DNA of 64,000 nt. It comes from Candidatus Zixiibacteriota bacterium (GTDB lineage Bacteria; Zixibacteria; MSB-5A5; WJJR01; JAJRUJ01). The stretch lies in assembly GCA_020051695.1 (NCBI GenBank), contig JAGVQM010000010.1, positions 1 through 64,000 on the forward strand, given 5' to 3'. Below are positions 1 to 64,000 of the stretch, piece by piece. The notes under the pieces were generated by a model that did not search any database, was not told the DNA's origin, and saw only the letters and a list, made by a program, of their open reading frames with translations. Numbering within the stretch: the stretch's first letter is position 1; each line of letters opens with the position of its first letter. Both the position numbers and the translations under genes were made by a program.

Positions 1-37
1 CAATCAACTTGTCCGTTTCGTCCCGCTTGTCGACCAT
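1..37 (-). CDS. 5' end of an unidentified gene, cut by the window edge
   Basis: An ATG at 37-35 on the minus strand is preceded by a strong ribosome-binding site (GGAGGGAC, about 3 bases upstream of the start). It opens a frame of 12 codons, MVDKRDETDKLI, that runs off the window. The start is charged and hydrophilic, so there is no signal peptide. It follows the gene at 89-757 with a gap of about 50 bases and may be co-transcribed with it. The function cannot be judged from this fragment. Confidence 0.5.
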   Translation of the reverse strand, partial: MVDKRDETDKLI

Positions 38-88
38 GAAGTCCCTCCTTCAATCCAATATACTTCATGGCCACTTACACAAAAATAC

Positions 89-757
89 TTACACCCCTGG
101 CCAATTATGCCACAGGATAAAATCAAATGAATTATAAGTGATGTACTGAATCTGAGTTTTCTTCAATAAGTACACTAAATTGACGACTATGTCCCACGGA
201 CGTTGGGATAACGGGGGGATTTGCAGAACCTGAAATTTGACCAATCCCCTAAATTCATTTGGCGGTATATTTCGTTGAAATGGATTATACTTATTTATGT
301 CGCAACTTATGATAAAACGAATATAATTTTGGTTGCCATATTTAGCGACAGTATCTGCCAATTCCTCACAAATACTACTCGGTGTCTGGTCATTTATTCG
401 CACAAATAAAGTCGTATTCTCGGTGATTTTTGGAAGGGATTTGATAAACGTTGGTAAGCCATCTTTTTGCACGTCCACGACTAAAAACCTGTCTGACCTC
501 TTCTCTGCAATTGCACGCCCTATCTTATACTTGCCGGAAAATTCAGGGCCTGATATATAAATTGGGGCAGTAAAAGTACTGAATATGCCTGCATTTTCAA
601 TGCACTCACGCCATGTAACTAAATCAAACCTATGACCGGAAAACACCGGAACAAGGACGCCCTCTTCCATAATCTTATACAATTCATCCCAATCATCCCG
701 AAATACGAGGTACTTATGGGCAATATCGAGGAATTCTTTCGATGGACTGGAACTCAA
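89..757 (-). CDS. degenerate sigma-54-activator-like AAA domain protein
   Basis: This is a 222-residue protein that I cannot name with certainty. A GPEFSGKYKIG segment near residue 69 sits where a Walker A loop would be but lacks the GKT/GKS signature. Near residue 180 the stretch IPPLSQRPWDIVVNLVYLL closely resembles the PPLRER..DI motif of NtrC-family AAA domains. The central GAFTGA loop and the C-terminal HTH are not visible, so an ordinary enhancer-binding activator is unlikely. An inactive AAA fold used for protein interaction is possible. The start codon is TTG, with GGAG eight bases upstream. Base composition is AT-richer than in the flanking core genes, consistent with acquired DNA. 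Confidence 0.55.
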   Translation of the reverse strand: MSSSPSKEFLDIAHKYLVFRDDWDELYKIMEEGVLVPVFSGHRFDLVTWRECIENAGIFSTFTAPIYISGPEFSGKYKIGRAIAEKRSDRFLVVDVQKDGLPTFIKSLPKITENTTLFVRINDQTPSSICEELADTVAKYGNQNYIRFIISCDINKYNPFQRNIPPNEFRGLVKFQVLQIPPLSQRPWDIVVNLVYLLKKTQIQYITYNSFDFILWHNWPGV

Positions 758-791
758 GGGTGAGACTCCAATTCAATAAATTTGTTTACTT

Positions 792-807
792 GACGGTCGT
801 AACCGTC
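792..807. promoter_or_regulatory. 16-bp palindrome, possible operator
   Basis: GACGGT-CGTA-ACCGTC is a perfect inverted repeat with 6-bp arms. It lies between the ribbon-helix-helix gene (822-1082) and the AAA-like gene that starts at 757, both on the minus strand. A site for the neighbouring DNA-binding protein is plausible but unproven. No T-tract follows, so it is unlikely to be a terminator. Confidence 0.3.
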
Positions 808-821
808 CAAACGTACTGGCG

Positions 822-1082
822 CTATTTCGATTTTACCTGTATCCGGTTATTTTTCAGGAATTCGCCCACCAGGTCGTTAATGATATTCGACGGTTCGACT
901 CCCCGGAGCGAGGCATGAGCTTTCAACTCCGGCCAGTATTCCTCCTCGATAAACACCATGATCCGTTTCCAGCCGGGGCCGACTCCTCGTCTGCCGCCTT
1001 CGTCAGTGACTGTGAAGTGGCCTTTCTCCGGGTCTGACGGCCTGCGTCCCCGTTTCCTCTGTCCGGTTTTCTTTTGCGTCAT
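822..1082 (-). CDS. ribbon-helix-helix-type DNA-binding protein
   Basis: This is an 86-residue protein with a very basic N-terminus (KKTGQRKRGRRPSD). It is followed by a strand-helix-helix pattern: RIMVFIEEEYWPELKAHA, then GVEPSNIINDLVGEFLKNN. That layout is typical of small CopG/Arc-like repressors encoded on plasmids and integrated elements. It lies downstream of the recombinase operon on the same strand, separated by a clear terminator at 1155-1180. A 16-bp palindrome just beyond its 3' end could be its operator. The family assignment is inferred from the secondary-structure pattern. Confidence 0.55.
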   Translation of the reverse strand: MTQKKTGQRKRGRRPSDPEKGHFTVTDEGGRRGVGPGWKRIMVFIEEEYWPELKAHASLRGVEPSNIINDLVGEFLKNNRIQVKSK

Positions 1083-1154
1083 AGTCCCGATCCTATCCCT
1101 GATCCGCTGAATATGTAAACACAGTTAGCACCTGTCTCACCTGAAAAACAAGCG

Positions 1155-1180
1155 AAAAATGGCCCCGAAACCGGGGCCAC
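1155..1180 (-). terminator. intrinsic terminator of the ardC-ATPase-recombinase operon
   Basis: An 8-bp perfect stem (TGGCCCCG / CGGGGCCA) with a 4-base loop is followed on the minus strand by TTTTT. It lies about 40 bases past the stop codon of the tyrosine recombinase, so it ends the three-gene operon and separates it from the ribbon-helix-helix gene. Confidence 0.8.
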
Positions 1181-1220
1181 CTTCCGCGTTATTTGCGTAC
1201 GATAACGCTCATTTTGTTAC

Positions 1221-2207
1221 TCATTCCGGGTCGGCAACTGCCCCGGCCACCAAGGTAGACAATCGCCCCTGGACGTTGCGCTCCCGGTCACGATAAACCA
1301 GTAAGACCCGAATATCGGCATGACGGCTGAAGTCCAAGACCTCTTCCAGGCCAATATCGGAGACCTGGGCAATTTTGCAGGCCTCGGTGATTGCCGTATG
1401 CCGCAGGCCATGCGGACGGGTTTTGATACCGGATTTCTCACCCAGACGGCGAATAAGACGGTATAGACTTGTCCCGGTCAGCCGTCGGCCCTTTCCTGCA
1501 TGGTCGAAATTGTAAAACAGCGGCCCCGGTTCGGTGCCCCGGACGGTCAGCCAATCGGTCAATGCCTTTTTGGTCGGTTCCGGCAAGGTCATGGACAGTT
1601 TTTCGGTCTGCCCTTTGCCCAGGACAGCCAGTTTCCCGGTCTCCAAGTCCAGGTCGGCCAGATTCAGGGCCACAACCTCGCCCCGGCGCAAGGCCAAGTC
1701 ATAAAGCAACCGCAGAATCGCCCGGTCTCTGGCCCCTTTGCCGTTTTTCTGCGCCGCAGCCGCCGCCAAAAGCCGATGAAAGCCATCCCGGCCCGGCCCT
1801 TGCGTGTCCCGGTAGGATTTGGCTTTCAGGTTTGATATTTCCAAGGCCCACGGGACCAGTCCCAATGTCCGAGCCAGTTTAACCAGTGACCGGAGTGCGG
1901 CCAATCGGCGATTGATTGTGGCCGCTTGCAATCCCCGGTCTCGCAGGTAGGCCAGATAGGACAAGGCCAGACCATTGGCCTGGCCATGCCCGCTGCCGAT
2001 CAGAATTGCCGCCGCCTGGTCGATACTCCCGGCACCGATAAACTGCCGGAAGTCTTCCAGGTCTTGCCGGTAGGCCTGAATTGTCCGCTTGCTCCGACTG
2101 GAGAGAAAATGCCCGATCAAGTCTGCCGGAGTGATTGCAGCCGGGGCGACAATCGCCCCGGCCACAACCGGCAATTGGCCGTCTGATCTATTCCAACATT
2201 GCGCCAT
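1221..2207 (-). CDS. tyrosine recombinase / integrase (XerC/D-like)
   Basis: This 328-residue protein has a SAM-like core-binding N-terminal domain (about 25-120) and a catalytic domain (about 140-315). All catalytic residues are present: Arg174 (LALRRGEVV), Lys198, His266-x-x-Arg269 (HGLRH), His296 and nucleophile Tyr305. The enzyme cuts and rejoins DNA at paired recombination sites. Its start overlaps the end of the clamp-loader-like ATPase gene by 20 bases, so the two are translationally linked. The position at the 3' end of an ardC-ATPase operon, rather than beside a tRNA, suggests resolution or mobility of a plasmid-like element. No paired site is obvious nearby. Confidence 0.9.
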   Translation of the reverse strand: MAQCWNRSDGQLPVVAGAIVAPAAITPADLIGHFLSSRSKRTIQAYRQDLEDFRQFIGAGSIDQAAAILIGSGHGQANGLALSYLAYLRDRGLQAATINRRLAALRSLVKLARTLGLVPWALEISNLKAKSYRDTQGPGRDGFHRLLAAAAAQKNGKGARDRAILRLLYDLALRRGEVVALNLADLDLETGKLAVLGKGQTEKLSMTLPEPTKKALTDWLTVRGTEPGPLFYNFDHAGKGRRLTGTSLYRLIRRLGEKSGIKTRPHGLRHTAITEACKIAQVSDIGLEEVLDFSRHADIRVLLVYRDRERNVQGRLSTLVAGAVADPE

Positions 2208-2817
2208 CGGCCACCTTCTTTAATGCCAGCCGGAAATTGTTCCGGCAGGATTTGAGTAGATCGGTGTAGGCCTTGAGCGGTTTGCCGTCCAGATTTTCGG
2301 CCTGGGCGATTTCCTTGATTCTTTCGGCAAATAACTCACAAAGACCGCGCGAAGTAAGGTGTATATCGACACAACGAGAGGCAAACGGCCCGCTGTCCAG
2401 TTGTTCATCGAATAGATCATTTCCTTCATTGGTGGTGGTGAATATCACCACTACCTTCGGCGGCAGGTTTTCCAGCATATCCAGCATTACCTCAATCACC
2501 GGTTTGGTCAGACCATGCGATTCATTCACAATGAGTGCATAGCCATCGGAAAACCATGAGCGGTATCCCCACTGGATTTTCAATTCCTGCAAGCGGGAGA
2601 CGGTCAATTGCCGTCCGACCGTCTCGGTCAGCGTTTCCTTTGCCGCCAACATCCCGGCGATAATCCGGGCGATAGTGGTCTTGCCGGTCCCGGATTGCCC
2701 GGAGACCCAGAAAGCTTGTTCCCCGGCAGCCAGGGCACGTTTAGCCCGGTCGATTGCCTTATCCTGGCCGACAACGTCGGCAAACGCAGTGGGGCGGTAT
2801 TTTTCGTCCAGTCTCAT
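2188..2817 (-). CDS. clamp-loader-like AAA+ ATPase (small RFC/DnaX-type)
   Basis: This 209-residue AAA+ protein opens with DEKYRPTAFADVVGQ, the classic N-terminal box of clamp-loader and RuvB-type ATPases. It has Walker A GQSGTGKTT at 40-48. A Walker B-like region with IVNESHG (Asn-Glu-Ser-His in place of DE-H) precedes a sensor 1 strand ending in FTTTN. It is about half the length of DnaX and lacks the collar domain, so it cannot be a complete clamp-loader subunit. The ATG overlaps the ardC stop codon as ATGA, and the 3' end overlaps the recombinase start. A role in replication or processing of the mobile element is inference. Confidence 0.8.
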   Translation of the reverse strand: MRLDEKYRPTAFADVVGQDKAIDRAKRALAAGEQAFWVSGQSGTGKTTIARIIAGMLAAKETLTETVGRQLTVSRLQELKIQWGYRSWFSDGYALIVNESHGLTKPVIEVMLDMLENLPPKVVVIFTTTNEGNDLFDEQLDSGPFASRCVDIHLTSRGLCELFAERIKEIAQAENLDGKPLKAYTDLLKSCRNNFRLALKKVADGAMLE

Positions 2818-3710
2818 TGGGCACCTGCCTTATCAAACGCAATGCCCAAAATATAATCGGCTGCTTTTTGCGCTTGCGCTGCCGCATAGACGGCCAGGCG
2901 TTTGTCGTTTTTCAAAGCCTTCAGCCAGCCGCCGATATATGCGGCCGATTGCTCAACCGTCTGTTGCACAATCCCGGTATGGCCGCAAAGGAAAGCCGCG
3001 CCGAATTCCGCAACCAACTCTTCCTTACTATAAGCGGAATCACCGAAATTACGTTGTTCGGTCGATTGCCGTCTGCCGACACGTTTCTCATGCCCGGTTG
3101 AATGAGTTAACTCGTGGAATGTAGTGGAGTAGTATTGTTCCGGCGATTCAAAACGGTCAAGCGGCGGAACGTTGACCACGTCGCGCAACGGGTCATAAAA
3201 GGCCCGATTTTTATCCCGGTCGATTATTTCGGGACGGTTAGGCATACCGGCGATAATCGTTTCCGCTTGCTCAATCGGCGAATGCTGGTTTGGTTTTTGT
3301 TCGGGCGATTCCGGAACCCGCTTCGGGTCAATCCCCGTTGTCTGTTCCAGATTGAAAACCCGATAATACCGCAGCATGGGGATTTGTTTCGGCTTATCCG
3401 GGTTTTCCTTGTCGGCAACGTCCAGCCACTTCCAGAATACGACAACGGTTGACTTGCTGTCTTTTTTGACCTGGCCCCCCAATTCTTTGACCTGTTTGAA
3501 TGATAGCCAATAGGGTGATGCAAATTCGGTGCAAGACAACAAAAAGACGTTAATTCCCCGATATTCCTTTTTGGATACCAGGTTTTTCGGCAAACCAGAC
3601 GTTTGCCAGGGTTTGTGCCACGGCACAATACCTTTTTCTAATTCGGCCATGATGCGGTCGGTTACCATCTGATAGATGGTATCCTGACCGGACGTTTTGG
3701 GGGTTAACAT
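2814..3710 (-). CDS. ardC: ArdC-like antirestriction protein (ssDNA-binding domain plus zincin metallopeptidase)
   Basis: The first ~125 residues match the ArdC N-terminal ssDNA-binding domain: VPWHKPW, YRGINVFLL, YWLSFKQ..ELGGQVKKD, VVFWKW and YYRVFN. The C-terminal half is a zincin with the FHELTHSTGH motif, so the HExxH sits at about 199-203. A downstream glutamate lies in ELVAEFGAAFL. ArdC and TraC-family proteins protect incoming conjugative DNA from restriction. I chose the ATG at 3710 over the upstream TTG at 3728, giving 298 residues, normal for the family. It is the first gene of an overlapped operon with the ATPase and recombinase. Upstream lie three 11-bp repeats that may control it. 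Confidence 0.9.
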   Translation of the reverse strand: MLTPKTSGQDTIYQMVTDRIMAELEKGIVPWHKPWQTSGLPKNLVSKKEYRGINVFLLSCTEFASPYWLSFKQVKELGGQVKKDSKSTVVVFWKWLDVADKENPDKPKQIPMLRYYRVFNLEQTTGIDPKRVPESPEQKPNQHSPIEQAETIIAGMPNRPEIIDRDKNRAFYDPLRDVVNVPPLDRFESPEQYYSTTFHELTHSTGHEKRVGRRQSTEQRNFGDSAYSKEELVAEFGAAFLCGHTGIVQQTVEQSAAYIGGWLKALKNDKRLAVYAAAQAQKAADYILGIAFDKAGAQ

Positions 3711-3713
3711 GGT

Positions 3714-3843
3714 GCGCCACTCTTTCAAAAACGGCTGACCCGGTTATTCTCCGAGACTTGGAAGAGTGGCGCTCAAACCAAGCCCCAAAGCCAGGCCAGC
3801 CAGGGTTAATAGTAATAAGTTTGGAAGTCATTGCGCCACTCTT
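3714..3843. repeat. three copies of an 11-bp motif upstream of ardC
   Basis: GCGCCACTCTT occurs at 3714-3724, inverted at 3762-3772, and again at 3833-3843. The copy nearest ardC overlaps its translation-start region. Three identical 11-mers in 130 bp with alternating orientation suggest an operator or iteron-like cluster. No homologous site is known to me. Confidence 0.45.
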
Positions 3844-4363
3844 TTCTTCCAGATTGCTTATGTTCTATTATAGATACGCCAGTATCGTATTTGTTGTTTG
3901 CACAATTATCATTGTTTGCTTACTTTTTTTGCATTGTTTGAAGCTTCTTTGATGGTCGTTTGGCACAAGGTATTGATGCAATTGACCGATAAAAAGCCGC
4001 ACGCTTGCCCGGATTGGCTGCCATCCGGCATTCTGCGCCAGTGGCGCGTCCGACTGACGGGGGTGTTTTAATAATAGAAAATTGACCTTGGTGACAGCAA
4101 GGGTGTGGGGAGTTCAGCCGCTTTCGACGTGCGTACCCTTGTCTGAGGGGAATAGTACCGGTCCCTCACGCTTAAGCGGTCAAGACATTGGCCCCCCAGT
4201 CGGCCACCCGCCAGCCGGGGGGAGATCGTAGACCCCTCCCGCCAACCCTCGGGGGGAGACCGGCCGCCCCCCCATTGAATATAAAAAAGGGTTCCCTATG
4301 TCAGGCGAGCCGTCCAAATTTTCAAAAATTTTTCTGATGCTTTTGCCGGATTGGAGAAGCGCA
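3844..4363. other. non-coding stretch with GC-rich repeated block
   Basis: No convincing gene is visible on either strand. The left part (3850-3950) is AT-rich and may carry the ardC promoter. Between about 4200 and 4275 a GC-rich block holds two imperfect copies of a CCCGCCA..CC / GGGGGGAGA.C unit, each able to fold on itself. Short frames here have no recognisable composition. It looks like eroded intergenic DNA beside the transposase remnant. Confidence 0.4.
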
Positions 4364-4600
4364 TCAGACTTGCGGGGCATACGTGAAAATAGAAGAGGCC
4401 GGGAGTGAGGGATGCCGCTCACTTCGAATCATCCCCAGGGCATTCCGTTCCAAACCATTGGTCGTGCGCAACGTCTTCCTCATCCGCTGCGGACACGCGA
4501 AGAAAGTCAACGACTCGTCACCACCCTCGCGGAGGGACTTGACCACCGCTCCGAAGGAGTCCGGAGTCCTTCGGACTGGACAATCCTTCTTTACTCTTCA
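4364..4600 (-). pseudogene. IS256-family transposase remnant
   Basis: The frame reading VKSLREGGDESLTFFACP, then RMRKTLRTTNGLER, reproduces the conserved C-terminal region of IS256-family (mutator-type) transposases, where LRTTNxLERLNxEIRRR is the hallmark. Here the match breaks off right after NGLER, and neighbouring frames carry no catalytic DDE segments. Only about 45 codons are recognisable out of about 400. No terminal inverted repeats were found. It is a decayed insertion marking this segment as accessory DNA. Confidence 0.65.
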
Positions 4601-4817
4601 CGAACAATGAATAGGAATATCCTGACCATGAACTGTGAATGATTCACTGCACGGGATCAATCTAATGGCGTGAAACTGGAGCTGGTCCCGAATTTTCGAT
4701 CTATGTAAATTTGGGGGCAATGTCGGGCACTACTCAGCAAGGGAAGAAAAATTATGCAATCCCGCAGAATTGTCGTAACTCATTAAATATATTGCAGATA
4801 AGTGGTGCGGATAGTGG

Positions 4818-4919
4818 GTGTTCACCGGCAAGAAAAAACTTGATAAACAATTCGGGGAATACTATACGTATGTACAGTATGATGATAAGCGGACACCAAA
4901 AATATTGGGGGAGCGGTGA
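4818..4919 (+). CDS. 33-residue small ORF coupled to the downstream gene
   Basis: A GTG at 4818 opens a short frame that reads VFTGKKKLDKQFGEYY and continues to a stop at 4917-4919. The product is charged and rich in Tyr and Lys, with protein-like codon composition, and has no membrane segment. Its TGA overlaps the GTG start of the next gene as GTGA, the usual arrangement for translational coupling. I do not recognise it, and an upstream stop leaves only the GTG as start. It could instead be the tail of a decayed longer gene. Confidence 0.35.
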   Translation: MFTGKKKLDKQFGEYYTYVQYDDKRTPKILGER

Positions 4920-5374
4920 CTAAAAGGCACCAAGCCAACTGCCCTTTATGTAAACATCCATTAATCGGGCAAATCGAGCAGTTGTATGGAAATTGGTATT
5001 CCCCTGCCGAATTGCTAAAGATTTTTGATTTGGTTGGTCCTGGGAAGACATACGAGAACGAATCGGCGGCCTATCGCGGAATTGGAAGACATATGACGGC
5101 CAGCCGGAGACCACTCGACCGACGCGAAAGAAATGGGGCCGGGCTTATCCGCTGCTTCGCCTGGAATAGAACCAAGGTGTTGGCAAAGGCGGATCCCAAT
5201 GTTCTTGTTTTGGCAGGACAGCGGGCATTGGCGATGCTCATGCAACTTGAATTGCGGACTAAATACAACCATCGATCTGAGATTGGATATTTAGATGTAC
5301 GTAATATGTCAAACGAACAACTAAATTCAATAATTGATGGCACCGCCAAATCTATTTTGGACAAACGGCAATGA
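4916..5374 (+). CDS. HTH/zinc-knuckle protein of mobile-element type
   Basis: This 152-residue protein begins with a CPLC pair (CPLCKHPLIGQIEQLY). An HTH-like segment follows, AELLKIFDL then AAYRGIGRHMTASRR. The combination of Cys-x-x-Cys, 'pick up the next target' helices and an Arg/His-rich end resembles small terminase-like or transposon-associated DNA-binding proteins. The start is GTG at 4916, with a GGGGGAG ribosome-binding site. It is the only plus-strand gene in the left accessory segment. I cannot assign a specific family or function. Confidence 0.6.
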   Translation: MTKRHQANCPLCKHPLIGQIEQLYGNWYSPAELLKIFDLVGPGKTYENESAAYRGIGRHMTASRRPLDRRERNGAGLIRCFAWNRTKVLAKADPNVLVLAGQRALAMLMQLELRTKYNHRSEIGYLDVRNMSNEQLNSIIDGTAKSILDKRQ

Positions 5375-5613
5375 TCGGCTTTTGATAATCCCGCGCATGC
5401 CGACCGGCGATTTAACCGGGTCGGATCGACGGCATTTGATGGATAATTGGTTACTATCGCTGATCATATTCTAATCTCCGCTTTGGGGGATAAATCTATT
5501 GGGATACAATCTTCAGGCAAGACCAAAAACAGCGCTTCTTCCAAATTTGTTCCCTGGCTTGCGGCAGCTTATGTGCGGTTAATTGATGTTAGGATCTATT
5601 AATGTGGGACAAG

Positions 5614-5808
5614 TTAATTTTTTTTCGGTCCACAACCGTTACAAAGGTCGTCCCGGCTCCGGAAAACGTAATTGATCAGGTAGACCACGTCGATGGGAGC
5701 AACACCACCGTCGCAATTCAAATTGGCATTTTTGGCTTCGTCGCCCACCTTTTCCAAGTCAGGTGGATTACGCGAAGTGGGGCGGGGTGATGGCGGAAAT
5801 AGCGACAA
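5614..5808 (-). pseudogene. C-terminal remnant of a dockerin-type secreted protein
   Basis: The frame carries one dockerin-like calcium loop, NLNCDGGVAPIDVVYLINYVF, followed by a Cys-containing tail (DDLCNGCGPKKN). Intact proteins of this kind end in one or two such repeats after several hundred residues of secreted domain; here nothing similar lies upstream. The fragment begins 12 bases past the stop codon of the DUF499 gene. The defence cassette, or the DNA that brought it, therefore seems to have replaced the rest of the gene. The sequence differs from the C-termini of both intact dockerin proteins in the window. Confidence 0.7.
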
Positions 5809-5820
5809 GGCCCGATTGCC

Positions 5821-9168
<3,348 letters not shown>

Positions 9169-9175
9169 GTATTAT

Positions 9176-11050
9176 TCACTCCTGAGTTTCTTCGAACAGG
9201 TCGCCGGGGCCAACCGGCGCAAGTCTGCCGCCTTCACGGGCCAGACGGGTGATTTCGGGCCAGCTTTGCACCAGAGCATTATACGAAAGTGCCTCCGCTG
9301 CGCGCTTCTTGCGTTCGCACATGGTATAGAGACGATAACAGAGTTCACGGGCGGTTTCGGCTTTACTGCCGAGTTTGGCCGCCAGCTTGGCCGCTTCGGA
9401 TTCACTGCCCGATTCAAGAACGCGAATTAAGTGGTGCACTGTCTCCCAATGGGTGAGCCGCTTATCGGTCAGCGGATCCCAATCAGCGGGTAATTCCTTG
9501 GGCCTAAGCAACCGTACTTTGCCGTGCCCGGAGGCCAGAATACCTGCCTCGACCATGCCAGAGACGCTCGTGACTTTCGCTTTGGAGAGTATGTCGGCCG
9601 CGTCAAACTCGCCTTCGGCGAATCCCGACTGCTCGAACCATGTCAGCGCCCAACGGGTATCGGCATCAAAATCACCCTCTTGCTCGGTCAACGCCTCGTC
9701 AAGGGTCTGGTTGATGAGTGCGAGCGCCTCGCGTACAGAGAGCGCCTTACCCTCGGCGTCAAGCACTTTGGAATGGCGGGTATAGACTGCCATCCCCGGG
9801 CCGATGGCGGCCTGAGCCAGGTCCACCGGCGCGATGTTGCCCTTCTGTAAATGCCCAAGTGCCACAGGCAACTCGGCGCTGAGCGCAGTCGTAAACTCTC
9901 GCCGTGTGGCAGTAGGCGCATCCGCGGCTCGCGGGCGGCAAACGAGGATGATGCTGGAAGCAAGGGCATTGCTACCACGTCCCACATTGCGAGTTGCGAG
10001 TTCGGACCTCATCGGCCAAGTACCACTGACAGCGAAGCCAGCGCGAATCACCGCATCGAGAAAGGTCTCCCAACCCGTACTGACAATGCCGCCAACAATG
10101 TCACTTTCAGACTGTTTGAAAGCGTAGTAGATGGTGACCGGGAAGGCCGGGTGCGTCTGTTCGGCCAGCCGGTGCATTGCCTTAGTCATCCCGTCAAGAA
10201 AAAACGCTTCGGCTTCTGCCTTGCCGCCGTGGCGATGGGGCGTGGCCACCAGCTCCTCTGCCTTGGGCACCGCGAGTGTGGCGAACAGATTGGGAAGGAT
10301 TGGCTTTAACGAGCGGCGCAGCCAAACGTAGAAGAAATCCGACAAGTCGGCGTAGCCAATGTTGTCATAATAGGGCGGATCGGTTGAGAAGACTCGAGGT
10401 TGATCGACAGCCAGAGCCTGAGCGTCTACTTGTTCCGCCGATCCCCTGCCGGTTAACCCCCCTTTATCGAGTACTTCCGCGAGCGATTGAACACACCTCC
10501 CGAAATCACCTGCTGCATCGGCGAAGATGTTCGCCTCGGCATAATCCCACACCATCGGAAGAGCTTGCCTTCCAAAAGTTGCACGCAACCGTGGCGGATC
10601 AACCTGCCAGCTACAAAGACAAGTATTGGTGTCCGTCATCTTGTCCAAGCAGAACGCCAAATACATCGCCGCCGCATCAGCATAAGCCGTGGCGCCGGTG
10701 CCACCTTCGCGGAGTGGTTCGTCGTCATCGGGCATCCCGGCGGCGAGGGCGTCGCGCTTAACTCGCTCACGCGCTTCCCGCACCAGATCGGAAAACGTCG
10801 TTAGCGCCACGAGCTGGCGCGGGGTGAAAAGGTCGCCGTAGGTCTTCAGGCCATAAAGCGGCGGCGAGAACCAGCGGGGGTTTTCCGGCATCGCAACTTC
10901 CGGCTTCCATGTCGGCTGCGCCTTCAGCGCGATGTCCTCCATCTCCGGTGCCGGGGCAAGATACAATCGCTCGCGCTCACCCTCGGCAACAATAGCCATG
11001 AGCCGTTGCCGGGGCAAGATACAATCGCTCGCGCTCACCCTCGGCAACAA
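9176..11050 (-). CDS. DUF1156 adenine-specific DNA methyltransferase, C-terminal part of a frameshifted gene
   Basis: This frame holds the downstream two thirds of the methyltransferase. It includes the catalytic motif [21 protein letters not shown] (DPPY at about 224-227), the signature of amino-group (N6-adenine) methylation. The nominal TTG start and first ~16 residues are an artefact of reading the duplicated 58 bp out of frame. True homology begins at [19 protein letters not shown]. Alone it lacks the SAM-binding motif I, which sits in the upstream frame, so neither piece should methylate DNA. Read through one copy of the repeat, the gene would encode a single 971-residue enzyme. Confidence 0.85.
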
Positions 11051-11064
11051 TAGCCATGAGCCGT
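10949..11064. repeat. perfect 58-bp tandem duplication inside the methyltransferase gene
   Basis: Positions 10949-11006 and 11007-11064 are identical over all 58 bases and directly adjacent. Because 58 is not a multiple of three, the second copy shifts the reading frame. Removing one copy leaves 2916 bases from 12149 to 9176, exactly 972 codons including the stop, with no internal stop. The residues [19 protein letters not shown] appear in both flanking frames, as expected for a duplication. Slippage between the copies would restore the gene. Confidence 0.95.
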
Positions 11065-12149
11065 GCGCTCATGCGCCCGGCGTTGGCCTCACCATAGATG
11101 TGATCACTTGCGATTGGCGTGTTCGACATCAAGCATTGGAAATTTGCCCCGCGAGAGAGCTTAGTGCCGCTCTTCGATGCCGCCGAATCCTTGGGTTTGC
11201 CCACCTTCACTGTGAAGCGATAGCCGCCGTTTTCGATTACCGGCTCGACGTAAGCTTCCTTTCCTCTTTTGGTGGAAAGCATAAAGGTGGAAACGAGTGG
11301 CACATCCACATTTGCGAAAGCCGGGTTCGGGCTTTTCACGGTGCGTGCCCAGAGCCAGGCGATGACGGTGAGCTTCTTGCCCGCGTATTTCTGCAAGTCC
11401 GGACGCTCTTTCGTCATCTCCGGGGTGATTTCAATCTGGGGATATAAATGGCCGATCCGTTTTTCCGCTTCATCGCGCATCCACTGGCCGTAACGACGCA
11501 CGTCTTCGGCCAGTCCAGTGGCACCGGGCCACTCCCGCGGCATCTCGTTTTGCTTTTCATCTTTGGGGATTGGTCCGACCGGCGGTCTGCCCGCGAACTT
11601 GGGTGGAATTTCAATCATCGCCTTACAGATCAACACCGCCACCGGGTTGAGGTCACTGGCATAGCTCTCCAGCCCGAGCCGCTGCGCTTCCAGCGGCAGC
11701 GCACCGCCACCGGCAAAGGGATCGTGAAATGCGGGCAGCTTGTGCCGGTCGAACAGTTCTTTAGCGCGCGGATGGTCGGCGTTCTCGGCACAGGTATAGC
11801 GCCAGCTCTGCCAGATTTCGTCGCGCGCCTGCTGGAGCACCTTTTCGTTGGTCGTGTTCTCCCACTGTACGAGATCTTCGATGATGCGGAACAACCGCTG
11901 GCGCTCCTTCTCTTGTGCCTTCTCCGTCTTGAAGATGTCCGGATGCGCTGAGGGGTCATCCACCATTTGCGAGAAGATCACTGCTCGCGCCGCCGCCAGC
12001 GGCCGCCGTGCCCACCACAGGTGTAGAGTAGATGGATGTCCGTGGCGAATAGACTTTTCCCGGGCACTGGCCTCGTTAATCGCCTTCAGCGGCAGGGCAA
12101 CTTCGATGAGTTTTTTGGCGGCTTTGGTCACAAAATCAGCTCCATTCAC
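10977..12149 (-). CDS. DUF1156 DNA methyltransferase, N-terminal part of a frameshifted gene
   Basis: This 390-residue frame carries the DUF1156 hallmark ([20 protein letters not shown] at about 31-50) and SAM-binding motif I DPFAGGG at 143-149. Recognisable sequence ends at LYLAPA; the last nine residues (TAHGYCCRG) are read from the duplicated 58 bp in the wrong frame. The start is GTG at 12149 without a clear ribosome-binding site, about 75 bases after the AlbA_2 gene. In an intact system this enzyme would mark host DNA as self. In the sequenced state the catalytic DPPY motif is missing from this piece. Confidence 0.85.
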
Positions 12150-12199
12150 ACGCTATAGGCAGAGCATTTAACTACTTGAATTACATTAACTTAACAATT

Positions 12200-12245
12200 T
12201 CCTATGGAATTCTATGGCTCATTTCTATGGCTTTCTATGGCTCAT
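12200..12245. repeat. short direct repeats of TTCTATGGCT at the AlbA_2 gene stop
   Basis: TTCTATGGCT(CAT) is repeated at 12210, 12223 and 12233, with a partial CCTATGG at 12201. The units span the stop codon of the AlbA_2 gene and the spacer before the methyltransferase gene. Unit lengths of 10-13 bases make slipped-strand change possible. A regulatory role is unproven. Confidence 0.5.
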
Positions 12246-13895
12246 TGAAACGCGCACTCCTGATCCCTTTGAAAGATCACCAGGGTACCAGCGAGCCCAG
12301 CGTCGGACACCTTCGAGCCTAGCTCGTCCTTCTCTTCGCAGCTCATCAAGCAGCCGCTTTATCTGCGCACGAGAATGCCCGGGCAGGACCTCCTGCAGGT
12401 CAGCCATGGGACATCCCGATTTGGCGTGGTCACGGATGTGTCGATGCAGGAGTTCTTTGCTGGTCTCACGATCGAGTCCGCGTCGGCGGGTGTAGCCGCC
12501 ACGTTCACCGATTGCTGCATGAAAGCGCCGGCTGAGGAGATAGCGGGTACCCCTGCCACGACCAACACGCTCAAGAATGCCCAATTCCACAAGTTTCGGC
12601 AGCCGTGATCGCAGTTCCGGAGGGACATCAATATCACGATGAACCAGGTCCAAGATTAACAGCTGATGAGTATCAAACGAGACTTGAGTTTCACTCCCGA
12701 CCCTCTCGAGAAACCGTATGAATCGTCCGTCCTGCACCTTGCCATGTAAGGTAAGCGAAACCTGCCAGGCATCGGTGTTGGTGAAGTCCGGCAATGCCTT
12801 TCCCTCGCGAATACAGGCCTCGAAGATACGATTCGCGCCCTGGCCGGAGCGCTCCACCAAACCGCAGCGCGCGAGGGCATCAGCTATTCGTCGATTCCGA
12901 GGCAATTGCCGATCAAGGATGTTTTCGGCAGTAATGCCCTGCGGAAATCCACCCGGGCTTACAATTTCGATCCGCTGAGGGAATTGCCGGATGAAAACTG
13001 AACCGGCATGGCGATAATCGCGATGCGCAACGGCATTGAGGATTGCCTCGCGGATGGCCCCCTCGTTGAATGTCGGGACATCCACCATAAACAATCCGTC
13101 CTGATAATGCTGCCGGTCGTTCCGCAGATTGACGAGTTCCCAAAGCCGATCGTACCAGAGAAAGAAACCCTCTCTGAACTCTTCGCGCTGGCCGGCCGGT
13201 CCCGCGATCTCCGATGACCTATACTCGAAGATCAATTCCGCTTGCGCGAGAAAACGGCCGAGTGCAGACTGAGTACCCAAAAGTGCCAATGCGGCGTAGG
13301 AAACGCCGTCATCAGACACCAATTCAGCATCTTCGAGAAGCTGCTCAATTGAACACTGGAGGATCGCCGCGCGCTTTGCTCTGGTGTACCAACGGTGGCG
13401 AAAGCTATCTATTGCCCCTAGATCAAGATCGGCAATTGTGGCAGTTGGGCATGTCTCGGCAGAAAAATCCGGACCTGCTTCGTCGAAGATTCGCCGCAGT
13501 TGGTCTGGCGTCATGGGAACCAAGTTCTCGCCAGCCCGCATCCAGTAGGCGCCATCCACAGGAATCGGCATGCCGATTGGCCGTGCCGGTGCAGTGAATA
13601 TAAGGATGCGACCGTCTCGGTGTTGAATCTCGTCGACGTCGATTCTAAGACGCAATCTATCGACCAACCCGGCCTTCGTGCGATCGATATTCGTGAATGC
13701 TGACGTTCCGACAACTTTCCGTGGTACCCTATCGGTAACACCTAGAACAATCGATCCGCCACCTTCGTTGGCAAGAGCCGCGCAGTACCTTACGAGTTTC
13801 CCGAAGTCAAACTTGTTCTTCGCTTCCTTAAACTCGAGGTGTTCGTTCTCCTTACCGCGAAGCCAATCTTCAAGCTGTTGCACGGTCACGGTCAT
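12225..13895 (-). CDS. AlbA_2 / Schlafen-type ATP-binding protein (defence cassette)
   Basis: This 556-residue protein begins with an AlbA_2 (Schlafen-like) domain: HLEFKEAKN near residue 19 and ALANEGGGSIVLGV near 40, running to about 125. A GHKL-type ATP-binding segment follows, with NEGAIREAILNAVAHRDYRH near 280 and a glycine motif GLVERSGQGANRIFEA. A winged-helix-like C-terminus is plausible. Such proteins act as regulators or, in the Schlafen superfamily, as nucleases; which applies here is not decidable by eye. Its ATG overlaps the helicase stop as ATGA, so the two are translationally coupled. Short repeats flank its stop codon. Confidence 0.85.
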   Translation of the reverse strand: MTVTVQQLEDWLRGKENEHLEFKEAKNKFDFGKLVRYCAALANEGGGSIVLGVTDRVPRKVVGTSAFTNIDRTKAGLVDRLRLRIDVDEIQHRDGRILIFTAPARPIGMPIPVDGAYWMRAGENLVPMTPDQLRRIFDEAGPDFSAETCPTATIADLDLGAIDSFRHRWYTRAKRAAILQCSIEQLLEDAELVSDDGVSYAALALLGTQSALGRFLAQAELIFEYRSSEIAGPAGQREEFREGFFLWYDRLWELVNLRNDRQHYQDGLFMVDVPTFNEGAIREAILNAVAHRDYRHAGSVFIRQFPQRIEIVSPGGFPQGITAENILDRQLPRNRRIADALARCGLVERSGQGANRIFEACIREGKALPDFTNTDAWQVSLTLHGKVQDGRFIRFLERVGSETQVSFDTHQLLILDLVHRDIDVPPELRSRLPKLVELGILERVGRGRGTRYLLSRRFHAAIGERGGYTRRRGLDRETSKELLHRHIRDHAKSGCPMADLQEVLPGHSRAQIKRLLDELRREGRARLEGVRRWARWYPGDLSKGSGVRVSMSHRKP

Positions 13896-16800
13896 CGGGG
13901 TGCCTCTGCGCGCGCGAGCAATTCGGCAAAATCGTAGTTCACGCTGGTCACGCCAAAGTCTGGTTCGCGCTGGAAAGGTTGCCTCAGGTAGTGAATCCGG
14001 TGCGATTCTCCATCCAGGAATTCGACAATGGCAAGGATGAAATCATCGGGCTTATTGAGTGAGTAGAGAATCTCGTTGCGGGTCACAGTGATAATGGCCG
14101 CGTCCGTAACGCGGCCTTTAACCTCGATGAAGCGCAGCTTGCCCTTGCCCGGGACGCGACTCTCGATATCGTAGCCAAGTTTATCGAACTCGCGGTCGAC
14201 CGGTTCAAAGCCGAGATTTCGTTCCACTTCCATCACAATCGCGCGGGCACGGGCGGCAATGGCCTGCGTATCGACAGTGACGTGTTGTGCCGGTCGCCCC
14301 ATCATTGTGGCAAGTAGACCAGCAGGCACGACCAAAAGACCACCAAGAACGACAGGAGGCAACGGCGAAATCTGGGCTTCAAGCTTCAGTTCTTCAAGAC
14401 GCTTCTGCAATCGCCCCTGAAGGTTATCCGCGCGTTTACGGGCCTCGCCCGAGTTGAGCCTGGCGTTAGGCTTACCAGCCTGCTCCTGGAGCTTAAGTTG
14501 CTCAGCGCGGTGATCCCAATAGGTAATTTCTTTGGTGAGTCGGTCTTTGACCGCGGCCTCAGTTTTGGTAATGAGTTTCAGCTTGCTGTCCCGAACTTCA
14601 GCCAGATGCTCCGGCACGACAGTGGCAATCGCATGTCCCAGCGCCTTCTGCTCCAGATCGCGCGTGACCCAGGCACACTCCGGCCGCTCGAGGATTTCGT
14701 CCACTTTGGGTTCATCTTCGCGCAGCGGTCGGTAATCAAGATAAGGCGCGTAGTGGACATGACGGGTGGTGCCGTCAGAGTCGAGTTCGACATAGAGCAT
14801 CCGCTTGGAGATGACGCGGCGCTCGCCCACGCGGGTGAGACTCGCATCCTGAATTGCGTGTTCGAGGTAAAAGAGCACTCGCGGCTGCGTGCCGGGATCG
14901 CATTCGTCGACCAACACGGCACCACGCTTCAGCAGATCGCGATGGCGCTCCAGTGTAAGGTCGATAACCGAGTCGAGCAGCGGATGGCCCGGGCAAACAA
15001 AGGCGGCCAGCGGTTGACCCTGCGGGGCCACCAGCGATTTTTCAAAGGCAATACGCTCGTAACGAGGCAGGACAGGCTCGCCGATACCGATCAGCCGGTC
15101 GCGGTTACGTATCGGCGCGGGAACGTGAGTTACCTCGTACCGGCGCGGCTCGCGCTGCTTGGATGAGCCACCCAGGCGTTGGAATGCTTCGTGAAAGAAC
15201 GATTCGATATAATGCGGTTGTAAACGATGGGCCTCGGCCCGCTCCATATCCTCCCGGATGCGGTGTATGCGGGTGGTATCCATGGCATCGCGGACAAGCC
15301 CTCGTTCTTCGAGCAAGTTCCGTAACTGGTCGCGGTCGAACGTGTTTTCGAGCACTGTTGTGAGGCGGGCGCGTACCTCCGGCTGATCGCCATACCGGAT
15401 GGCCTCTAGCAGCAGATCACGCAGTGACTTACCCTCAAACTGAAGTTTGCCAAGTACGTCGAATACCTGCCCACCGAGGGTTTGACGGGCCTGTTCCAAC
15501 TTTTCCAGGAGCCGGCGATAGACATCGCCTTCGCGGGTCTCCTCTGCCACCAGATTCCACAGGTGACATACCTCGGTTTGACCGATGCGATGGATGCGAC
15601 CGAAACGCTGTTCGATACGGTTCGGGTTCCACGGCAGGTCGTAGTTGACCATCAGGTGCGCCCGCTGGAGGTTAATACCTTCGCCGGCGGCGTCTGTAGC
15701 CAAAAGGACTTGGACCTCCGGGTCATGCTTAAAAGACTCCTGCATCTTCATGCGCTCTTCTCGACCCATGCCCCCATGAATGGTGACCACGGCTTCCTTG
15801 CGACCGAGAAGTGTGGTTATGCGATTTTCCAAATAATTCAACGTATCGCGATGCTCGGTGAAGACGATGAGTTTCTGGTGTGGTGACGGCTTGGGCTGTG
15901 GAATTTTGTCGTCCACAGAATGGAAGACTCGCCTATCATCACCATCGGAAGTCGAGGCATTGGTAAATATCGCGTTGAGCAGGCTTGCCAGCTCGACCCA
16001 TTTGGTGTCTGTACCGCTGCGGCGAACCTCAAGGGCAAGCGACTCCAGACCTTTCAGGGTCTCAATCTCGATTTTCAATTCCGTGATGGAGCGAGCGGCA
16101 GTTGCTTTATCGAGAATTTCATCCTCGGCTTTCTCGACCTCGTTTTCCGGGGCATCTTCGAGGTCTTCAAGGTCTTCCTCATCCCAATCCGGTTCTGCGG
16201 TTTCATAGGCCTGTGCTGCCTGTTCACCACGCTGGAGGATTTCCAATTCGCGCAATCGCCTTTCAAGTCGTTCTCGTCGCCGACGCAGGGACTGGTAGAT
16301 TGCCTCGGGCGAGGAAGCCAGACGCCGCTGCAAGATGGTCAGCGCAAAGCCGACATTGCTTGCACGCTTATCGTTTTTGAGCGCTTCGGCTCGATTGAAC
16401 TCTTCACGTACGTAGTCAGTGACTGCTTTATACAGGTGTGCCTCGGCCGCAGATAGTTTGTATGGCACCGTGTAGGCGATTCGTTCCGGGAACAGTAAAG
16501 TGCCGTCAAACTTGTGCAGACTCTCCTTAACCATCCGCCGCATCAAATCCGATACATCGGTGATATGAACCCCATCGCGGAAGCGGCCTTCAAAGCGGTC
16601 GCCATCCAAAAGCGCCATAAAAAGTTGAAAATCCTGTTCCTTGCCGTTGTGCGGTGTTGCCGTCATTAAGAGGAAATGCCGCGTCAGTGTTGACAAGAGT
16701 TGTCCAAGCCGGTATCGTTTGGTGTATTTCGTCTCACCGCCGAAGACCGAAGCCGACATCTTATGGGCCTCGTCGTAAACCACCAGATCCCAGCGACAGT

Positions 16801-17467
16801 CAGGAGCTTGAAGTTTCAGCTGGACGTCTTCATCACGGGAAAGCTTGTCAAGCCGGGCGATGACAAGATTGGTTTCAAGAAACCAGTTGCCGGTGCGCGC
16901 GGCCTCTAACTTGTCGTTAGTCAGAATATCGAACGGCAGCTGAAAGCGACGATAAAGCTCGTCCTGCCACTGCTCAGCAAGACTGCCTGGACACACGACC
17001 AAGCAACGCTGCAAGTCACCACGGGCAATCAGCTCTTTGATGAACAGACCCGCCATAATGGTTTTTCCAGCGCCGGGGTCGTCCGCAAGCAGGAAACGTA
17101 GAGGTTGCCGCGGCAACATGGATTCGTACACAGCCGTGATTTGGTGGGGCAGAGGATCGACGTCAGAGGTGTGAACCGCCAGCACCGGGTCGAACAGGTG
17201 CGCGAGGCGAATCCGCTGGGCTTCTGACAGGAGGCGAAAAAGTGCGCCGTCGCCGTCGAAGCTCCAGGGCCGGCCCTGCTCGGCAAGCTCAAGGCGAGGC
17301 TCGTCGTCGCGGTAGAGCAGTTCGTTGGCCACCTTGCCCCCAGGCGTCTTGTAGGTGAGTTCCAAGGCCTCTGAGCCAAACCACTGAACGTTGACCACAA
17401 CCACTAACGCGTCCGGGACGATACCGCGTACCACGGCCTTTGGCTGAAGTTGTTCAAGCTTCATCAT
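13892..17467 (-). CDS. SNF2-family helicase with C-terminal DUF3883 nuclease-like domain (defence cassette)
   Basis: This 1191-residue protein has a complete SNF2/SF2 motor: Walker A DDPGAGKT at 129-136, DEAH at 232-235, MTATPHNG (motif III), VFTEHRDTL, ATDAAGEGINLQ and RFGRIHRIGQ. A coiled, acidic insertion (EEDLEDLEDAPENEVEKAEDE begins about 425) separates the lobes. The last ~110 residues match DUF3883, with Asp1100 and Glu1115-x-Lys1117 (RFIEVKGR) resembling a PD-(D/E)xK nuclease core. DISARM-type systems use related SNF2 proteins. It is the first gene of the cassette. No DrmA or DrmB homologue is present, so this is not canonical DISARM. Confidence 0.9.
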   Translation of the reverse strand: MMKLEQLQPKAVVRGIVPDALVVVVNVQWFGSEALELTYKTPGGKVANELLYRDDEPRLELAEQGRPWSFDGDGALFRLLSEAQRIRLAHLFDPVLAVHTSDVDPLPHQITAVYESMLPRQPLRFLLADDPGAGKTIMAGLFIKELIARGDLQRCLVVCPGSLAEQWQDELYRRFQLPFDILTNDKLEAARTGNWFLETNLVIARLDKLSRDEDVQLKLQAPDCRWDLVVYDEAHKMSASVFGGETKYTKRYRLGQLLSTLTRHFLLMTATPHNGKEQDFQLFMALLDGDRFEGRFRDGVHITDVSDLMRRMVKESLHKFDGTLLFPERIAYTVPYKLSAAEAHLYKAVTDYVREEFNRAEALKNDKRASNVGFALTILQRRLASSPEAIYQSLRRRRERLERRLRELEILQRGEQAAQAYETAEPDWDEEDLEDLEDAPENEVEKAEDEILDKATAARSITELKIEIETLKGLESLALEVRRSGTDTKWVELASLLNAIFTNASTSDGDDRRVFHSVDDKIPQPKPSPHQKLIVFTEHRDTLNYLENRITTLLGRKEAVVTIHGGMGREERMKMQESFKHDPEVQVLLATDAAGEGINLQRAHLMVNYDLPWNPNRIEQRFGRIHRIGQTEVCHLWNLVAEETREGDVYRRLLEKLEQARQTLGGQVFDVLGKLQFEGKSLRDLLLEAIRYGDQPEVRARLTTVLENTFDRDQLRNLLEERGLVRDAMDTTRIHRIREDMERAEAHRLQPHYIESFFHEAFQRLGGSSKQREPRRYEVTHVPAPIRNRDRLIGIGEPVLPRYERIAFEKSLVAPQGQPLAAFVCPGHPLLDSVIDLTLERHRDLLKRGAVLVDECDPGTQPRVLFYLEHAIQDASLTRVGERRVISKRMLYVELDSDGTTRHVHYAPYLDYRPLREDEPKVDEILERPECAWVTRDLEQKALGHAIATVVPEHLAEVRDSKLKLITKTEAAVKDRLTKEITYWDHRAEQLKLQEQAGKPNARLNSGEARKRADNLQGRLQKRLEELKLEAQISPLPPVVLGGLLVVPAGLLATMMGRPAQHVTVDTQAIAARARAIVMEVERNLGFEPVDREFDKLGYDIESRVPGKGKLRFIEVKGRVTDAAIITVTRNEILYSLNKPDDFILAIVEFLDGESHRIHYLRQPFQREPDFGVTSVNYDFAELLARAEAPR

Positions 17468-17516
17468 ACGGCGGCCCTCGCTGTTGTGAAATTCACACGA
17501 TGCAACTTCGTATCGA

Positions 17517-17579
17517 TCAGCACGTTCTTGCCTGTATCAATCGTCTTATGTCATAAAATGGGTTGCCGTTGGTCATCAT
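17517..17579 (-). CDS. 20-residue leader ORF upstream of the defence cassette
   Basis: Within the 339-base spacer before the helicase, an ATG-ATG at 17579-17574 follows a strong AGGAGGG ribosome-binding site. It opens a 20-codon frame (MMTNGNPFYDIRRLIQARTC) that ends about 50 bases before the helicase start. It may be a leader peptide controlling the cassette or chance. The rest of the spacer, 17580-17806, has no gene or hairpin that I trust; it must hold the cassette promoter. Confidence 0.3.
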   Translation of the reverse strand: MMTNGNPFYDIRRLIQARTC

Positions 17580-17806
17580 TGCCCTCCTCATCCCCTCCTA
17601 GGTCGGGAGCCCCTGTGCTGTTTGCATCCATGAACACGGCCAAAATATCGTGCCGCAGCCTGTTCTGTCAAGCGACGGTTCGCATCGACTGGGGCAGAGA
17701 CGACAGTTTTTGGGCAGTAGGTGAACATTTGTATATGTGTCGCGTGAAGCGGCGTCTGGAGTATCGGAAATAGTTTCTTTTAATTGGGTCACCGAGCATA
17801 CTGTCA

Positions 17807-19951
17807 TCATGGAAATCCCGGGCACCCCGTCGGATATGGATCACAATTGCACGGGTCACACGGGCCGACGCCGGATGACCTGTAGACATACTGAACGTAG
17901 TAGGTAACATCAACTGGCGTCACATACCCACTGCAATCCCAATCGCCGTTATCCGAAGCGCAGTTTGATAATGACTGACGGGCATCAAGTTGTTTGTAGA
18001 CGAAATTTACAATGTAAATGATATCGACTGGTGTATAACCGGCAACACCATCCAGATTGCAGAAATCGCCACAAATACATGGACACAGGTTACCGTTAAT
18101 TGTACCATCACCGATTACCGGATGGTAAACCACATTGTTCAAAGTGAAGGGGCCTTCTCCCAGCGGCGCGGCACCAGCATTATAATCACAGACATAAAAT
18201 GCGTGGAGAGTGTCGTTTACAAGCCGGGCGATTGATCCCCAATGCTCGGATCTGCATAAATCACCATATTCTCCCTCACAGCCCGGCGATCGCGTCGGCG
18301 TACCACACAAATTGCCTTCTTCAGTTGTCAGACATCTTCCCTTGTCCCAGTGTACGCCGTTATCCGGAGATATTGAAATATAGATATTTCCGTTCTGATA
18401 ACCATGCGAAGAAGCATCTGCCTTATCCGCCGGCTTTTCGCCTCCGAATAAAGTATAACATAAATACAAATGTCCACGGTTACTGTTGTTGTTCACGGCG
18501 TCACAAGCCGTTGAACCATCGCCTATCCCAAGGGTCATTTTCGAGATATATCGATTCCAAGCACCGGAAAGACCTGCATTTGCATCGACAGGATTATTTA
18601 TCCCCCACATTGCGGACGCCGCGACATGATGAAACGCATCCTGGCCACCAGCGAAACCACCTGCAGTCCCGCCGGAAATAGCCGCATTTTCATTGCTCCC
18701 TGGCGTACCTTCATCCCAGTGATACATGACGGTCGGGCCAACGGAAACCGTGCTGTCAATGGCATTATAAGCAGGAGTTGTAAACCCTGCATGCAAACGT
18801 GCATTAAAATCAAACATGATACTTATATCAATGAATACGCGATGCGGGTCGGCATCAACGTAATCAGTCACATTGTACCCTGCACCCGCCTCCCAATCGC
18901 TTTGGGTATACCCTCCATTGGTGATCCAATCTGCCCCGGCATTGGTTGATTCCCAGTAGGCCAAGTCGTTGTCATAATGATGTCCGGCGGAGTAATCACG
19001 TGCCTGTGACCAGGCGAATATTACACGCTCACCATCGGCGGCCAGCACATGAGAAGGCAACATACTCTGGCCCATTGGTACCGGTCCTTCCCAAATCTGC
19101 GTTAATTCCAAGAAACGCCAGTAACTTTGTACAGCTGTCTCCCCAATTTCGGGATTTGAATCGTGTGAACCGACGTGATAAACATAAGTGGGTGGTTCAT
19201 CTTCCCTTATGCCTGCAGTGCCGCATGCATAAACGTTATGCTGCCCGGACAAATTGATCAAGTTATCGGCGACATAAATACCGTGACCGGGAATATGAAC
19301 TCGAGCGATGCGCGTATATCCATAATCAACTGCGACTGAATGGTGGAATATGACTGCCTGACCATAAAGATTCACATCTATGTGGGAAGGACCACCGCAT
19401 TCCCCGACTTCGATAAGGGGCATCCCCCCCGACTCGTGCGTCGACACAGTCCAACCAGGTATTGACCAATCAAAACAATTATAGTGAACATTGCGATTAG
19501 GATCGGCGGGATCGTGCACTTCGGACATTGCCCAAATAACGTGAATGAATCGCTTTCCCCACCAAGGTCCTGTCAGAGCTACCGCATGCTCAATCGAGCG
19601 CTGGGGATTGCCATACCACTGATAATCCCATGTTGTGCGTCCGCAGTAAATCGCCCCTGCCGGCAGGGAAGATGCAGAAACATCCCTGGGAATCTTCAAG
19701 TTTGCATTCGAAATGAAGCTCTTGTCTTCTTCCGCTATCGTTGAGAAATTTGCTTGCTCGTGCGGCCGTCGCTCATACTGCATAGCTTCCTTGATAGTCA
19801 TGTAAATCGGGGAAGAGGATTTAGAAATGGATATCGGATTCTTTGTTTCTGAACCCCGATCCTTTCCATACGCAGTATTTGAGCATATCAAATTCAGAAT
19901 TATAACGAAGGGGATTGTCCCCCCGGCGAGTAAACGAATCGTGCCCTTCAT
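17807..19951 (-). CDS. secreted dockerin-type protein, paralogue 1
   Basis: This 714-residue exported protein starts at the ATG at 19951 (MKGTIRLLAGG, then a hydrophobic signal segment), preceded by GGGGGAGGGGAC. The long central part is rich in Trp, Tyr, His and Asp, with repeated sialidase/BNR-like pieces (YYISISPDNGVHWD-type, for example NIYISISPDNGVHW and LAYWESTNAGADW). It ends in two dockerin-like calcium loops (CNLDGVAGYTPVDIIYIVNF; DCSGYVTPVDVTYYVQYVY) and a Cys-rich tail. A cell-surface or secreted role is likely; the substrate is unknown. It shares most of its length with 57683-59809, including the 27 bases before the start. It lies directly upstream of the defence cassette. Confidence 0.8.
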   Translation of the reverse strand: MKGTIRLLAGGTIPFVIILNLICSNTAYGKDRGSETKNPISISKSSSPIYMTIKEAMQYERRPHEQANFSTIAEEDKSFISNANLKIPRDVSASSLPAGAIYCGRTTWDYQWYGNPQRSIEHAVALTGPWWGKRFIHVIWAMSEVHDPADPNRNVHYNCFDWSIPGWTVSTHESGGMPLIEVGECGGPSHIDVNLYGQAVIFHHSVAVDYGYTRIARVHIPGHGIYVADNLINLSGQHNVYACGTAGIREDEPPTYVYHVGSHDSNPEIGETAVQSYWRFLELTQIWEGPVPMGQSMLPSHVLAADGERVIFAWSQARDYSAGHHYDNDLAYWESTNAGADWITNGGYTQSDWEAGAGYNVTDYVDADPHRVFIDISIMFDFNARLHAGFTTPAYNAIDSTVSVGPTVMYHWDEGTPGSNENAAISGGTAGGFAGGQDAFHHVAASAMWGINNPVDANAGLSGAWNRYISKMTLGIGDGSTACDAVNNNSNRGHLYLCYTLFGGEKPADKADASSHGYQNGNIYISISPDNGVHWDKGRCLTTEEGNLCGTPTRSPGCEGEYGDLCRSEHWGSIARLVNDTLHAFYVCDYNAGAAPLGEGPFTLNNVVYHPVIGDGTINGNLCPCICGDFCNLDGVAGYTPVDIIYIVNFVYKQLDARQSLSNCASDNGDWDCSGYVTPVDVTYYVQYVYRSSGVGPCDPCNCDPYPTGCPGFP

Positions 19952-20055
19952 GTCCCCTCCCCCGATTTGAGGGTGAATTGGGTAGTAATTTAAAATACAG
20001 CAACAATATAGGGGTTTCAGTCGGTCAGTCAAGAAGAACCGAAATGCTCAACGGC

Positions 20056-21198
20056 CTACAGCTCGTACTTCAGCGCTGCTGAAGCGATATGGTCGGTGGT
20101 CGGATGCAAGTATGCCTGGGTAGTTTCCAGCCGTGAATGACCGACAATCTTTTGGACGGTCGGGACGTCTATCCCAAACTCGGTGAGAGCCATGGTGATA
20201 AAGGTATGGCGGAAATCGTGGGGGCCGTGCACATCTTTGACTCCGGCCATTTTTGCGCAATCTATCAACCACTCCCGAACCCTATTCTGCCAAATCGGCC
20301 CTCCGCCTACCGCCCTGAAAACCAGCGAATCAGGATCGTCTGACTGGCCCTTCAATTCGAGCAGGACTCTTTCAGCCCCCGGAGTAAACGGGACCTCCCG
20401 TCCATAGGTTTTGGGATCCCAGTCGGGTTTGCGTTGAACCTTGATCACTTTCCGCCGAAAGTCGACATCCTTCCACTGCAAGTGACTCATCTCGCTGATT
20501 CTTAGTCCGGTGCTGACCAAAAACTGCCATAACCGCGTCTGCCCTCGCCTATTAGGCCGCTTGCGCTCAATTTCAGCCGAGGCCTTCAGTAAATTTGCGA
20601 TTTCCAGCCGGGTCAGGGTCCGACGCGGTCGCGAATCAGTAGTTTTGAGTTTCTTGACGCCGAAAAGGGGATTTTCGCTTATCTGCCCCGCAATCTTTGC
20701 CCAATTAAGCCAGGACCGAAAAACTGAAAGCTCGTTGTTGATGGTCTTGAAGGCAGGGTACTTTCTTATCTTGGAGGTGGTACTGCCGTTGGGCGAAATG
20801 ATGTCGGCGCGACGCCAAGTCTGGTATTCGCTGAAATGTGATTCCGCGAGCTTCCGGACAATCTGGACTGTCTCGAATTTCTCTCCCATGAAGCGGAGCA
20901 GGGGAGCGAGCGCACTCCGGTAACGGCGGTATGTCGCATACTTCCGGAGCGCTTTCACCTGCTCCAGATAGGCGGATACAGAATCGCCAATCAGCACGTC
21001 ACCTGGCTGATTCAAAAAGTCAAATTTTCCCAAACCCAATTCAGCTTCTATCCGTTTTTTGAGTTCCCGAGCTACAGATTTCGACGTACCGGCACATTTG
21101 GCGCGGCGTCTGCCGTCCCGAATATACCCCACGTACCAGTAAGTGACGGTCCTGCCGGTTTTCTTACTTTTGTAGGTTTGACTGTAAAGGCTGGCCAT
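20056..21198 (-). CDS. tyrosine recombinase / integrase next to tRNA-Thr
   Basis: This 380-residue phage-type integrase has an N-terminal arm-binding domain (YWYVGYIRDGRRR), a core-binding domain (about 70-180) and a catalytic domain. Catalytic residues are Arg233 (TGLRISEM), Lys257, His327-x-x-Arg330 (HDFRH), His354 (GHSRLETT) and Tyr363. It lies 115 bases from the 3' end of tRNA-Thr and points away from it, the classical layout of an element integrated into a tRNA 3' end. The accessory genes to the left are the likely cargo. A second copy of the tRNA 3' end was not found in the window. Confidence 0.9.
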   Translation of the reverse strand: MASLYSQTYKSKKTGRTVTYWYVGYIRDGRRRAKCAGTSKSVARELKKRIEAELGLGKFDFLNQPGDVLIGDSVSAYLEQVKALRKYATYRRYRSALAPLLRFMGEKFETVQIVRKLAESHFSEYQTWRRADIISPNGSTTSKIRKYPAFKTINNELSVFRSWLNWAKIAGQISENPLFGVKKLKTTDSRPRRTLTRLEIANLLKASAEIERKRPNRRGQTRLWQFLVSTGLRISEMSHLQWKDVDFRRKVIKVQRKPDWDPKTYGREVPFTPGAERVLLELKGQSDDPDSLVFRAVGGGPIWQNRVREWLIDCAKMAGVKDVHGPHDFRHTFITMALTEFGIDVPTVQKIVGHSRLETTQAYLHPTTDHIASAALKYEL

Positions 21199-21313
21199 AA
21201 TCCAATGAGTTTTCAGTTCAATTACAACAAAATTAACAACAAAAACATTTTACGGCAATTTGCGTTCGTCGCAATGTGTTGTCAAGTAGAAAGTTGCGAG
21301 GAGTTAAAGAAAG

Positions 21314-21386
21314 AGCCGGCGAGAGGACTCGAACCCCCGACTGGCTGATTACAAATCAGCTACTCTACCAACTGAGTTACGCCGGC
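21314..21386 (-). tRNA. tRNA-Thr (anticodon UGU)
   Basis: This is a complete cloverleaf of 73 bases. The acceptor stem is GCCGGCG / CGCCGGC, the anticodon stem GCTGA / TCAGC, and the loop TTTGTAA gives anticodon TGT. The T-loop TTCGAGT is normal. CCA is not encoded. It is the probable attachment site of the adjacent integrase. Confidence 0.95.
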
Positions 21387-21507
21387 CTGTTTTGTATACT
21401 CATCAGCGGGCGGCGCTGTTGGCGCAAACCCGGCTGGACGAGCTTATAACGCCCACCCATATAGGCATTATCAATGTCATTGTCAAGTCCCCCGCCTGAC
21501 CGCGATC

Positions 21508-22977
21508 TCACATCGGCAACTCGGGCAGGGTCTCCGCGCCGTGGATCCGGGCGTCGGCAAGGAGAATATCCCACAGTGCTTTCCGGCGTGACTCATCCAG
21601 CAAGGAGGGGATACCGGGTTTCAACAAGACGGCTACCCGGTCCCGCGCGGCGGCCAGAGCGTCCTTACTCCCTCCGAGTTCCCATTGTTCCTTGACCTCG
21701 CGGTTAATCACGCGGTCGGGGAAATACCCCTCTTTCTTGAACCATTGCAGGGTATGGGGCAGGGACATGAAATGCCCTGCCTGCAAGCCTTCAGTCAGCA
21801 CATCGAAGGCCAGCGGCGCGCTCCGGGGGATAATCCCCTCGACTAGCCGTTTGGCATAGCCGCAGGCCTCGTGATCCAACACCAGTTTTTCGAGGCACTG
21901 ACAGCTTTCGAATTCCATCATCCCCGGACCGGAGATATTGTTGATTCCACTCAGTGCGGCCAGGACAACCCCCGCTGAGGATTCGAACCCGGCTTGGTAG
22001 TCTACGGCCTTGCTGTCGGACAACCCCATGTAGGCGTGGGTGGGCAAGCCCAGATACTTCCCGATTTGGGCATAAGCCCCATCGATCATCATCGTCTCGA
22101 ATGCGCCCATCGGCGTGGTCCCCTTCCGCATATCAAAAAACGCCGGGGAACCGCCATAGATGATCGGCGCGCCGGGTTTGCGCAATTGGTGGATGACCAC
22201 ACCGGACAATGATTCGGCGCAATGCTGCACCAGCGCACCGCACAGCGTCACCGGCGAGGTGGCCCCGGTCAGCGGCATGGACACCAATTCCGCCGGCTGG
22301 CCCGCATCGGCGCAATCCAATAAACTCTGGCAGGTCAGGTCGCTCCATTTTAACGGTGGCGAGGGGCAGCAATCAAATATCGCCAACGGTTTGTCGCGCA
22401 GCGCCTGCTCCGAGCCGCGGATAACCAGTAACATCTGTTTCATTACGGCAAAGCCGTCCACCCGGAATGTGCCGGTTACCACCGGCTTTTTCGAGCATTG
22501 CAATGCGGCAAACAGGCGATACCGATCACCAAGGTCCTCGGGAACATCCGCAGGAATAATCCCGGTGCTCTGCGCGGCATAATGCGGCAACAGGTCGGTC
22601 AGCGTCACAAAGGGCACCAGGTCGGAGGAAAGACCGTCGCGGATCCGGTTTTGCTGCGCATCATAGACATGCAGAGCCGCCGAACCGGGATTGAAATGAA
22701 TATTGTCGCCCTCCAGGACCATCGCCTCCTCGCCGTCCCGGCTGTAAAGGCGAATGCAGGATGGCGCGCCGGCCAGGGCTTTATCGATTAGGCCGTTGGT
22801 GAACAGTATTCGCCGGTGATCGGCTGACCGCGCGCAGCCGGAGTCCATCAGCAAATCAGCAGCCGTCTTATTCTCGACATAGATCCCTATTTCCAGCAAC
22901 ACGCGCCGCGCTTCGGCAACGATGGCCTCGACCGTTTCCCCGGTCAGCCACTGGAGTTTCGGGCGAATGGCACCCAT
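21508..22977 (-). CDS. MttB-like (trimethylamine/betaine-type) corrinoid methyltransferase
   Basis: This 489-residue TIM-barrel protein belongs to the large MttB superfamily. Motifs include FNPGSAALHVYD, TGTFRVDGF, PMTGATSPVTLCGALVQHCAE-like and YGGSPAFFDMRKGTTPMGAFE. The reading frame has no in-frame amber codon, so it is a non-pyrrolysine member, like the glycine-betaine demethylases (MtgB type). It would move a methyl group from a quaternary amine or similar donor to the corrinoid protein made in the same operon. I chose the ATG at 22977 (GGGGAGAGGA ribosome-binding site) over the longer frame, which would overlap the upstream gene. The actual donor is unknown. Confidence 0.88.
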   Translation of the reverse strand: MGAIRPKLQWLTGETVEAIVAEARRVLLEIGIYVENKTAADLLMDSGCARSADHRRILFTNGLIDKALAGAPSCIRLYSRDGEEAMVLEGDNIHFNPGSAALHVYDAQQNRIRDGLSSDLVPFVTLTDLLPHYAAQSTGIIPADVPEDLGDRYRLFAALQCSKKPVVTGTFRVDGFAVMKQMLLVIRGSEQALRDKPLAIFDCCPSPPLKWSDLTCQSLLDCADAGQPAELVSMPLTGATSPVTLCGALVQHCAESLSGVVIHQLRKPGAPIIYGGSPAFFDMRKGTTPMGAFETMMIDGAYAQIGKYLGLPTHAYMGLSDSKAVDYQAGFESSAGVVLAALSGINNISGPGMMEFESCQCLEKLVLDHEACGYAKRLVEGIIPRSAPLAFDVLTEGLQAGHFMSLPHTLQWFKKEGYFPDRVINREVKEQWELGGSKDALAAARDRVAVLLKPGIPSLLDESRRKALWDILLADARIHGAETLPELPM

Positions 22978-23011
22978 GTATCCTCTCCCCATAGGTAAAA
23001 TGCATATTGTC

Positions 23012-23674
23012 CTAATCCGATTTCGGGTCCCGGCGGTACCGGCAATTGTCAATTTCACAGTGTTCGCATTGCTCACCTTCGCGCAACCGCAGCGGTTCGG
23101 CCGCCCGTTGGGCAGCAAAGGATACCGATTTGCGGGGGACCATCATCAACCCCGGCGTTAAGCGGACGCCGATACGGGCGGCGGGCAGCACAGAAAAAAT
23201 TGCTTTCTGGCGTTCCAGCGCCCAGGCGCCATAGCCCGGGCTGATCCGGCAGCCGATTTGCAGACCGGAGCCAAGCGCGATCCGGCGGCACTGTTGATAT
23301 GCCGCCGCCGCGGCATTTTCGGCGCAAACCGACCCCAGGGTATCAAGGACAAAAGCGGTCAGCACGTCTCCGGCCGACGCATGGTGCGCCGCGCGTTTTT
23401 CCACCTGATCACCAATGGTCACAATACACAGGAAAACCTCGCGGTCGTACAAAGGAAAATCTTCAGTAAAACACACGTTACCGGAGAATACACCGAATAC
23501 TGCTTTGGGCTGCAGCAATTCCGGCACCACCTGTATTTGCCGGGTCAGCACGCACGTTACCCGGCCTTCGGGTTGCTCGCCGCGAGGATACCCGAGATAC
23601 TGCAAGACCATGGGGTCATTCACTGCCGGGCACAGCTTGTCGTGGATGTCGATTTCCTGCGGCGCCGCGTTCAT
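23012..23674 (-). CDS. B12-dependent methionine synthase activation-domain protein
   Basis: This 220-residue protein resembles the C-terminal activation domain of MetH as a free-standing protein: RISPGYGAWALERQKAIFSVL, then RIGVRLTPGLMMVPRKSVSF, and a CEHCEIDNCRYRR cysteine cluster. Its role is to bind S-adenosylmethionine and reductively remethylate inactive cob(II)alamin on the partner corrinoid protein. It lies one base after the homocysteine methyltransferase gene and 34 bases before the MttB-like gene. The Cys-rich tail is common in stand-alone versions and may hold a metal. Confidence 0.8.
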   Translation of the reverse strand: MNAAPQEIDIHDKLCPAVNDPMVLQYLGYPRGEQPEGRVTCVLTRQIQVVPELLQPKAVFGVFSGNVCFTEDFPLYDREVFLCIVTIGDQVEKRAAHHASAGDVLTAFVLDTLGSVCAENAAAAAYQQCRRIALGSGLQIGCRISPGYGAWALERQKAIFSVLPAARIGVRLTPGLMMVPRKSVSFAAQRAAEPLRLREGEQCEHCEIDNCRYRRDPKSD

Positions 23675-23675
23675 T

Positions 23676-24560
23676 TTACATCAACTCCGCCACAGCACGG
23701 ATGTGTTCCGGCGTGGTGCCGCAACAGCCACCGACGGCGGCCACACCGGTTGCGAGGATGTTGCGAACCTCCTCGGCGAACGCTGCCGGAGAAACACGAT
23801 AAATAATATCCCCATCGACCAATTCGGGCTGTCCGGCATTCGGCTGGACCAGCACGGGAACAGGCGATACCGCAACCAGGGTTTGTGCCAGTTCAACCAT
23901 CTCCGCGGCGGCCAGCGTACAATTGGCGCCGATGACATCTGCGCCGGCATCAGCCAGCCGTTGCGCGGCATCGCCGGGGGCATTGCCCATGATCGTGAAA
24001 TATCCCCGGGGTTTGCGATCGAATGTCATTGTGGCGGCCACGGGAATGTCGGTCAGTGAACGCACCGTGCGGACGGCTGTTTCGGCCTCCTGCAAATCGA
24101 CCATCGTTTCGATGAGGATGAGATCGACTTCGGCCGCGGCAAACATTTCCACCTGCGCTTGCACCGAATCGATCAATGATTGGCGCTCGAGGTCCCCAAC
24201 CGGGGGGAAAAACCTGCCGCAGGGGCCGATATCCCCCGCCACGAATGTATCCGGTCTGCCCGATTCCAGCCGCGCGGCCATTGCCTGGCTGATCGCCGCG
24301 AAATTGAATTTTTCACACTGTTCCCGCACGCCGTGGGCGGCGAGTTTCAGCGGCGATCCACCAAAAGTATTGGTAGTGATGACCTCGGCGCCTGCAGCCA
24401 GATAATCAAGGTGGATTTGTTTGATCAATTGCGGGCGTTCAACATTCCAGTGTTCGGGTACCCGGCCCGGTTCCAGCCCAGCCGCCAGCAACAGACTGCC
24501 CATGCCGCCGTCAAACAGCAGCGGTCCTTCCCCCAACCGTTTCAGGAACGTGGTCAGCAT
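23676..24560 (-). CDS. homocysteine S-methyltransferase (MetH N-module type)
   Basis: This 294-residue barrel matches the homocysteine-binding module of MetH and betaine-homocysteine methyltransferases. It opens with LLFDGGMGSLL, contains EVITTNTFGG, and has zinc ligands Cys in IGANC and the GGCCGT pair at about 277-282. It accepts a methyl group from methylcobalamin and makes methionine. As a single domain it depends on the separate corrinoid protein encoded 11 bases upstream. No pterin-binding (methylfolate) domain occurs in this gene or the operon, which is the odd feature. Confidence 0.88.
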   Translation of the reverse strand: MLTTFLKRLGEGPLLFDGGMGSLLLAAGLEPGRVPEHWNVERPQLIKQIHLDYLAAGAEVITTNTFGGSPLKLAAHGVREQCEKFNFAAISQAMAARLESGRPDTFVAGDIGPCGRFFPPVGDLERQSLIDSVQAQVEMFAAAEVDLILIETMVDLQEAETAVRTVRSLTDIPVAATMTFDRKPRGYFTIMGNAPGDAAQRLADAGADVIGANCTLAAAEMVELAQTLVAVSPVPVLVQPNAGQPELVDGDIIYRVSPAAFAEEVRNILATGVAAVGGCCGTTPEHIRAVAELM

Positions 24561-24571
24561 CGATCAACCGC

Positions 24572-25213
24572 TCAGGCCACCAGCGAGGCGGCCAGTTTTA
24601 CCGCGGAGATTGCATCCCCGGCATAACCATCCGCGCCGATCTGCGCCGCCCATTTTTCGTTGCAGGGGGCGCCGCCGACCAGGACGCGGTATTTGTCGCG
24701 GACAGAACGTTGTTTCAGCAGGTCAATGACCCGCTTTTGCCCCGCCATAGTGGTGGTTAAAAGCGCGGAAATGCAAATAAAATCCGCCCCGACCGATTCG
24801 GCTTCGTCAACGAATCTTTGCACCGGCACATCGGCGCCCAAATCATGAGTCTCATAGCCGTTGGCCGAAAGGATGGTTGCAACAAGTGTTTTGCCGATGT
24901 CGTGAATGTCGCCTTCAATGGTCCCAATGACCACCCTGCCGTGGGTTTTCTGTTGCCTGCCGGAAGCGGACAATGCCGGCTGCAGGATGGCGGCGGCCGC
25001 CTTCATCGCCTCGGCCGCCATGACCAGTTCGGGCAAAAATAACTCGCCCTCGTCCCACAATCGTCCCGCCTCACGCAGGCCCGGCACATAACCGCTTTCA
25101 ATGGTGTCCAGCGGATCGGTGTTCTCCGCCAGCGCCCGCCGGGCCAGGGCTTCGGCCGCTTCCCGATCACCTTTGCGCACTGCCTCGCGGCATTCGCCAA
25201 AAAAATTACTCAT
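24572..25213 (-). CDS. methyltransferase-cognate corrinoid protein
   Basis: This 213-residue protein has the helical cap of MetH/MtxC corrinoid proteins (about 1-85, ending LWDEGELFLPELVMAAEAM). A Rossmann-like B12 domain follows, with EGDIHDIG at 100-107, where His104 is the lower cobalt ligand, and the SALLTTTM segment. It shuttles methyl groups between the MttB-like enzyme and the homocysteine methyltransferase. It is the first gene of the four-gene operon; a TATACT -10-like box lies upstream near 25285, on the minus strand. No cobalamin riboswitch is evident in the 185 bases shared with nadC. Confidence 0.9.
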   Translation of the reverse strand: MSNFFGECREAVRKGDREAAEALARRALAENTDPLDTIESGYVPGLREAGRLWDEGELFLPELVMAAEAMKAAAAILQPALSASGRQQKTHGRVVIGTIEGDIHDIGKTLVATILSANGYETHDLGADVPVQRFVDEAESVGADFICISALLTTTMAGQKRVIDLLKQRSVRDKYRVLVGGAPCNEKWAAQIGADGYAGDAISAVKLAASLVA

Positions 25214-25398
25214 GTGTATTCATCCTGTGTTGTGCACGACCCCCGCCGAAACCTTGGCGAAGATCCGCCTCATTCTTCCCGGAAGTATAGCAAACCGGGA
25301 CCGCAAAGGCACGTAGATTCCCGAAAACCGCGCCCCGGACCTGCCAAGCGGTGGTCGGAGAGCTTGACCTGTGCTGCCGCCATGTATTTAATGTAAAT

Positions 25399-26253
25399 AT
25401 GGAATTATCCGGCCACACGAAACGGCTGATCGAACAAGCGCTGGTGGAAGACATCGGCCGCGGTGATCTGACCACGAAAGCCGTCAAGCTCGCTGGACAA
25501 CGCGGTAGGGCGATAATCTGGGGCAAATCGGACGGTGTACTATATGGGCGCCGGGTCTTCGAGGATGTATTTCGCCGGTTGGATAATCTGGTCCGGTTCC
25601 GTTGGTTCATCAACGACGGTCAAAATTACGTTGTGGGGACTAAACTGGCGATGGCGACCGGCGATCTGGCGGCGCTACTCAGCGGTGAGCGTACGGCCCT
25701 GAATTTTTTGGCCCATCTTACCGGAGTGGCGACACTGACCCGGAGGTTTGTCGAAAAAATCGCCGGGACTGGGGCCGGGGTGCTGGATACCCGGAAAACA
25801 ACACCGGGATGGCGGGAACTGGAAAAACAAGCGGTAAAGGCCGGCGGCGGGATCAATCACCGCATGGGTTTGGATGACGCGGTGATGATCAAGAACAACC
25901 ATATCACCGCCTGCAGTGGCATCGAAAATGCCCTGAGCCGGGTCATGACCGGGCGGCGATTGAAAATCCCGATTATCTGCGAAACCCGGACGATGCAGGA
26001 AGTCCGGATGGCCGCCGAATATGGGGTGGACTGGATTTTGCTGGACCATTTTGGTCCGGCCCGCCTGCGCCGGGCAGTGGCCGAAATTCGCCGTTTTGAG
26101 AAACAGCATCACCACCATATTACGCTGGAAAGCTCGGGCGGGATTAATTTGTGCAATATTCGCTCGCGCGCAGAAACCGGTATTGATTTTCTGTCGGTGG
26201 GCGCGCTGACCCAGGCAGCGCCCGCGGCAGATATCAGCCTGCAATTACTCTAA
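25399..26253 (+). CDS. nadC: nicotinate-nucleotide pyrophosphorylase (carboxylating)
   Basis: NadC converts quinolinate and PRPP to nicotinate mononucleotide in NAD synthesis. Conserved parts are EDIGRGDLTT near the start, SGERTALNFL, TRKTTPGWRELEKQAVKAGGG, HRMGLDDAVMIKNNH, and ESSGGINLCNI. The 284-residue length is typical. I start at ATG 25399, where homology begins; upstream frame codons are not NadC-like and the ribosome-binding site is poor. It is transcribed divergently from the corrinoid operon and followed 26 bases later by birA. Confidence 0.95.
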   Translation: MELSGHTKRLIEQALVEDIGRGDLTTKAVKLAGQRGRAIIWGKSDGVLYGRRVFEDVFRRLDNLVRFRWFINDGQNYVVGTKLAMATGDLAALLSGERTALNFLAHLTGVATLTRRFVEKIAGTGAGVLDTRKTTPGWRELEKQAVKAGGGINHRMGLDDAVMIKNNHITACSGIENALSRVMTGRRLKIPIICETRTMQEVRMAAEYGVDWILLDHFGPARLRRAVAEIRRFEKQHHHHITLESSGGINLCNIRSRAETGIDFLSVGALTQAAPAADISLQLL

Positions 26254-26279
26254 ACCACGACCACCAAATCATAGCTGCC

Positions 26280-27074
26280 ATGGATGCGGAAACGATAATA
26301 TCCGTGCTGCAGACCAGGGTCATCGGACGGGAAATCCTGTGCTTGGACACGGTGGATTCGACAAACCGCTATGCCCGCGAACTCGCGGAACATGGTGCTG
26401 CTGAGGGGGTCGTCGTTCTGGCCGAGGAACAAACGCGGGGGCGGGGACGGTTGGATCGGACATGGCACTCTCCTCCGGGATTGGGGCTGTGGTTTTCGCT
26501 GATTCTGCGTCCCCCGATCGCGCCGGCGGCGGCCCCCGGGTTGTCGTTATTGACTGGATTGGCCGTTGCCAAAGCCATTGAAAGTCAACTACATATCACG
26601 GCAGACTTAAAGTGGCCAAATGATTGCCTGCTCTATGATAAAAAAACTGCCGGAATCTTGATTGACCTGGCGGCAGAGGCGAAATCGGTGCGGTTCATTG
26701 TTGTCGGCATTGGAATCAATGTCCGGCTCCTGACGGATGATTTTCCCCCCGAATTGCGTGAGACCGCGACCTCGCTGGCGGTCGCTGCCGGGCACTCCGT
26801 TGATCGTGAAACCATTCTGGCCGCTGTTTTGACTGAGTTTGAAACCGATTATTTTCGCTTTCTGGCCGAGGGATTGACACCAACAATTGGACCATACACA
26901 AGGCGATGCGGTTTAATTGGTTGTCAGGTCGATATCCTGGCCGGCCGCAAGACGATACGCGGCACGGCAGTCCGGATCGACCCCTCGGGCGCCCTGGTAC
27001 TTGTCGCAAACGGGCAAGAGCACGTGCTGATGGCCGGTGAAGTGACCCGCGTGCGCAAAACCGGCACGATTTGA
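26280..27074 (+). CDS. birA: biotin--[acetyl-CoA-carboxylase] ligase (class I, no HTH)
   Basis: This 264-residue protein has the biotin protein ligase core: VDSTNRYA, EEQTRGRGRLDRTW, GLGLWFSLILRP, KWPNDCLLYDKKTAGIL and VVGIGINV. A C-terminal SH3-like domain (about 215-264) follows. It attaches biotin to carboxylase carrier proteins via biotinyl-AMP. The N-terminal repressor HTH of group II BirA is absent, so it should not regulate transcription. It probably shares a transcript with nadC. Confidence 0.93.
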   Translation: MDAETIISVLQTRVIGREILCLDTVDSTNRYARELAEHGAAEGVVVLAEEQTRGRGRLDRTWHSPPGLGLWFSLILRPPIAPAAAPGLSLLTGLAVAKAIESQLHITADLKWPNDCLLYDKKTAGILIDLAAEAKSVRFIVVGIGINVRLLTDDFPPELRETATSLAVAAGHSVDRETILAAVLTEFETDYFRFLAEGLTPTIGPYTRRCGLIGCQVDILAGRKTIRGTAVRIDPSGALVLVANGQEHVLMAGEVTRVRKTGTI

Positions 27075-27155
27075 CGATAAGAAAGGCAGCCGGATGCGGT
27101 GGGCTTGAATCTTCTTGACCAGGCCGATGAAATAGGTATTATACCAGATTGCCTG

Positions 27156-27233
27156 GGCTGGCGTAGCTCAGTTGGTAAGAGCGCCTGACTGTGGATCAGG
27201 AGGTCGTCGGTTCAACTCCGACCGCCAGTTCCA
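27156..27233 (+). tRNA. tRNA-His (anticodon GUG), with encoded CCA
   Basis: The cloverleaf has D-stem GCTC/GAGC, anticodon stem CCTGA/TCAGG, loop CTGTGGA (anticodon GTG) and T-stem GTCGG/CCGAC. A G at 27156 supplies the extra G-1 of histidine tRNAs. CCA is encoded at 27231-27233, unlike the other two tRNAs here. Odd points: the first acceptor pair is G-U and position 73 is T, where bacterial tRNA-His normally has C73 facing G-1. Confidence 0.93.
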
Positions 27234-27444
27234 TTTCATCGGGAGTCCTCGGGGCCTTGAGTGTATGTCGGAAATGCAAACGGGTCGGATCGTGGCGGAA
27301 AGAGATTCATGTTAAGCAGACCGGCGATCCGGTGGGCCGCCCCCCCGGCAAGAATTGCGGTCTACAGGTTCGCCCCGCCCCCCAATCGCAAGTTGCGCTG
27401 TTGTCCCCTGTTTCAGGAAATTTCAGCCAACGACGGTACTTAAA

Positions 27445-29118
27445 ATGAACTCCGTAACTTTGACCCCCGGTGCGCGGCCGATAACGCTGGCCGATGTCGA
27501 AGCCATCGCCCGCGGCGGGGCCACGATTAAAATTGATCCGAAATGCCGCGAACGTATCGACCGGGCGCGGGCCCATGTCGAACAGGCCATCGAAGATGCC
27601 TATGCCGCCGAAAAAACCGGCAGCCCGATCCCGCTGTTATATGGTGTGACCACCGGTTTTGGCGAACATAAACATTATCTGGTCCGTCCGGCTGATGCGC
27701 ATCAACTGCAGGTGAATATTTTGCGCTCACACGCCGTCGGCGTCGGTGCACTGCTGCCGGACGACGTTGTACGGACGATTGCGCTGTTGCGTCTGGCCAC
27801 TTTTGTGCAAGGCCGGTCAGGGGTACGGTACGAACTGATCGAACGAATCCAGACAATTTTCAATGCGAATGTGCTGCCGCTGGTACCGTCGCGTGGATCG
27901 CTGGGCGCATCCGGTGATCTATGTCCGCTGGCCCATTGGGCCCTGGTGTTGATTGGTGAAGGCCAGGCGCGCTTTGACGGGGTCGATTACCCGGGAACAA
28001 TGGCCCTCAAACGGGCGCGACTGACGCCGGCTTTTGCCTTGAGCTACAAGGAAGGTCTGGCGCTGACCAATGGGACGGCAGTTTCGGCTGCTGTCGCGGC
28101 GTTGGCGGTTAATGACGCGCACAATCTGCTCAGGCATGCCGATATCGCCGCGGCCTGCAGCGCCGAAGTGCTGGGCGCGCCTACCCGGGCTTATGAGCAA
28201 GTCGTTCACGCTGCGCGCCCGCACCCCGGACAAATAGCCAGCGCCGCCAACATCCGCACCCTCCTGGAAGGCAGCGAGTGGACCAATACGTCCGGTGAAG
28301 TGCAGGAGTCGTACTCGATCCGCTGTGTACCACAAGTCCACGGCGCCTCGGCCGACGCTGTCGGTTATGTGCATGCGGTTATTGAACGGGAAATCAACAG
28401 CGTGACCGACAATCCGCTGTTTTTTGTGGAGGACGATGATCCCCCGCCGGCGGACGGCGACCGCGTATCGAAATACCGCAACTACTCCGCCGGAAATTTC
28501 CACGGGCAACCGATCGCCCTGGGCGCCGATTTTCTCGGCCTGGCCGCCGCCGAATTGGGAAACATTTCCGAACGGCGGGTCCAGCAACTGCTGGACGCCC
28601 ATCATAACGTCGGTTTGCCGCCCTCGTTAAGCCCCCAGCCGGGTCTGCAATCGGGTCTGATGATTGCGCAATATACTGCCGCGTCGCTGGTCTCGGAAAA
28701 TAAGACCCTGTGCCATCCGGCCAGCTGCGATTCCATACCCACCTCGGCAAATATCGAGGACCATGTCAGCATGTCATTGACTGCCGCGTTGCAGGCCGCG
28801 CAGATTATCACCCATGTCGAGCACGTGATTGCCATCGAACTGCTATGTGCCTACCAGGCGCAATGTTTTCGCCGGGGGATCCTCCCGATGCCGGAAAACA
28901 GAGAAGCACCGGCCGGGTTGCGCCCGAATCCCGAGCGTACTTTCGGCGCCGCATCGCAGGCGGTTTTTGAGGTATTCCAGAAAACCGGGATCAAACCGGT
29001 ATCCGCCGATCGGTCGCTCGCGGGCGAAATCATCACAATCAGGTCGTTAATGCGTCGCGGTGTTATTTTGCGGCAGGTTGAGGACAGTATCGACCAGGGT
29101 TTGTATGAATCGATGTGA
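27445..29118 (+). CDS. hutH: histidine ammonia-lyase
   Basis: This 557-residue protein belongs to the aromatic amino acid lyase family. The Ala155-Ser156-Gly157 triad (GSLGASGDLCPLAHW) forms the MIO cofactor. YGVTTGFGEHKHYLV, SHAVGVG, NPLFF and HPASCDSIPTSANIEDHVSM support histidine lyase. It deaminates histidine to urocanate. It is about 45 residues longer than usual, with an Asp/Pro-rich insert (VEDDDPPPADGD) near residue 330. No hutU or hutI lies nearby, and the ribosome-binding site is weak. Another aromatic substrate is possible. Confidence 0.88.
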   Translation: MNSVTLTPGARPITLADVEAIARGGATIKIDPKCRERIDRARAHVEQAIEDAYAAEKTGSPIPLLYGVTTGFGEHKHYLVRPADAHQLQVNILRSHAVGVGALLPDDVVRTIALLRLATFVQGRSGVRYELIERIQTIFNANVLPLVPSRGSLGASGDLCPLAHWALVLIGEGQARFDGVDYPGTMALKRARLTPAFALSYKEGLALTNGTAVSAAVAALAVNDAHNLLRHADIAAACSAEVLGAPTRAYEQVVHAARPHPGQIASAANIRTLLEGSEWTNTSGEVQESYSIRCVPQVHGASADAVGYVHAVIEREINSVTDNPLFFVEDDDPPPADGDRVSKYRNYSAGNFHGQPIALGADFLGLAAAELGNISERRVQQLLDAHHNVGLPPSLSPQPGLQSGLMIAQYTAASLVSENKTLCHPASCDSIPTSANIEDHVSMSLTAALQAAQIITHVEHVIAIELLCAYQAQCFRRGILPMPENREAPAGLRPNPERTFGAASQAVFEVFQKTGIKPVSADRSLAGEIITIRSLMRRGVILRQVEDSIDQGLYESM

Positions 29119-29168
29119 ACAGCGTTCCGGCGCTGCCCTGCGTCTTCCCAAATGACGATTATCGCCGG

Positions 29169-29903
29169 TTAGTGACTATCCGCCCCGACCCGTGATTTTC
29201 CTGAAGCAAGCGGCGCAAGTGCCGGTACCAACCCGGAATACTCCAACAAGTCACGATACAAACTATTAGCCTCGGGTGCGGGATGGTCGGCCGTGCCGGG
29301 TTGCCCGGCGGCAACTTCGCGAGTACGTTGGGAATCGAAGATAAACGTAAGCTTCCCCGAGAAAACCTGAATAACTGTCGGCTGCCGGAGACTGCAGGGG
29401 GTGATGCCGTCGATTTCAGCCCACTGCATAAAGATGTCCCGCCGGGGGAAAATGCCTACTTTCGGCGCCGCAAAACGCACACCCTCGGCATTCAGGGTGA
29501 TCGTCGTCCGCGTGCGATACACGATCAAGGTCCGCAAAAACAGGATAGTCAATGCCGCCCATAATACTGCACCAAGCGGGATCACCCACGCCAGATGGTA
29601 ACCGGTTTCCATTCCTCCGGGATGGCTCGCCACCGCCCGCCAATACATCAAACACATGAGCAATGGCAACAATCCGGTGCCCAGGTAAATAAAACGCAGG
29701 GTCCATTTATGTTGCCGCACCTGATAAATGGAATATACCCGCTGTCCGGGGAATCGCTTGCACACTCGGGGACCAGGGTCGCTGGTATATGATACCGGCC
29801 GTGGCTGTTGTTTTCGACTCAGCCATTTGAACAACGCCGCCGCAAAAAAAGTCCCCGCGGCCAGGACGACCAGTGATGAAAAATCCCGGGGAAATTGATC
29901 CAT
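29169..29903 (-). CDS. membrane protein of unknown function
   Basis: This is a 244-residue protein with about three membrane segments: SSLVVLAAGTFFAAALF near the N-terminus, FIYLGTGLLPLLMCLMYW, and WVIPLGAVLWAALTILFL. A cytoplasmic PH-like beta domain follows (TTITLNAEGVRFAAP...IFMQWAEIDGI). The architecture suggests a small bacterial PH-domain protein, but I cannot name the family. The start at ATG 29903 has GAGGA upstream; the longer frame would overlap lepB. It lies downstream of lepB on the same strand. Confidence 0.65.
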   Translation of the reverse strand: MDQFPRDFSSLVVLAAGTFFAAALFKWLSRKQQPRPVSYTSDPGPRVCKRFPGQRVYSIYQVRQHKWTLRFIYLGTGLLPLLMCLMYWRAVASHPGGMETGYHLAWVIPLGAVLWAALTILFLRTLIVYRTRTTITLNAEGVRFAAPKVGIFPRRDIFMQWAEIDGITPCSLRQPTVIQVFSGKLTFIFDSQRTREVAAGQPGTADHPAPEANSLYRDLLEYSGLVPALAPLASGKSRVGADSH

Positions 29904-30123
29904 ATAAACATATCCTCGTTGTCTATCCGGAGACGCCGCGGTACTCATCCGGGTGCGGCATACTGTAATTATCGGCCGACAACGAGGGGCATTTACTGGG
30001 CGGAAAACGGATGCGCTATACTGATCGTTGCGCGGAAAAACGGGGCCACGCCCGGATAGGCAGTGCCCGATACGGAAATATAGAAGGGTGGCGTGATTTA
30101 CCGGAAAAAAACCAGGGGCCGGG

Positions 30124-30828
30124 TCAGGCAATCACATTGGCAAAACGCCCCCAGCGGACGCGCTGAAAAAAATGAAATGTGTTATAGATCATGGCCTTGC
30201 CCAGGGAAAGCGGGTTGGACCATGACCAGTCGGGCGCGTTTTCATCCACACCCCACGACCAGTGGATAATCATCGCCTTCCCCATGATAAACCTGTGGGG
30301 CACACAGCCCCAAAACCGCGAATCATAGGAGCTGTCGCGATTATCACCCATCATGAAATAATGTCCCGGCGGCACTTTGTATGGCCCGAAATTATCGCGG
30401 GGTGACTGGGGCGCCGGGGCAATTCGCCCGGGGTCCTCAAATTTTACCAGCTCGGGATTTTCGAACCTTTTGCCGTCAACGAACAATATTTTGTCTTTGA
30501 TCTCCACCACCTGGCCGCCGGTGGCGATGCACCGTTTGATATAGTTCGTGCTCGAATCGCGCGGGAACTTGAAGATGACCACATCGCCGGGTTGCGGGTC
30601 ACGGATCGCCGGGAGCCGAACACCGATCAGCGGCAAACGCGAGCCATAAAGAAATTTATTCGCCAGCAAAAAGTCGCCGACGAGCAGGGTATCTTCCATC
30701 GACTTGCTGGGGATTTTATAGGCCTCCACAATGGAGGTCTTGATGGCAAACGCAAGAATGAAAGCAATCCCGAAAGATTTCGTATATTCCCAGATTATGT
30801 TCTGTGCTCTTTTTCGTCGCTGTGCCAT
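30124..30828 (-). CDS. lepB: signal peptidase I (copy 1)
   Basis: This 234-residue membrane serine protease has one N-terminal transmembrane helix, catalytic Ser43 (PSKSMEDTLLVGD) and Lys98 (YIKRCIATGG). It carries the conserved MGDNRDSSYDSRFWG box. It removes signal peptides from exported proteins at the outer face of the inner membrane. I start at the ATG at 30828 (GAGGGATTTG upstream) rather than the TTG one codon earlier. A second lepB lies directly upstream in tandem. The two are clearly diverged, so this is an old duplication. Confidence 0.95.
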   Translation of the reverse strand: MAQRRKRAQNIIWEYTKSFGIAFILAFAIKTSIVEAYKIPSKSMEDTLLVGDFLLANKFLYGSRLPLIGVRLPAIRDPQPGDVVIFKFPRDSSTNYIKRCIATGGQVVEIKDKILFVDGKRFENPELVKFEDPGRIAPAPQSPRDNFGPYKVPPGHYFMMGDNRDSSYDSRFWGCVPHRFIMGKAMIIHWSWGVDENAPDWSWSNPLSLGKAMIYNTFHFFQRVRWGRFANVIA

Positions 30829-30915
30829 CAAATCCCTCTTTTCAAGTCAGATAATCAGAACGGGGGTAGTTTCGGACAATGTCCGGCCGCCCGCATCATC
30901 TATCCCCCGGAAATT

Positions 30916-31626
30916 TCAGTCCAATATTGTCCCCAGCCGCGGCCACTGCACTCGGTCAAAAAAATGGGCGGTATTATACAATAACGCGCTACCCAAAGAG
31001 AGAGGGTCTGTCCAACTCCACTCCGGCGCTTGCAGATCAGGCGCCCAAGACCAGTGGATGATCATCGCCTGTCCGACGAGAAAACGCCGGGGGACAAAAC
31101 CCCAGAAACGCGAGTCATAGGAAAAATCACGATTATCACCCATCATGAAAAACTGCCCGTCCGGCACGGTCACGGGCCCGAAATTATCACGGGGGCGCAA
31201 CCCAATCGGGGAATCGGACTGCCGATCGGCAAATTTCACCGGTTCAGGCGCGGCCACGATGACGCCGTCGATATACAGAGTCTTATTTTTTATCTCAACG
31301 GTTTGACCCCCGACGGCCAGACAGCGCTTGATATATACCGTGCTGGAGTCGCCGGGGAATTTGAATAAGACGATATCACCAGGCTGCGGGTCGCGTATCG
31401 CCGGCAACCGCCCGGAGACCAGCGGCAATTGGGCGCCATAGAGAAATTTGTTGGCAAATAAATAGTCCCCCTCGATCAGCGTATCTTCCATCGATCCGCT
31501 GTCGACTTTGTAGGCCTCAACGATTGAGGTCTTCACTGTCAGGGCCAGCAAAAACGCCACGCCGATGGTCTTGATCCAACCCCAGACAAAACCCACTATT
31601 TTGCGGTTATCGGCTGTTGCGCTCAT
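30916..31626 (-). CDS. lepB: signal peptidase I (copy 2)
   Basis: This 236-residue paralogue of the downstream lepB has Ser45 (DSGSMEDTLIEGD), Lys100 (YIKRCLAVGG) and MGDNRDFSYDSRFWG. Both copies keep the full catalytic dyad and end in the same W-W-pattern tail (HWSWAPDLQAPEWSW here), an extension not in E. coli LepB. The pair may divide labour between signal-peptide classes, consistent with the many secreted dockerin and barrel proteins, but this is inference. It lies about 90 bases downstream of rseP on the same strand. Confidence 0.95.
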   Translation of the reverse strand: MSATADNRKIVGFVWGWIKTIGVAFLLALTVKTSIVEAYKVDSGSMEDTLIEGDYLFANKFLYGAQLPLVSGRLPAIRDPQPGDIVLFKFPGDSSTVYIKRCLAVGGQTVEIKNKTLYIDGVIVAAPEPVKFADRQSDSPIGLRPRDNFGPVTVPDGQFFMMGDNRDFSYDSRFWGFVPRRFLVGQAMIIHWSWAPDLQAPEWSWTDPLSLGSALLYNTAHFFDRVQWPRLGTILD

Positions 31627-31717
31627 GAGGCCTCCGGAATTGGTTGTCTAAACCTAATATACCGTAGAGTGGTCTGAATGTTTCATGCCTGTCCTGCGGC
31701 ATCTCCGGTTTATCGGT

Positions 31718-32770
31718 TTAGCGGAGAAAATCATTAAAGGTCACATAGCTGATAAAAATCAAAATGAAAAACAGACCAACCTGTTGGGCGATAGCACGTT
31801 GCTTGAGACTGAGCGGGTTGCCCTTGAGTTTCTCAATGCCCAGAAACATCAAGTGGCCGCCATCCAAAACCGGAATAGGCAGGACATTGACAATGGCCAG
31901 ATTGACCGACAAAAAAGCTACCAGCCACAGCAGACTGCCGAATCCCTGGCGCGCAGCATCGCCGGCCACGCGGGCAATGAAAACCGGGCCCCCGATCATT
32001 TTGGCCGAAACCGAGCCACTCACCAGACCATACAGGAACTTGAAAATTCCCTCAGCAAATATCCAGGTGCGCTCTGCGCCCAGACGCATTGATTCAAAGA
32101 AGCCCGCAGGTACCAGTTGATACCCTTCACCGATCCCGATCAATCCCCGGCGGACCTCCTCCCCGGCTTCATTCAGCACCACCGTATCCAGCGCGACAAT
32201 CCATGCGGAGGTCTCCCGGCCTTCGTGCAGCCAGGTCAGCAGCACCGAATCTCCGGGATGATTATGAATCGCCTCGGCCATTTCGGCAAACTGCGACACG
32301 GCCAGGTCATTGACTTTCAGGATGATATCTCCCGATTCAATCCCCGCCCTGGCCGCAGGACCGTCCTCGACTACGCCACCGACGATGATATTATCCGGGT
32401 CCAGGACCGGTTTGCCCTGGAAGAAAAACATGGCCCAGCAAATGACCAAAGCGGTCAAGGCATTGGCCAGCGGGCCGGCAATAATTACGGCAGTCCGCTG
32501 CCCGATTGTTTTGGACATAAATTCATCCGGGGCGCCGGTAACATGTTCGGCGTCGGGGATTTCCCCGGCCATCTTGACATACCCACCGAGGGGGACCCAG
32601 GAAATACAATATTCGGTATCACCGATTGTCTTGCCGATCAGCTTCGGCGGAAAGCCCAGGGAAAAACGTTCGACACGAATCCCGACCCACTTGGCGATAA
32701 GGAAATGTCCCAGTTCATGAACAAAAATCATGATCCCCAGGACGAACAGTGTGGCGATAACGGTAGTCAT
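31718..32770 (-). CDS. rseP: site-2 zinc metalloprotease RseP
   Basis: This 350-residue inner-membrane protease has HELGH at 18-22 in the first helix and a second zinc-site motif NVLPIPVLDGGH near residue 300. A single PDZ domain (about 125-200, GGVVEDGPAARAGIESGDIIL) lies between the membrane segments. It performs intramembrane cleavage of anti-sigma factors or signal-peptide remnants. It follows dxr on the minus strand by about 40 bases, the common dxr-rseP pairing. Confidence 0.95.
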   Translation of the reverse strand: MTTVIATLFVLGIMIFVHELGHFLIAKWVGIRVERFSLGFPPKLIGKTIGDTEYCISWVPLGGYVKMAGEIPDAEHVTGAPDEFMSKTIGQRTAVIIAGPLANALTALVICWAMFFFQGKPVLDPDNIIVGGVVEDGPAARAGIESGDIILKVNDLAVSQFAEMAEAIHNHPGDSVLLTWLHEGRETSAWIVALDTVVLNEAGEEVRRGLIGIGEGYQLVPAGFFESMRLGAERTWIFAEGIFKFLYGLVSGSVSAKMIGGPVFIARVAGDAARQGFGSLLWLVAFLSVNLAIVNVLPIPVLDGGHLMFLGIEKLKGNPLSLKQRAIAQQVGLFFILIFISYVTFNDFLR

Positions 32771-32812
32771 TCAGCCCCCGACAGTTGTCGTACGAAATAC
32801 GGCCCCTTATGG

Positions 32813-33988
32813 TTACGGCATTATATCAAGGGCATTGGTCTTTTTTGCGGCGGCCCTGACCCAATCTGCCGCCCAGGTGCCCACCTGATCCAAATCGTCC
32901 AAGTCCGGGTTGGCCAATGGCTTGTGCCATTTGACAGCGCCCGCGACCAGCTTTAAAATATCGGGAAACGAAATTCGCCCGGCAAGGAATAATTCGACGG
33001 CTGCCTCGTCCGCGGCATTAAGTACCGCCGGGTAGGTGTGGCCCAATTCAATGACCCGCCGGGCCAGCGGCAAAGCAGGATAACGCGACTCGTCGGGTTT
33101 TTCGAAGGATAAATCCGCGCAGTCGGCCAGTTTAAAAAGTTGCTGGGGTGCCGGCAGCCGCTCCGGATAAAGCAAGGCATGCTGGATCGGCAGTTTCATG
33201 TCCGGATTTCCCATTTGGGCAAGAACCGAGCCATCGGCAAAACGCACCGCCGAATGAATAATTGACTGCGGGTGCAGCACGACCTCTATTTTATCGGCGG
33301 CGATATTGAACAGCCAAACCGCTTCAATGATTTCAAAGGCCTTGTTCATCATCGTTGCCGAGTCGATCGTGATCTTGGCGCCCATCTGCCAATTGGGATG
33401 GGCCAGGGCCTCGGCTTTGGTGATGGCCGGGAATGTGTCCAACGGCCTCGTCCGAAACGGCCCCCCCGAACCGGTGAGCAGGATTCTATCGACCTCCGAC
33501 GGTCGCCCGCACTTCAAACATTGCCAGATCGCCGAATGTTCCGAATCAATGGGCAGGATTTCCACGCCTTTTCTTCGGGCGGCATCCATGACAATTGCTC
33601 CGGCGACGACCAGAGTCTCTTTATTGGCCAGACAAATCCGTTTCCCCGCCTCAATAGCCGCCAATGTAGGGTGATAGCCGGCCGAGCCGACGACGGCAAC
33701 CACTACAGTATCGGCCTCCGGGATTCCCGCGATTTCGGGCAGCGCCGAGGGGCCGGTGAGAAGCTTGCCGGAGAATGTCCCCCGGGCCGCATGGAATTCC
33801 TCTTTGGCGGATTCATCGGCGAGGGCCACAACCAGCGGGCGATATCGTGCGGCTTGTTCGGCCAGCCGTGCGGCACGGGAATGGGCGGCAAGACCCACCA
33901 CGCGCAGGCGATCGGGATGCGCATCGACGATTTTCAGAACATTCTCGCCGATGGAACCGGTCGAACCAAGGATTACCAGCGAATGCAC
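32813..33988 (-). CDS. dxr: 1-deoxy-D-xylulose 5-phosphate reductoisomerase
   Basis: The enzyme makes 2-C-methyl-D-erythritol 4-phosphate in the MEP isoprenoid pathway. Motifs: ILGSTGSIG (NADPH site) at the N-terminus, ANKETLVVAG, PIDSEHSAIWQCL, LTGSGGPFR, KITIDSATMMNKAFEIIEA, and HPQSIIHSAV. The GTG at 33988 starts exactly where the family begins and follows GGGGA; the longer TTG frame adds a non-homologous basic stretch. This gives 391 residues. Confidence 0.95.
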   Translation of the reverse strand: MHSLVILGSTGSIGENVLKIVDAHPDRLRVVGLAAHSRAARLAEQAARYRPLVVALADESAKEEFHAARGTFSGKLLTGPSALPEIAGIPEADTVVVAVVGSAGYHPTLAAIEAGKRICLANKETLVVAGAIVMDAARRKGVEILPIDSEHSAIWQCLKCGRPSEVDRILLTGSGGPFRTRPLDTFPAITKAEALAHPNWQMGAKITIDSATMMNKAFEIIEAVWLFNIAADKIEVVLHPQSIIHSAVRFADGSVLAQMGNPDMKLPIQHALLYPERLPAPQQLFKLADCADLSFEKPDESRYPALPLARRVIELGHTYPAVLNAADEAAVELFLAGRISFPDILKLVAGAVKWHKPLANPDLDDLDQVGTWAADWVRAAAKKTNALDIMP

Positions 33989-34024
33989 CTGTCCCCGCTT
34001 TCCCTTCCGCGCCGCCAATAACAA

Positions 34025-34052
34025 CGGGCGGGACCATTGCGACCCCGCCCGC
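34025..34052 (-). terminator. possible terminator after the cyclophilin gene
   Basis: A 7-bp GC stem (GGGCGGG / CCCGCCC) with an 11-base loop is followed on the minus strand by GTTGTTATT. It lies about 45 bases beyond the stop codon of the cyclophilin lipoprotein gene and just before dxr. The T-tract is interrupted, so termination may be partial. Confidence 0.45.
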
Positions 34053-34094
34053 AGTATAAACCGATCTTATACCGGAAGAAACGGCAAATCGTAT

Positions 34095-34775
34095 TTATTC
34101 CCCCAGCATCGATATTTTCAAATAGAGCGGCTGCACCGGCAGCGTGTTCTCACCGCCCCGCATGGGATTGGGTTGCGTTTCGGCCTGGTTGAACTGGTCG
34201 AGCATTTCCATGCCCTCGACGATCTGACCGAAGACCGTGTATTTTCCATCAAGTGAAGGATACGGCGCCAGGCAGATGAAAAACTGCGAACTGGCGGAAT
34301 TGGGGTCGCTGGAGCGCGCCATGGACAGGGTACCTTTGACATGCGGGCGGTCGGAGAATTCGGCCTCAATCGTATATCCCGGTCCGCCGCTGCCGTCGCC
34401 GATCGGGCAACCGGACTGGAGCATGAAATTGGCGCCGAGGCGGAAAACGTTCAACGAGTCATACATCCCCTTTTGCGTCAGATACACGAAATTCTTGCAG
34501 TGCAATGGAGCGACATCAGGCCACAATTCCAGGACCATGGTCCCGAAGTTGGTGACAATCTGCGCCCGGGGTTTGTCGCCGGTTCCGAAGGTGATCTGAT
34601 CGACTTCCGCACGCGAATATTTGGCCATCGGTGTATCCTCTTGCGGTGTTTCGGCAGCAGTTTCCGTCTGGGTTTTGGAAGCCGCACTCTCATCCGCCGT
34701 CTGTTCCTGCGCACAGCCCAGGATTATCATGACCGCGGCACACAGCAGAACACTCAGCAGCAGTACTTTTTTCAT
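34095..34775 (-). CDS. cyclophilin-type peptidyl-prolyl isomerase lipoprotein
   Basis: This is a 226-residue protein. A signal peptide with lipobox ILGC (Cys21) makes it a lipoprotein. An acidic Glu/Thr-rich linker (about 22-55) precedes a cyclophilin domain: FGTMVLELWPDVAPLHCKNFVYL, FRLGANFMLQSGCP, GTLSMAR, SSQFFICL and YTVFGQIVEGMEML. The catalytic Arg equivalent of FHRV..G is FRLG here, so activity may be reduced or the substrate different. It would assist folding of exported proteins in the periplasm. Confidence 0.9.
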   Translation of the reverse strand: MKKVLLLSVLLCAAVMIILGCAQEQTADESAASKTQTETAAETPQEDTPMAKYSRAEVDQITFGTGDKPRAQIVTNFGTMVLELWPDVAPLHCKNFVYLTQKGMYDSLNVFRLGANFMLQSGCPIGDGSGGPGYTIEAEFSDRPHVKGTLSMARSSDPNSASSQFFICLAPYPSLDGKYTVFGQIVEGMEMLDQFNQAETQPNPMRGGENTLPVQPLYLKISMLGE

Positions 34776-34892
34776 GATCCACTTCTCCAGTTAAATTATT
34801 GCTTCCCTGTATATCAAAACCAAAACATCCCTGCGTTTTCCACTCCAGGTCCATCCGGTATGCACCGGCCGCCGCGAGACAAAAATAACCGG

Positions 34893-35317
34893 TCAGGTTT
34901 GACGCCGCCCGACAGTGATGGTCTCACAAATTTTCAGCCGGTTTTCCGCTCTTCTCAGCGAGGCCATTGCCCGATCAAAATCGAAGCCTTCCGGTTTGTC
35001 TTTCAGGCGGGTTTGCACCCGTTCGAGTGCTTTTTTAGCGCGTTCGATATCGATTTTGTCGGCGTATTCCACGGCATCGGCCAGCACGGTGGCCTTATTG
35101 CCGGAGACCTCGAGAAACCCGCCGGAAATGGCCATAACCAGCTCGGTGGAGGAATTTTTGCGCACGGTCAACCGTCCCGGCACAATCGGCGTAATCAACG
35201 GCGCATGATGCGCCAGCACCCCGAGATATCCCTGCGCTCCGGGCACCACAATCGATTCGACTTCCTCTTCGAAGAGGACCTGCTCCGGCGTAACAATGGA
35301 AAGCGTGAAGGTGGCCA

Positions 35318-35318
<1 letters not shown>
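34893..35318 (-). CDS. atpC: F1Fo ATP synthase epsilon subunit
   Basis: This 141-residue protein has the beta-sandwich domain (TFTLSIVTPEQVLFEEEVESIVVPG, seen in parts; GYLGVLAHHAPLITPI) and the two-helix C-terminal domain (about 85-135). It is part of the central stalk and can inhibit ATP hydrolysis. The start overlaps the atpD stop by one base (TAATG), so translation is coupled. It is the last atp gene of the operon. Confidence 0.95.
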
Positions 35319-36760
<1,442 letters not shown>

Positions 36761-36820
36761 CTACTTTTTTTTGCACATCCGGTTTTATGTTCAAATCCAC
36801 ATGCGCCAGTGGCTTCCCGT

Positions 36821-37681
36821 TTAACTATGCAGCGACTCGGCGCCGCCAACGATATCCAGCAACTCCTTGGTGATCGCCGCCTGGCGGGCCTTGTTACGGA
36901 CCAGCACCAGGGTATCGATCATCTCCCCGGCGTTTTTCGTGGCGGCGCTCATGGCCACCATCCGGGCGGCATGTTCGGACGCAAACGAATTGGCCAGCGC
37001 GGTCTGGATTTTGGTCATCGCAAAGCGCGGCATCAAGTCGTCGTAAATCGCCACCGGGTCCGGTTCAAAAATGTAATCCACACCCGCGCCGACGCTTTCC
37101 TGGGCGGTCTGTTCGATGTTCAAAAACCGTTCCAGCGTGACCCGGTAACGGGACGTCGAGATAAACGTCGTGTACAGTAAAAAGATCTCGTCGGTTTCCT
37201 TCGCCAGAAAACGCCGGGTCAATTCAGTCGACAGGTGCCTGACTTTCGCCAGCTCAAGGTTGCCGCCATAATCGATCTGGGAAAAAATGATGTTCCACCC
37301 GCGTTTTTTGAAATGGTCGAAACCCTTCTTCCCCACGCAGACCAGTTCGACGGATTTATGGGCCGGGTCTTTCAAAAATGTTTCCGCCCGCCGGAGGATA
37401 TTGTGGTTAAACGATCCGCAAAAGCCGCGGTCGGACGTGACGACGACCAGCGTTGATTTTTTCACCACCCGTTTTTCAAAAAACGGGTGGGCCAGCTCGC
37501 CGGACGCCGCCGAAAGGTTGTCGAGGATCAGCTGCATCTTCCCCGCATACGGCCGCGATTTCTCCACCCGGTTTTGGGCGCGACGGAGCTTGGCCGCAGA
37601 GACCATCTCCATGGCCCGCGTAATCTGCCGGGTGTTCTGTACCGACCGAATGCGGCGTTTGATATCGCGCAATGTCGCCAT
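36821..37681 (-). CDS. atpG: F1Fo ATP synthase gamma subunit
   Basis: This 286-residue protein has the N-terminal coiled-coil helix RDIKRRIRSVQNTRQITRAM...KLRRAQ and the C-terminal helix MVAMSAATKNAGEMIDTL, the two elements of the rotating shaft. The central Rossmann-like part includes VVVTSDRGFCGSFN. It lies between atpA and atpD as in most bacteria. Confidence 0.96.
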   Translation of the reverse strand: MATLRDIKRRIRSVQNTRQITRAMEMVSAAKLRRAQNRVEKSRPYAGKMQLILDNLSAASGELAHPFFEKRVVKKSTLVVVTSDRGFCGSFNHNILRRAETFLKDPAHKSVELVCVGKKGFDHFKKRGWNIIFSQIDYGGNLELAKVRHLSTELTRRFLAKETDEIFLLYTTFISTSRYRVTLERFLNIEQTAQESVGAGVDYIFEPDPVAIYDDLMPRFAMTKIQTALANSFASEHAARMVAMSAATKNAGEMIDTLVLVRNKARQAAITKELLDIVGGAESLHS

Positions 37682-37744
37682 CGCCGACCTATGTGTCCTT
37701 TTCCGTCAATCACTGACAGCCGGGGCCAAAGGCCCCGCAACCGC

Positions 37745-39265
37745 CTAGAAACCCTTTTCGGTTTTGAACGATTCCTTAAACTGCAACAGCGCTTTTTTCA
37801 GCGTGGCCGCAGTTTCGTCCGACAGTATCTTTTTCTGCGCGATGTCGTGCGGGACGTCCGGATAATCCTTATCCACAAAAACAAAGAATTTTTCTTCAAA
37901 CTCCTTGATACACTCCAGGGGCAGACTGTCCAGCACACCCTGAGTGCCGGCGTAAATAATCATCACCTGGCGTTCCAGCGGCATCGGGACATACTGGTCT
38001 TGCTTGAGGATTTCCACCATGCGCGCCCCGCGGGTCAACTGCCGCTGGGTGGCTTCATCCAGATCGGAACCGAACTGCGCAAACGCGGCCAGCTCGCGGT
38101 ACTGGGCCAGGTCTAGCCGCAGCGACCCGGCGATCTTTTTCATTGCCTTGGTCTGCGCGTTGCCGCCGACACGAGATACCGAGATCCCGACGTTGATCGC
38201 CGGGCGGATGCCGGCGTAAAACAAATCATTTTCCAGAAATATCTGGCCGTCGGTGATCGAGATCACGTTGGTCGGGATATAGGCGGTCACGTCTCCGGCC
38301 TGCGTTTCAATAATCGGGAGTGCGGTCAGCGAGCCACCGCCGTGTGCGTCATCGAACTTCGCCGCGCGTTCGAGCAGCCGGGAGTGCAGGTAGAACACAT
38401 CACCAGGGAACGCTTCCCGGCCCGGCGGCCGCCGGAGCAACAACGACATCTGCCGGTAGGCCTGCGCCTGTTTGGTCAGGTCGTCGTAAAAGACCACGAC
38501 GTGTTTGCCGTTGTTGAGGAATTCTTCGCCCATCGCGCACCCGGCATAGGGGGCGATGTATTGCAGCGGCGCGGGATCGGTGGCCGAGGCCACCACGACC
38601 GTGGTGTATTCCATCGCGCCGTGCTTGTGCAGCGTTTCGACGACCTGGGCCACCGTCGATGATTTCTGACCGATAGCGACGTAGATGCAATACAGGTCGG
38701 TGTTTTTTTGATTAATAATTGTATCAATGGCAATCGCAGTCTTGCCGGTCTGCCGGTCGCCGATGATCAGTTCGCGCTGCCCGCGACCGATGGGGATCAT
38801 CGAATCGATGGCTTTCAAGCCGGTCTGCACCGGTTCTTTCACCGGCTGCCGTTCAATGACCGAGGGTGGGACATTTTCCAGCGTACGGAACTTGTCGGTG
38901 GCAATCGGGCCGCCACCGTCCAGCGGCTGCCCCAGTGGATTGACCACACGGCCGATCAGCGCCTCCCCCACGGGCACCGAGGACACTCTTCCGGTGCGAC
39001 GCACCGGATCGCCCTCTTTAATGCCGACATCCGAGCCGAAGATCGCGCACCCGACGTTATCCTCTTCGAGGTTGAGGACCAGTCCCATGATATCCCCGGG
39101 GAACATCACCAGCTCCGACATCATCGCGTCTTCCAGACCCCAGACGCGGGCGATACCGTCACCCACCTGAAGTACGGTCCCCACCGACTCCATCTGGAGC
39201 TTGGATTCATATTTGGTAATCTCCTTGGCGATGACCGAGGAGACTTCTTCGGGTTTTAACGCCAT
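37745..39265 (-). CDS. atpA: F1Fo ATP synthase alpha subunit
   Basis: This is the regulatory nucleotide-binding subunit of F1, 506 residues. The P-loop is [15 protein letters not shown], with the family segments [14 protein letters not shown] and [14 protein letters not shown]. The length is normal. The gene starts 28 bases after the atpH stop. Confidence 0.97.
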
Positions 39266-39293
39266 ATTCGACTCCTCAACAAAACAACCTCGT

Positions 39294-39854
39294 TCATGCC
39301 GTCTGCTCGTGCACCTTCAGCGCCATCAACCGTTCTTTCAGCCGCTGCAACTGGTAGCGGATGCTTTTGTCGATGACCTGATTGTGCAGCACGACAACCA
39401 CCCCGCCGATAATGGCCGGATCGACTTTGGCCCGGGCCCGCACTTTCTTGCCGGTGAGCTTTTCCAGTTTGCCGGTCAATTGCCCCAGGGCATCCTGGCC
39501 CAGCGGAATCGCCGTGGTAATTACGGCCTTGATTACGCCGATCTCTTCGAGATACAACTGTTCGTAGTAATCGACGATGCCCTCGATCATGGGCAGCCGC
39601 CGTTTTTGGTTCAGGATCACCAGCAATTCATACACCGGCCGCGAAACACGGTCGAAAAACGCCTTCTTAATCACGGCGGTTTTATCGGCATCGGGGATCT
39701 GCGGCGCCCGAATAAAGGACAAAAAAGCATCGTCCGACTGGACGTATTCGCGGATAGCCCGCAGATCATCGAAATACTCCTCGACCTTCCCGGACGATTC
39801 GGCCACCTGAAACATGGCGGTCCCGTATTTTTTGGCTACTTGCGAGCCGATCAT
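39294..39854 (-). CDS. atpH: F1Fo ATP synthase delta subunit
   Basis: This 186-residue peripheral-stalk protein has [20 protein letters not shown] at the N-terminus and [19 protein letters not shown] near the C-terminus, both diagnostic of AtpH/OSCP. Its ATG overlaps the atpF stop as ATGA. Confidence 0.94.
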
Positions 39855-40336
39855 TTAGCCGTCTCCACCTGATCGATAAAGTCATTGATCAATTTGCGGT
39901 GACGGTTGTCGTCCAGGGATTCGCTCAAAATTTTCTGCGTGGCGGCGAGGGTCATGGCCACGATGTCTTCCTTGAGCTGCACCCGCGCGGTCGCAATGTC
40001 CCGAACGAGGTCGCCCTTGGCCTTTTCGATGATTCCGCGAGCTTCGGCATGGGCCTGTTCCTTGATTTCCGCGCCCATTCGCCGGCCTTCGCCGATGGCC
40101 TCCTGGATTTTCTGCCGCGCTTCCGCCTCGATGTTTTTGATCCGCTCTTCATAATCGGCGACCAGTTGCTCGGCGGACGCCCGGGCCTTGTCGGCCTCAT
40201 CGAAGTCGGCGGCGATCTTATCGCGGCGGTCCTGCATGATCTTCAGCAGCGGACCGAAAGCGAAACGCTTCAGGACCCAGAAGACAATGAGAAACCCGAC
40301 GATGTGGGTTAGAATTTGTGGCAGCTCGACATTCAT
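39851..40336 (-). CDS. atpF: F1Fo ATP synthase b subunit
   Basis: This 161-residue protein has one N-terminal membrane helix (ILTHIVGFLIVFWVLKRF) followed by a long charged coiled coil (about 30-150). It is the stator stalk that ties F1 to Fo. The ATG at 40336 (NVELPQIL) is chosen over an upstream frame extension that has no homology. Only one b-type gene is present, so it should form a homodimer. Confidence 0.95.
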   Translation of the reverse strand: MNVELPQILTHIVGFLIVFWVLKRFAFGPLLKIMQDRRDKIAADFDEADKARASAEQLVADYEERIKNIEAEARQKIQEAIGEGRRMGAEIKEQAHAEARGIIEKAKGDLVRDIATARVQLKEDIVAMTLAATQKILSESLDDNRHRKLINDFIDQVETAK

Positions 40337-40401
40337 CTTCGACCTTTCCTGATGCGGCACGCACGGCCTGCGTCACGTCCGTGCCGGGGTCGCAGGTCCG
40401 C

Positions 40402-40632
40402 TTAGATTTTGCCCATCAACAAAAACACGGTCGCCAGCGCGTAAATGGTCAGCGCTTCGATCAGCGCGCAACCGATAATCATACCGACCTGAATTTTACC
40501 GGCGGCTTCGGGCTGACGGCCCATCGCTTCCATCGCTGCCGATACGGCGCGGCCCAGACCAAGTCCCGACCCCAACGCCGCGATGGCCACCGCCAGCGGC
40601 AGGGCGAACGATAAGGCGGTTCCTACTTCCAT
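40402..40632 (-). CDS. atpE: F1Fo ATP synthase c subunit
   Basis: This is a 76-residue hairpin of two membrane helices joined by the GRQPEA polar loop. The ion-binding Glu lies in [10 protein letters not shown]. The helix-1 Gln and the ES/ET pair of sodium-dependent c subunits are absent (Leu at the Gln site, Ala-Leu after the Glu), so the enzyme should be proton-driven. It forms the c-ring. Confidence 0.95.
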
Positions 40633-40696
40633 TTGTGTCCTCCGAACGTGTGATATGGTTTTGTATTCGCTTAATTTCCCGTTGGTTATCGACCGG

Positions 40697-41539
40697 TTAA
40701 TGCTCCTCGTGGGGGAGCATCATGGAAAAATAAATCGTTGACAGCAAAGTGAAGACCAAGGCCTGTATTGTCCCGGTCAGGATCGCCAGGAACACAAACG
40801 GCAGCTGCAACGGCAACCCGATCGGCAGGTTCGTAAACGCCAGCGCGGTGATGCCCAGGCCGACAAAGGCGGCGATCAGCACATCCTCGCCGGTAATGTT
40901 CCCGAACAAACGCAAGGACAGTGACAGCGGTTTGGCAAACTCGCCGATGATATGAATCGGCAGGTTCAGCGGGACCAGGATCCACTGCACGAGATTGTTC
41001 GGCGAACCAGCCATGTGGTGAGCATAGCCGCCGATGCCGAGCCGTCTGATCCCGATATACTGCACATATAAAAACACGCATATAGCCAGTGAGGCAGTAA
41101 TGTTATACCCGCCCCGCGTCCCGCCGGTGGGTGACATAAAACCGGGAATAAGCCCCAGCAGGTTCATGCACCAGATGTAGACAAAAATGGTCCCCAGGAA
41201 AGGCGTGAACTTGCGCGCTTCTTTGCCCAAAATTCCCGCGAAAAAATTATCCAGTCCTTCGATGATGGCTTCCACAACATTCTGCACACCGCTGGGGACC
41301 AGCGCTTTCCTGCGGCTGGACAAAAGCGCCACGGTGGAAAGGAAAACGCCCACGACGAAGGCAAAAAACACATTTTCCCAATGATGGATAAAAGCCATCG
41401 CCACGTTGTCATGCAGCCAGTGGTACAGTAAAGTGACGATATTCGGCAGTTCCGGGGGGCCGGCCTCGGCGCTCCCGCCGCCACCGTGTCCGCCGGAACG
41501 CTGGATCAATGAGAACATGATCACCATCAGGGAATTCAT
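40697..41539 (-). CDS. atpB: F1Fo ATP synthase a subunit
   Basis: This 280-residue membrane protein carries the essential Arg in [15 protein letters not shown] and has five to six transmembrane helices. The proton half-channel helices are recognisable near the C-terminus ([15 protein letters not shown]). A Gly/His-rich N-terminal stretch ([14 protein letters not shown]) is unusual. It is preceded by the small AtpI-like gene by one base. Confidence 0.95.
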
Positions 41540-41540
41540 C

Positions 41541-41957
41541 TTAACGTACCACCCGGTTGAGATTGTCTGGCGGCTGGACCTGTTCCAACCGTTCGTTAAG
41601 CAGGCGCCCCAGAACTTTCAACAGCGCCACGGCAAAAATGATATTAAAGCCGATGAGGAACGACAGCATCGACAAATCGCCGAAATGCAGGACCAGGTAG
41701 GCAGCCCCGTACAGGACCGGGAATTTGACCAGCGCCAGCAGGACAACTTTCCGCTTGTGTAACGGGCCGGGTTCGACAACAGCGCCGATCAGCTGGGTCA
41801 AAAAGTGCAGGTTGGCAATCCCCCAGGCCGTCCCGATAAAGATGCCCAGACCGAAGTGCCAATTATAATAAACGGAAACAAATAACAAGGACAGGCCGGC
41901 CAGCACCGCGGAAGTGGCCATCACGCGATGGATAAAATCCACTCCTAATGCTTTCAT
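41541..41957 (-). CDS. AtpI-like membrane protein of the ATP synthase operon
   Basis: This 138-residue protein has about four membrane segments (VMATSAVLAGLSLLFVSV, GLGIFIGTAWGIANLHF, VVLLALVKFPVLYGAAYLVL, MLSFLIGFNIIFAVALL). Size and position between atpZ and atpB match the AtpI-like proteins that help assemble the c-ring or carry ions. The start is ATG 41957 with GGGAGGAC upstream; the longer frame through atpZ is spurious. Confidence 0.75.
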   Translation of the reverse strand: MKALGVDFIHRVMATSAVLAGLSLLFVSVYYNWHFGLGIFIGTAWGIANLHFLTQLIGAVVEPGPLHKRKVVLLALVKFPVLYGAAYLVLHFGDLSMLSFLIGFNIIFAVALLKVLGRLLNERLEQVQPPDNLNRVVR

Positions 41958-41992
41958 CGTCCTCCCTGTCCTGACCCGCATCGTGCCGGCGG

Positions 41993-42274
41993 CTACTTCA
42001 TATCCCTGCCGGCTTTCTTGATCATCTCGTATGTTTCTCTGCCGGAGGCGATAAATCCAAGAATCAGCAATATTATGGTGAATATCGGTTCGGTGCCGAG
42101 TTTGCCGTCCAACCAGTGTCCAGCCAGATATCCCAAAAATGGACCGACAACCAGCAGGATTGGAATCGAGGTCAGAATTCCGATCTGCCTGATCCAACCG
42201 GCCTGTTCATGTTTTTCGGACAATGCTGTTTTCGGCTTCCTCGCTGCTCTTGTTAATCCCAACCCGTACAACAA
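41993..42274 (-). CDS. atpZ: AtpZ/AtpI family protein
   Basis: This 93-residue protein has two membrane helices (ILTSIPILLVVGPFLGYLAG, PIFTIILLILGFIASG) and the central GxxLDxxLGTxP pattern (GHWLDGKLGTEP) of the AtpZ family. It is the first gene of the atp operon. The only usable start is TTG at 42274, so the exact N-terminus is uncertain. Confidence 0.8.
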   Translation of the reverse strand: MLYGLGLTRAARKPKTALSEKHEQAGWIRQIGILTSIPILLVVGPFLGYLAGHWLDGKLGTEPIFTIILLILGFIASGRETYEMIKKAGRDMK

Positions 42275-42467
42275 ATTGCGTTCTCGCGACCCTCCAGCAT
42301 ACAGAAGGCCATAATGCCTTGGCCCACGGGCAAAGTCAAGCGCTTTTTAAAATCATTTCCGACAAAATGACAGCAGTACCGCTGATGATAATCGCTGATT
42401 TGCCATATTGTTCGGGGGAATAATGACTGTCCGGAGACGGACGGTGTGGATCAGCCCGTGGACTGTC

Positions 42468-42956
42468 TCAGGCAAATTTTTCCCGGAGTACCTTGGCAAC
42501 GGGGGCCGGCACAAACCGGGAAATATCACCGCCGTAGCGTGCGACGTCCTTAATAATTGTCGAGGATAAATACGTGTACTTCTCGTTGGGCATCAAATAG
42601 ACTGTCTCGATTCCCGGCGCCAGGTGCCGATTCATCAGGGCCATCTGGAATTCAAATTCAAAATCCGAAACCGCGCGCAGGCCACGGACAATGGCGACGA
42701 CATCACGCGTTCCGGCAAATTCGGCGGTCAAACCGGCAAAGGCCTCAACAGTAATATTCGAATATTCCGCCAGACTGTCACGGACCATGGCCAGCCGTTC
42801 ATCGATCGAGAACAACGGCCGTTTTTCCGGGTTGTGGCCAACGGCGACAATAAGCCGGTCAAACATCGTCAGGGCTCGGCGCACCAAGTCCAGGTGCCCA
42901 TTGGTAATCGGGTCAAAAGTGCCGGGATAAATTGCGCTGCGTGGCTTGGCCGTCAT
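42468..42956 (-). CDS. coaD: phosphopantetheine adenylyltransferase
   Basis: This 162-residue enzyme makes dephospho-CoA, the fourth step of CoA synthesis from pantothenate. The nucleotidyltransferase motifs are YPGTFDPITNGHLDL at the N-terminus and YTYLSSTIIKDVARYGGD near the C-terminus, with RGLRAVSDFEFEFQMA between. It starts three bases after the rsmD stop, the usual rsmD-coaD pair. Confidence 0.96.
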   Translation of the reverse strand: MTAKPRSAIYPGTFDPITNGHLDLVRRALTMFDRLIVAVGHNPEKRPLFSIDERLAMVRDSLAEYSNITVEAFAGLTAEFAGTRDVVAIVRGLRAVSDFEFEFQMALMNRHLAPGIETVYLMPNEKYTYLSSTIIKDVARYGGDISRFVPAPVAKVLREKFA

Positions 42957-42959
42957 CGA

Positions 42960-43559
42960 TTACTCCATCGTCGTGGTCTCCGGAGTCATGGTAGTTGTTG
43001 CACTATCCTCGGGCAATCGGAAAAATGTCAAAATCCCATCCCCGATCTGCCGGCGGCGGACCATTTCCCAACCGGGCGCTTTGGTCTCCGGCGCTTCCTT
43101 TTTGTGGTGCCGGAAAACCAGCAAGCCCTCCGGTTTCAACAACCCACCCTCCCGGATCGCAGCCATCACCGGACCGGCAGACTCCGTGAAATACGGTGGA
43201 TCGACGAAGATCAGGTCAAAGTGTTCCGACCGGCCGGCCAGTTTATGCAGTGCCCGGCAGGCATCCGCGCCGATAAATTCCACGCGGTCGGCGATGTTCA
43301 GGGCCGTGATATTTTTCCCGGCGGCGGCACGGGCGCCCCGGCTGATGTCGACCAGGACCGCTGAGACGGCCCCCCGGGACAGCGATTCAATGGCCATCGT
43401 GCCGGAACCACAAAACAAATCAAGGACATGGGCGTCGCGGATTTCATCGCCGATAATGCCGAACAAACTCTCTTTGGCGCGGTCCAGGATCGGCCGCGTT
43501 TCGAGCCCTTTGACAGCCACCAGCCGCCGCCCTCTGAATTCCCCGGCAATGACGCGCAT
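42960..43559 (-). CDS. rsmD: 16S rRNA (guanine(966)-N2)-methyltransferase
   Basis: This roughly 199-residue protein has RVIAGEFRGRRLV, TRPILDRAKESLF, motif I VLDLFCGSGTMAIESLSRGA and catalytic FVDPPY. It methylates G966 of 16S rRNA during 30S assembly. I start at the ATG at 43559; the longer frame overlaps the ComEA-like gene. A Thr-rich tail (ATTTMTPETTTME) follows the domain. Confidence 0.94.
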   Translation of the reverse strand: MRVIAGEFRGRRLVAVKGLETRPILDRAKESLFGIIGDEIRDAHVLDLFCGSGTMAIESLSRGAVSAVLVDISRGARAAAGKNITALNIADRVEFIGADACRALHKLAGRSEHFDLIFVDPPYFTESAGPVMAAIREGGLLKPEGLLVFRHHKKEAPETKAPGWEMVRRRQIGDGILTFFRLPEDSATTTMTPETTTME

Positions 43560-43570
43560 GATATATCCGA

Positions 43571-44017
43571 TCAACGAATAATGATCAACGGACGGATTTT
43601 CTCGAGTTTAACTGCGCCGATCCCTGAGACGCGAATCAGACTATCAATCGCCGTAAACGGTCCATGGCGATCGCGGTACTCCATGATTCGCCCCGCCAGC
43701 ACCGGTCCGATTCCCGGCAGACGGACCAAATCGGCGTAATCGGCGGTGTTGATGTTCAGCAATCCCTGGACGGCCACCGCTTGTTGCGGGCTAGCCTCGG
43801 ACAACTGCGGCCCGGACGATTCCGGGCCAGTTAATTCCGTATTCTCGGACGAGGCAATGACATAGGTGTGGAACGAGTAATGTGGCGCAGGCCGGACTAA
43901 TCGCTGGTAGGCCGCAATCAGGGAAAAGATTAAAACGATTACCGCCAGCCCCGCCGCCACTTTGCTTTCCGCCGGAGTGAAACCCAGCGGGCCGCGATAT
44001 GTTGTGCCCTGATTCAT
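43571..44017 (-). CDS. ComEA-like helix-hairpin-helix protein
   Basis: This 148-residue protein has a membrane anchor (KVAAGLAVIVLIFSLIAAY), a linker, and a C-terminal ComEA-type double HhH (LLNINTADYADLVRLPGIGPVLAGRI, seen in two blocks; then VSGIGAVKLEKIRPL). Such proteins bind DNA at the cell surface during uptake. No comEC lies nearby, so competence is not established. It is between the M28-type lipoprotein and rsmD with spacings of 5 and 11 bases. Confidence 0.85.
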   Translation of the reverse strand: MNQGTTYRGPLGFTPAESKVAAGLAVIVLIFSLIAAYQRLVRPAPHYSFHTYVIASSENTELTGPESSGPQLSEASPQQAVAVQGLLNINTADYADLVRLPGIGPVLAGRIMEYRDRHGPFTAIDSLIRVSGIGAVKLEKIRPLIIIR

Positions 44018-44022
44018 ATGCT

Positions 44023-44928
44023 CTAAGGCCGATTATATAAGACTTCCACCAGCACGCGCCCGACTTTTTCCAACGATTCCGCCGAACATTTATCCGGCGT
44101 ATCGGCATGGGTGTGCCACGGCGGATAGTCAAAATCAATGATATCGACCGCGGGGATGCCGACTTGCAACAACGGAATATGATCATCAAATAATGAGTAT
44201 CGCGCATGGCGGTCGAACTCGGTAATCCCCAGTTTTTCGGCCGCCGACCAGATTAAATCGATGAGCTCGGGGGCGAAGCGCCGGGAATATTCCTCCGGCC
44301 CCAGCCGCAAATCGGCGTCGCCGACCATATCCAAAAGGACGGCAAATTCGTAGTCTGCCGGCCGCGCCTGCCTGCTGAAAAATTGCGAACCCAGCAAATA
44401 CAAGTCGAGCCGCCCCGGCGGGCCGTAATCCTCGCCGTCGAACAGCACGATTTCGACCGGCGTGGGGGGCGGCTTTAGCGAAAACAAGCGGGCCATTTCC
44501 AATAAGACCGCCACGCCGGAGGCGCCGTCATTGGCGCCAAGGATCGGCTCATGCTGCCGGGAACTGTCTGGATCGTGTTCGGCAATCGGCCGGGTATCCC
44601 AATGGGCGCACAACATGCGGCGCTTGCCGTCCCCGCCGAACCGGGCGATGATATTGGTCATGGTCAGGGAACGACTGCGCAGGGAATCATAATGCGCGAA
44701 GCGCTGTTCGATCACTGTATCGGCCAGTGTACGCAAACGTTCGACCAGGAAAACCCGGCAACTATCATGTGCGGCACTGCCCGGCGGCCGGGGGCCGAAA
44801 TCACATTGCGCGACGAGGTCTTTCATTGCCCGCGCAGCGTCGAATTCCGGCGGCGCCCCGGAACAAGCCAATATGCCTCCCGCGATCATAAAAACACAGG
44901 CGAGATATGGCCAAATGCGTGTGGACAT
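44023..44928 (-). CDS. M28-family zinc hydrolase lipoprotein, possibly glutaminyl-peptide cyclotransferase
   Basis: This 301-residue protein has a lipobox (GGILAC, Cys22) and the M28 fold with zinc ligands in CAHWDTRP, GANDGASGVAV, LFDGEDYG and the late PPWHTHADTPDKC. The LLDMVGDADL segment and WHTxxDTxD end resemble glutaminyl cyclases more than aminopeptidases. A cyclase would convert N-terminal Gln of exported proteins to pyroglutamate. The call between the two is uncertain. It sits in the cell envelope upstream of the ComEA-like gene. Confidence 0.85.
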   Translation of the reverse strand: MSTRIWPYLACVFMIAGGILACSGAPPEFDAARAMKDLVAQCDFGPRPPGSAAHDSCRVFLVERLRTLADTVIEQRFAHYDSLRSRSLTMTNIIARFGGDGKRRMLCAHWDTRPIAEHDPDSSRQHEPILGANDGASGVAVLLEMARLFSLKPPPTPVEIVLFDGEDYGPPGRLDLYLLGSQFFSRQARPADYEFAVLLDMVGDADLRLGPEEYSRRFAPELIDLIWSAAEKLGITEFDRHARYSLFDDHIPLLQVGIPAVDIIDFDYPPWHTHADTPDKCSAESLEKVGRVLVEVLYNRP

Positions 44929-45070
44929 AAATATCCCCTATCCAAACTCGGGAGAATATATCATGTCGCCCGGCCGGTGACAAGCAGCAATCTTCCGGCG
45001 GGTTCCTTCCCCGGAAAAAAGTGATTTCGCGTTATTTTTATATTGCGCGGTTTCAAGAACAGTTATACAT

Positions 45071-45175
45071 ATGCCCCAGCAGGGGGAAGTTAAAAGGGAA
45101 ACGTTCGAAAGCGATATAAGTACCCAGCGGTTTGACGTCAAAGCTGGCCTGACGTTTTTCCTGGGCGGCAAGTAA
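45071..45175 (+). pseudogene. C-terminal remnant of an outer-membrane barrel gene
   Basis: Codons after 45071 read MPQQGEVKRETFESDI and end in VKAGLTFFLGGK followed by a stop. The last strand matches the C-termini of the intact barrel genes downstream (MGLTFYLGGR, GGITVFLGGK). No signal peptide or upstream strands remain. It is a decayed member of the same gene family that heads the barrel cluster. Confidence 0.6.
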
Positions 45176-45354
45176 ACCACGCAGTTGCCATCGAGTTGAC
45201 CCCGGTAGAAAATTCGCCGGTTTTTTTTCTTGCGCCAACTTAAAAAATATTTATACGTACTGCTCAGGATGGGCAGGTAGACCGGAAAAAACGAAGGACT
45301 ATTAATCGAAGTCAACAGTCAACGTCACAACCAACAACATCCAAGGAGGGTCCC

Positions 45355-45963
45355 ATGAAGTTAGCCAAGGTTTTTGTCGTACTCGCCGGATTCGTTCTGC
45401 TGCTGGGGGTTGACGCGTTCGCCCAGGTCGAACCGAACCTGACTCCCGGCACGATCGAACTGAGCCAGACAGTCGGGTTCCGTTATGACAAACAATCACC
45501 TGACGAAGGCGAACTGGACATCACCAACACCACCATCAACTTCCGGCCGAGCATCGGTTATTTCATCAACAACAAGATCGAAATCGAAGGCGACATTATT
45601 TTCTCGGCCAGCAAGTATGAGACGGAACATAATGGTGTGAGCACTTCGAGTTCCGAGAACACCTTCGGCCTGATCGCGCGCGGGATGTACAACATTGTCG
45701 GTTCCAGCCCGATGGTGCCGTTTGTGTTTGTCGGCGCGGGGATGCTGATGAATTCCAACGATTCCGATGTCGAGGGCACTGAAGAAACCTCGATGGTCCT
45801 GCCGGAAGCCGGGGCGGGGATCAAGTATTTTATGGGCGACAAAGTTGCGGTGCGTGGCGAGTTGATTTTCCGCCGCGTCAGCAATCCGGGCGGCACCAAA
45901 GACTGGACCGCCACTGATATCGGCCTTGCTGTTGGTTTGACCATGTTCCTCGGCCAGAAGTAG
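45355..45963 (+). CDS. outer-membrane beta-barrel protein
   Basis: This 202-residue protein has a clear signal peptide (MKLAKVFVVLAGFVLLLGVDAFAQ) and alternating amphipathic strands typical of a small OmpW/OmpA-like eight-stranded barrel. It ends in VGLTMFLGQK. AAGGAGGG lies upstream of the ATG. A strong terminator follows. The specific function is unknown. It is more distant from the next two barrel genes than they are from each other. Confidence 0.8.
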   Translation: MKLAKVFVVLAGFVLLLGVDAFAQVEPNLTPGTIELSQTVGFRYDKQSPDEGELDITNTTINFRPSIGYFINNKIEIEGDIIFSASKYETEHNGVSTSSSENTFGLIARGMYNIVGSSPMVPFVFVGAGMLMNSNDSDVEGTEETSMVLPEAGAGIKYFMGDKVAVRGELIFRRVSNPGGTKDWTATDIGLAVGLTMFLGQK

Positions 45964-45984
45964 TTTTCGGCACATAGAATCACG

Positions 45985-46016
45985 ACCCCGGCGGGGAGCA
46001 CCTGCCGGGGTTTTTC
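45985..46016 (+). terminator. intrinsic terminator after the first barrel gene
   Basis: An 8-bp stem (ACCCCGGC / GCCGGGGT) with an 11-base loop is followed by TTTTTC. It lies about 20 bases past the stop codon at 45963. Confidence 0.85.
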
Positions 46017-46090
46017 TTTGGGGATTCGGGAATATATTCGGTTCCACGGGGTAGGGGTGACAGAATCTGGAAGATTCAGGGAGGTGCTTT

Positions 46091-46756
46091 ATGCGGACGC
46101 TCGCGACTGTATTTCGGACTGTGGCAATCGTCGTCATTCTGGCCGCTGCGGCCCACGGCCGGGAGATGTCCGGGAAAATCGGGATTACGCCACAATGGGG
46201 ATTGATTATACCAATTGATGATGATGGAAACCATCGAGATATTGGTTTTAAACATGGATTGGAGCTGGAATATTTTATTACCAATAACGTCTCGCTCGGC
46301 CTCCTATTATTTCGTGATGTATTTCCGGCAGGAGCTGACCTGTTGAGGACGCATTTCGGCTTCCGAAACGACGATGACAATTGGCCGATCTACGGACTGG
46401 CGGCGCAGGCCAAATTTTCCTGCGTCGCCACATCATACACCGATGTTTTTGGGCGTCTCGGTTTCGCACTCGCCCGAGCGGAATTTTATATCGATCGGCC
46501 GTGGGGCCTTGAATGGTGGCCCGAGACTGTCAAAGAGACGGAAACCTTCCCGGAATTGGAAGTCGGGTTTGGCATTTCCAGGCATCTATCCCCGCGATTT
46601 GCCTTCTATACCGAGATTGAATATTCTCTTCTTTTCACTAAGGGCGTTCGGGTTGAAAAAGAACCTATCGACGACTGGTACAGCTACACTTATGCCTATA
46701 ACATCCAAATGGCGGCAATAAAAATGGGGTTGACGTTTTATCTTGGCGGCAGATAA
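46091..46756 (+). CDS. outer-membrane beta-barrel protein, tandem copy A
   Basis: This 221-residue protein has a signal peptide (MRTLATVFRTVAIVVILAAAAHG) and a barrel pattern ending IKMGLTFYLGGR. The next gene is a close paralogue; even the 15-20 bases before the start (TCAGGGAGGTGCTTT) are identical, including the ribosome-binding site. The strands FYTEIEYSLLFTKGV are shared almost exactly, whereas outer loops differ strongly. Loop divergence suggests surface exposure to phages or ligands. Confidence 0.8.
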   Translation: MRTLATVFRTVAIVVILAAAAHGREMSGKIGITPQWGLIIPIDDDGNHRDIGFKHGLELEYFITNNVSLGLLLFRDVFPAGADLLRTHFGFRNDDDNWPIYGLAAQAKFSCVATSYTDVFGRLGFALARAEFYIDRPWGLEWWPETVKETETFPELEVGFGISRHLSPRFAFYTEIEYSLLFTKGVRVEKEPIDDWYSYTYAYNIQMAAIKMGLTFYLGGR

Positions 46757-46835
46757 CCCTGTCTTTTTCACCTGGAACACATCAAACTCCCCAGGGTAAA
46801 ACGGAAAGAATCGAGATAATTCAGGGAGGTGCTTT

Positions 46836-47495
46836 ATGCGGACGCTCGTGAATGTATTTCGGGCTGCGGTGATCGTAGTAGTATTGGCCGCTGCGGCCCA
46901 CGGCCGGGAGATGGCCGGGAAAATTGGGATTACGCCACAGATTGGACTTGTCAAGTCAATTGGCGAATTTAGTGAACGGCAAGACCTTGGCTTTGCGTAT
47001 GAATTAGCGGTGGAATACTATGTTTCCAGTAAGGCCTCTGTTGGCTTGCAGTTGTTTCACGTTGATTTCAATACAACAGGAGACCCTTATCCTTCCAGCC
47101 CAACTGCAAATACCTGGCCGATTGATGGCTTGGGGGTTCAAGCAAAATACACTGTCGCGGCCACGCCGTTTACCGATATATTTGCCCGAGTCGGTTTCGT
47201 GCTGAACGACATGGAGTTTCCCATTCACGGATGGGATGTGATCGGTGACTTAGTGAGTAGATCCAGTCGAGTGAGTAAAACATCGGCGGGGTTCGAAACC
47301 GGAATCGGCCTTTCACAATATATATCCAAATATTTTTCTTTCTATGGCGAGATAGAATATTCCCTTTTGTTCACTAAAGGCGTGTCGATCACCAAGGAAC
47401 CCGCGACGACCTGGATTGCCTACGATTGTCCCTATAACGCGCAAATGGCGGCAATTAAAATGGGACTGACGTTCTATCTCGGCGGTGCAAAGTAA
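46836..47495 (+). CDS. outer-membrane beta-barrel protein, tandem copy B
   Basis: This 219-residue paralogue of the preceding gene has the same signal peptide core (ILA/VLAAAAHGREM.GKIGITPQ) and the same ending, IKMGLTFYLGGAK. It keeps the strand residues YSLLFTKGV but has different loops. It arose by tandem duplication that included the ribosome-binding site. It is followed 120 bases later by selD. The function is unknown. Confidence 0.8.
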   Translation: MRTLVNVFRAAVIVVVLAAAAHGREMAGKIGITPQIGLVKSIGEFSERQDLGFAYELAVEYYVSSKASVGLQLFHVDFNTTGDPYPSSPTANTWPIDGLGVQAKYTVAATPFTDIFARVGFVLNDMEFPIHGWDVIGDLVSRSSRVSKTSAGFETGIGLSQYISKYFSFYGEIEYSLLFTKGVSITKEPATTWIAYDCPYNAQMAAIKMGLTFYLGGAK

Positions 47496-47616
47496 ACTGC
47501 TTTGCTTTCAGACGTGGCGTTGAACGCTTGCTCCTTTTCGTTTTATCTCCCGATGAAATTCCTTTCGTGTCGCAACTGGCGTTCGTATTATCCTGATGGA
47601 AATATCGGGAGTTGAT

Positions 47617-48681
47617 ATGATTGAGTGTACAAACAACAACGACACGCCACGGCCGTTGACTAGTTACGCCACCCAGGGCGGGTGAGCGGGAAAACTGGGT
47701 CCGGTGGACCTGGCGGCGCTGATCAAAAATCTCGACTTCGGGCACGACCCGCAGGTGATCGTCGGGCTGGACACCGCCGATGACGCCGGGGTATATCGAT
47801 TACTCCCGGATGTCAACCTGGTAGTCACCGCCGATTTTATTACACCGGTGACCGATGACCCCTATTGGTTCGGCCGGGTGGCGGGGGCCAACTCGCTGTC
47901 GGATGTGTTCGCCATGGGCGGGCAGCCGAAAGTGGCGTTGAACCTTTGTGGTTTTCCCACCAGCGGCGTGGCACAGGAAACCTTGTCCGAAATCCTGCGC
48001 GGCGGGCTGGACGCGGCAAAGCTCGCGGGCTGCCAGATTATCGGCGGCCATACGGTTAAAGACACCGAGATCAAATACGGGTTGGCGGTAGTCGGCATCG
48101 CCAAAGACAATGAAATTAAAACGAATGCTGCCGCAAAGCCGGGTGATCTGTTGATCCTTACCAAACCGATCGGCAGCGGCTTGATTATCGCCGGAACCAA
48201 ACAAAAAAAAATTCCGGCGGACCGCCTCTCCCCTGTCGTGCAAAAAATGGCCGAACTCAACGACAAAGCCGCGCGGGCAATGGTGGAACTCGACTGTTCG
48301 GCAGCCACCGACATCACCGGTTTCGGCCTGGCCGGGCATGCCTGGGAAATGGCCTCGGCCTCGAAAGTCGGCATCAAGTTGTTCACCGGACATGTTCCCT
48401 ATTTCCCCGCCGCGCGTGAAGCTATCGACGCCAGAGTTAAATCGGCTATAAAGCTTTCTGGCGCTGCTTCCCCGGACCTGAAAGTCGAATTCCACCACCA
48501 GGTCTCTGAATTGTGGCGTGCTCTGGTCCTTGACCCGCAGACATCCGGGGGGCTGCTGATAGCGATACACCCGCAACGGGCGGAAAAACTGCTGCGGCGG
48601 CTGCGCGACGAGGGCATTACCGATTCCGCGATTTGCGGGGAAATATTTCACGCCGATTCGCCCCGCGTTTTTGTCAATTAA
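47617..48681 (+). CDS. selD: selenide, water dikinase containing selenocysteine
   Basis: SelD makes selenophosphate for selenocysteine and selenouridine. The obvious ORF begins at GTG 47704, but the same frame extends upstream through a TGA at 47683-47685 to ATG 47617. That ATG has an excellent GGGAG ribosome-binding site five bases before it. The extension reads PLTSYATQGG-U-AGKLGP, matching the SelD N-terminus, where catalytic Cys/Sec17 and Lys20 occur as C/U-x-x-K. Here they are U23 and Lys26. Later motifs DFITPVTDDPYWFGRVAGANSLSD (in parts), GGHTVKD and TDITGFGLAGHAWEM are canonical. A SECIS-like hairpin follows the TGA. The length is 354 residues, normal for the family. No selA, selB or tRNA-Sec lies in the window. 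Confidence 0.93.
47695..47713 (+). promoter_or_regulatory. SECIS-like hairpin for UGA recoding in selD
   Basis: An 8-bp stem, CTGGGTCC paired with GGACCTGG (two G-U pairs), closes the triloop GGT. It begins 9 bases after the in-frame TGA. Bacterial SECIS elements sit just downstream of the UGA inside the coding region and present G and U in the apical loop for SelB. Spacing and loop both fit. Confidence 0.75.
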
Positions 48682-48691
48682 ATGGCGTTTG

Positions 48692-48727
48692 TGTCCTGAG
48701 GGGAAGCCCGCTGGGACATTTTGTTCT
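48692..48727 (+). terminator. probable terminator of selD
   Basis: TGTCC and GGACA form the base of an interrupted hairpin with an inner GGG/CCC step, followed by TTTTGTTCTT. It lies about ten bases after the selD stop codon. The imperfect stem lowers confidence. Confidence 0.45.
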
Positions 48728-48907
48728 TGGAATAATCCGCTGTTGGCCTTATAATTAGACGTTGTTAATTTCCTCGATTTTGCGGGGACGGGACGCGGGT
48801 GGAGGATGCACTGCGCTAGTGGATGTACGGCAATTGACTCAAGTTAACAGGTCGTTCGATACGAACCGGCGGATTACTCGTTGCGGTCGGAAATAGTACT
48901 GCCACAT

Positions 48908-49618
48908 ATGGGTAATTGCGGGAAAAGCGCGGCACAGTGGGCGGCAATGTGTCTATTCGTCCTCGCCGTCACGGCTGGATTTGCCAATATCGGCCATGCT
49001 GACGGCCTGCAGGGGCAGTTTGCCGTCTCGGCGCAAATCGGCAGAATTGTGCCCCAGGGCACTTTTGCCGCCGAAAGGGATGGCCTACCGCTGGGTTCGG
49101 CAACACCGGGGATCGGCGTGGCTTTTGATATCGAGTATTATGCGCTGGAAAATCTCTCGGCGGGGTTGAAAGTCCATTACAATTATTTCGGCCAGGATGC
49201 CGAGTATTTCCGGGAGTTGTTCCCCAGCATCTATTTTAACGGCCACTGGTCGGAGCGCGGGGTCCACGCCTATCTCAAATACATTTTTGCTGTCCGCAGC
49301 CAGAGCCGGTATTACCTGCGCGGCGGGATAACTGTCGGCCGCATTACGGGCAAGATCGAGGCCACGGCCGGGACAAATTTCGCCCGGGTTTACTCGGATA
49401 TCGGGACAGCGGTCGGCGCCGAGGCGGCCCTTGGTTTCCTGCATAGTGTCTCCCCCCGCACGGGCTTGTTCGGGGAAGTCAACTATTCATATTTGCCCAC
49501 TGGCGGCAAAAACGCCACAGTGACGATCCAGGGGCAGGTCATCAATGATGACGAGATCATCGATGCCCGATGGCTGACAGTGCGGGGCGGGATTACGGTC
49601 TTTCTCGGGGGAAAGTGA
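48908..49618 (+). CDS. outer-membrane beta-barrel protein
   Basis: This roughly 236-residue protein has a signal peptide (AAMCLFVLAVTAGFANIGHA) and barrel strands ending RGGITVFLGGK, the same C-terminal signature as the other barrels in the cluster. Internal segments such as YYLRGGITVGRITGKIE support a transmembrane barrel. The start is uncertain: ATG 48908, a TTG 27 bases upstream, or a Met nearer the hydrophobic core, none with a good ribosome-binding site. It converges with the ABC ATPase gene seven bases away. Confidence 0.75.
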   Translation: MGNCGKSAAQWAAMCLFVLAVTAGFANIGHADGLQGQFAVSAQIGRIVPQGTFAAERDGLPLGSATPGIGVAFDIEYYALENLSAGLKVHYNYFGQDAEYFRELFPSIYFNGHWSERGVHAYLKYIFAVRSQSRYYLRGGITVGRITGKIEATAGTNFARVYSDIGTAVGAEAALGFLHSVSPRTGLFGEVNYSYLPTGGKNATVTIQGQVINDDEIIDARWLTVRGGITVFLGGK

Positions 49619-49625
49619 TTTCTGA

Positions 49626-50687
49626 TCAACAAAGCTGCGTGGTCAGCCCATCGAAAACATAACACTTCGCCGGCGGCAAATTAAAGCGCAGTGTGTTTGC
49701 GATCGGCCCATGAGTTTCTTCCGGCAGAAAACCTTTCAGCCGGTTCCCCAACCAATCGAACTCGACCCAACTGCCGGAACCGGCGAATTCGGCGGTGGCA
49801 ACAGCCGCCTCGCAGTCGCCGTCGCTCAGGGACAAGACCAAATCCTCGGGCCGCACTCCGATCACGATAGCGCCGTCATGCGGCAGATGTCTGTCCGGCA
49901 ATTGCAGGATTTTCCCGCTGATTTCGATTTCCGGCGGTGCAACAAATTTGACCTTTGCCGGCAAAAAGTTCATCGGCGGACTGCCCAGAAAACCCGCCAC
50001 GAACATATTGGCCGGGCGGGTGTAAATTTCGTGGGGGGTGCCGCACTGCTGCACCCGCCCCCCGTGCAGGACCGCAATGCGCTCGGACAACCCCATCGCC
50101 TCTTCCTGGTCATGGGTGACGTAAATTGTCGTGATCTTCAGCCGCTGGTGCAGCAGTTTGAGTTCGGCGCGCATGTCGATGCGCAACCTGGCATCGAGGT
50201 TGGACAACGGTTCATCCAGCAAAAACACGCGCGGTTTGCGGATAATCGCCCGCGCCAGCGCGACCCGCTGCCGCTGCCCGCCGGACAGTTCCCGGGGTTT
50301 GCGCTGGAGTAATTCCCCGATACCCAGAATCGACGCCGTGCGTTCGACTTCGGATGCAATTGTGCTGCCGGGTGTTTTTCGCATTTTCAGCGGGAAACCG
50401 ATATTATCGAACACGGTCAAATGGGGATACAACGCGTACGATTGAAACACCATCGCCACGTCCCGTTCGCGGGTCGGGACGAAGTTGATCGGCTGCTCAT
50501 CGAAATATATCCTGCCGCCGGAGGGGTTTTCCAGTCCCGCAATCATGTTCAGGATGGTCGATTTTCCGCAGCCGCTGGGACCGACGAAGGTGAAGAATTC
50601 CCCCTCGTTGATCGTGAGGTCCAATGCCTCCAGGACCCGGACGGTCCCGAACGATTTGGTAAGTTTATCGAAGCGTACTCGGGCCAT
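49626..50687 (-). CDS. ABC transporter ATP-binding protein (MalK/UgpC type)
   Basis: This 353-residue ATPase has Walker A VGPSGCGKST, the Q-loop VFQSYALYPHLTV, signature LSGGQRQRVALARA, Walker B VFLLDEPLSNLDA and H-loop VTHDQEEA. A C-terminal TOBE/OB region (about 240-350) is typical of the CUT1 sugar importers. No permease or binding protein is adjacent, so it probably energises one or more importers encoded elsewhere. It is co-transcribed with the ATC-hydrolase-family gene six bases upstream. Confidence 0.93.
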   Translation of the reverse strand: MARVRFDKLTKSFGTVRVLEALDLTINEGEFFTFVGPSGCGKSTILNMIAGLENPSGGRIYFDEQPINFVPTRERDVAMVFQSYALYPHLTVFDNIGFPLKMRKTPGSTIASEVERTASILGIGELLQRKPRELSGGQRQRVALARAIIRKPRVFLLDEPLSNLDARLRIDMRAELKLLHQRLKITTIYVTHDQEEAMGLSERIAVLHGGRVQQCGTPHEIYTRPANMFVAGFLGSPPMNFLPAKVKFVAPPEIEISGKILQLPDRHLPHDGAIVIGVRPEDLVLSLSDGDCEAAVATAEFAGSGSWVEFDWLGNRLKGFLPEETHGPIANTLRFNLPPAKCYVFDGLTTQLC

Positions 50688-50693
50688 GTTCTT

Positions 50694-51197
50694 TTATTCC
50701 GCGGCAGACGGTTTTGCTTTCCGGCAGACAATATGTTCGCAGTAATCATCCCCGGCCGGGACACATTTGCCGATTCGGTAGTCCAGTTCCGGCGAAAGAG
50801 TGCGCACCAGATTAATCTCCATTGCGGTGTGCGCCCGGCAGATTTCCGGACGTTCCAGCGGGTACGGGCATTTGTCGACGCGGATGACGACCCGCTCGTC
50901 GGTAAATTCGGTGACTTCCGGTTCGGAAATGAAACTCACCAGGTCGAAGATGCGCAGCAAATACAACGCGGTGGATTTCACATCGTTTGGTTTGACCCGC
51001 TCCCCGGCCCGCAAAGCGATTTCCCGGCCATACGCGGCGGAGACTTCCTCGATCAACTGCAACCCATCATCGCCGAACCGATCATATAGCGCATCATAGA
51101 TCGCCTTGATTCGTGCAGTCAACCCGGCGACCACGCTGCGGTATTTCCGTTCCAGCGGAATTTCCGGCACGTGTACATCCTGCGGCAATTTCACCAT
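50694..51197 (-). CDS. L-2-amino-thiazoline-4-carboxylic acid hydrolase family protein
   Basis: This 167-residue protein has the family's C-terminal block: CPYPLERPEICRAHTAME, then RIGKCVPAGDDYCEHIVCRK. The helical N-terminal half includes AIYDALYDRFGDDGL. Relatives are annotated as ATC hydrolases, but many occur as ligand-binding or V4R-like sensor proteins; the conserved cysteines could bind metal. The start at ATG 51197 follows GAGG. Why it is paired with a sugar-type ATPase is unclear. Confidence 0.65.
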   Translation of the reverse strand: MVKLPQDVHVPEIPLERKYRSVVAGLTARIKAIYDALYDRFGDDGLQLIEEVSAAYGREIALRAGERVKPNDVKSTALYLLRIFDLVSFISEPEVTEFTDERVVIRVDKCPYPLERPEICRAHTAMEINLVRTLSPELDYRIGKCVPAGDDYCEHIVCRKAKPSAAE

Positions 51198-51694
51198 TGT
51201 CTGCCTCGTTCCTCTCTCGCCCCGGTAATGAACTCCGGATCGAGGGGCAGGGCAAGTCATAACTCGGGTATGTCCGGACGAGCCGAGTCAGGGGTCGTGG
51301 AACGCGGTTCGTCCACCAAATGTGCCGGCCCCCTGAACAATGACGCAAGCCATTGCACATGGACAAAAAAATCGTCGCCGCACACCCGGCAAACCAACAA
51401 GCTGGCTTGCCGTGTGTTGCCATAATCAACAAAAGTGATAGTCTAACGATTGGGAGCAGGCATCGATTCTGCTTATTCATTTTGCTGAAAATTGTTCTTG
51501 TCCGGAACGTTCGAATCGGGCAATTCGGCGATAGAGAGGATTATTAAGTGAGTATGTACCTCGATTAAGATCAGCCAAATGTAATCCGTCGTTTGGCGTT
51601 ACAGCGTTCGATCATCCAATCCTCTCGGCGAGCGCAGGTTCAAAGAAGTTCCGGCATAATCCAGGCCATCGGCCGACGACTATGGATTCGATCG
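51198..51694. other. intergenic stretch without a recognised gene
   Basis: The region between the two divergent genes has short frames only, none with a convincing start and codon pattern. It must hold the promoter of the minus-strand ABC/ATC gene pair. No hairpin with a T-tract or repeat stands out. Confidence 0.4.
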
Positions 51695-52279
51695 ATGTCG
51701 GATCATGTGAAACAACTGGTGGAAATTGTCCGGCCGCCGTTAACCAAATGGGTGATTTGCACCCTGATCAGTTCCAGCGGATTCGGGATATGGCTGACCG
51801 GCGAAATGGCAGGCCACCGTTTTACCCGGCGCGCTCAGGAGATTTTCCATGACGCACTTGCCGCGTCATCCCGGGAACCGTCGGCCACCAGCCGCTTTTC
51901 GGATCCTACATGGAAACCCGGCTCGCCTGCCGCGGCCATGCGGGCGTTGGACTGCCTGGAAGACGAAGACCGGCACATACAGCTCCAACTCGAAACATGC
52001 CCCTCAAATCATGAAAAAAACCTGCTGCTACTGAAGCGCCGCCACTGCATCGAAGCCCAAACCGTCCTCACCGCCATGGTCGTGGGAACCAATGCTCAAC
52101 GCAACCTCACACAAAAACAATCGCAGGTCCATTGGGGGACGGAATCTGTGGAGGATAACCTGCGCCGCCGGCCTTACGACGCCGCGCGGCTGGCCGGATT
52201 ACTGGAGACCCCAGCCATCAGTCGGCAGGATGCGGAAAATCGAGGACAGGCCACTTGCGGCCATAGACCAGGTTTTTGA
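51695..52279 (+). CDS. hypothetical protein with one membrane segment
   Basis: A 194-codon frame begins at ATG 51695. It has a hydrophobic stretch (WVICTLISSSGFGIWLTG) at about 19-36, then a helical, charged part with EDEDRHIQLQLETCPSNHEK. I recognise no family. Its 3' end overlaps the opposite-strand aldo/keto reductase by about 60 bases, and the ribosome-binding site is weak. It could be real or a chance frame. Confidence 0.35.
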   Translation: MSDHVKQLVEIVRPPLTKWVICTLISSSGFGIWLTGEMAGHRFTRRAQEIFHDALAASSREPSATSRFSDPTWKPGSPAAAMRALDCLEDEDRHIQLQLETCPSNHEKNLLLLKRRHCIEAQTVLTAMVVGTNAQRNLTQKQSQVHWGTESVEDNLRRRPYDAARLAGLLETPAISRQDAENRGQATCGHRPGF

Positions 52280-53264
52280 TGCGGTCTTCGGCCAGAAATT
52301 CATGCGGAAATCCCAGTTCGATCGCACTGATTTCATCGAGACGATTCAATTGACCGCGGTCCAATTCCCACTCCAAGCAGGCCAGGTTATTTCTTGCTTG
52401 TTCGGCGGTCCGGGCGCCGATGATCGGGATAATCGAGCCCGGTTGTTGCCGCACCCAGTTGATCGCCACTTGCGCGGCGGGACGCCCCACGGCATCGGCG
52501 ATATCTTTCACAACGCCGGCAATCTTCAAGTTGTGCTCGTTCAAGCGTTTGTCGGATGGTTCACGTTTGTGGTCAACCTGCGCATCTCGTTTCGGATCAC
52601 CGGTGTACTTGCCGGTGAGAATGCCGCCGCCAACCACCGCCCAGGGGGTCACTGTCATCCCAAAAGCGCGGGCCATCGGCAGCAGGTCACGCTCCGCCCC
52701 CCGCTGGATCAGACTATATTCGATTTGCAGGCAAATAAAACTAGTCCAACCCCGGAGTTCGGCCAATGTATTGGCCTGCGCCACCACCCAGGCCGGAGTA
52801 TCGGAGATCCCCAGATATAAAACCTTGCCGGCACGGACCAGATCATCCAGCCCCCGCATGACTTCCTCGACCGGGGTCAGGAAATCCCAGGCATGCAGCC
52901 ACAACACGTCGAGATAATCCGTATTCAGACGGCGCAAGCTGGCCTCGACCGATTGACGCATGTTTTTGCGGTGATTGCCCGAAGCGTTCAGATCATCGGG
53001 ATTCATCGAAAGCGTATATTTGGTGGCAATGACGAATTCATTGCGGGCGGCGCCGACGAATTCGCCGATAAATTCCTCGCTGATCCCTTCAGTGTAGCGG
53101 TTGGCCGTGTCGATATAATTCCCACCGGCGGCAACATAGGCCTCGAAAATCCGGCGGCTTTCCTCGCGGGAAGCCCCCCAACCCCATTCTTCACCGAAGG
53201 TCATGGTACCCAGACACAGTTCCGCAACTCGCAATCCCGATTTTCCCAGAAGTCTATAGCGCAC
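52218..53264 (-). CDS. aldo/keto reductase
   Basis: This is a 348-residue TIM-barrel oxidoreductase. The catalytic tetrad is Asp52, Tyr57 (NYIDTANRYTEG), Lys82 (VIATKYTL) and His124 (VLWLHAWDF). C-terminal NADPH-binding residues are in IIPIIGARTAEQARNNL. It belongs to the AKR subfamily of Tas/YghZ-like enzymes. I place the start at GTG 53264, five bases after AGGAG; the longer frame would run into the Rrf2 gene. The substrate is unknown. Confidence 0.9.
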   Translation of the reverse strand: MRYRLLGKSGLRVAELCLGTMTFGEEWGWGASREESRRIFEAYVAAGGNYIDTANRYTEGISEEFIGEFVGAARNEFVIATKYTLSMNPDDLNASGNHRKNMRQSVEASLRRLNTDYLDVLWLHAWDFLTPVEEVMRGLDDLVRAGKVLYLGISDTPAWVVAQANTLAELRGWTSFICLQIEYSLIQRGAERDLLPMARAFGMTVTPWAVVGGGILTGKYTGDPKRDAQVDHKREPSDKRLNEHNLKIAGVVKDIADAVGRPAAQVAINWVRQQPGSIIPIIGARTAEQARNNLACLEWELDRGQLNRLDEISAIELGFPHEFLAEDRIKNLVYGRKWPVLDFPHPAD

Positions 53265-53415
53265 GGGCACTCCTTTCGGCCTCGGGCCGATCAATTCGGG
53301 GCAACGATCCAATCCGGTAAAACCCGTGACGACCAACACGGACCATACATGCAATCGACCCCGGTCAACGATGAACTGAAGGCAATACCACGTCCACCCG
53401 GACCAACAGGTCACT

Positions 53416-54042
53416 CTACTTTGAGCTTTTTTTGCTCCGCGGGGCGCTGCGCGTTTTTTTTCGTGGCGCAGGTTCCACAGGCATTGGCCGGCCACACGGC
53501 GTGGAACCGACTCCACGGGCAGCCGTGACGGGTTCGAGAGTATGCCGGGATGGCTGAGCCCCCGCCCGAGTCGGCAATGGTTGAACCGGCCGAGCGCCGG
53601 TCACCTCCTCAAGCCGGCGGGACATGGTCTCCAGCCACCGGTCATCGGCCATTTGTGCCAGAGTATAACTGTCGAGCACTTCGCGGACGGCATGATTGAT
53701 CATAACCCATATTGGCCGGGTTTTGCACTCGGCGTAGATACCGCAGTTCTCCGGGAAACTAACGCAATCAACGACATTAATCGGGCCGATGGCGGCCTCG
53801 ACGATTTCGGTCAGAGTGATATCTTCGGCGGGCCGGGCCAGGACATACCCTCCTTTGCGGCCGCTCAATCCTCGGACAAGTGATGCGTTACGCAAAGAAA
53901 TCATTAGTTGTTCGAGATAGCCGTGAGATAAGTCATTGTCCTCCGCTATCTTCCGCAGGTGGACCGGGGCCGAGCCATCGAAATACCGGACAAGATCCAC
54001 CATCAGCCGTAGCGCATACCGCGCTCGTGTGGATATTCTCAT
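53416..54042 (-). CDS. Rrf2/IscR-family transcriptional regulator
   Basis: This roughly 208-residue regulator has the Rrf2 winged helix ([20 protein letters not shown], then [28 protein letters not shown] in parts). Cys93, Cys100 and Cys106 ([16 protein letters not shown]) match the position of the iron-sulfur ligands of IscR and NsrR, so it may sense Fe-S status or NO. The last ~50 residues are Pro/Arg/Lys-rich ([17 protein letters not shown]), an unusual basic tail. It lies upstream of the aldo/keto reductase on the same strand, a possible target. Confidence 0.9.
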
Positions 54043-54321
54043 AATAAACGCATATAACTCCACTTTGTTTTTGTCAAGCGTTTATTTCCCTCTTTTCCCG
54101 ATAATTCTCCCGGCGACAAGAATTTGACATTTCCCCACAAATTTATATTGGGATATATGGTAATTCCGCATCGGGCAAAGTGATTCCCAAATGAGCGGGG
54201 ATTGCATATATTGTTTGTTTGCCCGTCGGGCTTTTCCTCGGGTTTTTTTGGCAGGTCCGGCGGAGTGAGTGCGATCTCCCCGCCGCCGGGGCGGGTGGGG
54301 GGCCAGAAAAGGGGCCGAAAG

Positions 54322-57222
54322 ATGCCGTCGAAATTTATCTGGATCAAAGGGGCGCGGGAGCACAACCTTAAAAATATTGATGTCAAAGTGCCCCGCGATA
54401 AACTCGTGGTGATTACCGGGCTGTCGGGGTCCGGCAAATCCTCCCTGGCTTTCGATACGATTTACGCCGAAGGCCAGCGGCGGTATGTGGAATCATTATC
54501 GGCCTATGCCCGCCAATTTCTGGGGTTGATGGAAAAACCGGATGTGGATTTCATCGACGGTCTCTCCCCCGCGATTTCGATTGAGCAGCGGTCGGCCTCC
54601 AAAAATCCCCGGTCCACGGTCGGCACGGTCACGGAAATCTATGATTACCTGCGGCTGTTGTATGCGCGGATCGGCGTGCAACACTGCTGGAAATGCGGCA
54701 AGAAAATCAGCCACCAGACCGTCTCGCGGATGGTCGATGAACTCGGGCGGTTACCTGAGGGAACACGGTTTCAAATTCTGGCCCCGCTGGTCTCCGGACG
54801 CAAAGGTGAACACCGCGAGATATTCGATCAGGCCCGCAAGCAGGGTTTTGTCCGGGCACGGGTGGACGGCGAGATCCTCGGACTGGAAAGTGTTCCCGAG
54901 CTGGATAAGAAAAAGAAACACTCCATCGAGATCATCGTGGACCGGCTGGTCGCCGGCCCCAAAATAAAAACCCGGCTGGCCGACTCGCTGGAGACCGCGC
55001 TGCGGATGAGCTCGGGCGTGGCGGTCGCGAACATCGTCGGCGGCGACGATCTCCTTTTTTCGGAAAAAGCCGCCTGTCCACACTGTAATATTTCATTTGA
55101 TGAACTCGCCCCCCGGTTATTTTCCTTCAACTCACCCCACGGCGCCTGCTCCTCCTGTTCGGGGCTGGGTTACCGCATGGAAATCGACCCGGAGTTGATT
55201 GTGCCCGACAAGGAACTGTCGATCTTCACCGGTGCCATCCATCCCTGGGGCGAAAACCCCGCCCCACACTACCAATACATGCTGCGCGGCGTGGCCAAAC
55301 ATTATGGTTTTACCTTTCGCACACCGTTTGCGGCACTGCCTCCTGCGGCGCAGCGGGTCGTGTTGCACGGTTCGGGCTCGCAGGAATTCGTGTACGAATA
55401 CGAAAGCCGTGACGGACGCGGTCACGGCGAATACCGGGGACGGTTTGAGGGCGTGATCTCCAACCTCGAACGGCGTTATCATCAGACAAGTTCGGAGGGC
55501 ATCCGGCAATGGATCGAGCAGTATATGCGGGTGATCCCCTGCCCGACCTGTCTGGGCGCCCGGCTGCGCCCGGAAGCGCTGGCTGTCCGGGTGGGGGACC
55601 TGTCGATCGATGACGTGGCCTCCATGTCGATTAAAAAGGCCGTGCAGTTTTTTGCCGGATTAAAACTCCAGCCGCGCGAGAAACACATCTCGCGGCAAAT
55701 CCTCAAAGAGATTACCGCCCGGCTGGGGTTCCTCAATAGTGTCGGGCTGGATTATCTGACGCTGGAGCGCTCGGCCTCCACCCTCTCCGGCGGCGAAGCC
55801 CAGCGCATCCGGCTGGCGACCCAGATCGGCTCGCGGCTGGTCGGCGTGTTATACATCCTAGACGAGCCGTCAATCGGCCTGCACCAGCGCGACAACCGCC
55901 GCTTGCTGGATACACTGGAAGAACTGCGCGATCTGGGCAACACCATTCTGGTCGTCGAACACGACCGGGAAACGATCGAAGCCGCCGATTACATCTTCGA
56001 TCTGGGACCCGGCGCGGGCCGGCATGGCGGGCAGGTGGTCGCGGAGGGCACGCCGCGCCAGATCAAAGCCAGCAGGCAGTCCTTGACCGGCAACTATCTG
56101 GCGGGACGGGCCACGATCCCCCTGCCGGAGCAGCGGCGGATCGGCAACGGCAAACGACTGCGGCTCCATGGCGCAAAAGGAAACAACCTTAAAAAAATCG
56201 ATGTCGAATTCCCGCTGGGCGGGTTTATCTGTGTGACCGGGGTGTCGGGTTCCGGTAAATCGACCCTGGTCAATGAAACGCTGTACCGCATCCTGGCGGC
56301 GCATTTTTTCAAGGCCAAGCATCCCCCGCTGGCGTACGCCGGGATCGACGGCCTCGAACATATCGACAAAGTCATTGATATCGACCAGTCGCCGATCGGG
56401 CGGACACCGCGTTCCAATCCCGCGACATATACCGGGGTATTCACGTTCATTCGGGACCTGTTTTCCCAACTGCCCGAATCAAAAATCCGCGGGTACCAGC
56501 CGGGACGGTTCTCATTTAATGTCCGGGGCGGCCGCTGCGAGGCCTGCCAGGGGGACGGGATTATCAAAATCGAAATGCATTTCCTGCCGGACGTTTATGT
56601 GACCTGCGAGGAGTGCAAAGGGCAGCGTTACAACCGCGAAACGCTGGAGATCACCTATAAAGGCAAAAACATCGCCGAGGTGCTGGACCTGACAGTCAGC
56701 GAGGCCTTGACCTTCTTTGCCCCCATCCCCCGCATCAAAAACAAACTGCTCACCCTGCAGAATGTCGGATTGGGCTACATTCATTTGGGCCAGCAGGCCA
56801 CGACATTATCCGGCGGGGAAGCCCAGCGCGTTAAGCTGTCCACCGAGTTATCCAGGTTGTCCACGGGGCGGACACTGTATATCCTGGACGAACCCACGAC
56901 CGGCCTGCATTTTGAAGATATCAAAATGTTGTTGCGTGTACTCAATGAACTGGTCGATCGCGGGAACACTGTTTTGGTCATCGAGCATAACATGGAAGTC
57001 ATCAAGACTGCCGACTGGATCATCGATCTGGGCCCCGAGGGAGGCGAAGACGGCGGGTATGTCGTCGCATGCGGAACACCAGAGGATGTGGCCAAAACCA
57101 ATGGCTCGTATACGGGGCAATTTCTCACGAATGAATTAAAGATCAACCTGCCAAAAGCCGCGAAAGCACGGAAATTAATGGTTCCGCCGGGAAGGGGTTC
57201 TCGGCAGCGGGCCGAACGATAA
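54322..57222 (+). CDS. uvrA: excinuclease ABC subunit A
   Basis: This is the 966-residue damage-recognition ATPase of nucleotide excision repair. It has two ABC modules (Walker [15 protein letters not shown] and [14 protein letters not shown]; signatures [12 protein letters not shown] and [12 protein letters not shown]). Zinc modules include CWKCGKK, CPHCNI..SSCSGLG and [15 protein letters not shown] start at ATG 54322 ([19 protein letters not shown] in family register), after AAAGGGGCCG; the upstream extension is non-homologous. Confidence 0.97.
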
Positions 57223-57281
57223 TACCGGACTCAGGCTTCTGCCGGCGTGACATAATCTGGCATGGCCAGTTATTCCGTGCG

Positions 57282-57337
57282 GGTCAGCCCTTGGGCTGAC
57301 CGATCTATGCGTCGCCACAGTCAGCCTAAAGGCTGAC
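57282..57337. repeat. pair of related hairpins after uvrA
   Basis: GGTCAGCCC-TT-GGGCTGACC (57282-57301) and GTCAGCC-TAAA-GGCTGAC (57320-57337) are two perfect inverted repeats sharing the GTCAGCC arm, 18 bases apart. There is no T-tract. They resemble dispersed palindromic repeats rather than a terminator, though they may stabilise the uvrA mRNA end. Confidence 0.6.
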
Positions 57338-57381
57338 CGTCACTAGAACATGACATTGCCGCTTATTGTCATTCCCGCGAG

Positions 57382-57558
57382 GGGCCTGTTGAAATACTCA
57401 CATATGAGAGGATATGTCATCGCGAGGAGTCCCGCCATCAGGCGGGACGACGTGGCGATCTTATTGATGCTTAGAGAGATCATCGACGTGTGAGATTGCT
57501 TCGTCCCGCTCAAAAGCGTGACTCGCAATGACAATATCGGAACTTTTTCAACGGGCCC
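57382..57558. mobile_element. MITE-like element of about 177 bp
   Basis: The ends are 13-bp inverted repeats with 12 matches (GGGCCTGTTGAAA at 57382-57394; TTTCAACGGGCCC at 57546-57558). Inside lies a perfect palindrome, GTCCCGCC-ATCA-GGCGGGAC (57429-57448). Further imperfect self-complementary segments of the 'cgaggagtcccgcc / cgcaatgaca' type fold the whole element. It has no coding capacity. Similar dispersed intergenic repeats are common in several phyla. Flanking target duplications were not clear. Confidence 0.5.
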
Positions 57559-57604
57559 GAGGGCGGGAAGCCAGTGTGTTTCTATAATGAAGAAATAAAA
57601 CTGG

Positions 57605-57626
57605 ACCCCGGCTCGGATGCCGGGGT
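57605..57626 (-). terminator. hairpin that may end the second dockerin gene
   Basis: An 8-bp stem (ACCCCGGC / GCCGGGGT) with a 6-base loop lies about 60 bases beyond the stop codon at 57683. On the minus strand it is followed by CCAGTTTTATT. It could equally be part of the dispersed repeat next to it. Confidence 0.35.
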
Positions 57627-57682
57627 GACAAAAATGACAGCGCTGTAGGTTGAAACCCCTGGGGTTTCGACAAATCGATGCA

Positions 57683-59809
57683 CTACGGAAATACCGGGCA
57701 TTCGTCCGGATACGGATCGCAGTTGCACGGGTCACAGGGGCCGACGCCGGACGACCTGTAGACATATTGAACATAGTACGTGACATCAAGCGGTGTCACC
57801 GCGCCGCTGCAATCCCAATCACCGTTGTCGCCGGGGCAATTCGGCAAAACGGGGCGGGCATCCTGGCTCTTGTAGACATAGTTGACAATATAAGCCACGT
57901 CGACAGGGGTATATCCGGCAATGCCATCCAAATTGCAGAAGTTGCGACAAATGCAGGTACATAGGTTACCATTTATTGAACCATCCCCGAATACAGCGTG
58001 GTAGATTAAATTGTTTGGCGTATGAGAACCTTCTCCGAAGGGCCACGCGCCGGCACTAAAATCACTAACATAAAAAACGTGGAGGGTATCGTTTATAATC
58101 CGAGCAATTGATCCCCAGTGTTCGGATTTGCAAATGTTACCATAATGCCAATACTCGCAACCCGGTGATCGCGTGGGCGTACCCCCTAAAACGCCATCTT
58201 CGGTCGTCAAACACCTGCCATCATCCCAATTGGCGCCGTCATCCGGCGATATAGAAATATAAATATTTCCATTCTGATACCCATACACAGAGACATCTTC
58301 TTTATCTGCAGGGTTCTCTCCTCCAAATAATGTATAACACAAATATAAGTAACCAAGATTACTGTTATCATTATCGGCACGGTCACAAATGGTTGAACCA
58401 TCGCCGATCCCCAAAGTCATTTTAGAGATATACCGATTCCATGCGCCACAGAGACCAACATTAGCTTCGGCAGGGTTGTCCACTCCCCACATCGCGGATG
58501 CCGCAATATGATGAAATGCATCCTGCCCTGCGGTGAAACCGCCCGGGATATTACCAGAAATAACCGCATTTTCATTACTCCCAGGCGCACCTTCGTCCCA
58601 ATGGTACATAACCGTCGGGCCAATTGAAGTCGTACTATCAAGGGAATTAAATGGTGGGGCGGTATAAACGGCGTGCAAACGTGCATCATAATCGAACATG
58701 ACGCTCATGTCAATAAATACGCGAATCGGATCGGCATCCACATAATCAGTGATGTTATATCCAGCGCCTGTTTCCCAATCACTTTGAGTAAATCCTCCAT
58801 TGACGATCCAATCGGCTCCCGAATTGGTCGATTCCCAATACGCCAAATCATTGTCGTAATGGTGGCCTGCGGCATAGTCCCTAGCCTGGGACCACGCAAA
58901 GATGACGCGCACGCCATCCGCGGCCAGAACATGCGACGGTAACATGCTCTGCCCCATTGGTACAGGTCCCTCCCAAACCTGCGATGATTTCAAGTAACGC
59001 CAATAGCATTGTTCAGCAGTTTCTCCAATATCCAGCTTGGAATCATGTGCTCCTACATGATAGATATCTTCGGGTGGAATTCTCCCATCAGTGCCAATTG
59101 CACCACCAGGGTAAATGTCTGTTTGGTTTGGAAGGCTTGCCAGATCGTCGGCGGTGAAAATTGCCATCCCCGGAATGGAGAATCGTGCAATCCGCGAATA
59201 GGGTTCGATTTCTGCCCCGGCACTTTGATGAAAGACAACAGCCGAACCTTCAGAATTTACATCCACATGGGGAAAGCCACCAAATTGGCCAACTTCGATA
59301 ATGGGTGTGCCACCCCAAGAATGGGTCGATGCGGTCCAACCGGGGATTGTCCAATCGTAGCAATTATAGTGAACATTCTGACTAGAATATTCAGAAAGCA
59401 TCCAAATAACATGGACAAATCGTTTTTCGGATGGTGCAATCGCATGTGCAATTGATCGTTGGGGACTCCCATACGATTGAAATTCCCAATACGTCATGCC
59501 GCAATAAATCTCTCCCGGGGAGACAGAATTATCCTTGACACACCAAGGTATTGCACAGCCAGCACTAGGTAGAAAACTCTTATCTCCTTCCGCGACTTCT
59601 GAAAAAGCCACTTTCGTATCAAGCTCCCGTTCATATTGCATGGCTTCAGCTACGGTCATACGGAGGGGGGCATGGTATTCGGATGTGTTTTGGCTGGATT
59701 CGGTGTTGACCTTTTCATTTGCCGCAAAAGTGGCGCATGTGAAAATAATAAATAGCATTCGAGAAAAAACCCATTGTACAGCGGCCAGTAAGCGAATCGT
59801 GCCCTTCAT
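57683..59809 (-). CDS. secreted dockerin-type protein, paralogue 2
   Basis: This 708-residue exported protein is paralogous to 17807-19951 over its full length; for example PMGQSMLPSHVLAADG, FAWSQARDY and YNRYISKMTLGIGDGST-like segments occur in both. It starts MKGTIRLLA with a signal peptide, after GGGGGAGGGGAT. It has the same two terminal dockerin loops (CNLDGIAGYTPVDVAYIVNY; DCSGAVTPLDVTYYVQYVY) and the Cys-rich tail. Divergence is concentrated in the signal peptide and parts of the N-terminal third. The function is unknown; extracellular display is likely. Confidence 0.8.
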   Translation of the reverse strand: MKGTIRLLAAVQWVFSRMLFIIFTCATFAANEKVNTESSQNTSEYHAPLRMTVAEAMQYERELDTKVAFSEVAEGDKSFLPSAGCAIPWCVKDNSVSPGEIYCGMTYWEFQSYGSPQRSIAHAIAPSEKRFVHVIWMLSEYSSQNVHYNCYDWTIPGWTASTHSWGGTPIIEVGQFGGFPHVDVNSEGSAVVFHQSAGAEIEPYSRIARFSIPGMAIFTADDLASLPNQTDIYPGGAIGTDGRIPPEDIYHVGAHDSKLDIGETAEQCYWRYLKSSQVWEGPVPMGQSMLPSHVLAADGVRVIFAWSQARDYAAGHHYDNDLAYWESTNSGADWIVNGGFTQSDWETGAGYNITDYVDADPIRVFIDMSVMFDYDARLHAVYTAPPFNSLDSTTSIGPTVMYHWDEGAPGSNENAVISGNIPGGFTAGQDAFHHIAASAMWGVDNPAEANVGLCGAWNRYISKMTLGIGDGSTICDRADNDNSNLGYLYLCYTLFGGENPADKEDVSVYGYQNGNIYISISPDDGANWDDGRCLTTEDGVLGGTPTRSPGCEYWHYGNICKSEHWGSIARIINDTLHVFYVSDFSAGAWPFGEGSHTPNNLIYHAVFGDGSINGNLCTCICRNFCNLDGIAGYTPVDVAYIVNYVYKSQDARPVLPNCPGDNGDWDCSGAVTPLDVTYYVQYVYRSSGVGPCDPCNCDPYPDECPVFP

Positions 59810-59900
59810 ATCCCCTCCCCCGAGTTCAGGGTGAGTGTGGTAGTAAACCTGTTTGCAAAAACAATATACCGGAAGCGGCGGATTTTTCAATCAAAAAAAA

Positions 59901-59975
59901 TCGGGGCGAGAGGATTTGAACCTCCGACCCCTTGCTCCCGAAGCAAGTGCGCTACCCAGGCTGCGCTACGCCCCG
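59901..59975 (-). tRNA. tRNA-Pro (anticodon CGG)
   Basis: The cloverleaf has acceptor CGGGGCG / CGCCCCG, anticodon stem CTTGC / GCAAG and loop TTCGGGA, giving anticodon CGG. The T-loop TTCAAAT is normal and the discriminator is A. CCA is not encoded. Confidence 0.95.
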
Positions 59976-60097
59976 ATTTGCACTCTTTCTCTACGTTCCG
60001 TCTCGGGATATACCGGAACGCAAGCCCGCCACATAACCGGCGGGTAAATCCGCCAAAGGCGGTTAGCCATATTACCTAGTTTTTCGGCAGAAACAAG

Positions 60098-60856
60098 TCA
60101 AATTTTTATCTTTTTCTCCCGCAAGCGCTTAAGCAGGTCGTGGTCGGTCATGTCGATCTTGAGCGGTGTAATCGACACCAGCCCGTCGGCCACTGCCCGC
60201 ATATCCGTGTCGGTTGCGGTCAAATCGGTGGTGGGTTCGCCCGCAATCCAGAAATACTCTTTCCCGCGCGGATCGACCTTATCATAAATGATATCGTGAT
60301 AGGTGCGCTTGCCCAACCGGGTGAAGGCAAATTCCCGCAGGGGCGCGGCGCCGTTGTTGGGCAGATTGACATTCAAAAGCGTCCCCTCAGGCATCCCCTG
60401 CCGGCACACCCAACGCGCCAACCGGGAGATAAATCTCGCCGAGGCACGGAAATCCGCGCCGTTTTCATCGACCAGCGAGGCGGCAATCGAGGGCACACCC
60501 AACAGCGTCCCTTCGATGGCGGCGGCTACGGTGCCGGAGTAGGTGACATCATCCCCCAGATTGGCCCCGGCGTTGATCCCCGAAATCACCAGGTCGGGCT
60601 TGTCCTTCACCAGCAGCTTGTGAAAGGCCCAGGTCACCGCGTCGGTCGGCGTGCCGTCGATGGCAAACTGATCCGGCCCGGCGTCCCGCACACGCAGGGG
60701 CCGCTGCAGGGTCAGCGAATGGCTGGCGGCTGACTGGTTGGCCTCCGGCGCCACGACGATCACGCGCGCAAAGCGAGATATCTCCTTGCGCAATGCGGCC
60801 AGCCCGGGAGCGGCCACGCCGTCGTCATTGGACAATAAGACTAGTATCTTACCCAT
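60098..60856 (-). CDS. surE: 5'/3'-nucleotidase SurE
   Basis: This 252-residue phosphatase has the SurE N-terminus ILVLLSNDDGVAAPGLAAL (metal ligands Asp11, Asp12), then APEANQSAASHSLTL and GINAGANLGDDVTYSGTVAAA. It dephosphorylates nucleoside monophosphates. I start at ATG 60856, after AGGA; the upstream 53-codon extension has no homology. It is followed at 61033 by the HDOD gene on the same strand. Confidence 0.95.
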   Translation of the reverse strand: MGKILVLLSNDDGVAAPGLAALRKEISRFARVIVVAPEANQSAASHSLTLQRPLRVRDAGPDQFAIDGTPTDAVTWAFHKLLVKDKPDLVISGINAGANLGDDVTYSGTVAAAIEGTLLGVPSIAASLVDENGADFRASARFISRLARWVCRQGMPEGTLLNVNLPNNGAAPLREFAFTRLGKRTYHDIIYDKVDPRGKEYFWIAGEPTTDLTATDTDMRAVADGLVSITPLKIDMTDHDLLKRLREKKIKI

Positions 60857-61032
60857 CGTTCCTGCCTCGCCCTTACCGAGGGAAATAATATATACGATTT
60901 GGCGGGGGAATTGTCGTGCTCTATGGAAAATATTCTGACTGCTGGGAACAACCGCATGGGCGCTTGTCCGCCTTTGGCGGGCTTGTCCGCCTCTGGCGGA
61001 GGACGACCCCGCCACGCCTTAGGCGGCAGTCA

Positions 61033-61920
61033 TCAGGAGGCCATGTGCAGGAATGTTTCCGATCTGGTGTATTCCTCAACTACCATGACGGTCAGCCGGC
61101 CGAAATCATCGGGGGGAATCCGCAGCCGCTCCAGGCATCCCACCTGCAAGACCTCCGAGGAATTGTCCTCTTCCCCGGAAGAACCGAACGCGCGGTGCGC
61201 CAGCACATCGGCGACGTGGACAATTGCGTCGTAGGCGCCCGTTTCGGCCGATTCCTGAGGCGTATGATGGTAACTGATAGCGGATGTGATGTCGGCCGGG
61301 AGTTTCCAGTGTTGCGCCAGGTAGGCCCCAATCTGGCAATGGTCCAAGCCCAGGATTTCCCGTTCCGCCCGGCAATCAGGTCCTCCGGTCTCCTGCAGAT
61401 ATTGCTGGATTTTTTGATGTTCCTCGGGGGCGTAGCTGAAGACGACCATTTTGCCGAGGTCATGCAGCAGACCCGCCGAAAAAGCAGTCTCGGCTTCCAG
61501 GATTTTTTTCGCCTGGAACGTGCGCAGCAGCATTCGCGCGCCGACCGCGACCGCCAGGGAATGCCGCCAGAATTCATCCTGGTATTCCCGGTCGGCGGAT
61601 GATTTTCTGAAGGCCGAGATGGCCGAGGCGGCCAGCACCACATTTTTGACTTCATTCATGCCCAGGACAATCACGGCCTGTTTGACGTGCGGGACCGGAT
61701 GGGCCAGGCCGTAATACGCGGAATTGGCCAGCTTCAACACCTGGGCCGACATCGCCGGGTCTTCGGCGATAATCCCGGCGACATCATACGCCGAGGCATC
61801 CTCATTATCGATAACGCGGCTGATCTGGGTAAACACCAGCGGCGGCGTGGGCAGTTTATGGATATCCCCCACCAACGCGTGAATCTGCTGCTCAACGTTG
61901 ACTGAAGTGGCTTCGGTCAT
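61033..61920 (-). CDS. HDOD-domain signalling protein
   Basis: This 295-residue protein carries one HDOD domain (about 15-215): LPTPPLVFTQISRVI, DVAGIIAEDPAMSAQVLKLANSA (in parts), LGMNEVKNVVLAASA and AGLLHDLGKMV. HDOD proteins are HD-like domains that usually lack the full metal set and act in c-di-GMP or motility regulation. It sits downstream of the flagellar genes on the same strand, which supports a motility link. Confidence 0.9.
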   Translation of the reverse strand: MTEATSVNVEQQIHALVGDIHKLPTPPLVFTQISRVIDNEDASAYDVAGIIAEDPAMSAQVLKLANSAYYGLAHPVPHVKQAVIVLGMNEVKNVVLAASAISAFRKSSADREYQDEFWRHSLAVAVGARMLLRTFQAKKILEAETAFSAGLLHDLGKMVVFSYAPEEHQKIQQYLQETGGPDCRAEREILGLDHCQIGAYLAQHWKLPADITSAISYHHTPQESAETGAYDAIVHVADVLAHRAFGSSGEEDNSSEVLQVGCLERLRIPPDDFGRLTVMVVEEYTRSETFLHMAS

Positions 61921-62012
61921 GATCGGCAATTATTGGGGCACACCGCCGGGTGCAGCTCACCGGCGGGAAGCATCATTCATTCACATCCCGAACGCGATCA
62001 TGCGCGGGAATT

Positions 62013-62309
62013 TCATGACGGCACATCCTCCAGCCACTCGAGGTCGCGCGACTCCAACAGCCGCGCGGCGACTTCGCGCAGCACCTCCGTGCGATGGTAG
62101 TAGCCGTCTTCCCGCCGTTGGCGAATCAGTCCGGCGGTGCGCTGGGCTTGTTGCCCGGCGCGGCCGGCATCGAGCGCCGGCGATACTGCCGGCTTGTCGG
62201 CAGCAGCGGTTTCGGTCGTTGTTTCACCGCTTCGCCGCTCGATATGTGACCGAGCTCCGGCGGCCCCTCGATTGGGCGGCGACGAAGGATATAGCGGATT
62301 TATTTCCAT
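62013..62309 (-). CDS. FlgM-like small protein in the flagellar cluster
   Basis: This 98-residue protein has a disordered Ser/Ala/Glu-rich N-terminal half. Its C-terminal half (AGLIRQRREDGYYHRTEVLREVAARLLESRD, seen in two blocks) matches the pattern of the sigma-28-binding end of FlgM: 'R..I..G.Y.....(I/V)A..LL'. FlgM holds back the flagellar sigma factor until the hook is built. Size, position next to flgN-like and fliS, and a strong GGGGGAG ribosome-binding site fit, but identity rests on pattern only. Confidence 0.55.
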   Translation of the reverse strand: MEINPLYPSSPPNRGAAGARSHIERRSGETTTETAAADKPAVSPALDAGRAGQQAQRTAGLIRQRREDGYYHRTEVLREVAARLLESRDLEWLEDVPS

Positions 62310-62350
62310 AAGTTACTCCCCCTGGTTTCGGCGTCAGGTGTTTGTTTCGT

Positions 62351-62800
62351 CTACCGTTTCTGGTCGACAAAGCGCGGGGCCGCTTTGGTCTGCAGGGCGG
62401 TGTAAAACCGTCCGCCGTCGGCCAACTCCGACAACTCGGTTTTCAACCGGTCCCGTTTGGCGACAGCAATAGTCTCATTTTCGCCAGCCAGCTCCACACA
62501 CTTGTTGATTAAGGACACGATATTGTCGACCAGCCGGGCAATATCCGGCGCGGTCAGGGCCTGCTCGAATCCCTGCGCGTTATGCTGCTTGGTCTGCAAG
62601 ATTTTATCGTGGCTTTCCTGGATCCTTTTCTTCAGTTTTTCAACATCCTCGAAAATATCCAAAATCCGCGAATCCCGTTCATACTTCAACCAGTCGCGCT
62701 GGCGGTCGAGCAGCACATACAACGACCGATAAAATCCAAGTTCTTCCCTGAGCAGCGAAGCCAGGGACCGCTGAAAATCCCGATTCGCAAGTGTCGTCAT
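62351..62800 (-). CDS. FlgN-like flagellar export chaperone
   Basis: This 149-residue all-helical protein has a FlgN-like layout: LASLLREELGFYRSLYVLLDRQRDWL, then EDVEKLKKRIQESHDKIL. FlgN delivers hook-filament junction proteins to the export gate. It lies between fliS and the FlgM-like gene, a common arrangement. Sequence conservation in this family is low, so the symbol is left open. Confidence 0.65.
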   Translation of the reverse strand: MTTLANRDFQRSLASLLREELGFYRSLYVLLDRQRDWLKYERDSRILDIFEDVEKLKKRIQESHDKILQTKQHNAQGFEQALTAPDIARLVDNIVSLINKCVELAGENETIAVAKRDRLKTELSELADGGRFYTALQTKAAPRFVDQKR

Positions 62801-62806
62801 GTTTTC

Positions 62807-63256
62807 CTATGCCTTAAGTGAGAGTCCCATCGGCCGCTGGGCCTCGGCGCCGACCAGGACGGCGGCGTTGTCGGCGCCCGCGACGGCCGATTTCTCGGTG
62901 TCGGGGATTTGTTCCCAGGCCTCACGGACAGTCGTGAGGATGTTGATACACACGTTGATGGCTTCGGTCTGGTGCGTGGCATTGGCCACGCAAATCTGTT
63001 CGACAATGTACGAGTACAATGAGGCCAGGTTCGTGGCGATCTCACCGGCATCCATGTTCAACGTCGAATACAGGTGTAGCACGATTTTTCGCGCACGGTC
63101 CAGTTTGAGCCACGACTGGTCATATCGTTCCCGGGCAATTAATTCCTTCGCTTCGCTGAGGAACCTGATGGCCCCGTTATACAGCATCAGGATGAGTTCG
63201 CGCTGTGACATCCCGGCGACCTGGCTTCGTTGATACTGCTCGATGTAGTTTTCCAT
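62807..63256 (-). CDS. fliS: flagellar export chaperone FliS
   Basis: This 149-residue protein begins YIEQYQRSQVAGMSQRELILMLYNGAIRFL (in parts), the FliS signature, with the KLDRARKIVLHLYSTLNMDAGEIATNLASLYSYI helices. FliS binds flagellin before export and prevents premature polymerisation. A C-terminal extension of about 20 residues (AGADNAAVLVGAEAQRPMG) follows the usual domain. It follows fliD by about 25 bases. Confidence 0.93.
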   Translation of the reverse strand: MENYIEQYQRSQVAGMSQRELILMLYNGAIRFLSEAKELIARERYDQSWLKLDRARKIVLHLYSTLNMDAGEIATNLASLYSYIVEQICVANATHQTEAINVCINILTTVREAWEQIPDTEKSAVAGADNAAVLVGAEAQRPMGLSLKA

Positions 63257-63280
63257 AGTTTTCCGGACGGACGACAGACG

Positions 63281-64000
63281 TTAGCCCCACAGGGACGAAA
63301 TGTTTTCAGACTGGGCTGTCAGATATGAACCCTGAGATTGCAGTTCGTTAAGGACTTCTTCCATCGTGCTGAACTGGAGCTCCAGATCCTCCCGCCGTTT
63401 GGCAAGGCGTTCGGTGTAATCTTCGATCAGTGACGCATAATACTCAGACTGGCTGTTCAACGCTTTGGTCCGCAGGGTAATGGCGCCGTTTTCTGAACGC
63501 GTCATCGAATCCAAAACGCGGTCCAGCCGGGCCGCAAAACCCTCCGAATAGGTGACCAGCGCCTCCGCCGCCTGGTGATCGAGATCGCTTTCACTGAGCT
63601 TGACCTCCAGCTTCAGCCCCGCGGTTGTGGCATTGCCGCTAGTGCCGGTCAGAACACGGCCGATACCGGTGGCGGCCTCACCGTTGATGGTCCCCTCGAC
63701 GTTCTTGCCGACGATGCTGTTTATATTGGTCAGCCCCAGCGTCTGGTACACGCTGTTGGCCACACCGAGGTCATAACTGGCCTGCGAGGTTTGCCCGTAG
63801 GAAGCGGAAGTCAGCTTGAAATAACCGTAATCACCGTTATCGACCCATTCCACGGTCGCACCGTATTTGCCGATATTCACGTCCGCATCAAGCTTCGCCT
63901 GCAGCTCAGCGGCCAGTTCGGTCCCGCTGGTATAGGTCTTTTCGGCGAGGGTGATCAGTTCGGAGGTCACCCCGTCGATGGTGATTTTCAGATTTTTATT
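63281..64000 (-). CDS. fliD: flagellar hook-associated protein 2 (filament cap), 3' part
   Basis: This is the C-terminal ~239 residues of FliD; the frame stays open past the window edge (NKNLKITIDGV...). The block ALVTYSEGFAARLDRVLDSM, GAITLRTKALNSQ, and the terminal coiled coil RREDLELQFSTMEEVLNELQ with QGSYLTAQ are typical of the FliD C-terminus. The GTG at 63970 is internal, not the start. FliD caps the growing filament. Confidence 0.93.
   Translation of the reverse strand, partial: NKNLKITIDGVTSELITLAEKTYTSGTELAAELQAKLDADVNIGKYGATVEWVDNGDYGYFKLTSASYGQTSQASYDLGVANSVYQTLGLTNINSIVGKNVEGTINGEAATGIGRVLTGTSGNATTAGLKLEVKLSESDLDHQAAEALVTYSEGFAARLDRVLDSMTRSENGAITLRTKALNSQSEYYASLIEDYTERLAKRREDLELQFSTMEEVLNELQSQGSYLTAQSENISSLWG

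Follow-up and report, generated by a model that had tools for sequence, protein, structure and literature searches.

That selenophosphate synthetase (SelD) can itself be a selenoprotein has long been known (PMC1794560, PMC4561486, PMC13188914): the selenocysteine (Sec) form represents 19% of the SelDs in a reference prokaryote set (PMC4561486), and Sec users without FdhA have been reported to possess it (PMC1794560). Two prokaryotic fusions of NifS to SelD have been described (PMC4561486), including that of Geobacter sp. FRC-32 with a CxxU motif (PMC2398784). Extra selenophosphate synthetase genes were described as absent outside metazoans, though two protists were listed with extra candidates (PMC4561486). 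An apparent precedent in C. difficile, described as 'two selD' (PMC11448449), was set aside on the grounds that two mutants were meant rather than two genes. No earlier report of Zixibacteria selenoproteins, or of bacteria with two SelDs, was found in a search of openly accessible papers.

The window considered here, the whole 64,000-nucleotide stretch that was analysed, belongs to a Candidatus Zixiibacteriota assembly of 3.53 Mb and 98.9% completeness, the closest named relative of which is Candidatus Zixiibacteriota Dive96_bin10.176 (SelD 75% identical). The relevant features of the window are as follows.

47607..47611, forward strand: Shine-Dalgarno-like GGGAG with a 5-nt spacer to the ATG, by direct reading
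47617..48681, forward strand: selD (selenide, water dikinase), 354 amino acids on read-through with predicted Sec at residue 23, by TIGR00476 match and homologues
47683..47685, forward strand: in-frame TGA read as selenocysteine, the predicted catalytic U of U-x-x-K, conserved in relatives
47695..47713, forward strand: bSECIS-like hairpin of 8 bp (two of them G-U) with a GGU loop, by folding and conservation
47704..48681, forward strand: shorter GTG-start open reading frame (ORF) of 325 amino acids without the catalytic residue, from the standard-code ORF list

A single forward-strand frame extends from the ATG at 47617 to the stop codon at 48679-48681, and is broken by one TGA only. On read-through the N-terminus becomes MIECTNNNDTPRPLTSYATQGG-U-AGK, in which the catalytic context is GGU-A-G-K and the pair U23-A-G-K26 fits the C/U-x-x-K requirement. 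Profile searches recorded 331.7 bits against TIGR00476 selD (cut-off 125), in an alignment that begins at residue 14 and so spans the TGA, and placed both the N- and C-terminal AIRS domains (PF00586 and PF02769) above cut-off. The Aquifex SelD structure sequence presents GCAAK at the TGA position, which likewise aligns with the Cys of a fused SelD encoded elsewhere in the genome (vide infra) and with the Cys of outside Cys-SelDs, with homology on both sides. These results bear out the preliminary description, which had placed the TGA at the SelD active site, traced the N-terminal codons back to an ATG with a ribosome-binding site, and held that the simple ORF, which opens in the ORF list at GTG 47704, conceals 29 N-terminal codons. 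Just upstream of selD, 46091-46756 and 46836-47495 encode tandem similar short outer-membrane-type proteins, and 48881-49618 encodes a further protein resembling that pair in size and look.

The arms of the hairpin, CUGGGUCC (47695-47702) and GGACCUGG (47706-47713), enclose the GGU loop (47703-47705). The structure was present in the MFE fold (z -2.1) and starts 9 nt past the TGA, exactly as first described, with the loop at +18. bSECISearch looks for a loop with G among its first two positions, approximately 16-37 nt from the TGA, and the GGU loop, separated from the TGA by 17 nt, fits this pattern. The folding energy of the whole folded segment was not significant for the window selD when compared with synonymous shuffles (P = 0.19), nor did this measure separate Sec genes (mean z -1.1) from Cys genes (mean z -0.8); it was replaced by a hairpin-specific score requiring GU in the loop, a criterion fixed after the loops had been inspected, so that the combined P is optimistic. 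Since synonymous codon shuffling produced an equally good hairpin with P = 0.010, and 7 of the 1,921 TGAs of the window equalled it, the hairpin of this one genome taken alone constitutes modest evidence, and the weight of the case rests on conservation.

Conservation was surveyed in 98 genomes of the phylum, each at least 85% complete. A strong SelD match was obtained in 90, of which 85 carry an in-frame TGA at the codon that holds it in the window selD, the TGA-SelDs exhibiting 38-76% protein identity and the upstream codons of relatives encoding the conserved SelD N-terminus. Draft-genome gaps limit absence calls in this set, among them the missing selA of three genomes that have Sec-SelD (G004, G008 and G092). 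Eight others (G021, G032, G063, G069, G074, G075, G097 and G105) gave a selA match with no SelD match at 1e-35, probably as a result of assembly gaps.

The post-TGA region was then read in 47 Sec-SelD genomes and compared with 13 Cys-SelD genes. A hairpin with a GU-containing loop was present in all 47 of the former, and a comparable one in none of the latter (Fisher over 17 family medians, 2e-17, with the GU criterion chosen after inspection). Viewed across the individual regions (L022-L082), the hairpin lay by clade at +18, about +20 or +34, with GU in every loop. By family, loops at +18 were characteristic of the window's own order and of f7, f10, f12 and f13, those at +19 to +21 of f5, f6, f8 and f17, and those at +33/+34 of f3, f4, f9, f11, f14, f15 and f16. 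Three of these position sets were tested for covariation, and each covaries: paired cells amounted to 90.6%, 89.7% and 96.4% in the three groups versus 19-56% when slid by 1-3 columns, and two-sided changes affected 3, 5 and 4 pairs, respectively. Within the window's own hairpin type, the sister genome G001 has a stem change from U-A to C-G. Judged from these alignments, the selD hairpin is shifted by up to 16 nt inside one gene of one phylum, its loop having changed little, and the SelB recognition site seems to have moved between clades.

The expectation that the genome should encode SelA, SelB and tRNA-Sec was confirmed, all three being clustered on one contig (C6), where tRNA-Sec, selA and selB are adjacent in that order on one strand. 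A second selenoprotein gene was located by a targeted search for AhpC-type peroxiredoxins.

Contig C6, 152281-152374: tRNA-Sec with UCA anticodon (69.9 bits)
Contig C6, 150907-152229: selA (504.8 bits)
Contig C6, 149015-150871: selB (342.3 bits)
Contig C37, 46149-46547 (L125): PrxU-type peroxiredoxin, second selenoprotein gene, with in-frame TGA

The latter scored 374.2 bits against NF040737 (cut-off 270), and its TGA falls exactly on the peroxidatic Cys (FYPGDFTFV-U-PTE), as in the selenocysteine peroxiredoxin PrxU that this model describes and from which it shows no notable difference; its post-TGA hairpin is of 4 bp with an AGUU loop at +18, a distance equal to that of selD. Formate dehydrogenase was considered as a Sec client and rejected: no full PF00384 match was found in the genome (best 31.6 bits over 103 positions), and the combination of Sec-SelD with no complete PF00384 protein found fits the published pattern (PMC1794560). 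The window selD shares with described Sec-SelDs (TIGR00476, PMC4561486) the Sec position, the UxxK motif, an immediate bSECIS and the accompanying selA, selB and tRNA-Sec; nothing essential sets it apart, the differences being its Zixibacteria lineage and the coexistence of a Cys-SelD paralogue.

Contig C38, 96469-98670 (L016 325-2529), outside the window: NifS/IscS-SelD(Cys) fusion of 734 amino acids with a GLGCACK active site

In this paralogue a NifS domain (PF00266, residues 4-363) and a SelD domain (TIGR00476, residues 393-699; 403.8 bits), both full length, occupy one frame. It shares with the known fusions an N-terminal NifS-like cysteine desulfurase joined to SelD, but differs in that its SelD half carries Cys within GCACK, that 17 such fusions form one clade, and that most of them occur beside a Sec-SelD. 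The 17 genomes of the phylum in question (in one of them, G033, only part of the SelD half is present, where the contig ends) include 12 with a separate Sec-SelD, probably one more (G012), and four without (G020, G026, G027 and G037), the first three of which keep selA. The preliminary description had regarded a second intact Cys-SelD as refuting the recoding; one does exist, but the coexistence of both forms in 12 genomes means that it is no argument against recoding, which stands. This recurrent two-SelD state departs from the published picture (PMC4561486), and its recurrence, together with the shifting SECIS position, is considered mildly new.

In a phylogeny inferred from 71 SelD domains, whose root was not fixed, the fusions were recovered as one clade (100/99), sister to the distal-hairpin Sec-SelDs and well separated from the window SelD; given this sister relationship, a Sec-to-Cys change inside the group comprising fusions and distal-hairpin forms is likely. 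The sister genome G001 has a lone NifS (L109, C31:11724-12875) beside the same ABC-F ATPase gene. It groups with the fused NifS of the window genome (100/99), no credible SelD remnants were found behind it, and G001 also has a Sec-SelD. We read these data as loss of the SelD half of the fusion in G001, with unfused ancestry as the alternative. That either SelD form has apparently been lost while the Sec system was kept points to overlapping functions. We infer that selenophosphate is produced by both SelDs, either in redundancy or with each supplying clients of its own, and the Sec-SelD may be dispensable in the window genome given the Cys-SelD there too.

Concerning possible clients, SelU was not found in the genome and was rejected in that role for the second SelD. 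YqeB, a family linked to selenium-dependent molybdenum hydroxylase loci (PMC2276186), was detected at 274.5 bits (cut-off 220), in a locus on contig C22 (L132, 9620-15763) where yqeB, xdhC-like and mocA-like genes lie divergent from those for a three-subunit molybdenum hydroxylase. As this arrangement resembles the described maturation locus (PMC2276186), with YqeB above cut-off beside XdhC-like, MocA-like and molybdenum hydroxylase genes, the selenium-cofactor trait is probably present; however, the best score of the hydroxylase, unlike that locus, was to 4-hydroxybenzoyl-CoA reductase, and below its cut-off. YqeC is required besides YqeB for the trait (PMC9312934).

Taken together, we are highly confident that 47617-48681 is a genuine selenocysteine-containing selenophosphate synthetase, Sec insertion and catalysis being predicted from sequence. 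Translation would begin at ATG 47617, and SelB with Sec-tRNA-Sec, bound to the downstream hairpin, would insert Sec at UGA 47683; the resultant Sec-SelD would then use selenide and ATP to form selenophosphate, the compound that SelA requires for charging tRNA-Sec, so closing a self-sustaining loop. The contrary reading, by which the TGA either truly ends translation or results from faulty assembly, and the gene is a pseudogene or encodes a GTG 47704-initiated protein devoid of the catalytic residue, draws on the 325-residue ORF of the standard code and on the complete Cys-SelD elsewhere, which could render the window gene dispensable. It is scarcely credible when set against a TGA at the same codon in 85 genomes, a degree of conservation that already refutes an assembly error, against upstream codons that encode a conserved SelD N-terminus in relatives, and against a covarying hairpin after the TGA.

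Held less firmly than the recoding is the role of the fused Cys-SelD. This enzyme, too, most likely produces selenophosphate, using selenium that would be released by its own desulfurase/selenocysteine-lyase half, and its function would be redundant, at least in part, with that of the Sec-SelD. A division of clients, with one SelD serving Sec synthesis and the fused enzyme supplying the labile selenium cofactor of the yqeB-adjacent molybdenum hydroxylase, would match two selenium traits to two SelDs in a genome where the YqeB/hydroxylase locus is present and SelU absent. It is nonetheless rather doubtful: the fusion is not close to the yqeB locus, and the three fusion-only genomes that keep selA imply that the fusion, if working, must serve Sec synthesis. 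Still less probable is that the Cys enzyme makes the first selenophosphate so that the Sec-SelD can be translated, for which the logical need of an enzyme dependent on its own product and the 12 genomes with both SelDs can be cited; most Zixibacteria genomes with Sec-SelD lack a Cys-SelD altogether, and such a starter is therefore not generally required. Beyond partial redundancy, we would suggest only tentatively that the two synthetases are non-equivalent, the free Sec-SelD acting on selenide and the fused Cys-SelD being fed from selenocysteine/cysteine-type donors, so as to serve different traits or supplies.

Reading with the standard code loses the SelD catalytic residue both here and in most Zixibacteria genomes, an annotation which the present analysis corrects, and Sec use is thereby documented in a phylum for which no earlier selenoprotein report was found. 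Which compound donates selenium to SelD in vivo is still unsettled (PMC13188914), and a Sec-SelD together with a NifS-fused Cys-SelD in one cell provides a natural setting for asking what supplies SelD with selenium. Should the two enzymes prove non-equivalent, the phylum, with its reciprocal losses of one or the other, would allow the identity of that donor to be tested.
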